This document shows, piece by piece, positions 1-29,995 of a DNA stretch of 29,995 nucleotides. The DNA is from a virus. Under the pieces are notes generated by a model. That model was not told the origin of the DNA, searched no databases, and saw only the letters and a program-made list of their open reading frames with translations. The stretch's first letter is position 1, and each line of letters starts with the position of its first letter. The DNA is taken from positions 1-29,995 of the IMG/VR virus record IMGVR_UViG_3300024433_000371. One strand, given 5' to 3'. A program made the translations under genes and the position numbers.

Positions 1-129
1 TACAGATATTATACCATACAAAGAATAAAAGGTATAGCCCAAAATACCCATAATGGGCAATAAACCACGGAACTGTGGCTATAAATCAGGTCAAAAAACC
101 ACTCTGTTTTTCTATCGTTTTGGGCAATT
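1..129. repeat. Left inverted terminal repeat
   Basis: The first 129 bases are an inverted copy of the last 129. Compared without gaps, 43 of the first 46 bases agree, as do 55 of the first 64. Beyond that, blocks stay in exact register: GGCT near 73-76, TCAAAAA near 91, GTTTTTC near 107 and TGGGCAATT at 121-129. The outermost bases are TACAGATATTATACC. Conservation in register without gaps suggests a functional terminus (replication or packaging) rather than a chance repeat. No gene lies in it, and its inner edge supplies the -35 of the first promoter. Confidence 0.9.
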
Positions 130-149
130 CGCAAAAATTGTGGTATAAT
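120..149 (+). promoter_or_regulatory. Promoter of the left-end gene
   Basis: TTGGGC at 120-125, an 18-base spacer and TATAAT at 144-149, preceded by TGG (extended -10). The ATG of the next gene is at 166, so the leader is only about 9 bases. The -35 sits inside the conserved TGGGCAATT block of the terminal repeat. The stretch TGGTATAATATCT at 141-153 is identical to the outward-reading sequence at the right end of the genome. Confidence 0.65.
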
Positions 150-165
150 ATCTACAGGGTAAACT

Positions 166-384
166 ATGAGCAGTAATGAGCAAAGAATCGAGGTAGCCTC
201 TATCCCAACAAGGAATTACAAGGAGGTCATTGAAGTTAGAGTCCCCACAAGGTTTTACTAGAACCCAGATGGGAGTTTTGATGGTATTGAGTTTGGGGAA
301 TTTAGGACTAAGCTCCAGCCTTGGGAGGAGGATATGGTGAGACGGTGCCTGGAGGAAGTGGGTGAGAAATTAGCCAAACTGTAA
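166..384 (+). pseudogene. 72-residue small protein interrupted by an in-frame TAG
   Basis: Reading from ATG 166 gives a small charged protein that meets TAG at 259-261 (codon 32) and then continues in the same frame, with no other stop, to TAA at 382-384. The residues on both sides look like one protein: ...VRVPTRFY, stop, NPDGSFDGIEFGEFR..., ending in an amphipathic helix rich in Glu and Lys. A strong promoter lies just upstream. It is either a freshly inactivated gene, a gene read through at UAG, or a sequencing error. TAG is a normal terminator for several other genes here, so a recoded genome is not supported. Function unknown. Confidence 0.55.
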
Positions 385-390
385 TTATCA

Positions 391-954
391 ATGAAGTATA
401 TTAAGTATCTCAACTATGTAATGAGACATAAGCTATATGTGGCAGGGGCCTGCTGGCTATGTGCTATTTATAGTTTTTCTTTTCGGTTGGCGTGGCTTGG
501 TATAGTGCATGACTGGAGCAAATTACTACCTAGTGAGTTTATTCCCTATGCCGGGCATTTCTATGGCAACTCTGGCATGAAAGAGGGTCGTGACCATACT
601 GGCTATTATGAGCCAGCAGAGACAAAAGATGAGGCTTTTAAGCACGCATGGTTTCTACATCAAAACCGGAACAAACATCATTGGCAATGGTGGGTAATAC
701 CAAAGGGCGATGGTCAATTAGAGGCCATTCAGATGCCCCTGCATTACCTAATCGAGATGGTGTGCGATTGGGTAGGTGCAGGCAGGTCACTACGAACTAA
801 AGGTGTTGATGTCTGGTATGAAGCCAACAAAGGTAAGCTCCTCCTACACAAAAATACACGGTTGATGGTGGAAAGTCTTGTGTTGGTATTTAGCCACAAT
901 GATGTGGAACACAAACAAGGCGAGAAAATCATGGATTTAGCTTCAAAATTATAG
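391..954 (+). CDS. DUF5662-like phage protein (possible HD-fold hydrolase)
   Basis: The 187-residue protein resembles the DUF5662 family of phage and bacterial proteins. It has HDWSK near residues 40-44, followed by PSEF and a Tyr-rich stretch, then HQNRNKHHWQWW at 90-101 and an E-x3-D-W segment at 122-127. The spaced His/Asp residues suggest a metal-binding helical fold like the HD superfamily, but no reaction is established for the family. It starts 6 bases after the interrupted left-end gene and lacks a clear ribosome site, so it is probably co-transcribed from the terminal promoter. Hydrophobic residues near 17-36 are likely helix core rather than a membrane span. Confidence 0.6.
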   Translation: MKYIKYLNYVMRHKLYVAGACWLCAIYSFSFRLAWLGIVHDWSKLLPSEFIPYAGHFYGNSGMKEGRDHTGYYEPAETKDEAFKHAWFLHQNRNKHHWQWWVIPKGDGQLEAIQMPLHYLIEMVCDWVGAGRSLRTKGVDVWYEANKGKLLLHKNTRLMVESLVLVFSHNDVEHKQGEKIMDLASKL

Positions 955-1034
955 CCCACTTCAGTTATTCTGTGCCATCCAGAAAATCAACTAGAAATTT
1001 TGTTCTAATTTTACCCCTCATAGCTAAAGGGGGC

Positions 1035-1063
1035 TTGACAAAGGTTAGGCATACTGTTACACT
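1035..1063 (+). promoter_or_regulatory. Sigma70-type promoter
   Basis: TTGACA at 1035-1040, a 17-base spacer and TACACT at 1058-1063. It precedes the gene at 1094, which also has a purine-rich ribosome site (AAAGGGGGG), so this unit has a conventional leader. The 955-1034 stretch upstream holds only a short CCCCT/AGGGG inverted repeat and no gene. Confidence 0.7.
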
Positions 1064-1093
1064 ATACCTAAGTAAGAAAGGGGGGCTACAAAA

Positions 1094-1282
1094 ATGACAA
1101 ACAGGAAAACAATTATACTGATAATACTCTCCACAATAGTAGCCTACGGAGCAACCTTGGGCATAGGCCATGCCACCACAAACGCCATAGTAGGGATAAT
1201 ATCTGGTGTAGCATTTGGGTTAGCCGTGGCGGTGGGTGTCACTGCGGTTGTAGCTTGGTTGGCAGTTGGGAGGCTAAGGTGA
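1094..1282 (+). CDS. Small two-helix membrane protein
   Basis: This 62-residue protein is almost entirely hydrophobic, with two predicted membrane helices (about residues 7-27 and 32-57) separated by a short Gly/His turn, and a basic N-terminus (MTNRK). It is the first gene of a compact cluster of overlapping small genes. Its stop overlaps the GTG start of the zinc-ribbon gene (GTGA at 1279-1282). No family is recognised. Small two-helix proteins in phage early regions include holins and superinfection-exclusion proteins, but nothing here points to either. Confidence 0.65.
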   Translation: MTNRKTIILIILSTIVAYGATLGIGHATTNAIVGIISGVAFGLAVAVGVTAVVAWLAVGRLR

Positions 1283-1413
1283 CGGTCCCGCTACCACCTA
1301 AACTCAAGTGCCTCCGGTGCGGATATGAATGGCTCCCACGCCAAGCAGAGGTCAAGCGCTGCCCGAAATGTGGAACTCCATACTGGGATAAGCCGAAGAG
1401 GGAGGGGAAATGA
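1279..1413 (+). CDS. 44-residue zinc-ribbon protein
   Basis: Starting at GTG 1279, this frame encodes a 44-residue protein with two CxxC knuckles: CLRCG near residues 12-16 and CPKCG near 34-38, spaced as in rubredoxin-like zinc ribbons. The GTG overlaps the upstream stop, and GGGAGG lies 6 bases before it, so translational coupling is likely. The stop TGA overlaps the ATG of the next gene (ATGA). The protein ends in a basic tail (KPKREGK). Zinc ribbons of this size usually contact nucleic acid or a partner protein. The specific role is unknown. Confidence 0.75.
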   Translation: MTVPLPPKLKCLRCGYEWLPRQAEVKRCPKCGTPYWDKPKREGK

Positions 1414-1622
1414 CTACGAAGCAAAAGAGTCTCTGGGGAATCATCGTTGCTTTAGACATAGTCCTGCTGGTACTGATAAAACCAGTAGTAAGTGGCTCCA
1501 TCCCTATCAATTCATTCATTGCCGGTGCGATAGCAATAGCCTTAACTAACTTAGTATTGGCAATTTTAGCAACACCAATGCCCGAAAAGAAGAACAATGA
1601 AGATTCGGCAAAACAAAGCTAA
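1410..1622 (+). CDS. Small two-helix membrane protein
   Basis: A 70-residue protein with two hydrophobic helices (about residues 9-27 and 34-56), a short polar N-terminus and a charged C-terminal tail. The start overlaps the stop of the zinc-ribbon gene, and GAGGGG lies just upstream. Together with 1094-1282 it makes a membrane / zinc ribbon / membrane cassette, which suggests the three act together. No family is recognised. Confidence 0.65.
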   Translation: MTTKQKSLWGIIVALDIVLLVLIKPVVSGSIPINSFIAGAIAIALTNLVLAILATPMPEKKNNEDSAKQS

Positions 1623-1665
1623 AGTTAAGCCCATTTCAGGCTTTTTGGGCAGTAAGGAGAGGACA

Positions 1666-2172
1666 ATGACCACCAAAACCAAAACAGTAACTAAGGAAAT
1701 GAAAGAGAGGTGCTTGGACTTTGCCAAGCACTATATCTTCAAAGGCAGGGAAAACCTAACTGAAGCTAGACGCAAAAAGCTATGGTCAGATGCGGAGTGG
1801 TTTTTAACCGATTGTCTTGAGGAAGGCTACACAAGTTGGGACTGTTCAGCTAAAGAGTCTAGCTATGCACCCTGCGACTGGTTCCACGAGCGATTCGATG
1901 AGATGTATTTCCCAAATACACCAAAATGGGATAGGCGGTTTGAGGCTGGAGAAGAGCCCCGCTATCTCAATCAACTCGAAGTGGTCTGCCGACTCGCTTT
2001 TGATGTCATAGACAATATGCCGGGAGGTGTTTGGGGAATTACTCTCGGCGAGTTGCGGAGAATGTATGATGGACAAATCCCACCTTGGCTCAATGAAGGA
2101 TGGCTGGATAAAAATCAAAACCCTGTAGACCTTAATCAGGATGGCAAAGATGAGGACACTATTGCGATTTAA
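1666..2172 (+). CDS. Hypothetical protein, 168 residues
   Basis: Start chosen at ATG 1666 because AAGGAGAGG lies 4 bases upstream; an upstream in-frame start at 1597 lacks one and would overlap the preceding gene. The protein is soluble, rich in Trp, Tyr and acidic residues, with a basic N-terminal helix followed by a mixed fold, and ends in a short acidic tail (QDGKDEDTIAI). No catalytic motif or family is recognised. After its stop, the same frame continues open into a zinc-ribbon-like segment (next entry). Confidence 0.6.
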   Translation: MTTKTKTVTKEMKERCLDFAKHYIFKGRENLTEARRKKLWSDAEWFLTDCLEEGYTSWDCSAKESSYAPCDWFHERFDEMYFPNTPKWDRRFEAGEEPRYLNQLEVVCRLAFDVIDNMPGGVWGITLGELRRMYDGQIPPWLNEGWLDKNQNPVDLNQDGKDEDTIAI

Positions 2173-2311
2173 AGTCCATATCCTAAAACGGAACGATACC
2201 GTTATAAGTGTCCTTACTATGGGATATTCCATTTTGATTTACCTGAAGAACAGCGAATAATAGATAATTGCTCAAAATGCTTGTTCTGGGCAATAGAAGG
2301 GAGATTAATAT
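2173..2311 (+). pseudogene. Open zinc-ribbon-like segment without a start codon
   Basis: Directly after the TAA of the 168-residue gene, the same frame stays open and encodes RYRYKCPYYGIFHFDLP and then CSKCLFW, which looks like a zinc ribbon with one knuckle Cys changed to Tyr. There is no ATG, GTG or TTG between the stop and the first knuckle. An ATG at 2151 opens a different frame. It could be the lost C-terminal domain of the upstream gene, a separate gene broken by a one-base frameshift, or a gene using a rare start. The Nudix gene's ribosome site lies at its end. Confidence 0.35.
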
Positions 2312-2740
2312 ATGAGAAGGCATCCCATACCAGTGGTCGCAGGCTGTATAATGAAGCAACATCCTCTACGAATCTTGTTACATAAGAAAAACGAGTCGAA
2401 GGATGAGCATGGAGTCTTACGGAATCCAGAGCTAGTAGGGCTTTGGGAGTTCCCCGGTGGCATTATCGAGGGTAGCGAATCACCACAGCTTGCACTTGAA
2501 AGGGAGATAGGTGAGGAACTGGGGATTATAGTATCCGTCGGTGATTTATTAGAAGCAGAAGCCATGACCTTCAAAGACAATAAGCCATATCTAATCTTGT
2601 TCTATCTCTGTCAGACTAGCTATGAACCAACTCCAGATGGTTGTTGCTATTTCCGTAGTGTTGATATACCAGCGATAAGGCAACAAGTGATTCCTGGCGA
2701 CCTTTTAGTGATTGATAAACTGATAAGGCGATTTGGCTGA
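2312..2740 (+). CDS. Nudix hydrolase (MutT-like)
   Basis: The protein carries a perfect Nudix box (GX5EX7REUXEEXGU) at residues 50-72, with Gly50, Glu56, Arg64-Glu65, Glu68-Glu69 and Gly71. The box binds Mg2+ and cleaves nucleoside diphosphate-linked substrates. The LWEFPGG entry to the box and the 142-residue length match MutT-type NTP pyrophosphohydrolases, which clean oxidised or modified nucleotides. In a virus it could sanitise the nucleotide pool; the substrate cannot be read from sequence. The start has GAAGGGAG upstream. Gene 2779 follows from its own promoter. Confidence 0.9.
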   Translation: MRRHPIPVVAGCIMKQHPLRILLHKKNESKDEHGVLRNPELVGLWEFPGGIIEGSESPQLALEREIGEELGIIVSVGDLLEAEAMTFKDNKPYLILFYLCQTSYEPTPDGCCYFRSVDIPAIRQQVIPGDLLVIDKLIRRFG

Positions 2741-2741
2741 A

Positions 2742-2771
2742 TTGCCCAAAAGGAATATAATGTGCTATAAT
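2742..2771 (+). promoter_or_regulatory. Promoter giving a leaderless message
   Basis: TTGCCC at 2742-2747, an 18-base spacer and TATAAT at 2766-2771. The ATG of the next gene is 7 bases after the -10, where transcription itself should start. There is no ribosome site. The -35 lies in GAATTGCCCAAAA, the same sequence as the inner edge of the left terminal repeat read on the other strand. Confidence 0.65.
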
Positions 2772-2778
2772 TTTAGAT

Positions 2779-2979
2779 ATGAAACCTACAAAACTGAAGT
2801 TGAGTCCAGAAATCACTAACCGAATCCCTATAGTATTAAGTGAGGAGATTGCAAGTACACTCAATGAAGGACGGGAGAATGATGCTGCGGCTCTTTACTT
2901 ATGTGGCCCAGCGTACCTTCTAGGGGTCGCACTAGCAGCACAAATAGTAGAAGACAATGCCAAACATCAAGACGATTAA
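2779..2979 (+). CDS. Small acidic protein, 66 residues
   Basis: A small protein with a basic start (MKPTKLKLS), a helical acidic middle and a C-terminal helix (about residues 46-60) containing a GVALAA stretch. It has its own promoter and appears to be translated from a leaderless message. Its 3' end overlaps the start of the small recombinase gene by 23 bases, suggesting the two are expressed together. It could be a recombination accessory factor, but that is only inferred from position. Confidence 0.55.
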   Translation: MKPTKLKLSPEITNRIPIVLSEEIASTLNEGRENDAAALYLCGPAYLLGVALAAQIVEDNAKHQDD

Positions 2980-3529
2980 GTACCTCACCCAGGACGAACT
3001 CAAGAATCTCCTGAAGGTTATCGACAACAAGCGCGACAAGGCTATATTCCTCATTGCCTATCGGCACGGGCTCCGGGCTTCTGAGATAGGCATACTCAAG
3101 CCTAGCGACATTGATTTATCCCGAGGCCGAATCAGAATTGAGCGCCTTAAGCACTCCCAAGGTGGCGAGTTTCCTCTACAGCCTGACGAAATCAAGGCAA
3201 TCAAGGCATGGCTCAAGGAGAGGCGGGACAACAATCCTTGGCTATTCCCAAGCCGTAAAGGACAGCCAATCCACAGGCGCACCCTAGACTACATGATGAA
3301 GCACTATGGGAAGAAGGCCGACATACCCGAGGACAAATGCCACTTCCATGTCCTGAAGCATAGCATAGCCACTCACCTACTGGATGCCGGCGCCGACATC
3401 AGGTTTGTCCAAGACTGGATCGGCCACAAGAATATCCAGAACACGGTCGTATATGCCCATCTAAGCCATCACACTCAGGACGACCAGGCAAGGAAGTTTT
3501 TTGCCAGCCCGATGATAGTTAGTGGCTGA
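2957..3529 (+). CDS. Short tyrosine recombinase (catalytic domain only)
   Basis: At 190 residues this is just the catalytic domain of the tyrosine recombinase family, without the N-terminal core-binding domain. The active-site set is visible: Arg40 (HGLRASE), Lys65 (LKHSQGG), His131, His157 (IGHKN) and the nucleophile Tyr166 (VVYAHLS). The usual second Arg of HxLR is Lys134 (HVLKHS), a substitution that would alter chemistry. It may be active with a partner, act on a simple site such as a fim-type inversion or dimer-resolution site, or process the genome ends. It converges with the full-length integrase, overlapping it by 11 bases. Confidence 0.85.
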   Translation: MPNIKTIKYLTQDELKNLLKVIDNKRDKAIFLIAYRHGLRASEIGILKPSDIDLSRGRIRIERLKHSQGGEFPLQPDEIKAIKAWLKERRDNNPWLFPSRKGQPIHRRTLDYMMKHYGKKADIPEDKCHFHVLKHSIATHLLDAGADIRFVQDWIGHKNIQNTVVYAHLSHHTQDDQARKFFASPMIVSG

Positions 3530-4505
3530 GCCTCATATTGTCCACCGGACTCGCCTTCTCATGTGCCAATATAGCATCACCAACTCCCAAACTCTGCACA
3601 TATTTCCGCGTCATTTGCAAGGTCGTGTGACCCAACAAGCACTGAAGGTTGAACTCACCCATCCCGTTTCTGAGGCAGCTTACCGCAAAAGTATGCCTAA
3701 AGGTATGAGGTGAGCACCGGGCATCGGTAATCCCTGCCCTTTTGCCAAGGCGCTTGATTAGCGACTGGATTCCACGAGCCTTGATGGGCATACCCTGGTC
3801 GCTCACCCACAAACAGGGGAACTTGTCCTTTCGCATAAGTAAGTACCTCAGCATAGCCTTCTGGGTCTCCTTGCCTACCCTGACGAACCGTTCCTTCCTG
3901 CCCTTGCCCATGACTTTAATGATGCCGTTGTCGAAGTCAATGTCGGTTATCTGGATGGCCGCCAGCTCCGAAAGTCTCAAGCCAGTATCCAAGAAAGTGA
4001 GGATGATTGCCCGGTTGCGATAACCTCGAAAACCATCCTCGCCCAGCACTACAAGCATACGCCTTATGTCCTCCTGACTGAAAGGCTGGATCACCTCTTT
4101 CGGAACCCGGGGGGGTCGCATACGCTCAAAAGGGGTATGCTCCAATATGCCTTCTTGAACTAACCAGTTAAACAACCGGTTTACGCAGCCGTAATAATCA
4201 TGGACCGAGGACGCTTTGATGCGCTCCCTTAAAACAAGCAGAAATACCCGGACATGGTTGGGCGTGACATCGCTCGGTTCTTTTGCCCCCTGGGAATGGC
4301 AAAAGGCGATAAACGCACCGATCTTTTGTGCATAATCCTCAATAGTTCGTGGGGATAATTCGTTGACTTTGCAGGAAAGCAGAAATATTTTTAGTTGCCC
4401 GTGTAAAGTTGTATCTGATTTTATTATGTCAAGATAATTCAGATGCCCACTTTTCGTAGCTAGCCAATCGGGGCGATTTGTGATATTCAGATGCTCTAAA
4501 TCCAT
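3519..4505 (-). CDS. int: Tyrosine site-specific integrase (XerC/D-like)
   Basis: This 328-residue protein has the full two-domain layout: a SAM-like core-binding domain (about residues 30-125) and a catalytic domain (about 140-310). Catalytic residues are Arg177 (TGLRLSE), Lys201 or Lys204 in the beta-hairpin (GKGRKERF), His267 and Arg270 (HTFRH), His293 (LGH) and Tyr302 (RKYVQ). It should integrate and excise the element by cutting and rejoining att sites through a 3'-phosphotyrosine. The 3' half of a tRNA-Pro gene lies 38 bases upstream of its start, the usual int-attP arrangement. It sits between the repressor and the small recombinase. Confidence 0.92.
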   Translation of the reverse strand: MDLEHLNITNRPDWLATKSGHLNYLDIIKSDTTLHGQLKIFLLSCKVNELSPRTIEDYAQKIGAFIAFCHSQGAKEPSDVTPNHVRVFLLVLRERIKASSVHDYYGCVNRLFNWLVQEGILEHTPFERMRPPRVPKEVIQPFSQEDIRRMLVVLGEDGFRGYRNRAIILTFLDTGLRLSELAAIQITDIDFDNGIIKVMGKGRKERFVRVGKETQKAMLRYLLMRKDKFPCLWVSDQGMPIKARGIQSLIKRLGKRAGITDARCSPHTFRHTFAVSCLRNGMGEFNLQCLLGHTTLQMTRKYVQSLGVGDAILAHEKASPVDNMRLSH

Positions 4506-4542
4506 ACATTTTCGGGTCCCCCAAGCATTTTTAGCTTCAATA

Positions 4543-4584
4543 TCGGGGTGAGAGGATTCGAACCTCCGACCACCTGAACCCCAT
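4543..4584 (-). other. attP: attP core: 3' half of tRNA-Pro(GGG)
   Basis: On the minus strand these 42 bases read as tRNA positions 32 to 73: anticodon loop ATGGGGT (anticodon GGG, G37), anticodon stem half TCAGG, variable loop, a complete T arm GGAGG-TTCGAAT-CCTCT, acceptor strand CACCCCG and discriminator A73. G72 with A73 is the bacterial tRNA-Pro signature. The 5' half is absent: upstream bases do not form a D arm or the matching anticodon strand, and no CCA follows. Lying beside the integrase, it is best read as the phage attachment site that restores the host tRNA on integration. Confidence 0.88.
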
Positions 4585-4633
4585 CAATATGCCCCGAAAC
4601 CAAGCAATTTACCCGGTAGGAACCCTATCCCTT

Positions 4634-5230
4634 TCACATCTGCCTTAGTTTGCGTACATACTCGGTGATAACGCCATGGATGAGGACGCCTTCAAGATGG
4701 TATTTACCACTATTGTCAGCAAGCCATTGCCTCCCATCACTATCCTCACTGTACCGCTCCACCGCAATCTCCCCTTCCATCTCTACCAGAACTAGGTCGC
4801 CGTTAACTAGCGTGGTAGCACTATCGACAATGAGTGTGTCACCATCTCGTATTTCAGGCTCCAAAAAGAGTCCTTCAATCCTATAGCCACGAAGTGTCTC
4901 TGGCGGTATCTTGGCCCGAGTACTTACCACGTAGTCAATAGGTTCCATATCCTTAATTCCAGCATACACGGGGATATAAGCCTTCAGGCTTTGCTCCACT
5001 AGTTGCCATGTATCACTTGGTGCTGTCTCCCCTACGAGTTGTGCTAATGTGATATTCAATCCTCGTGCAAGTTTCTGAAGGGTATCCCGCCTAGGGTTTT
5101 TAGGGAAACCTAATTCCAATCTATAAATATACGTTTCGCTTATACCGGAAAGCTTGGACAAACGATATTTCGTTAGTCCTTTTGCCTCCCGGAATGCTTT
5201 TAGACGGGCAGCCAAGGTTTCTAAAGTCAC
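4634..5230 (-). CDS. CI/LexA-like repressor with an inactive peptidase domain
   Basis: This 198-residue protein has an N-terminal Cro/CI helix-turn-helix (about residues 5-65; TKYRLSKLSGISETYIYRLE) and a C-terminal S24 (LexA/UmuD) fold (about 85-190; EPEIRDGDTLIVD). In active members a Ser precedes the M-x-P segment and a Lys follows on a later strand. Here those places read GLFLEP and IAVERY (Glu158), so both catalytic residues seem lost and RecA-triggered self-cleavage is unlikely. It starts at GTG with AAGGGA upstream, faces the early operon across 5231-5406, and should be the lysogeny repressor. Confidence 0.88.
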   Translation of the reverse strand: MTLETLAARLKAFREAKGLTKYRLSKLSGISETYIYRLELGFPKNPRRDTLQKLARGLNITLAQLVGETAPSDTWQLVEQSLKAYIPVYAGIKDMEPIDYVVSTRAKIPPETLRGYRIEGLFLEPEIRDGDTLIVDSATTLVNGDLVLVEMEGEIAVERYSEDSDGRQWLADNSGKYHLEGVLIHGVITEYVRKLRQM

Positions 5231-5261
5231 TTTGTATCCCTTCTAATTCCACGGTGTAAAT

Positions 5262-5290
5262 ATTCTACTTCACTGTTTGCTATTTTGCAA
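5262..5290 (-). promoter_or_regulatory. Repressor promoter
   Basis: On the minus strand, TTGCAA (5285-5290), a 17-base spacer and TAGAAT (5262-5267), about 30 bases before the repressor GTG. It diverges from the early promoter at 5328-5357, giving the classic repressor/Cro switch layout with operators expected in 5262-5380. Confidence 0.65.
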
Positions 5291-5327
5291 GCCTTGTAAA
5301 AAAAATAATAAAAAGTGCCAAAACCCC

Positions 5328-5357
5328 TTGACAAAAGGGCAAGCATTGTTTTACAAT
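5328..5357 (+). promoter_or_regulatory. Early operon promoter with overlapping palindrome
   Basis: TTGACA at 5328-5333, an 18-base spacer and TACAAT at 5352-5357. The palindrome ATTGT-TTT-ACAAT (5345-5357) covers the -10 and is a plausible operator. TTGTAAAA at 5294-5301 is the inverse of TTTTACAA at 5349-5356, so a second operator may lie near the repressor promoter. The region 5231-5406 contains no gene. Confidence 0.7.
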
Positions 5358-5406
5358 ATACAGAGTAAGCAAAAAGGCAAGGAACACCTTACAAAGGGGA
5401 AATAGA

Positions 5407-5607
5407 ATGAACGAAAGGCAGTTGGAAATCTTTAAGGCAGAACTAGAAAAACAGGGATTGAACTCTGAGCAATGGGAGGATTGGTTACAGCAAGCATCAG
5501 AAACTTGCTTTGCTTATGCTGAAACCCTAAAACAGACTGAACCCTACGCACATTCCACTATTTCAGTATTAAAGAAAGCAGAGGAATCTTTATTATCTGC
5601 CAAGTAG
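5407..5607 (+). CDS. Small helical early protein, 66 residues
   Basis: First gene of the rightward early operon, with AAAGGGGAAA before the start. The protein is predicted entirely alpha-helical and acidic, with Glu, Gln and Trp spaced as in a short helical bundle; no membrane segment or metal site is seen. It is followed after 18 bases by the Cro-like gene. No family is recognised. Confidence 0.65.
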   Translation: MNERQLEIFKAELEKQGLNSEQWEDWLQQASETCFAYAETLKQTEPYAHSTISVLKKAEESLLSAK

Positions 5608-5625
5608 CATTTAGATAAGGGGAAA

Positions 5626-5994
5626 ATGCAAACAACATTATCGGTTCTCATAAAAGCGGTAGAGGGCGAGATGGTAAAACGCAAGTTAGACCAGCGAGCC
5701 TTCTGTTCCCTACTCAGAATACACGAAACTAATTGGAGTAGAGTCAGAAACGGGAAACGCACCCCGAGCTTAAATCTACTCACCTTACTAAAGCAAAAAC
5801 TACCAGAGGTGGGTAATTATGTCGATGATTACTTGGACCACAGAAATTTACCAAAAAGAGGAAAACAGGGAAATGACGGCGGGGAAGAAAAACCTCTCAA
5901 AAAAACAGGGGTTAAAAAGACCTCGCCATACTTAGGACACGGAAATCCCGAAACACCCCCCGAAAAACCTAGCAAGAATGCGGCTGGAGGCTAA
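5626..5994 (+). CDS. Cro-like DNA-binding protein
   Basis: The N-terminal 65 residues fit a Cro/CI helix-turn-helix: LDQRAFCSLLRIHETNWSRV reads as helix, turn and recognition helix, followed by NGKRTPSLNLLTLL, the usual closing segment. The C-terminal half (about 70-122) is low-complexity and very basic (KPLKKTGVKK, PPEKPSKN), probably disordered and able to bind nucleic acid. As the second gene of the operon facing the repressor it is in the position of Cro, where it would bind the shared operators. A good ribosome site (AGGGGAAA) precedes it. Confidence 0.75.
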   Translation: MQTTLSVLIKAVEGEMVKRKLDQRAFCSLLRIHETNWSRVRNGKRTPSLNLLTLLKQKLPEVGNYVDDYLDHRNLPKRGKQGNDGGEEKPLKKTGVKKTSPYLGHGNPETPPEKPSKNAAGG

Positions 5995-5997
5995 ATT

Positions 5998-6279
5998 ATG
6001 GCAGAAGAAACAAAAGAACCAGCGACGAAAACAGAACGGCTGAGGCAATTTATGGATAGTTGCCTACGGGATGATATTGACAGTCTGCATGGATTCCCAC
6101 TCAAGGAAACATCAATCAACCTTGGAATAGGTATTCTCATGTTGTTAATGGCAGCGCTCCATTTACTATATGCGATGTGTCAATTTGCTTTTAGTTTGGT
6201 GGCTGCCATTTCCGATTTATTTGTTAAGGGCTTGGTGAAAATCATGCCAGCGCCGAAGATGGATGTTAAGGAACAATAA
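5998..6279 (+). CDS. Small membrane protein, 93 residues
   Basis: A charged N-terminal 40 residues, then one long or two closely packed membrane helices (about residues 42-78) and a basic tail (KIMPAPKMDVKEQ). The start has GGAGG upstream and lies 3 bases after the Cro-like gene. No family is recognised. It is part of a run of small membrane proteins between the Cro-like and KGG-repeat genes. Confidence 0.65.
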   Translation: MAEETKEPATKTERLRQFMDSCLRDDIDSLHGFPLKETSINLGIGILMLLMAALHLLYAMCQFAFSLVAAISDLFVKGLVKIMPAPKMDVKEQ

Positions 6280-6284
6280 TAATC

Positions 6285-6611
6285 ATGCAAACCAACCACG
6301 TAGCACCTCAATCAAATCGCCACCTCATCACCTTGGCTGTAGCCTTTGTGCTACTCAACGCCCTAGACGCCTATCTCACCTTATTAGCAATAGACAACGG
6401 GGCAACCGAACTCAACCCAATAATGAGGGCATTACTGGCACAGCCAGAGTGGGTGTTCTGGTCGTCCAAGATAAGTTGGACATTGGTGTTCACTTTAGCC
6501 CTGATTATTGCGGCGAGGAAATGGCTAACCCCGGTGAAAAGGATACTGACCCTTCTGGTCATCATCACCGCAGGGATTTGCCTTTTCAACTTAATGGGAG
6601 CGGTGCTATGA
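6285..6611 (+). CDS. DUF5658-like membrane protein
   Basis: Three predicted membrane helices (about residues 15-37, 57-76 and 85-106) in 108 residues. The motif LNALDAYLT followed by GATELNPIMRALL matches the DUF5658 family (LN..D...T, then a polar E-NP segment), whose members are short bacterial, archaeal and phage membrane proteins of unknown role. An overlapping frame on the same strand is open here but lacks this pattern; only its tail after 6608 is likely used. The stop overlaps the next start (ATGA). Confidence 0.7.
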   Translation: MQTNHVAPQSNRHLITLAVAFVLLNALDAYLTLLAIDNGATELNPIMRALLAQPEWVFWSSKISWTLVFTLALIIAARKWLTPVKRILTLLVIITAGICLFNLMGAVL

Positions 6612-6727
6612 CGAGGAATAGAGCAATCCCGAGGACGCCATTGTGGAAGAGGCTCATGTTTTGTATCTTCTATACCTACTGGCACCTATATGTGAGACCT
6701 TTCAGGGTGGGCAAGGAATTACAATGA
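6608..6727 (+). CDS. Tiny basic protein, 39 residues
   Basis: Starts at an ATG overlapping the stop of the DUF5658-like gene (ATGA) and ends with a TGA that overlaps the next ATG, so translation is probably coupled along the chain. The sequence is a basic amphipathic stretch (MTRNRAIPRTPLWKRL) followed by an aromatic patch (MFCIFYTYWHLYV) and a basic tail. It could lie on the membrane surface. No family is recognised. Confidence 0.5.
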   Translation: MTRNRAIPRTPLWKRLMFCIFYTYWHLYVRPFRVGKELQ

Positions 6728-6831
6728 ACACTACCATCTTTTTCATTTCTTCCTCCTTTTACTCCTTTCTTTTTGATAAGCGGTGGGGGCTACCGACGCT
6801 CCCGCCGCTACATCGAGGGGAGTCTAACTAA
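6724..6831 (+). CDS. Possible leader peptide over a structured RNA element, 35 residues
   Basis: An ATG overlapping the previous stop opens a 35-codon frame that ends exactly where the KGG-repeat gene begins (TAA then ATG at 6832). The peptide is hydrophobic at its start (TIFFISSSFYSFLF), but this reflects a run of pyrimidines in the DNA. It spans a strong hairpin at 6779-6809. It may be a real small membrane peptide, or a translated leader controlling the KGG gene through the hairpin. Confidence 0.4.
   Translation: MNTTIFFISSSFYSFLFDKRWGLPTLPPLHRGESN
6735..6809 (+). promoter_or_regulatory. Pyrimidine tract plus hairpin, copy 1
   Basis: A pyrimidine-rich tract (about 6735-6775) contains TTCCTCCTTT, which resembles the anti-Shine-Dalgarno tail of 16S rRNA. 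It is followed by a 12-pair hairpin: AGCGGTGGGGGC (6779-6790), a 7-base loop and GCTCCCGCCGCT (6798-6809), with two G-U pairs. The next gene's ribosome site (GAGGGGAG) lies just after. The same layout recurs at 7742-7823. No U-run follows the hairpin, so it is not a simple terminator. Confidence 0.5.
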
Positions 6832-7209
6832 ATGAAACTGACAAGAGCTGATGCAGGGAAAATCGGCGGCACCGTTACCTCTGAGGAATTTAAGAATCCC
6901 CTCAAGGTTGAAGCTGGGCGCAAAGGTGGGATGGCCACCCTAGAAAGACATGGCAGGGACCAGCTTGCCGAATGGGGCAAACTCGGAGGGCGCCCTCGGG
7001 CATTAACTCACGACGAAATCAGGCAGCAACAACTTCTTGAGCAAAACAATAATAAGGAGGTGATAACGGATCCCCCGGGAAGCCTGACTGAGCTCAAGAG
7101 GCTGCACAAACTGCGCCGCGGGTCGAACGGCATCTTTGAAACACCACAGGCAGGGATTGCCCAAAATACCCCAAGTGAGCAGTCCCTGCCGGAAAGGGAG
7201 CGAGTGTAA
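6832..7209 (+). CDS. KGG-repeat protein
   Basis: The N-terminal half holds three Gly-Gly repeats typical of the KGG (stress-induced, con-10-like) motif: GKIGGTVTSE near 11-20, AGRKGGMATLERHGRDQLAEWG near 28-49, and KLGGRPRALT near 50-59. Such motifs occur in short phage and bacterial proteins of unknown biochemical role, probably nucleic-acid or protein binding. The C-terminal 60 residues are polar and likely disordered. The start follows GAGGGGAG and directly abuts the upstream stop. Confidence 0.8.
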   Translation: MKLTRADAGKIGGTVTSEEFKNPLKVEAGRKGGMATLERHGRDQLAEWGKLGGRPRALTHDEIRQQQLLEQNNNKEVITDPPGSLTELKRLHKLRRGSNGIFETPQAGIAQNTPSEQSLPERERV

Positions 7210-7216
7210 CACCCCC

Positions 7217-7288
7217 ATGCTTATTATAAGGCTGAGTGGAAAGGCAAGGCAAATCTTTGAGGTGTTTGCTCTGTTCTGCAAAAGGTAG
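7217..7288 (+). CDS. Possible 23-residue peptide
   Basis: The gap between the KGG gene and the gene at 7326 contains ATG 7217 followed by 22 sense codons and TAG. The peptide (LIIRLSGKARQIFEVFALF, then CKR) is an amphipathic helix with basic ends. The nearest purine-rich stretch (GGGAG) is about 17 bases upstream, too far for a normal ribosome site, so support is weak. The rest of this gap holds only the AAAGGAGG site of the next gene. Confidence 0.3.
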   Translation: MLIIRLSGKARQIFEVFALFCKR

Positions 7289-7325
7289 GGCAATAAGAAA
7301 ATCATTGAACTAAAGGAGGCACAAC

Positions 7326-7529
7326 ATGGCAATTAGCGTAAACACAGAGGTTTTAGGTGAGTTCGCGGAAATGGGCTATCACTTGAGGGAAGATGGGGAT
7401 CACATCATCGAACTGCTCTTTAAGGATTCCCATGTGGATTATTTCAGCCAAGTCGGGGCAACCCCTAAAGTATTGCAGGATAGTTGCCAACGAGACTGGA
7501 ACCGCCGGATGGAAACGGAGACTTATTAA
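7326..7529 (+). CDS. Small acidic protein, 67 residues
   Basis: Good start: AAAGGAGG lies 7 bases upstream. The protein is acidic with a mixed alpha/beta pattern and no membrane segment or metal site. Its end (DWNRRMETETY) is helical and charged. It is followed after a few bases by another small gene. No family is recognised. Confidence 0.6.
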   Translation: MAISVNTEVLGEFAEMGYHLREDGDHIIELLFKDSHVDYFSQVGATPKVLQDSCQRDWNRRMETETY

Positions 7530-7532
7530 AAA

Positions 7533-7745
7533 GTGCCACAAAGAATGACATTGGATAAAGCCTTTGAACTCTTGGAACTAGACAAGAATTGCGGATTTGA
7601 AGGTGCCCCTGCTGATTTAGAACAGGCTCACCAGATAGGTATTGAGGGGCTGCAACGCATTAAGGACATTCGAGGCTACAAGACTTTGATGGCTGTGGCA
7701 GTCTCAGACCCTGGCAGATTGCTACCAAGTGAGGCAGCAAAATGA
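7533..7745 (+). CDS. Small helical protein, 70 residues
   Basis: Begins at GTG 7533 or ATG 7545 (MTLDKAFELLELDKN); neither has a strong ribosome site, and the short distance from the preceding stop suggests coupling. The sequence reads as a helical, acidic protein. DLEQAHQIGIEGLQRIKDIRG resembles short phage proteins that pair a DUF-type helix with an I-E-A-L-x-R pattern, but I cannot assign a family. Its stop overlaps the ATG of the zinc-finger gene. Confidence 0.55.
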   Translation: MPQRMTLDKAFELLELDKNCGFEGAPADLEQAHQIGIEGLQRIKDIRGYKTLMAVAVSDPGRLLPSEAAK

Positions 7746-7823
7746 CTACTATCTTACCAACTCTTTCTTCATTTCCTCCTTTCTTTAGCATAGGTGGCGA
7801 GAGTGTACTTTGCTCTCGCCACC
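7742..7823 (+). promoter_or_regulatory. Pyrimidine tract plus hairpin, copy 2
   Basis: Begins, like copy 1, at an ATG overlapping the previous stop. The tract contains TTTCCTCCTTTCTTTAG, close to the 16S rRNA 3' tail. The perfect 11-pair hairpin GGTGGCGAGAG (7793-7803) and CTCTCGCCACC (7813-7823) follows. The tract is complementary to the GAAGGAGG ribosome site before the gene at 8225, so it could pair with it in the message. Confidence 0.5.
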
Positions 7824-8170
7824 ACTCGGAAGATGGCGGAGAACCCCAATTAAATATATCCTGCCAAGCTTGCGGAATGCCGCTCATAGAGATCGAGTTT
7901 AGAACACACTTCCGTATCGTCTGCGACAACGACTGCTGCTACCTATTCAGGGAAAGACAAGGATGTCGAGCGAAGGAATCGGAGGAGATACCCGAGAAAA
8001 CTAGCACTACCAACAGGCTGCTCATGCCGAGCTATAGTGCATACAAGGAAGAGAAAAACCAAAATTACCGACTCCTACGCAACTTGGGTGTTTCTTGCAG
8101 AGAGGCGATGGCTATGACAAGTCGCAAACAGACGAGAATCTACCTTGAACGGATACCAGCAAAAACATAA
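7742..8170 (+). CDS. Cys-rich zinc-finger-like protein, 142 residues
   Basis: The middle holds paired Cys: ISCQACGMPL near residues 39-48 and VCDNDCCYLF near 60-69, fitting a treble-clef or zinc-ribbon site. A C-terminal helix-turn-helix-like part (YRLLRNLGVSCREAMAMTSRK) resembles short phage proteins that end in a recognition-like helix. The first 35 codons cross a pyrimidine tract and a perfect hairpin (7793-7823), so the true start may lie downstream of the ATG at 7742 or this part may be regulatory. Likely a nucleic-acid-binding early protein. Confidence 0.6.
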   Translation: MTTILPTLSSFPPFFSIGGESVLCSRHHSEDGGEPQLNISCQACGMPLIEIEFRTHFRIVCDNDCCYLFRERQGCRAKESEEIPEKTSTTNRLLMPSYSAYKEEKNQNYRLLRNLGVSCREAMAMTSRKQTRIYLERIPAKT

Positions 8171-8224
8171 AACGATGGCTCAAAGAGCCACAAGAGATAG
8201 AAAATAAAAAGAAGGAGGTTACAA

Positions 8225-9010
8225 ATGGGATACAAATACGCTAAATGGACAGACAGAGTAGCAGACAAGCTCAAGATGGGCAAGGAAAACTGGATACACG
8301 TGGGGATAGCGGTAGGCATCGCGGTACTTATCAGTGCCATAGTCCTGATTACGCAGGCTCCCACCAAGGGCGAGTACAACACCGATATGGTCAGGATAGA
8401 CAACGACCTGGTAACAATGGGTGCATACGTCGCCGATATGGACACTGAACTTACAGACCTCACTGGCGATGTTGGCGAATTGGAAACTGGTGCCACAACC
8501 CGCCAAGAGCAGCTAGACGGCGTAAGCAACACAGTGGCATTGCACACAGGCAGTATCAACTCGACAAAAAAAAGGGTGACTACTATTGAGGGCAAAATCA
8601 CTACGATAGAAGATGAACTGGCCACGGTAGGTAGCCCGCCTGAAGGGTATTTGACTGGCACCTATGGCAACTACACTCTGCACGCAAAGGCGAGTGATGC
8701 TGGCAACTTCACTGCCAACATACATCTTGTCTACTCGACCCCCATAGCCGTAGGCAACGGCACCACCTACAACCAAGCCGTGCAAGCCTTTTGTGACGAT
8801 ATAGACTGGGTAGCAGCCAATACTACGAAATATGCTTGTACGGTAATTTATACCGGAACGGCTTGGGGCGTAAGCCAGGTGTGGTTCAACATAGGCACAT
8901 TCAGCCTAGAAGAAGGCACAGAGAAAGCCATCAGCATAAAGTTTGGCGGCCTCAACAGCACCTACGAGCCTGACTTCGCCTATGTGGAGGTGTATCCTGC
9001 ACTCAAATAA
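8225..9010 (+). CDS. Membrane-anchored coiled-coil surface protein
   Basis: A type II membrane protein of 261 residues: basic cytoplasmic tail (about 1-22), one membrane helix (23-43; IHVGIAVGIAVLISAIVLI), a coiled coil (about 50-135, repeated Leu/Ile/Val with Asp/Glu/Thr) and a C-terminal beta-rich domain (about 140-261) rich in Gly, Thr and Tyr. This anchor-stalk-head layout suits a spike or receptor-binding fibre, although it is encoded in the early strand region. AAGAAGGAGG precedes the start. The end domain has no family I recognise. Confidence 0.7.
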   Translation: MGYKYAKWTDRVADKLKMGKENWIHVGIAVGIAVLISAIVLITQAPTKGEYNTDMVRIDNDLVTMGAYVADMDTELTDLTGDVGELETGATTRQEQLDGVSNTVALHTGSINSTKKRVTTIEGKITTIEDELATVGSPPEGYLTGTYGNYTLHAKASDAGNFTANIHLVYSTPIAVGNGTTYNQAVQAFCDDIDWVAANTTKYACTVIYTGTAWGVSQVWFNIGTFSLEEGTEKAISIKFGGLNSTYEPDFAYVEVYPALK

Positions 9011-9180
9011 AAAATATGTAACTGAGTAAGAAAGTAACAAAGAAAGAAGTAGAAGTATATATAGAAGTAGAAGTATATATAGAAGTAGAAGTAGAGAGAC
9101 AACAACTAAAGTTACTTGGAATACCCTACAAAGGTTACACGAAAAGTTACACGAAATAGGCCAACAATAGGAGGGATACG
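9011..9180 (+). other. ori: Iteron region, candidate replication origin
   Basis: This gene-free stretch contains an 18-base unit (AGAAGTAGAAGTATATAT) at 9045-9062 and 9063-9080 exactly, and a diverged third copy at 9081-9098. It then has GTTACACGAAA at 9134-9144 and 9146-9156 (period 12), with a related GTTACTTGGA at about 9111. AT-rich direct repeats directly before a replication-organiser gene are typical of an origin. The final bases supply the AGGAGGG ribosome site of that gene. Confidence 0.6.
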
Positions 9181-9609
9181 ATGCCCAGAGGACCTAGAAG
9201 GTGGATAAAGATTTTTTGTTATGAAACTCTGCATGGCAGCGTTAGTTATCAGCTTACCGAGGCCGAGCAGTCGGTTTGGGTTAAATTATTGTGCTTCGCT
9301 GGGCTATGCGGGAATGAAGGCTTGATTGCTGACCATGATCTACACCCCTTCCCACATGCCTTCATAATCCACGAAATTCATACCGATGTAGATGTTTTTG
9401 AGGAGACATTGGAAAAGTGCAAAACCGAGGGACGCATTAGCGAGGATGGGCAGGGCATACGTATCGTAAACTGGGCTAAGTATCAAAGCGAGTACGAAAG
9501 GCAAAAGAAGTACCGGGGGAAAGAAGCTAGTCAGGACCCGGACAAGTTTGTGACAGGCAAATACGGACACATGGTTAGGCGAACAGGAGGCGATAATGAT
9601 GAAGAATAA
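9181..9609 (+). CDS. DnaD-like phage replication organiser (N-terminal domain)
   Basis: The protein follows the phage replisome-organiser N-terminal pattern: WIKIFCYETLHG, a winged-helix body with LTEAEQSVWVKLLCFAG, then PFPHAFIIHEIH, and the diagnostic end IRIVNWAKYQSEYERQKKYR (about residues 97-116). Family members bind origins and help load the host helicase. At 142 residues it has the DNA-binding part but little of the C-terminal helicase-contact domain. Iterons lie immediately upstream, which supports a role in initiating replication with host enzymes. ATAGGAGGG precedes the start. Confidence 0.75.
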   Translation: MPRGPRRWIKIFCYETLHGSVSYQLTEAEQSVWVKLLCFAGLCGNEGLIADHDLHPFPHAFIIHEIHTDVDVFEETLEKCKTEGRISEDGQGIRIVNWAKYQSEYERQKKYRGKEASQDPDKFVTGKYGHMVRRTGGDNDEE

Positions 9610-10285
9610 ACTTGCAGTGTCCCTAGTAGCCAGTATTATGTTTTTATTGGCTTTTTATATACCAGTTTATTCCGACACATCCACTGTCCAGATGCCGTAC
9701 TCTAGTTGGGATTCGCTAGGTGGGCAGAATGCCTCTATTTGGTGTAGGCTCGGGCAGCGCTTGGTGATAACCGACAGAGCTGTAACCTCGATAGGCTATG
9801 CCGTGTGGCGCGTGGGCAACCCTACCGGGAATGTCACGCTGTCCATACGCAATGCCGAGACGGATGAGGTGATAGTGAGTAAGCTCTGGGGCGATGCCAG
9901 CGAATCGCCAGAGGTAAAAGAGGGTGGCTATCGAGACGTGCTGTTCATTAAGCCACTAAGGATAAATAGTGAGGTAAGGATATGTGTGGAGTATTATGGG
10001 GGCAACGAGACGGATCACTGCGCTGCGGGATACTTTACTGGCGACAAGATAACCGGGGAGTGCTACACCAACTATTACAACTACGGCACTGATGTGGACG
10101 GCTGGCACGATATCGGAGAGGCCGAGGAGGGCTCGTACCGTTACACATATATTGGTGAAGACGTGAACCCAGATGGTGTTCAACCTAGCTGGTGGCTGTT
10201 GATATTCACAGTTGTAGGGTGTGTGGTTGGCTGCATACTTGCTGTAAAATTCATCGTACACAGGAAGCGGAGTGGTGACGCCTAA
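9596..10285 (+). CDS. Secreted type I membrane protein
   Basis: A 229-residue protein with a signal peptide (about 1-26, cleaved near VYSDT), an outside beta-rich domain with a regular strand pattern (about 30-190; GNVTLSIRNAETDEV, YRDVLFIKPLRI) and a C-terminal membrane helix (about 199-221) followed by HRKRSG. The extracellular part resembles generic jelly-roll or carbohydrate-binding modules, but I cannot name one. Its ATG overlaps the end of the replication gene, with AGGAGG upstream. It converges with the ribbon-helix-helix gene. Confidence 0.65.
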   Translation: MMKNKLAVSLVASIMFLLAFYIPVYSDTSTVQMPYSSWDSLGGQNASIWCRLGQRLVITDRAVTSIGYAVWRVGNPTGNVTLSIRNAETDEVIVSKLWGDASESPEVKEGGYRDVLFIKPLRINSEVRICVEYYGGNETDHCAAGYFTGDKITGECYTNYYNYGTDVDGWHDIGEAEEGSYRYTYIGEDVNPDGVQPSWWLLIFTVVGCVVGCILAVKFIVHRKRSGDA

Positions 10286-10470
10286 ATCACTTTCTGGTAT
10301 CGTTCCCTTTTGGCATCCGCAGCCTCCGGGCGTTGAAAGTTAACACCCCAAATTTTCGATAGTAAGCGCTTCAAGATTTCGTCGTAGGTCTCGCCTTTGT
10401 GAATAGTTTGGCTAGCGAGGAAATCTTTCAGTCCCCTAGTGATCTGGATTGTAGTTATATCCCTGCTCAT
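10282..10470 (-). CDS. Ribbon-helix-helix regulator (antitoxin-like)
   Basis: Start chosen at ATG 10470 (MSRDITTIQITRGLKDFLA): an in-frame start 45 bases upstream would lie in the promoter. The 62-residue protein has the ribbon-helix-helix pattern: a short strand TTIQIT, then helix GLKDFLASQTI, then ETYDEILKRLLSKI, like VapB-type antitoxins and phage Arc-like repressors. It is transcribed alone from a strong promoter with almost no leader. No toxin gene adjoins it; the gene on its other side is a membrane protein. Confidence 0.7.
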   Translation of the reverse strand: MSRDITTIQITRGLKDFLASQTIHKGETYDEILKRLLSKIWGVNFQRPEAADAKRERYQKVI

Positions 10471-10479
10471 TCTATAGAC

Positions 10480-10508
10480 ACTATAGCACTTATAGGGGTA
10501 CCTGTCAA
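10480..10508 (-). promoter_or_regulatory. Promoter of the ribbon-helix-helix gene
   Basis: On the minus strand: TTGACA (10503-10508), a 17-base spacer and TATAGT (10480-10485). The ATG begins 9 bases after the -10, so the message has a leader of at most two or three bases. The spacing is ideal and no ribosome site exists. Confidence 0.75.
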
Positions 10509-10580
10509 GTATCATTCTGCCAAGAACCTTTATATCATCATGTGCCCCCCCTTAACAAACTATTCTGCCATTCGCCTTAA

Positions 10581-11201
10581 TTACCCTCCACCGGGGATTA
10601 TCTTGGTTACAAGCCATTGGCTGCCAGATAGTGTCACGATGTACTTGTAATTGTACGGTCGCACGGAACCCCATAGAGGCTCTCTGACTCCTCCCTGAAC
10701 GAGAATGACACACCGGTCCTGGTCGCTCTCTAGGGTCGTCAGTGTGTAGTCCACTATTTCTTCAAGTGGCCACATAGGATGGTTAACACTCCATCCCCCT
10801 CCCCCCACGAGCACCTTGTATACCTCTGTGTTTGTAAGGTCTGCTAATCTATCTCCCCTACCTTTGTTGAACGCATTTATGGTCGCACGAACCACTTTTC
10901 GAGCCGCAGCATCTTCGTTTCTTGCAAAAATATCCTCAATTCTGTACATCACGGAGTCCTTAATCCCAGCGAAAGGCTCAATTCCTGCAAAAGCGCTTAC
11001 TGTCATCGCCATAAATGCAACAATAAGAAAAATAGCAACAACAGTTCCTACTTTTATCCTGTATGCCCTCAGGACAGATATATTCCAGAACAGAACCCCG
11101 ATATCTACTGCAAGTATAATGCCTCCTATGATAGGGTCAGTCTGGTTAGTAAGAAGTAGGTAAGCGATCCAAACCACAACCGCAGCACAAACAACAACCA
11201 A
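10581..11201 (-). CDS. Membrane protein with an NTF2-like C-terminal domain
   Basis: Three hydrophobic helices occupy about residues 1-75, followed by a soluble domain (about 95-206) with the pattern of the NTF2/SnoaL fold: a helical start (ARKVVRATINAFNKGRGDRL), then strands including YTLTTLES, CVILVQGG and YKYIVTLSGSQWLV. The only in-frame starts are TTG or CTG codons. An ATG 27 bases further upstream (MKK...) would join this frame if the A6 run near 11220 had one more A. The N-terminus, probably a signal anchor, is therefore uncertain. Confidence 0.55.
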   Translation of the reverse strand: MVVVCAAVVVWIAYLLLTNQTDPIIGGIILAVDIGVLFWNISVLRAYRIKVGTVVAIFLIVAFMAMTVSAFAGIEPFAGIKDSVMYRIEDIFARNEDAAARKVVRATINAFNKGRGDRLADLTNTEVYKVLVGGGGWSVNHPMWPLEEIVDYTLTTLESDQDRCVILVQGGVREPLWGSVRPYNYKYIVTLSGSQWLVTKIIPGGG

Positions 11202-11270
11202 CAGGATTAAGAATGTTTTTTCATATAATAACTATTATGTCACAAGTTAACCCTTATAAGTAACCCCCTC

Positions 11271-11299
11271 TTGACAGGATATTCTGTCCACGGTATAAT
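11271..11299 (+). promoter_or_regulatory. Consensus promoter giving a leaderless message
   Basis: TTGACA at 11271-11276, exactly 17 bases, and TATAAT at 11294-11299: a perfect sigma70 consensus. The ATG at 11307 is 7 bases after the -10, at the expected transcription start. Confidence 0.85.
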
Positions 11300-11306
11300 A
11301 AATAGT

Positions 11307-11465
11307 ATGGGAACACAGGTATGGAGCGTTAAAGAAGCAGCCAAAGTTCTTGGTATATCTGAGCGAAGGGTTACGAAGTTATTAAACGAAGGTCGAATAA
11401 AAGGTAAAAAGCTAAATAGATTTTGGGTAGTTCTTGAACTTTCTTACACCAAGAAAAGGAGGTGA
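11307..11465 (+). CDS. Excisionase-like helix-turn-helix protein
   Basis: The 52-residue protein is a MerR/excisionase-type winged helix (helix-turn-helix 17): WSVKEAAKVLGISERRVTKLLNEGRIKGKKLNRFWVV. Such proteins bend DNA and steer integrases towards excision, or act as small regulators. Start set at ATG 11307, because the upstream in-frame start at 11271 falls inside the promoter. It is translated from a leaderless message. It lies 7 kb from the integrase, so a recombination role is not proven. Confidence 0.8.
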   Translation: MGTQVWSVKEAAKVLGISERRVTKLLNEGRIKGKKLNRFWVVLELSYTKKRR

Positions 11466-11579
11466 TGTATGAAATTAAAATAAAGTGCCCCTAGCCAAAC
11501 AGCTAAGGACACTACCGAGAGAACCTTTTCCAAGAACCCTCAGCATTTTTATTATAACCAAGAAGGAGGAACAACGCAA
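11465..11579 (+). pseudogene. Truncated zinc-ribbon start and leader region
   Basis: AAAGGAGG followed by TGATG couples a new ATG (11465) to the stop of the excisionase-like gene, but the frame encodes only MYEIKIKCP before TAG at 11492-11494. That is the typical opening of a Com-like zinc ribbon, cut short. A second ATG at 11469 gives MKLK and a stop. The remaining bases to 11579 contain no convincing gene, only the AAGGAGGAA site of the next gene. Either a decayed zinc-ribbon gene or a short translated leader. Confidence 0.35.
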
Positions 11580-11843
11580 GTGGAGATACTAAGAATGGAT
11601 TTAGAAAACAAGGAAAGGTTAGAGCAACTAGTGGAGATGAAGCTGGCTCACATGGGCATATTTGAGGATGTCAGCATCAAGGACGACTTGAGATTCCGAA
11701 CTGCTATTAGGGAATACTTTGTCGGGATGCTCCAGGAACACCTTAACAATAGCGAGGAAAATATCCTGACTGGGTATTTCGATGACTCTGAATTGGCAAT
11801 ATGGGGTTTCCTCGTCGGCTACAAGGCTTGCCTTGAGAGATAG
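11580..11843 (+). CDS. Small acidic helical protein, 87 residues
   Basis: Starts at GTG 11580 (an in-frame ATG follows at codon 6) with AAGGAGGAA about 9 bases upstream. The protein is helical and acidic: two amphipathic helices (about 5-35 and 40-65), then a hydrophobic C-terminal helix (LAIWGFLVGYKACLER). The pattern fits small phage regulators or adaptor proteins, but no family is recognised. A terminator-like hairpin follows its stop. Confidence 0.6.
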   Translation: MEILRMDLENKERLEQLVEMKLAHMGIFEDVSIKDDLRFRTAIREYFVGMLQEHLNNSEENILTGYFDDSELAIWGFLVGYKACLER

Positions 11844-11869
11844 TTAGCTTAGCATAAGGAAATTGAGAG

Positions 11870-11923
11870 GGAAGGGGACGAAAGACAAGCGGGACTAGCT
11901 ATCCCCTTCCTTTCGGCTTTTTG
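11870..11923 (+). terminator. Terminator after the 87-residue gene
   Basis: GGAAGGGGA (11870-11878) pairs with TCCCCTTCC (11902-11910) in a 9-pair stem with a 23-base loop, followed by TTTCGGCTTTTTG. It stands between two converging genes and overlaps the 3' end of the minus-strand one. The long loop makes it moderate rather than strong evidence. Confidence 0.5.
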
Positions 11924-12212
11924 TGATTCGTTTGTATTCCTTATCTATCCATTCCATGGATGTCATGCTAGGATTTTGTTGTCGGGTTTGTTGTACTTTC
12001 TCATCCCGAAGCTTTATTTCTTGGCGTTCCTCTTGGTTCCTCTCATTGATATATGTGCTATAACGGATGCTCCCTATACTTGCTAAAAGGATAATAACAC
12101 CCCAAGTAATATACCAACTGTCCTTAATTATACCCGCCAAAATCAAACTTAGAATACCGATACCAATGCCAGCTTGCCCAGCTCTACGGAGAAAAATTGC
12201 ACCTTTGCCCAT
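11895..12212 (-). CDS. Small two-helix membrane protein, 105 residues
   Basis: A basic start (MGKGAIFLRRAG), two membrane helices (about residues 13-29 and 33-51), then a long charged cytoplasmic helix (about 55-105; INERNQEERQEIKLRDEKVQ) that could form a coiled coil. It is transcribed alone from a consensus -35 promoter with no leader. It lies just beyond the end of the large virion operon. No family is recognised. Confidence 0.65.
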   Translation of the reverse strand: MGKGAIFLRRAGQAGIGIGILSLILAGIIKDSWYITWGVIILLASIGSIRYSTYINERNQEERQEIKLRDEKVQQTRQQNPSMTSMEWIDKEYKRITKSRKEGDS

Positions 12213-12219
12213 ATGCCAA

Positions 12220-12248
12220 ATTTAACCATAAAAAAGAGAGATTGTCAA
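12220..12248 (-). promoter_or_regulatory. Promoter giving a leaderless message
   Basis: On the minus strand TTGACA (12243-12248), 17 bases and TTAAAT (12220-12225). The ATG at 12212 begins 7 bases after the -10. No ribosome site is present. Confidence 0.7.
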
Positions 12249-12275
12249 GCTAATCAGAGAAGGTAGGCGGTATCA

Positions 12276-15200
12276 TTAAAATGTTAAGCCTCGCCTCTTA
12301 CGCCTCGAGAACGTGAGTTTGCGGCCATGCCTCACGCGTGCTGTCACGACACCCATAGGTACTTCTATCAGCGATGGCACCTTCCCAATAGACTTTAGTG
12401 ACCTTCTTGGCGAGTGCCTGCCTTTTGCTACTTTGCCCCATGGTGGCCTGTGCCTGGAATACACTACGTCGGGCTTGCTGCCCTTGGTTCGGAAGGGTGG
12501 GAATACGCTGATATAGTACATACCCTGTTTCCAGACAGCGAGAGGTGGGCTTTCACGTGGCACCCTTTCTTTTCTAAGATGGGTTGGTTTAACTTTGGCT
12601 GGCAGGTGACGACCGGGATAACGACTGGTATATGGACTTGGGTAAGGGCTTGGTGATGGACTCGGTGAAGGCGTAGGAGATGGGCTAGGACTAGGTGATG
12701 GGCTAGGACTAGGCGATGGGCTTGGTGATGGACTCGGTGAAGGCGTAGGAGATGGGCTAGGACTAGGTGATGGGCTAGGACTAGGCGATGGGCTTGGTGA
12801 TGGACTCGGTGATGGTGATGGTGACGGTGATGGTCTTACCGATGGGCTTGGGCTACCAGATATAGCCGATGAAACCAAACTCGGCGACGCAGAGGGGCTT
12901 GCCTGTACCACATATCCCGACGGTGCCGCGGATATTATCGGAGAGTATTTTTCTATTTGAGCCCTAACTGATGGCGACAATTTAGGTACAAAGGCTGCTG
13001 GGATGCTGATTGAAACATAGGGAATGCCACCGGATGGCGTAACCGATGGCGATACAGTCCAAAATGCCCATCTCTGCGGGCTGGCCGCCGCCGCCTTCAA
13101 TAATTTAGCAGGGCTATAGCCAAAGGATGCCGCAAACCTGTTTGCTATGTTCGCACCCTTGTAGTTCAACAATATCACATAGAAGTCTGCGATATCGTTG
13201 ATTCGGTGAGCAGCAGGGGCTATCTTGTTTATCTGGAAGCTGGTAATGGAACCGGCTTTGCGGAGCCCTGTCTCACTCAAGGTCATTATATGTAGTTTCC
13301 CTACTCCCGGCACCTTCATCTTGATCGGTGACTCGTGGTACATATACCCGTAGGCGCCCTCGGCGGTTATAGGGCTGTCAGGAGTTATACCCTCGGCGTG
13401 AATATCTGTTATCTTCACCCACCGTCCATTGGTCCATTTCTCTATCGTCCCCGCTTGCTGAGGGTTTACCCTAACCTTTATCCCTAGTTTGCGCAATTCA
13501 CTCATTATATTGGATACAAAAGTATCAACCTGCTTGGCTGTCATTCCTGTCTGGATGTCAATGTCATGCCACTTTCGCCAATCACGCAACACATCCTTTA
13601 ATTGGGGGCGCATGGTAGAACTGCCGTAGACCAATTTGACTAACCTTTTCCATTTGTTTGAAACCGCAACTTTCAGTACAGCGGCAATCTCATTCGGGGT
13701 TAATCTTTGGCTGCCAGACAATATGGCTGTAGGTTCAATCTTGGCCGGAGTTGCCCTCCGTGCGAATGAAGGGACTCCCTCGGACCACACGGTTTTAACC
13801 TTGGCTATGTCGGCTGCAGATACCCCCATCCGCCTGAGTGCATTTGCCGTCCCCAAAAGCGTTGTCTCAATCTTGGTGACAGGATGCCATCCCTCGCCTA
13901 TCTCGCTCAGCATAGGGCGCTTAATTCCCCATGTCCCTAGGGTCGGTCTTCTATTCGATATGCCGAATACCGGCTTGCCGTTTAATTGAATACCGCGCCA
14001 CACTGTAACTTCGGTCCCCCTAGTTGTGGGGACTTTCACTGCCGCAGGACCAGCAACCTTCCCAAGTGCAAATAAAGCAGGAAGAGAGATAAGCACGGTC
14101 CCGGTAACTGCCAAAGCCTTCTGCGCGGTCGAGAGTTTGTCCCAGTTCCGGACGGTGCTATATGCGACAATTCCTCCAGCCCCCGCTGACACAAAGGGCA
14201 GGACATTCTTGGGGATAAATGGAAGCGTCCACGCCGCTATCTGTGCACCGCCAATAGCCCATTCGAGGGGTTGAATGTCCTTAACTTTGACCTCCGGCAA
14301 TGCCGCTCTGGTGGGAACAAAGAATAAGGTGGCAGCACCCTCAATGATATATCTGTTAGCGGCCGCAGACGATATAATCGCGTAGTTTGCGGGATGCAGG
14401 CCGATTTTATCCTCGACTTTGCGTACTATTGAGCGTGCTTTCCATCCTATGTCGCCAAACCCTGTTTTTGAGTTGATATAGGTTTCCCATTCTTTGTCAG
14501 ACAATAGAGGCTTAGCTTTGCTATCCCAGCTAGTAATAAGCCGCTTAAACTCAGTGCTGCTAATTTGTCTCTGCTCATTGTCTGGTAGAAGATCGCTGCT
14601 CTTAGGGTGAAACACAACCACGCGGGACCAGTCGCCGGGCAAGGCGACATTAGTTTCTAGGCTGGTCTGGTAGGCATCATCAACATTCTGGCACGTGTCC
14701 TTATCGAACCCCGCCAGCAGCATCTCGTCTGTTTTAATGCCCTCAGCTCTTGCCTTAAATAGATTGTAACCGTCTTCTACTTTGTAAGGCTCAAGTTTAT
14801 CCAGCGCCGCCTCCCTAGCTGCAACATCGGCATCAATAGCCTTCTTGACGGCGTTATAGCCCTCCCTCTCGGCTATCTCCGTATAATTAGTTCCGTATTG
14901 CTTATCGTATTCCCTCAGCTCATCTAGGCTCTCTTGGGTTAGCCATCCACCTACTCTTTCAATTTCCCTCTCATAAGCCTCATAACCCTTATTTAGCAAA
15001 ATGTCCTGAATACTGGAAGGTATCTTTTCAAAATCGTCCTTGGTCATCAAGAGCCCGTCTGCCAATACAACATTATTGTGTGCTAATTTACGAGCATCAT
15101 TGACAGCATCCACCCCGAACAATTTCTCAAGGTCGACTGGGCGAAAACTGGCACCAGTTGTTACGGAATCTTTATACATTAAAACGATGTTGTAGCCATC

Positions 15201-15761
15201 TCTAAGTAGATAGTCTTCCTTCCATGTGGCCCCCTTCTCAGTCAGGTAGCCCTTAACGTTATCGGTCACTTGGGCTTTCTGAGCGGTTTGATATGGGAGC
15301 CTAGTGTCTTTGAGGATTGTTGATAAATCCTTATCACTCACCCCCCAGTTCCGTGCCATGGCCTCGGCCTGCTCTAAGGATGCGGCATTTCTGATTTTCT
15401 CAATTTGCTTGTCCGTGAGGGGAGTCGCAATCTTGCCCCAAGCCGTGTAAGCGGTTTGCTGAGGATGTGTTTCCAGCAGGGTCTTCATTTTCGTTGACTG
15501 CTTCGGAATGGCAGTTCCCGCTTGGATGTGCTGTTGTTCGATGTTTGACAGGACTGTGGCCAAGCCGGAATCTCTCAATATGTCTGCCAACTGCTGGTCG
15601 CTCACGCCCCAAGCCTTAGCCATAGCTTGGGCTTGGCCTAGGGATGCTGCGTTTCTAATCTGGGCTATCTGGGGAGCGGACGTCGCAGGTGTAACTGTTG
15701 GAACTGATGGTGGCGTTATACCCCGCATCTGGAGTTCTTTTTTGGTTAGCCTAATTGCCAT
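12276..15761 (-). CDS. Giant virion-associated protein with nucleotidyltransferase-like domain and Ser-Pro stalk
   Basis: Last gene of the leftward operon, 1161 residues. Residues 31-68 and 119-156 are two copies of a helical unit (IRNAASL.QA.AMA..WGVSD). Helical, charged segments run to about 450. Two hydrophobic helices lie near 500-535 and 550-567. Residues about 700-870 look like a nucleotidyltransferase of the AbiEii type: YGSS at 712-715, DID at 733-735, a possible third acid in ITDIH (Asp786), then [14 protein letters not shown] pure Ser-Pro repeat (about 970-1040) and a very basic tail ([10 protein letters not shown]) end it. The layout suggests a protein carried in the virion and perhaps delivered to the cell. 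AAGGAAAGGG precedes the start. Confidence 0.65.
12655..12812 (-). repeat. 72-base exact tandem repeat coding for Ser-Pro stalk
   Basis: Two identical 72-base units (12655-12726 and 12727-12798) are followed by the first 14 bases of a third. Each encodes 24 residues of Ser-Pro with one Thr-Pro. Exact identity, including synonymous positions, indicates a recent duplication, so the stalk length probably varies between strains. Shorter GATGG-type repeats continue to about 12840. Confidence 0.9.
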
Positions 15762-15762
15762 T

Positions 15763-16056
15763 TTACCCTTTCCTTATCGGGTAACAGAGTCGCCACCAAC
15801 ATGAGACCGACCACTTGCGCCTCCTGATGCGCCTGACAGTAAGAACGGGATTCACGCGCCGCTGCATCAGAGTAGTGACCCTGTACCTTCGCCTGCCCAC
15901 CCTGGTGGGGTTCCTCACCACGTCGCCGGTGTCGGCATCCAATATGCGCCTCATAAGTGTGACGGGTATCTTCCTGTCTTTGGGTATGCCGAGCTGGCGA
16001 CGCAAAGCGCCGGGCTTCTTTGTCATCGCCTCGCCTATCCAGTATTCCTCTGGCAT
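15763..16056 (-). CDS. Basic protein, 97 residues (possible DNA-binding virion protein)
   Basis: Start chosen at ATG 16056 ([11 protein letters not shown]), which has AAAGGTAAGAG upstream; an in-frame TTG 54 bases earlier would overlap the zinc-ribbon gene. The protein has [22 protein letters not shown], then a strongly basic part ([23 protein letters not shown]), suiting DNA or RNA binding inside a particle. Its last 15 or so residues ([13 protein letters not shown], then RKG) are unlike the rest: they are encoded by a 39-base segment that also occurs at 24161-24199 in another frame. Confidence 0.65.
15776..15814. repeat. 39-base direct repeat, copy A
   Basis: These 39 bases (beginning ATCGGGTAACAGAG, ending GACCGACCAC) are identical to 24161-24199 and in the same orientation. 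Similarity stops abruptly on both sides. Here they form the 3' end of the basic-protein gene in a different reading frame from copy B, which is in the signal-anchor of the first virion gene. This copy therefore looks like the acquired one. Confidence 0.9.
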
Positions 16057-16067
16057 TTTGGTTTCTC

Positions 16068-16214
16068 TTACCTTTCTATTCGGAACATACTGGTTCCACA
16101 CACGGGGCAATTACCCCTGGTGGCCCTAGTGGTACGCTTGCGGTTCCTCAGTATTGTTGGCCGCGGGTTTTGCATTTTCCGCTTGCTTCTGCATTTCACG
16201 CAATAAGCTGACAT
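16068..16214 (-). CDS. DUF5679-like zinc-ribbon protein, 48 residues
   Basis: Begins at ATG 16214, with an excellent AAAGGAGG site upstream. The sequence AYCVKCRSKRKMQNP followed by GNCPVCGTSMFRI matches the DUF5679 pattern: a CxxC knuckle, a basic linker of about 25 residues and a CPVCGT-MFRI knuckle, which together bind zinc. The family is common in Chloroflexota genomes as I recall. The linker is unusually Arg-rich (RNRKRTTRATR), fitting a nucleic-acid-binding role. It is one of three tiny basic genes between the FN3 membrane protein and the giant protein. Confidence 0.85.
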   Translation of the reverse strand: MSAYCVKCRSKRKMQNPRPTILRNRKRTTRATRGNCPVCGTSMFRIER

Positions 16215-16226
16215 AACGCACCTCCT

Positions 16227-16343
16227 TTAACGATTCCTGTTTCGGCCTTTTCCTACTCTTTGAGTTCTGCTACATCCGCCACGACCTCTGTTTAATCTCA
16301 TTCCCCTTCCGCTACCGTCTCGTTTCGGTGTCCCTCTTGGCAT
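16227..16343 (-). CDS. Tiny Gly/Arg-rich basic protein, 38 residues
   Basis: ATG 16343 follows CAGGAGG at the right distance and opens 38 codons that end 12 bases before the DUF5679 gene. The product is almost only Gly, Arg, Lys, Ser and Asn (MPRGTPKRDGSGRGMRLNRG...), so it should be disordered and bind nucleic acid, like small virion DNA-condensing peptides. The strong ribosome site is the main support. No family is recognised. Confidence 0.7.
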   Translation of the reverse strand: MPRGTPKRDGSGRGMRLNRGRGGCSRTQRVGKGRNRNR

Positions 16344-16345
16344 TG

Positions 16346-17041
16346 TTATACCTCCTGCACTCGTTGCTGTCCTATCAGATTCATTATTCCGACTATAAAT
16401 AATATCGACCCTATGGCGAGCAGGGGGCCAGCGATTTTCGCATCAATAGGCATGGCAAAAGCCCCCCAGATGATTACGCAAATGGACAGGATCACCCTGA
16501 TCCATGACTTCTTCCAGATGGCGAACCCGAGAAATGCTACCACTAATAGCATTTCCACGATACCAAAGCCATCCCCGGTCAGGCTGAATCCTGTGATTGT
16601 GAACGTAGTCGTCGTATCGTCTTCAGCAGCATTCCCTATGCTATCTTGGGCATATCCGGTGGAGGTGCCGTACTCGTTCTGGCTCCATGCCCGGAAGTAG
16701 TAGGTGTAGGTGTTGAGGTCGAGGTCGTCCACCGCGACCCATGTGCCATTGCCGCTATAGGTAGAATTGCCATCGAATATGCTGAATGGGTAGCCGTCAG
16801 TGCTTACCCTTATTATCGTTATGTTAGCAGCGGTTCCCATATCCCATGTGATATTTACGCCATGGAGAGCCGTCTGTGTGATTTCAAAGTTAGAAGGTGG
16901 GTTCGGCACCGTCGCCCAGATGGCCACGGTGACCGTGACAGTAGGATCAGCCGCCAGCACTCCGCCCACGCAGAGTCCCAGCAACATCACTCCTAGTAGG
17001 ATTCCTACGAGGATTCTAGTTCTGCTGTGATAATGTACCAT
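16346..17041 (-). CDS. FN3-domain membrane protein
   Basis: Signal peptide (about residues 1-30, ending GGVLA), then one fibronectin type III domain (about 45-140; PNPPSNFEITQTALHGVNITW ... YTYYFRAWSQNEYG) and about three C-terminal membrane helices (about 158-222). The mature N-terminus (ADPTVTVTVAIWA) resembles that of the secreted protein at 17586-18128 (ANPTVSITVTAEL), suggesting a shared assembly signal. FN3 domains on phage particles usually contact the cell surface. It overlaps the upstream gene by 37 bases and lacks a strong ribosome site. Confidence 0.75.
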   Translation of the reverse strand: MVHYHSRTRILVGILLGVMLLGLCVGGVLAADPTVTVTVAIWATVPNPPSNFEITQTALHGVNITWDMGTAANITIIRVSTDGYPFSIFDGNSTYSGNGTWVAVDDLDLNTYTYYFRAWSQNEYGTSTGYAQDSIGNAAEDDTTTTFTITGFSLTGDGFGIVEMLLVVAFLGFAIWKKSWIRVILSICVIIWGAFAMPIDAKIAGPLLAIGSILFIVGIMNLIGQQRVQEV

Positions 17042-17505
17042 CTTGATTCAACCGCTAGAGTGACGAGCCCTTCTGGTGTTATGTCCGACACCCTTATCCT
17101 TACCTCTGTGTATTTCCCTTCGTAATGGACATCCTCTGGCATGGCGAAGATAATCACCTGCTCGTGGTACTGCCCTGCCTTGAGGGACACTTCAGGCTCG
17201 GTTATGGTAATCCAGGAGTAGTATTCCTCCGGAAACACTTGATAGAACTGCTTGAGCTTGTTTGGGTTTGGCTGCTCAAGGCTTATTGAGAAGGTTCTGT
17301 CCCTATCCTTGCCGTTGATAATCGTCAAAGGAGCAGAACCGCTCCAGCCAGGGTACACATTCCTGAACTCCACCTCAGACTGTAATATGCCAAAGCCTTC
17401 ATCAAGACTGGGTACGCCACTCTTGAAGTGCATAACGCCGAAGTATGAACCAGCGGCTATCGCCATTGCCAGAATGATGCCTATTATTATCTTCTTATTC
17501 TTCAT
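17005..17505 (-). CDS. Signal-anchored beta-sandwich protein, 166 residues
   Basis: N-terminal signal or anchor (about 1-24, MKNKKIIIGIILAMAIAAGS), then a domain with the strand pattern of an immunoglobulin-like sandwich (about 40-160): VYPGWSGSAPLTIINGKDRDRTFSISL, then VSLKAGQYHEQVIIFAMPEDV and YTEVRIRVSD. This resembles the Ig-like domains that follow surface adhesins. The start is ATG 17505 or GTG 17514; AAAGGA fits the ATG at long spacing. It lies between the secreted major-type protein and the FN3 protein, so probably a virion surface component. Confidence 0.65.
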   Translation of the reverse strand: MKNKKIIIGIILAMAIAAGSYFGVMHFKSGVPSLDEGFGILQSEVEFRNVYPGWSGSAPLTIINGKDRDRTFSISLEQPNPNKLKQFYQVFPEEYYSWITITEPEVSLKAGQYHEQVIIFAMPEDVHYEGKYTEVRIRVSDITPEGLVTLAVESRWYIITAELESS

Positions 17506-17558
17506 AATGTACACTTATCCTTTAAGCCTATTCGGTGCACTGACTTTCAAACTTAATC

Positions 17559-17572
17559 GGTGGTTTTCCACC
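17559..17572 (-). promoter_or_regulatory. Short hairpin between virion genes
   Basis: GGTGG-TTTT-CCACC (minus strand GGTGG-AAAA-CCACC) sits 14 bases after the stop of the 180-residue secreted protein. No U-run follows, so it may protect or modestly attenuate the message rather than terminate it. Confidence 0.4.
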
Positions 17573-17585
17573 ACTGCTTAGCAAC

Positions 17586-18128
17586 TTAGTGCTTGCTTGC
17601 GACTAGAGTAACCGTACCTGACTTCTCGTTGCCGTCTTCAGTACCACCAAAACTGCTTGGTGCAGTGAAGTTCATAGACCAGTCATTAGTACCATCAACG
17701 GCCAGCCCGGCAGCAGCAGTTATGTCGTTGTACTCCGCTGAGGACTTAACCTCCACGTCATATACGGTAGGAGTTGCTTGTTTGTTGGCGAAGAGGGTGT
17801 ACTGGTCAGCAGCAGTTGTAGCTGCTAAAGTCCAGTTAGGAGTTCCTGTTAGGTCAGTACCCTGGATTGCGACATCCACTGTTACGCTACCCGTGTTGGT
17901 AATCTGCGAGTAGTCATCGTCCTGTACATTGTCGACACTGAAGTATTTGACATCGTCAACTACCACAGCGCCTATCCCCCAAGTATCCTCGGAGTTGGTG
18001 ATAGCAACAAGCTCAGCCGTAACGGTTATCGAGACCGTCGGGTTGGCGGCTACCAGAGGCAAGGCGGACCCTACCAGCAAAGACACAGCCAGCACTAGGC
18101 TTAGTGCTATTCTTCTAAACCCTTTCAT
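17586..18128 (-). CDS. Secreted filament-like protein, candidate major surface protein
   Basis: 180 residues: signal peptide (about 1-28, cleaved after PLVAA), then an all-beta domain (about 30-180) rich in Thr, Val, Asp and Ala. It aligns along its length with the last 130 residues of the large adhesin: ITN..D, NTG..VDV.I.GTD, WTL, the DVEVKSSAEYN segment, W...F..P, and a closing TVTLVAS. It resembles TasA/camelysin-type filament subunits in layout, but that is by eye. A strong AAAGGAGG site and a following hairpin suggest high expression. Confidence 0.65.
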   Translation of the reverse strand: MKGFRRIALSLVLAVSLLVGSALPLVAANPTVSITVTAELVAITNSEDTWGIGAVVVDDVKYFSVDNVQDDDYSQITNTGSVTVDVAIQGTDLTGTPNWTLAATTAADQYTLFANKQATPTVYDVEVKSSAEYNDITAAAGLAVDGTNDWSMNFTAPSSFGGTEDGNEKSGTVTLVASKH

Positions 18129-18179
18129 CTTTTCTCACCTCCTTTCAATTTATTTTATAAAAGCCTAATCGACCATAGG

Positions 18180-20627
18180 CTAGGAACTTTCACTTGCTAC
18201 CAATGTTATTGTCGCTGACATTTGCTGAGCATCATAACCACTTAGCGAAGTGGGCATATAGATTTTCAATCCCCAATCCTGTGTAGCATCCTCCGCTAAA
18301 TTACTCATCAAAGTGTTGTAGGTCTCGGTTTTTCTCACTATGACATCAAAGGTGTCATCCTCATCATCGAGTCCTGCTTTCAGCCCATAGATATTTTCGC
18401 CAGGAGTTGCCGTGTCAGATAGTGTCCAAGTATCATCGCCTCCCGTAGCATCCGTCCCGTAAATAACCACGTCAACCGCACAGTTTCCCGTGTTCTCTAT
18501 GGTGAAGTAGTTTATGGCTGTGTTGCTGGTGGTGTTTACCTCTAAAATGCCAAAGTTGTTGCTATCGGGAGTATTTGTTATCTCGGCAGATAACGTCTCC
18601 CATTCTCCCCAAGCTCCATGAGTAGGTTCTGGGTCAGTAAACTTGCGGATGATGAAATTATCTATCCATGTATCTTTACCTGCCTGATTTAGACCAACAA
18701 GTTGAATTATATCTGCAAGTGCTGTGTGTCTCATAGTGGCACCCTCTTTTATGAGTATGCCGTTATGCCAAATATCAAAGGTATGTGCCGTCCAGTCTAT
18801 ATTGTTGATTTCATACAAGTCCCAATCATCGGGAGTGGCAGTTACACCCGTATCACGGCTAGCCCCGTCGTAGTAATATATCTTCTCATCTGTCTCAGCA
18901 AATATCTGAATTAGATAGTCAGCATCTCCATGATAGAAAGTAAACCTCGCAGCATCTTCCTTGTATGCTCTCCATCTGATAGCATAATCTTCACCCGCAG
19001 TTTGGGATATTTCAGCCTTCGGCAGTGTTGCAGTCCCAACCAGCTTCATGCTCCTAGTGCCTTGATAGGCTTGACCAGTTGAGATTTCTACTGTTCCTTG
19101 TGCTTCTGTCCAATCACCACCTACTTCATCACCATCATTACCTCTCTCGAAATCATCGAAGGTTATGAAGGTATTAGCCCCATTGCTTGCTGAGCTCGCC
19201 CCACTCTTACCGCAATAAGCATAAATGGGGACTGTTCCAGATTCTAAGCTATCTTTTACTTCTAACCAAAAAACAGCAGGGTCAGCAGTTAAGTCCTCAC
19301 ACCAGTGGTCTAGCTCAGTTTCTCCATCATTATCAGTAAAACGAATGTCATTAGGGAAATCAGTGCAATGTCCATCTACATAGAGCACATTCTGAGGAAT
19401 CCAGCCATAACCAATAGAGGCATTGGTCTTGGCATTATCAGGACAGCCGTAATACCAGAAGCGGAGTTTCTCAGTTCCAATATCTTGCTTGAGAATATAG
19501 AAGCATTCAATGCGGTAATCATCCCATGAGCCTCCACTGCCTAATTTAACAATCGGATTTTCAGAACGTCTTGTCCAATTCACTAAATCTGTGCTGGTGG
19601 CAAAACCTAACTCATACATATTTGCAGCAGGACTATTATCATTACCGTTATAGCCTAACAGGTATTTGCCAGCCTCAATTTCTACAACTCTGGGGTTTGC
19701 AACATCTGCGCTATCCCAGCCACTTGGTGCCTGTTCAAATACAGGAGCGCCAGAGTTTAGGGCACTCCACGAAATACCATCAGCCGATGAACCTGCCCAA
19801 ATCTTAAAATGCCCAGCATCGGTTGTCTCATAAGCCTCAAAAAAGAAGTAATAGTTATCATTGGATGCAAGAATAACATGGGGAACACGAAAGCCAGCAG
19901 CACCCACATTTGTCCATGTGGTTTTATCAACAAGAGGGTTATTTACTGTATCTTTTGACCAACTAAGACCATCGGTAGAGGTAGCCCTGCCTAGCTTTCC
20001 TTCGCTGTTACCGCTAGAATCCACGCCAACATAAAACATCTCATAGTCGCTTGTACCATGTTTTATAACTCCAGCAACAACCACATGGACTTCATCAAAA
20101 TCATCCACACCTCCTACGCTCAAAACAGGGTTACTACCATATTTAGTCCATGTATAACCATCACTAGAAGTTGCACGTCCTACCTTAGCGTTGGTTCCAT
20201 CATCGCCACTGTAGTAGAGGATATAATTTCCATCTTCCTGGACGGCATTGCCGTCATCATCTACCATAAAAACAAAGTCGGTTATTTTGTTATCATCCCA
20301 CCCAGAGACACTAGGCTCTAAAACAGGATTGCTGCCATACTTGACTGCACCTTCGTACTGAATCTGCTCATTCCAACTATCGGTTACTTTGAGCTTTATC
20401 GGATAGCCAGTCCCAGCACCAGTAGCACCAGTTAGGTTGTGACTTTTGCGATAGCTCCAGCCTGAAAGCCAATCGGGATTAGCCAATACCTTCTGATCCG
20501 TCCCTATGGATAAGAAGTGCCATTGCGTCCCTTCCGGGAACGGGAATACGGCAGACAGTATAATCAGAGTACACATGACAGCCGTGATGGCTATGGCAAC
20601 AACTCTCAGAAGTGCCTTATTCCGCAT
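18180..20627 (-). CDS. Mosaic surface adhesin: split DUF2341, beta-propeller, LamG-like and filament-like domains
   Basis: 815 residues from ATG 20627 (GAGGAGG upstream). A signal peptide or anchor (about 1-30) is followed by the first part of a DUF2341 domain (about 50-82, WLSGWSYRKSHNL). A beta-propeller with four visible repeats of A-T-S-x-D-G-x-x-W...NP (about 90-412) follows, like GH43/GH32-type propellers. The rest of DUF2341 comes next (about 413-480, NDIRFTDNDGETELDHWC), then a LamG/concanavalin-like domain (about 485-665). The C-terminal domain (about 680-815) is related to the secreted protein at 17586. It is likely the host-binding fibre, anchored among the smaller subunits. It overlaps the ATPase end. 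Confidence 0.75.
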   Translation of the reverse strand: MRNKALLRVVAIAITAVMCTLIILSAVFPFPEGTQWHFLSIGTDQKVLANPDWLSGWSYRKSHNLTGATGAGTGYPIKLKVTDSWNEQIQYEGAVKYGSNPVLEPSVSGWDDNKITDFVFMVDDDGNAVQEDGNYILYYSGDDGTNAKVGRATSSDGYTWTKYGSNPVLSVGGVDDFDEVHVVVAGVIKHGTSDYEMFYVGVDSSGNSEGKLGRATSTDGLSWSKDTVNNPLVDKTTWTNVGAAGFRVPHVILASNDNYYFFFEAYETTDAGHFKIWAGSSADGISWSALNSGAPVFEQAPSGWDSADVANPRVVEIEAGKYLLGYNGNDNSPAANMYELGFATSTDLVNWTRRSENPIVKLGSGGSWDDYRIECFYILKQDIGTEKLRFWYYGCPDNAKTNASIGYGWIPQNVLYVDGHCTDFPNDIRFTDNDGETELDHWCEDLTADPAVFWLEVKDSLESGTVPIYAYCGKSGASSASNGANTFITFDDFERGNDGDEVGGDWTEAQGTVEISTGQAYQGTRSMKLVGTATLPKAEISQTAGEDYAIRWRAYKEDAARFTFYHGDADYLIQIFAETDEKIYYYDGASRDTGVTATPDDWDLYEINNIDWTAHTFDIWHNGILIKEGATMRHTALADIIQLVGLNQAGKDTWIDNFIIRKFTDPEPTHGAWGEWETLSAEITNTPDSNNFGILEVNTTSNTAINYFTIENTGNCAVDVVIYGTDATGGDDTWTLSDTATPGENIYGLKAGLDDEDDTFDVIVRKTETYNTLMSNLAEDATQDWGLKIYMPTSLSGYDAQQMSATITLVASESS

Positions 20628-21732
20628 GGTTTGCCTCCTCAAGCGGCTTGACGAGGTAGATAATGTCTTGCCCCCTATCAATCCTTGCGAGGTAACCGTT
20701 GCTATTGGTGGCCAACTTCTCTAGCCTAGCAACAAGTTTTTCAGCTGTTTTTCTATGTTTGCCAGTTAGATTTGCCATAGCTTTTTGTAACTGGTGGAGT
20801 GAAATGCGCCATCGGTTTGGTTCCTCCTCCAGCACCGCTTTGTTCGCTTGAGCCAATTCAATAAAGTCATTGCCCCAAGCTCGGTAGACGCCTTTCAAGA
20901 GAGTGTTAAACTGCTTAATCTCCCGCTGCTCCATTTCCAGATTATGCTCTCCACCTGTAAACATCCGGCCTTCGTCTATGTCGAACACCATCTTGTCGCC
21001 GACCATTTCTACCTTCCGTGCCCACTGCCATGGGTCAAATATCTGGTAGGTGTTATAGAGTGGCCATACTTTTTGGGCGTTACCCAGCGCAGTACGCCAC
21101 CTTCGCCCGGGATATCCGGTGAATAAGCCGCTGTAGTCCTCCTCGTCGTAGTAGAAACTGGTACCCTTGTATAGTCCGTGTTCTCTCCCCCAGTCGGTAT
21201 AGAAGGAATCATGGGCTTCCACCATGAGATCCACCTGGTTGAGTATGACGGAGGGAAGGGATGGGGATTGAGTATCCATAATCACCCGTAGACCCCGCTT
21301 CCTTAGCTGGTGGAGAAACTTATCGACCATGATGCTGCTGGTACTCATGGCGCGCTTTCTCTCCACCCATGTGTCTACCTCACCAAGCCCTATAACAGCT
21401 CCGGTGAGGCCCGGGTCAAAACTCAATAGAAACTGTAGGTCTAATGGTCTTGGCTGGTTGTCCACCCCTATCTTTTCAGGGTAGAGCTCATAATTGGTGA
21501 ACACTGGATAACCGTGTTTTAAGGCTAAAAGGAGCTTGCGCGCCACCCGGACAGACTTGCCACCTCCACGATGCCCCAGCACTAATTCTACATATTCTGT
21601 GGGGAACCAGTGCTTGAGTTCGTCCGGTAGGTTAACGACATCACGGTTGGTATCTTCAACAAAGTCCTCAAGGTCGACAAACTCCTCATGTCCGTTGTTT
21701 TCAATAGTAGCGAGAGCCTGTTCATTCATCAT
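20617..21732 (-). CDS. HerA/FtsK/Zot-type packaging or export ATPase
   Basis: 371 residues from ATG 21732, overlapping the previous gene. Walker A is GHRGGGKS (about residues 53-60). Walker B is GAVIGLGEVD (about 111-120), with the catalytic Glu and Asp. A further strand with Gln (VIMDTQSPSLPSVILNQVDL, about 150-170) resembles the sensor region of HerA/FtsK-type ATPases and inoviral Zot proteins. Such ATPases move DNA into capsids or extrude it through the membrane. A C-terminal winged-helix-like part follows (about 300-365; KAMANLTGKHRKTAEKLVARLEK). It lies in the middle of the membrane-protein operon and is the best hallmark of a virus here. Confidence 0.82.
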   Translation of the reverse strand: MMNEQALATIENNGHEEFVDLEDFVEDTNRDVVNLPDELKHWFPTEYVELVLGHRGGGKSVRVARKLLLALKHGYPVFTNYELYPEKIGVDNQPRPLDLQFLLSFDPGLTGAVIGLGEVDTWVERKRAMSTSSIMVDKFLHQLRKRGLRVIMDTQSPSLPSVILNQVDLMVEAHDSFYTDWGREHGLYKGTSFYYDEEDYSGLFTGYPGRRWRTALGNAQKVWPLYNTYQIFDPWQWARKVEMVGDKMVFDIDEGRMFTGGEHNLEMEQREIKQFNTLLKGVYRAWGNDFIELAQANKAVLEEEPNRWRISLHQLQKAMANLTGKHRKTAEKLVARLEKLATNSNGYLARIDRGQDIIYLVKPLEEANHAE

Positions 21733-22132
21733 CCACTTTCTTGTCCTTCTTAGGTTGCTTGCCTGCCCCAGCATACCCTTGCCCATCTCTACTAGGGTGA
21801 TATGCTGGCATGGACCCGGGCACTAGCATCCCGGAAAGTCCCATCAGAAACTCGTTTCGTGCAAAGCCCTCTACTCCCAATCCAGCCGCAGACATATTGA
21901 TAATGAATGCCTGTGTCGGTTTGTGGTCGCCGGCAAGCGAAGCGGCGAGGCCATAGTAGCCTCGTAGCTTTGCACTGATTCGACTTCTTAATAGCGTTCC
22001 GGCGATAGGAGCTAACCTGTCTGCGTCTGATGGCAGCCGTATAAGTTCCTTCGCGCCGCTCGCAGCACCGATAGGGGCATAGGTACCGAGGTCATCGTAC
22101 CTTCCCCCAGTTTGCCCTCTCTGCATACTCAT
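21722..22132 (-). CDS. Virion operon protein, 136 residues
   Basis: The only product between the tail-anchored proteins and the ATPase. Start ATG 22132 follows GGGAGG. It has a Gly/Arg-rich N-terminus (MSMQRGQTGGRYDDLG), a central helical part with weakly hydrophobic stretches (about 60-110; YGLAASLAGDH, NMSAAGLGVEGFARNEFLMGLSGML), and a basic-acidic tail (KQPKKDKKVDDE). It lacks a signal peptide, so it may be cytoplasmic or inside the particle. No family is recognised. Its position suggests an ATPase partner or scaffold. Confidence 0.6.
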   Translation of the reverse strand: MSMQRGQTGGRYDDLGTYAPIGAASGAKELIRLPSDADRLAPIAGTLLRSRISAKLRGYYGLAASLAGDHKPTQAFIINMSAAGLGVEGFARNEFLMGLSGMLVPGSMPAYHPSRDGQGYAGAGKQPKKDKKVDDE

Positions 22133-22136
22133 TGTT

Positions 22137-22625
22137 TTATCCTCCCATCATTACGACTATAAGGAAAACCGCCACTATGGAAGCCACAATGACGATTGTT
22201 GGCGTCATAATCTTCTTGGCCTGGTCTATAAGCGATGGCTTTGGTTCCGTTTCCAGCTCTATAATCTTTTCAATAGTACCGGCCAATGTGACTGCCCAGC
22301 CATAAAGTTGTATAGATGTATACCCAATCTGCCCCTTGGTAATGTCGGGACCGGGTTCTGGAAATACTAACGGGCTGTAATCCCCATTTAGAATTGCGAT
22401 GTAAAAGGGCCTATGATTCTCATTATAGAAGGTAAATGCCGTATCATCGCCTTTGCTTGCTTTCTGAATGGCCCTAATATCAGATTCGGCATCACTCCCT
22501 TCAATCACCTCAATACCCGTTTTCTTTATCAGGTATACCGTGTCTATGAGGTCATCGAGTTCTACTTGGGTCTCTTCCCTTACCTCGTCTTTTACTTTTT
22601 TGACTGCACTTCGTTTCTTTGCCAT
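22137..22625 (-). CDS. Tail-anchored protein, 162 residues
   Basis: Start chosen at ATG 22625 (MAKKRSAVKKVKDEV), just after the previous stop, preceded by GGGGTGATG. The body (about 1-135) is soluble and charged, with a longin- or PAS-like alternating pattern (DTAFTFYNENHRPFYIAILNGDY). A C-terminal helix (about 140-160; TPTIVIVASIVAVFLIVVMM) anchors it in the membrane with the body inside the cell or particle. The neighbouring protein has the same topology, so the two may form a matrix layer. No family is recognised. Confidence 0.65.
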   Translation of the reverse strand: MAKKRSAVKKVKDEVREETQVELDDLIDTVYLIKKTGIEVIEGSDAESDIRAIQKASKGDDTAFTFYNENHRPFYIAILNGDYSPLVFPEPGPDITKGQIGYTSIQLYGWAVTLAGTIEKIIELETEPKPSLIDQAKKIMTPTIVIVASIVAVFLIVVMMGG

Positions 22626-22629
22626 ATCA

Positions 22630-23091
22630 TCACCCCAATATCTTGGAGAACAGTCCACTCTGGAAGGCGAATAGGAGTGCTATGACGAGCAATCCACCGA
22701 TGGTAATTAGAGCCAGAGTCCACATCTTGTCGAACCTGTCTGCCAGGTCTATCCTCTGCACAGCCTTGGAGCACCCCTCGCTAAGAGCGCTGGTCTTAAT
22801 TTCCTCCTCTTTGTGCTGTACCTCTACCCAGTCAAGTGTTTTGAAACTAAACGGTCTGGCCATAGTTTCATATAGCAAACTGGTCAGGCCGAGGTGTGTC
22901 CTTTTACCTTTGGCAACCCTTGTGAAGTTGCCGATACATTCTGGAACCGAGTCGTATGCCATTAGATTCTTGGGGTCGAGCAAGAACGTACCTGTTGAAT
23001 CTAATGGACGGTGCATTGCGTTTTTGTCTTCACCAACCACAGGGCAGGTAATAGTAGTGGCGCCTTTGTTTTTTTTGCTAAAAAGCCCCAT
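22630..23091 (-). CDS. Tail-anchored protein, 153 residues
   Basis: Soluble N-terminal region (about 1-120) with a basic start (MGLFSKKNKG), a Cys and several Trp/Phe, then a C-terminal membrane helix (about 123-145; MWTLALITIGGLLVIALLFAF). The MGLFSKK opening resembles that of the last gene of the window (MGLFGKKK). GAGAGG precedes the start. A strong hairpin lies between this gene and the upstream multi-pass membrane protein, so it may be made in lower amount. Confidence 0.65.
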   Translation of the reverse strand: MGLFSKKNKGATTITCPVVGEDKNAMHRPLDSTGTFLLDPKNLMAYDSVPECIGNFTRVAKGKRTHLGLTSLLYETMARPFSFKTLDWVEVQHKEEEIKTSALSEGCSKAVQRIDLADRFDKMWTLALITIGGLLVIALLFAFQSGLFSKILG

Positions 23092-23113
23092 ATTATTCCT
23101 CTCGCTTATGAAA

Positions 23114-23156
23114 GCAACCCGACTCTAAGACTAATTCGCTCCAAGAGCCGGGTTGC
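23114..23156 (-). terminator. Hairpin attenuator within the virion operon
   Basis: On the minus strand, GCAACCCGGCTCT pairs with AGAGTCGGGTTGC in a 13-pair stem with one G-U pair and a 17-base loop, followed by TTTCAT. Weak U content argues for partial termination or message protection rather than a full stop. It separates the two multi-pass membrane protein genes from the downstream genes and could give higher expression of the former. Another CGGGTTGC copy lies at 23179-23186. Confidence 0.55.
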
Positions 23157-23187
23157 CTTCTCATAATTTGCTCCGTTACCGGGTTGC

Positions 23188-23691
23188 TCACATCTTGCTG
23201 CGAACTGACTTGAAGCCGATCATGCCTGTTACGAAGGTTATCCCGAGTACATAGAGCAACGGGATAAGCCCCAGGAAAGCACTTAGGCCGGTGTATGAAG
23301 CAATATCAGCACGTGCAAGCAGCGCGTCGGTTTGGGTTATGACTAGCGGGAGCATTATGACGGCGACGATTACCACAACAGTGGTGAGGATTGTGCTTTT
23401 AACGTCCATTTGCTGACCTTTATAGCCAATCCATATCAGGACGCCACCGAAAAGCACAAGGCTAATCATCATCAGCAATGGGAATATCGTGAGGATTGAC
23501 TCGCCACCGGGGTACTTGGTCCAGTTTACAGCACTAGCCCCGCCCGTAAGCAGTGGCCCCACCGTATCCATAGCGATGCCCAACATAATCAGGCCAACCA
23601 CTATGGAGATAACGCCGAGAATTATGGTTTTGAGGTTGGCTCCACCACCGCCGCCAAGCCCACTTCCGCTATCTCCTGTTTTTCTTGCCAT
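23188..23691 (-). CDS. Four-helix membrane protein, candidate major envelope protein
   Basis: 167 residues with a Gly-rich N-terminus (SGSGLGGGGGAN) and four predicted membrane helices (about 24-46, 69-90, 97-117 and 133-158). The last part, SYTGLSAFLGLIPLLYVLG, is clearly related to the end of the preceding gene's product (YTGFSAFLRMIPFICIIG), so the two are paralogues. Strong AAGGAGG site, second gene of the late operon, hairpin after it: all fit an abundant virion membrane protein of the type seen in spindle-shaped or pleomorphic viruses. That role is inferred, not shown. Confidence 0.65.
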   Translation of the reverse strand: MARKTGDSGSGLGGGGGANLKTIILGVISIVVGLIMLGIAMDTVGPLLTGGASAVNWTKYPGGESILTIFPLLMMISLVLFGGVLIWIGYKGQQMDVKSTILTTVVVIVAVIMLPLVITQTDALLARADIASYTGLSAFLGLIPLLYVLGITFVTGMIGFKSVRSKM

Positions 23692-23791
23692 CTCTAAACA
23701 CCTCCTTAATTGGTGTAGATTCTATCCCTGTCGACCTTCAGGGAGGCTTCAACTCCCTCCTATTATTAGGAAAGAGTTATACCCGTTACTC

Positions 23792-24232
23792 TTATCTGCC
23801 TTTGACACTGGAGAACAAAGCCCATAGAGCTGCTACCACCAGTCCTATAATGCAGATAAATGGAATCATTCGCAGGAAAGCAGAGAAGCCGGTGTACTGC
23901 TGGTTGGCCTCCCTTACATAACTGATTGCCAGTATTCTGGATGCCGATGCCTCCAGCCCGGTAACTATCACATCATAGGTGACCTCATTGTAGTCCATCA
24001 CTACAGGAGTGTCGTTTTCGTTGTCGGAAGTCGACGACAATTCGGTTAGATCACCGTAGTAATGTTCATAGCTCAGGGTCTCGGTTGTGTTTGTGACCCC
24101 AGCTCCGGTGGAAACATTATAATTCTCGGAATAGGGATCCGAAGCGGCCTCGTTCACCACATCGGGTAACAGAGTCGCCACCAACATGAGACCGACCACC
24201 AAGCCGACAATGGCAAGGAGTACCCTTTGCAT
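23792..24232 (-). CDS. Two-helix membrane protein, paralogue of the next gene
   Basis: First gene of the leftward late operon, 146 residues. An N-terminal signal anchor (about 3-22), an outside loop of about 90 residues rich in Thr, Ser, Asn and Tyr with several N-x-T/S sites, then a C-terminal helix (about 117-138) and a basic tail (SSVKGR). The C-terminal part is homologous to that of the protein at 23188. Its message appears leaderless. The signal-anchor codons contain copy B of the 39-base repeat, in what looks like its native frame. A short AGGGAG/CTCCCT hairpin (23740-23758) follows the gene. Confidence 0.65.
   Translation of the reverse strand: MQRVLLAIVGLVVGLMLVATLLPDVVNEAASDPYSENYNVSTGAGVTNTTETLSYEHYYGDLTELSSTSDNENDTPVVMDYNEVTYDVIVTGLEASASRILAISYVREANQQYTGFSAFLRMIPFICIIGLVVAALWALFSSVKGR
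24161..24199. repeat. 39-base direct repeat, copy B
   Basis: Identical to 15776-15814, same orientation, 8385 bases apart. Here it encodes [13 protein letters not shown] of a signal anchor, a sensible reading, so this is the probable original. Recombination between the copies would delete or circularise nearly the whole leftward virion operon. Confidence 0.9.
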
Positions 24233-24322
24233 TAGTTTTAGTGTAAAAGACTACTATCCATATTTTCATACGAACTTGGGGTGCGTGTGGTATTGTTTTT
24301 TATTTAGGGTTATACTATTTGT
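24233..24322. promoter_or_regulatory. Divergent late promoter region
   Basis: Two -10 boxes point outward: TACACT on the minus strand (24240-24245), 7 bases before the ATG of the leftward operon, and TATACT on the plus strand (24311-24316), 6 bases before the ATG of the rightward operon. Neither has a recognisable -35 at 16-18 bases, unlike the early promoters, so an activator probably binds in the 24246-24310 interval. Both messages would be leaderless. Confidence 0.6.
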
Positions 24323-24619
24323 ATGCCATTGGGTACTTCAAGGGCTGGCCGTCCATGTCCAGTGGCCGTAATACCTTTCCAAAATGAGAGGAAGGTAGGA
24401 CTACTGGAAGAGTTCTATGGTGTCTGTGCCGACTTCCACTACCGAGAAATCATGGCGGTAAGCCGAGCCTTGCGGGTCACTCCCCGAGCAGTTGAATCCT
24501 GGAAGTACCGAGAGAAGTTCCCTAGATGGGATATCGCTGTAGATGTGATTGAGTGGGCAAACCAAGGCAAACCAGTAGTAATGGTATCCCCATCACAAAC
24601 CATAACCAATATGATGTAG
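24323..24619 (+). CDS. Helix-turn-helix regulator, 98 residues
   Basis: Contains IMAVSRALRVTPRAVESWKYREKFPRWDIAVDVIEW (about residues 43-78), a Cro-type helix-turn-helix in which VTPRAVESWKYRE supplies the recognition helix and the WDIAVDVIEWA closing helix resembles phage regulators. It is the first gene of the rightward late operon and lies next to the divergent promoters that lack -35 boxes, so it may be their activator or autoregulator. Message probably leaderless. Confidence 0.7.
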   Translation: MPLGTSRAGRPCPVAVIPFQNERKVGLLEEFYGVCADFHYREIMAVSRALRVTPRAVESWKYREKFPRWDIAVDVIEWANQGKPVVMVSPSQTITNMM

Positions 24620-24642
24620 ATATGTTTTAAAGGAGGAAACTT

Positions 24643-24846
24643 ATGGTAGTAGCTGTTAAAGAAAAAATTGTCTCCAAAGAAGAACCTCAGAAAAACACTG
24701 AGCCGACATTTCGTAATTCTGATGAAATGACCATTGAAGAACTCACTGACCCAGATTACCGGTTAAAGCAGGTTGTAAAACATTTTGGTAGTAATAAAGA
24801 AAGTACACCAGCAATCTGTAGTAAGTGCCACCATTGTCGGCGATAA
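24643..24846 (+). CDS. Small charged protein, 67 residues
   Basis: Strong AAAGGAGG site 6 bases before ATG 24643. The first 55 residues are charged and probably disordered or helical (MTIEELTDPDYRLKQVVKHFG). It ends in a Cys-rich patch (CSKCHHCRR) that could bind a metal as half a zinc site. No family is recognised. It precedes the envelope genes of the rightward operon. Confidence 0.6.
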   Translation: MVVAVKEKIVSKEEPQKNTEPTFRNSDEMTIEELTDPDYRLKQVVKHFGSNKESTPAICSKCHHCRR

Positions 24847-24863
24847 CTGAGGGAGATAAGACT

Positions 24864-25847
24864 TTGATTAGAAAACTCGCAAGGTGGTTTCTACCACTCA
24901 CCCTTATAGCCCTTTTGGGCATATTTGCTATTGCCGCTCCGGTTCTTGCCTCGATTCCGCAGCCCACCATCCTTGAAATCCAGGAAATAGCTGCTTATGA
25001 AAATGCCAGAGAGGACGGCGACCATCTCTACATCGTAAAATACTATATTGCGATAAACTCCACTTATAATGCTGATGACCTATTTATCTTTCGTCTTCTG
25101 GACGAGGACGATGATGAGATTGCCCATGCAACCCCATATCCCTTCAATAATTATGGTTATGGGCTTGGCGTGGTGGCTTTCTACCTTGATGCAGACGAGG
25201 CGCCGGACTGGGAAGACAACCTATCGGTTCAGGTGATAGGAAATCCCCTTGTCGATTGGGACGGCGACCCGCCTACTGCGAGTTCCAGCCTCATCGACTG
25301 GCATACTGATACCACTGGGCAAATACAGCAGCTTGTCTCTATCAAGGTGATGTCCTTGGCCAGCGAGCTTGAGCGAAACTGGGGTGTGGAGATGACGACC
25401 ACGACTCAGGGTGTGACAATACTAAGCGATACTGGGGCAGCTTACTTCCTTAGAATAGTGCCGTACCTCGCCACGGTAGCGCCGTATGTGCTGGGACAGT
25501 ACACCTTTGAGCCGGACTATCCTGTGGACGAAAAGCCGCCTAGCGATGACTATGCCACCTCACTTGTGACGGCGATAGAGGGTACGATCTTCGACTTGAG
25601 CGGTCCCGCAAGGTCTATGGGCATAACCTGGGGGGCATTGACCGCGGGAATCTACTACGCCTTTGTGATAGCATTTTTTGTCATGTTGATAGCAAAGAGG
25701 GGGTTGAAGAAGGGGATGATGCTGTTGCTGTGGCCATTCGTGATAGCGGGTGCCTTCATTGGTGTTCCGCTGATAGTAACGATATTGGGCGGTTTCCTTT
25801 GTCTGCTTAGCACGAGTTGGTTAATCTACAAGGGAGTTTCAGGATAA
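24864..25847 (+). CDS. Membrane protein with large outside domain, 327 residues
   Basis: Start chosen at TTG 24864, which has GAGGGAG upstream and gives a proper signal peptide (LIRKLARWFLPLTLIALLG, about 1-29); an earlier in-frame GTG overlaps the previous gene. An outside domain (about 30-235) with a beta pattern and acidic loops (LLDEDDDEI) is followed by about three C-terminal membrane helices (about 247-327). The layout matches virion glycoproteins. The stop overlaps the ATG of the next gene (TAATG). Confidence 0.65.
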   Translation: MIRKLARWFLPLTLIALLGIFAIAAPVLASIPQPTILEIQEIAAYENAREDGDHLYIVKYYIAINSTYNADDLFIFRLLDEDDDEIAHATPYPFNNYGYGLGVVAFYLDADEAPDWEDNLSVQVIGNPLVDWDGDPPTASSSLIDWHTDTTGQIQQLVSIKVMSLASELERNWGVEMTTTTQGVTILSDTGAAYFLRIVPYLATVAPYVLGQYTFEPDYPVDEKPPSDDYATSLVTAIEGTIFDLSGPARSMGITWGALTAGIYYAFVIAFFVMLIAKRGLKKGMMLLLWPFVIAGAFIGVPLIVTILGGFLCLLSTSWLIYKGVSG

Positions 25848-26590
25848 TGTCTAAACGGCTATACCTATCGGTTGTATTGGCGGTAGTGATTATACTCGCC
25901 ATGGTAGTGCCTGCCCTTGCGGGATACTACACATACCTCATAACGGAGAATACCGGTACGGACTACACCCAACTCGCAATGAACCTCACCCTTGATGTTG
26001 ACTATCTTGTCGATAACGGCTACATCAGTTCTACTGGACTGGATACGAGGGTTACGGATGCCAGCTATACCGTTCTGCCGCATATGCTGGCTGACGACAA
26101 AGTGATGTGGGTGTCCGACCTGGAGGGCAATAGCACCGCACAATTCATCTTCTTCACAGGGCAGGATGCCATTGATAGCTTCCCTACCATCACTGGCCAT
26201 GGTGGGTATGTTACCGTACCAGACAATGAGGTTCTGGAGCCGGGAGGGATATTCGCCTTCGGCATAGTGGGGTATGTGGATACCTCGGCTGGAGCCAATA
26301 AAAACATAATAAGGAAGGATGACGCAGTGGTATTCAATGTGACTGATGATGAGGAGCTTACCTTTGCCATTACTGGTGGCAATTCGCTGGTGGCCTCCAA
26401 TGTGACAGCTGACTACATGACGATAATGGTCTATTGCGATGGCTACGAACTTTGGATGGAGATAGACGATATTGAGCAGGATAGAGTGGTAGCGTCTTCC
26501 ATACCGGACACAGCAAACAACTGGACCCTGTTCGAGAACGATGTCATGCCTTATGTCTCCTATTATGGAGAGTGGGTGGGAACAGAATGA
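25847..26590 (+). CDS. Secreted LamG-like protein, 247 residues
   Basis: Starts at ATG 25847 overlapping the previous stop. Signal peptide (about 1-25, cleaved near ALAGYY), then LPHMLADDKVMWV and a jelly-roll domain with LamG/concanavalin-type strands (about 85-240): GYVTVPDNEVLEPGGIFAFG, NIIRKDDAVVFNV, MTIMVYCDGYELWMEID. Such domains bind sugars or proteins at surfaces and are common in phage host-binding proteins. No C-terminal anchor, so it probably associates with the membrane proteins on either side. Confidence 0.7.
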   Translation: MSKRLYLSVVLAVVIILAMVVPALAGYYTYLITENTGTDYTQLAMNLTLDVDYLVDNGYISSTGLDTRVTDASYTVLPHMLADDKVMWVSDLEGNSTAQFIFFTGQDAIDSFPTITGHGGYVTVPDNEVLEPGGIFAFGIVGYVDTSAGANKNIIRKDDAVVFNVTDDEELTFAITGGNSLVASNVTADYMTIMVYCDGYELWMEIDDIEQDRVVASSIPDTANNWTLFENDVMPYVSYYGEWVGTE

Positions 26591-28401
26591 AGAGAGGAAT
26601 AGTTATTGGTTTAGTTATAACACTCATCTTGAGTGCGATTTGGGCTGTGCTACCCTTGCCAGTCTGTGCTATGACGGGTTCTGGCACAGTTGGGGATCCG
26701 TACATTATTTATGATGTGAATGACTTACAGAATATGAAGAATGACCTGACAGCCTATTACGAACTCGCCAATGACATAGACGCATCGGCGACCTCGGGTT
26801 GGAATGGAGGTGCTGGCTTTGTGCCAGTTGGGGATGCAGTCACTCCGTTTGAAGGCTATTTTGACGGAAATGGATATACAATAAGTGACCTTTATATCTA
26901 TCGCCCTACTACTCAAGACATTGGCTTGTTTGGAAAGATATATGCGGAGGGTATAGACAGTGTTTTTCAGAATGTAACTATGGAAGAGGCAATAATAGAA
27001 GGGAAGTTACATGTGGGAGCATTTGCCGGGGATATTGTTGCCTACTCAGTATTCCCAGTCGGCACAGTAACGCTACAGTATATAAATGGCGTGGACTGTG
27101 AGGTGACCTCCAATGGTTATGATGTTGGAGGGCTTGTTGGGCAGATGCTCAACATTGTTGAATTGGATTATTGCTCCTATACGGGAATTGTTGATGGCGT
27201 AGGGGGGGCAACGGGGGCTGCCACTGTAGGTGGGTTGGTAGGGTATGCGTCAGGTGATACCACGATATACCGTTGTGCTACAGGGGTTGAAGTAACACAG
27301 AGTAATTGGGGGTCAATAGTGGGAGGATTGGTAGGACGCGCACAAGGCCACATAGAGGAATGCTTCTCCGTGGGGAGTGTAAGCAATATCGGGGCTGATC
27401 CTGATAGTGCATACGAAGGTATTGGTGGGCTTGTGGGGAAATACGACCCCGTTCCTCAAGACCCTTCCGATATACTGAACTGCTACTCCAGATGTTCAGT
27501 GACGGGCAAAGTCGGTACATATGGAGAGTATGTGGCGGGATTAGTGGGCATACACGTGGGGACATATAGCGATATTATAAATTCATATTCCACTGGATTG
27601 GTTAGCGGTGGGCTAACTAGGGGAGGGCTGACAACTCATAGTTCCTCAGATTGTTACGATTGCTTCTGGGATATGCAGACATCCGAACAGTCTTCAAGTG
27701 CCTGCGGCACGGGCAAGAACACAACCCCAATGAAGACCGAATCTACATTCACCGATGCTGGCTGGAATTTCACGACCATATGGGGTATGGGGGGTGTCGT
27801 GAACGATGGATATCCATATTTACTATGGTGGTATGCCCCTTTTGAATGGGAAGACTATGACATCTATCAGGTACTTTGGTTTCAGCCCAACGCCATAATT
27901 GAGGGAACGACACTGCCTGATAGAGCTGGGACTGAGGATGGCATAATCACTTGGGGTGCAAACCCAGCGGGAATAAGCATATCCTACTCAGGCTTCGAGA
28001 TAGAAGAAACATACGAGTTCGAGCCTGTCATACCAAGCAGCCGGGACATCATCAAGCCTGAGCCAGCCGAGATAACCACCGACGTGGGCCTAGAAAGGCT
28101 GGAGAATAATCCGTTTCGTCCGCTTGTCCAGGCAATCGCCTCAGTGGGAGGCTTCACGGAAAGGCTCGTGTGGCTGGGTTTGGCCTGGATCATACTCATA
28201 GCAGCCATGCTCTTGGTACATCTTGGTCCTGATACACGCGAGGGTGACCAAAGGCCGCACCACTTCATCCTGACGAGCGGGACTGGGCTAGGGCTGGCTA
28301 TCCTGTTCTATTCCATGGGCATATTCCCGCTATGGGTGCCAATTCTGCTCGCCTTTGGATTCGGCGCGAGTATCGTCTACGAAAGGATGCCGGTATTGTA
28401 G
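26587..28401 (+). CDS. GLUG-repeat beta-helix spike with membrane anchor
   Basis: 604 residues from ATG 26587 (overlaps the previous stop). Signal peptide (about 1-28). Residues about 40-400 hold an opening (GDPYIIYDVNDLQNM) typical of parabolic beta-helix adhesins, followed by repeated GLUG motifs (VGGLVG, VGGLVGRA, IGGLVGKY, VAGLVGI). Residues about 520-600 form two or three membrane helices. GLUG beta-helices occur in adhesins and phage tailspike-like proteins, so this is a candidate receptor-binding spike of the particle. It ends 9 bases before the next gene. Confidence 0.8.
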   Translation: MKRGIVIGLVITLILSAIWAVLPLPVCAMTGSGTVGDPYIIYDVNDLQNMKNDLTAYYELANDIDASATSGWNGGAGFVPVGDAVTPFEGYFDGNGYTISDLYIYRPTTQDIGLFGKIYAEGIDSVFQNVTMEEAIIEGKLHVGAFAGDIVAYSVFPVGTVTLQYINGVDCEVTSNGYDVGGLVGQMLNIVELDYCSYTGIVDGVGGATGAATVGGLVGYASGDTTIYRCATGVEVTQSNWGSIVGGLVGRAQGHIEECFSVGSVSNIGADPDSAYEGIGGLVGKYDPVPQDPSDILNCYSRCSVTGKVGTYGEYVAGLVGIHVGTYSDIINSYSTGLVSGGLTRGGLTTHSSSDCYDCFWDMQTSEQSSSACGTGKNTTPMKTESTFTDAGWNFTTIWGMGGVVNDGYPYLLWWYAPFEWEDYDIYQVLWFQPNAIIEGTTLPDRAGTEDGIITWGANPAGISISYSGFEIEETYEFEPVIPSSRDIIKPEPAEITTDVGLERLENNPFRPLVQAIASVGGFTERLVWLGLAWIILIAAMLLVHLGPDTREGDQRPHHFILTSGTGLGLAILFYSMGIFPLWVPILLAFGFGASIVYERMPVL

Positions 28402-28410
28402 GGAGACTAA

Positions 28411-28989
28411 ATGGGACATAGATTATTATTCACCTTCCTGTTCATGTTCGTGGGGGTTTCCATTCTGGTCAGTATCATGCAGGGTGGAGGTGGCATTGTG
28501 TCCACCGTTCTAGCAGAAGATATAAGCACCAATGCGACATTCGTGCCAGCCACAAGCACCTCGCTATTTACATCTCCGGACATCATCAGAATAGGGAACG
28601 AGAAGATACTGTACTCCTCAGTAAACTCAACGGGGTTTATCGTCCATACTAGGGGCTACCAAGACACCACCGCGGAGGCGTACGAGGCTGGCAGGCGAAT
28701 CTACAGCACGGAGGCCGGGGTACTCAATGACGCCCTGGGCTTCAACATGGGTGTCTCCATCGAGACCGGTGGTATGTGGGGGATCGTCATGTTACCCGTC
28801 AACTTCTTCACCCGCACATTGCCCCACCTCATTGTCCTTAATGTCAATTTGTTTAAGACTCCGGAGCTCAGTTTTATTGCCCTCTTCTGGTTTGCGGCTG
28901 GCATTGCCTTACTTGTCACGCTGGCCATTCATATTGCACCCATCGCCGTCACGTTAGTAAGCGGCGTATTCGGATTGATAAGGAGGTAA
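28411..28989 (+). CDS. Membrane-anchored protein with phage-type RGxxxTTA motif
   Basis: 192 residues: signal anchor (about 1-24), an outside part with IRIGNEKILYSSVNSTGFIV followed by TRGYQDTTAEAYEAG (about 57-92), a pattern shared with phage tail and surface proteins (I-x-G-x-E-x-I-x-Y, R-G-x-x-x-T-x-A), then two C-terminal membrane helices (about 120-140 and 155-190). A GGGAG site lies before the start. This recalls connector-type domains that sit at the base of spikes, next to the GLUG spike upstream. Confidence 0.6.
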   Translation: MGHRLLFTFLFMFVGVSILVSIMQGGGGIVSTVLAEDISTNATFVPATSTSLFTSPDIIRIGNEKILYSSVNSTGFIVHTRGYQDTTAEAYEAGRRIYSTEAGVLNDALGFNMGVSIETGGMWGIVMLPVNFFTRTLPHLIVLNVNLFKTPELSFIALFWFAAGIALLVTLAIHIAPIAVTLVSGVFGLIRR

Positions 28990-28992
28990 GAT

Positions 28993-29157
28993 ATGAATAC
29001 ACTCACTCAAATAATGTATTATGCCGGTACCTATGGAACCCTCATCTTGACCATCTGCTTCTTCATCAAGGGACTCAGGATTGCCCAGAAGTACGAAGAA
29101 CAAAGGTGGAAAGAACAATGGCAACAGTTGATACAGAGAGTGGGCAAAACGAAATAG
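28993..29157 (+). CDS. Small membrane protein with coiled-coil tail, 54 residues
   Basis: A perfect AAGGAGG site precedes ATG 28993. The product has one membrane helix (about 9-27; YYAGTYGTLILTICFFI) and a charged helical tail (KYEEQRWKEQWQQLIQR). It overlaps the next gene by 40 bases. No family is recognised; the shape fits a small structural or assembly protein. Confidence 0.7.
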   Translation: MNTLTQIMYYAGTYGTLILTICFFIKGLRIAQKYEEQRWKEQWQQLIQRVGKTK

Positions 29158-29402
29158 AGCGCAAGTGGATAAGGCTACAGGAAATCGGGCTGTTGCAGTT
29201 GCTTGCTATCCCGGTTGTGATTCTGGTTATTGTGCTTGTTAAGGGGTTCACAATTACGGGACCCAGTGCTGCTTTCACCACAAACCTGATTATTCTGACA
29301 ACATTCCTTTTGGCCACCAGCGGGTACATCTGCTTGAAAATAGGGGATGAGGAGCGGGTGAAGTTGCGAGACAAGGAAAATGGCATTTCCCAAAAGGACT
29401 GA
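29118..29402 (+). CDS. Two-helix membrane protein, 94 residues
   Basis: Start chosen at ATG 29118 (MATVDTESGQNEIERKW), which follows AAGGTGG; an earlier in-frame GTG at 29106 is less likely. Charged N-terminal 25 residues, then two membrane helices (about 28-46 and 55-74), and a charged tail (DEERVKLRDKENGISQ). It overlaps its upstream neighbour. No family is recognised. Confidence 0.6.
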   Translation: MATVDTESGQNEIERKWIRLQEIGLLQLLAIPVVILVIVLVKGFTITGPSAAFTTNLIILTTFLLATSGYICLKIGDEERVKLRDKENGISQKD

Positions 29403-29403
29403 A

Positions 29404-29667
29404 ATGGGCTATAAAATTGAAGCTAAAAGGAGGTGGCCACGCCGAAAAAGCCAACTCCGCAAGACGGCCGATAAAGCCAAGGAAAGGCTACAACTCCTAG
29501 ATAGAATGATGTATAGTCTTTTCAAGGCCCATCCGGTTATCCCTACCATAGAATACGCCTTCAGGCTTATAGGTGACTACGCTGTGGTTAGTGATTCGGA
29601 AAGAACCTACTGCGAGGATGTATTAAGGCACTTGTATACACAGGCTTACGCTAGGTATGCCAAATAG
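29404..29667 (+). CDS. Small basic helical protein, 87 residues
   Basis: Start set at ATG 29404 (MGYKIEAKRRWPRRKSQL), preceded by AAAGGA; an in-frame ATG at 29380 overlaps the previous gene. Very basic N-terminus, then helices (KERLQLLDRMMYSLFKAHP, EYAFRLIGDYAVV, RTYCEDVLRHLYTQAYARYAK). The pattern fits a compact DNA- or partner-binding protein. No family is recognised. Confidence 0.55.
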   Translation: MGYKIEAKRRWPRRKSQLRKTADKAKERLQLLDRMMYSLFKAHPVIPTIEYAFRLIGDYAVVSDSERTYCEDVLRHLYTQAYARYAK

Positions 29668-29679
29668 GGAGTTAGCAAA

Positions 29680-29868
29680 TTGGGATTGTTTGGGAAAAAG
29701 AAGCCGAAGCCTATTAGCCACTATTCAGAGCCAACTGTTCAAGTTATCGGGGAGGAAAAAACTACCCATAGATATTTGACATGCCCATATTGTGGATCAC
29801 GCCATGTAGTAGGGATAGGTTACGGTGATAGGTTTCAGTGCCAAGATTGTAGACATGTTTTTACTTAA
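29680..29868 (+). CDS. Zinc-ribbon protein at the right end, 62 residues
   Basis: Starts at TTG 29680 with AGGGAG upstream and ends inside the right terminal repeat. Sequence: a basic start (GLFGKKKPKP), then a zinc ribbon with CPYCGSRH (about 35-42) and CQDCRHVF (about 53-60). It is the closest gene to the right terminus and could bind the end or act as a transcription factor. It shares the MGLF-KK opening with the protein at 22630. Confidence 0.75.
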   Translation: MGLFGKKKPKPISHYSEPTVQVIGEEKTTHRYLTCPYCGSRHVVGIGYGDRFQCQDCRHVFT

Positions 29869-29995
29869 TTGCCCATTACAGTTGAAAAACCACCCTGATT
29901 TTTGATGCCTTGCAAAGCCAACACGGCTCACTTTATTGCACAAAATATCTATTCTGGGCTATACCTTTTCTTTTTTGTATGGTATAATATCTGTA
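29867..29995. repeat. Right inverted terminal repeat
   Basis: Inverted copy of 1-129 (details there). The TGGGCAATT block lies at 29867-29875 on the minus strand and overlaps the stop of the last gene. The terminal 15 bases read GGTATAATATCTGTA, an extended -10-like element pointing off the end. Joined end to end, the two termini would form a perfect palindrome with 22-base arms. Confidence 0.9.

Follow-up and report, generated by a model that had tools for sequence, protein, structure and literature searches.

Given that this locus places an integrase gene beside a fragment of a bacterial tRNA gene in a viral contig whose two ends form an inverted repeat, we asked what form of the genome would be the substrate for integration. 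The window (the whole stretch of DNA that was analyzed) is a virus record of 29,995 nt, which a sequence-only reading had taken for a linear genome that would have to circularize, or have its inverted ends joined, before inserting into the host. Our analysis favors a circular genome, with integration from a circular double-stranded DNA form into the host tRNA-Pro(GGG) gene and inverted contig ends that reflect a break in the assembly; we give this reading a probability of about 86%. If the genome is circular, no premise of linear inverted ends is needed and the apparent oddity of the locus dissolves, since integration of a circular molecule requires no special step.

The repressor-attP-integrase module

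Inspection of the locus confirmed that an integrase adjoins a 42-base 3' half of tRNA-Pro(GGG), as the sequence-only reading had described, with 37 nt separating the end of the attP core from the start of int (Table 1). ARAGORN detected no complete tRNA in the window. The integrase resembles XerD and its relatives in the PDB, its only relatives among phage records fall below 60% identity, and the catalytic residues R177, K201, H267, R270, H293, and Y302 can all be read from its sequence. With a repressor gene on the opposite side of attP, positions 3519-5230 are best explained as a lysogeny module, ordered repressor-attP-int, of a temperate virus infecting Dehalococcoidia or closely related Chloroflexota.

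This attachment module is real and ordinary, and it represents the standard arrangement for elements that target tDNA. In tyrosine-integrase elements of this type (Islander), a tDNA fragment lies in attP beside int, integration restores the tRNA gene, and the anticodon is among the named crossover subsites (PMC4383910). The window has the same tDNA fragment beside int, with the crossover assigned to the anticodon subsite, and differs from these elements in no matter of principle; the host group and the virus are uncharacterized.

The window also encodes a second, shorter tyrosine recombinase, and in both this gene and L009:18303-18875 Lys replaces the second catalytic Arg, within the motif HVLKHS.

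Table 1. Coordinates of the features discussed within the 29,995-nt window
Feature	Position	Strand	Basis or remark
Inverted repeat, left arm	1-64	+	
28-nt palindromic element ATTGCYCA-N12-TGRGCAAT, inside left arm	34-61	+	
28-nt palindromic element, further copies	2267-2294, 2741-2768, 7156-7183, 29385-29412		
Short tyrosine recombinase, 190 aa	2957-3529	+	Pfam; catalytic domain only
Tyrosine integrase, 328 aa	3519-4505	-	Pfam Phage_integrase E=1.6e-32 and SAM-like N-terminal domains; PHROG match
TTGAAGCTAAAA motif between attP core and int	4528-4540	-	May bind integrase or a factor
attP core, 3' part of tRNA-Pro(GGG)	4543-4584	-	42 nt, anticodon loop to base 73
Repressor, Cro/C1-type HTH and S24 peptidase	4634-5230	-	Pfam
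DnaD/replisome-organiser-like protein	9181-9609	+	Pfam Phage_rep_org_N E=2.5e-6, above cut-off
Zot-like ATPase	20617-21786	-	Pfam Zot E=0.004, below cut-off
28-nt palindromic element, inside right arm	29935-29962	-	
Inverted repeat, right arm	29932-29995	-	

Host sites and integrated relatives

To find host sites we used a pattern of the core that left one variable-loop base free and allowed A or G (R) at one T-loop base. It matched 73 loci in bacterial genome contigs, 66 of which lie in Chloroflexota-labelled records, mostly Dehalococcoidia (titled Dehalococcoidia, Dehalococcoidales, or Chloroflexi/Chloroflexota). A manual count gave ~56 complete tRNA-Pro(GGG) genes, 14 orphan 3' parts, and 3 loci truncated by a contig end; matches of this number and kind show that the viral tRNA copy is not a product of chance. 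The orphan 3' parts mark an element that is, or once was, integrated. Six of the orphan loci (L029, L035, L038, L051, L062, and L071) are preceded by a common stretch like AGAAAGGAGGCAAGCGGT, and these represent another element family at the same tRNA-Pro site.

In Dehalococcoidia, several complete tRNA-Pro(GGG) genes are directly followed by an integrase gene whose product shares 40-45% identity with the window's integrase (L016/L084, L040, L059, and L075). Across the class, 51 of 393 genomes hold an integrase homologue at E<=1e-45, and a tRNA gene lies within 600 nt at 20 of 28 integrase loci (L116-L143), with Pro, Ile, Lys, Val, Ala, Gly, Met, and Thr represented. At several of these integrase loci the motif AGCTAAA follows the tRNA immediately on its 3' side, as it does in the window.

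Using the Zot-like ATPase as a marker for relatives, we recovered two virus contigs, G001 (44,076 nt) and G002 (27,339 nt). G001 encodes an integrase 81% identical and a repressor 66% identical to those of the window, and it matches 41 of the 42 nucleotides of the attP core within a region that is 78-82% identical; the exact core sequence had no match in viral contigs. G002 lacks the window's integrase and attP and carries a copy of the short recombinase that is 71% identical and has the same Lys. It is very unlikely that the attP is a relic and that the integrase uses another site: an integrated copy of exactly this virus was found neither by an ATPase scan of bacterial genome contigs nor in the 393 genomes of the class, as a relic would allow, but the core is conserved at 41/42 where the region is 78-82% identical, and integrases homologous to the window's occur beside this tRNA.

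Closer inspection of the class revealed the Zot-like ATPase family in 5 of the 393 genomes. In G112, a provirus of ~22.4 kb (810498-832.9 kb) has inserted into tRNA-Lys(TTT), whose 3' part bounds it, and the integrase encoded next to the tRNA shares 46% identity with the window's integrase. In G027, a provirus of 25.65 kb (955558-981208) occupies tRNA-Ile(GAT), and its distal end carries a perfect repeat of 51 nt. Its repressor and int genes each adjoin a different att site, so that closing it to a circle gives the order repressor-att-int, the same as in the window. The G112 provirus closes to this order too, and in both proviruses a relative of the window's repressor lies beside att. A virus contig, L144, shows this order as well: an S24-like repressor, a tRNA-Ile 3' part (both read from sequence), and an integrase sharing 45% identity with the window's. 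An integrated copy beginning at the inverted repeats, named in the sequence-only reading as evidence against its proposal, was not seen; the relatives begin at tRNA fragments. Collectively, good support for the proposed integration into tRNA-Pro(GGG) comes from the conservation of attP in G001, the presence of attB in Dehalococcoidia, related integrases located at that tRNA, and proviruses of relatives that have tRNA sequence at their boundaries.

A further insertion in G112 (G112:C1 240759-285481; L097, L098) comprises two related provirus copies in tandem inside a 483-codon open reading frame. Joining the flanks restores the 483-codon frame across a shared 11-nt core, TCTGATTAAAA, which corresponds to the anticodon portion of the tRNA site, and from this shared core the G112 relative is seen to cross over in the anticodon region. 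The Salmonella genomic island SGI1 (PMC2297512) is likewise known to form tandem arrays and to use a secondary attachment site, both of which the G112 relative shows; SGI1, however, is a mobilizable island rather than a virus, and the secondary site in G112 lies inside an open reading frame. Between the G112 tandem copies, a 1,270-bp segment bearing the repressor is inverted and is bounded by TCTGATT/AATCAGA.

In the mechanism that we propose, the virus would integrate from a circular double-stranded form. Int would carry out recombination between attP and the tRNA-Pro(GGG) gene of the host, close to the anticodon, and the 3' tRNA segment supplied by the virus would restore the host gene. The tRNA-bounded proviruses demonstrate this mechanism for the family, and we infer it for the virus studied here. 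This exact virus would presumably integrate in this way, with its own ends joined.

Origin of the inverted contig ends

The contig ends form an inverted repeat of 64 nt at 86% identity in which the outer 22 nt are perfect, with similarity decaying over ~175 nt; a search of viral contigs for the exact 22-nt tip sequence gave no match. The contig begins and stops exactly at the repeat tips, as would be expected of true termini. This would suit a linear virion genome whose inverted termini are joined or recombined into a circle, leaving a palindrome, before Int acts on the tRNA gene; nevertheless, to regard the contig ends as genome termini is an interpretation and not an observation, and several findings make such a linear genome unlikely. 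G002 is a circular map, with a direct terminal repeat of 99 nt. G001 passes from homologues of the genes at the window's right end into a homologue of its left end within ~500 nt, and this internal stretch aligns with the window's left end (score 87; shuffles <=41) and with the inverted right end (score 55; shuffles <=46). Both ends of G001 are open, run in the same direction, and fall in one long ORF, as expected if a circle had been opened inside a gene, and contig ends fall at different places in the window, G001, and G002. Thus the relatives are circular maps with their ends elsewhere and continuous across this place, and the linear genome assumed by the sequence-only reading is not upheld, the window's ends being internal in G001.

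The gene content of the window argues in the same direction: it includes a DnaD-like replication protein, and Pfam searches of its 47 proteins returned no match to DNA polymerase B or to protelomerase; no terminal protein was found among them either, a class that profiles cover poorly. The repeat tips also resemble outward copies of a promoter-like site at 138-158, which would be odd at a true end; the promoter is a consensus-only assignment, and shuffled sequences reach a comparable degree of similarity. A short frame follows the left-end promoter-like site at 167-382, with one in-frame TAG near 260 (read from sequence). The tectiviruses PRD1 and Bam35 and phage N15 share inverted repeats at their ends with this contig; in contrast to them, the window has no polymerase B, terminal protein, or protelomerase match, and its relatives are circular maps.

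When the ends were joined in silico, they produced a near-perfect 128-nt palindrome with a perfect 44-nt centre, predicted to form a strong hairpin. Such a palindrome could serve as the telomere site if the replicon were linear and closed by hairpins in the manner of N15, yet we consider this very improbable and the least likely of the alternatives, given the missing protelomerase match, the circular maps of the relatives, and the redundancy of an integrase and attP in such a replicon. Returning to the circular genome, the inverted "termini" are most likely two head-to-head copies of an intergenic element at one place of the circle. G001 has no palindrome at the corresponding place, which indicates an inverted arrangement specific to this genome. 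The junction palindrome that the sequence-only reading had predicted is borne out in silico for this contig but not in G001, and no integrated copy of this exact virus was found. The joined-end palindrome plausibly explains the assembly break, but a perfect 44-nt palindrome alone should not stop a long-k-mer assembly, which counts against this account; assembly may have stopped at the palindrome between the facing element copies or at a short missing segment between them. The inverted ends of this contig should not be taken for genome termini.

The virus group and its other genes

For a virus group unmatched among the phage records searched, and of which a literature search found no description, these findings supply a host assignment, Dehalococcoidia, and a precisely defined attachment site. 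The attachment site and integrase could potentially serve genetics in a bacterial class with few tools.

The ATPase had no match in phage records, and an ATPase scan of bacterial genome contigs found no relative. The best PDB fold match of its predicted model (mean pLDDT 63) is the Zot domain 2r2a (E=5e-4). It belongs to a set of genes at 20617-26590, together with small membrane proteins and a conserved 340-aa surface protein, with relatives in G145, G112, G027, G138, and G031; this set apparently marks an undescribed group of temperate Dehalococcoidia viruses. A structural comparison of the 340-aa protein revealed no clear relative. The Zot-like ATPase is a possible point of resemblance to Inoviridae, but the group differs in its genomes of 22-44 kb, in which no rolling-circle replication protein was found; on these grounds, and with the Pfam Zot match below cut-off, we did not adopt a placement in Inoviridae. 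The DnaD-like protein fits replication by the host replisome.

The 28-nt palindromic element occurs 12 times in the window and G001 together (6 in G001), always at a spacing of 12, as compared to ~0-0.8 matches per genome in shuffled sequence; no copy at this spacing was present in the other relatives. A role for these elements as sites of the short recombinase is weakened by G001, which has the elements without that recombinase, and by G002, where the reverse holds. The S24 repressor was considered as a ligand as well, and its gene's own promoter region contains no copy of the element. The element is a candidate operator or recombination site, and its copies lie mostly before small accessory genes.
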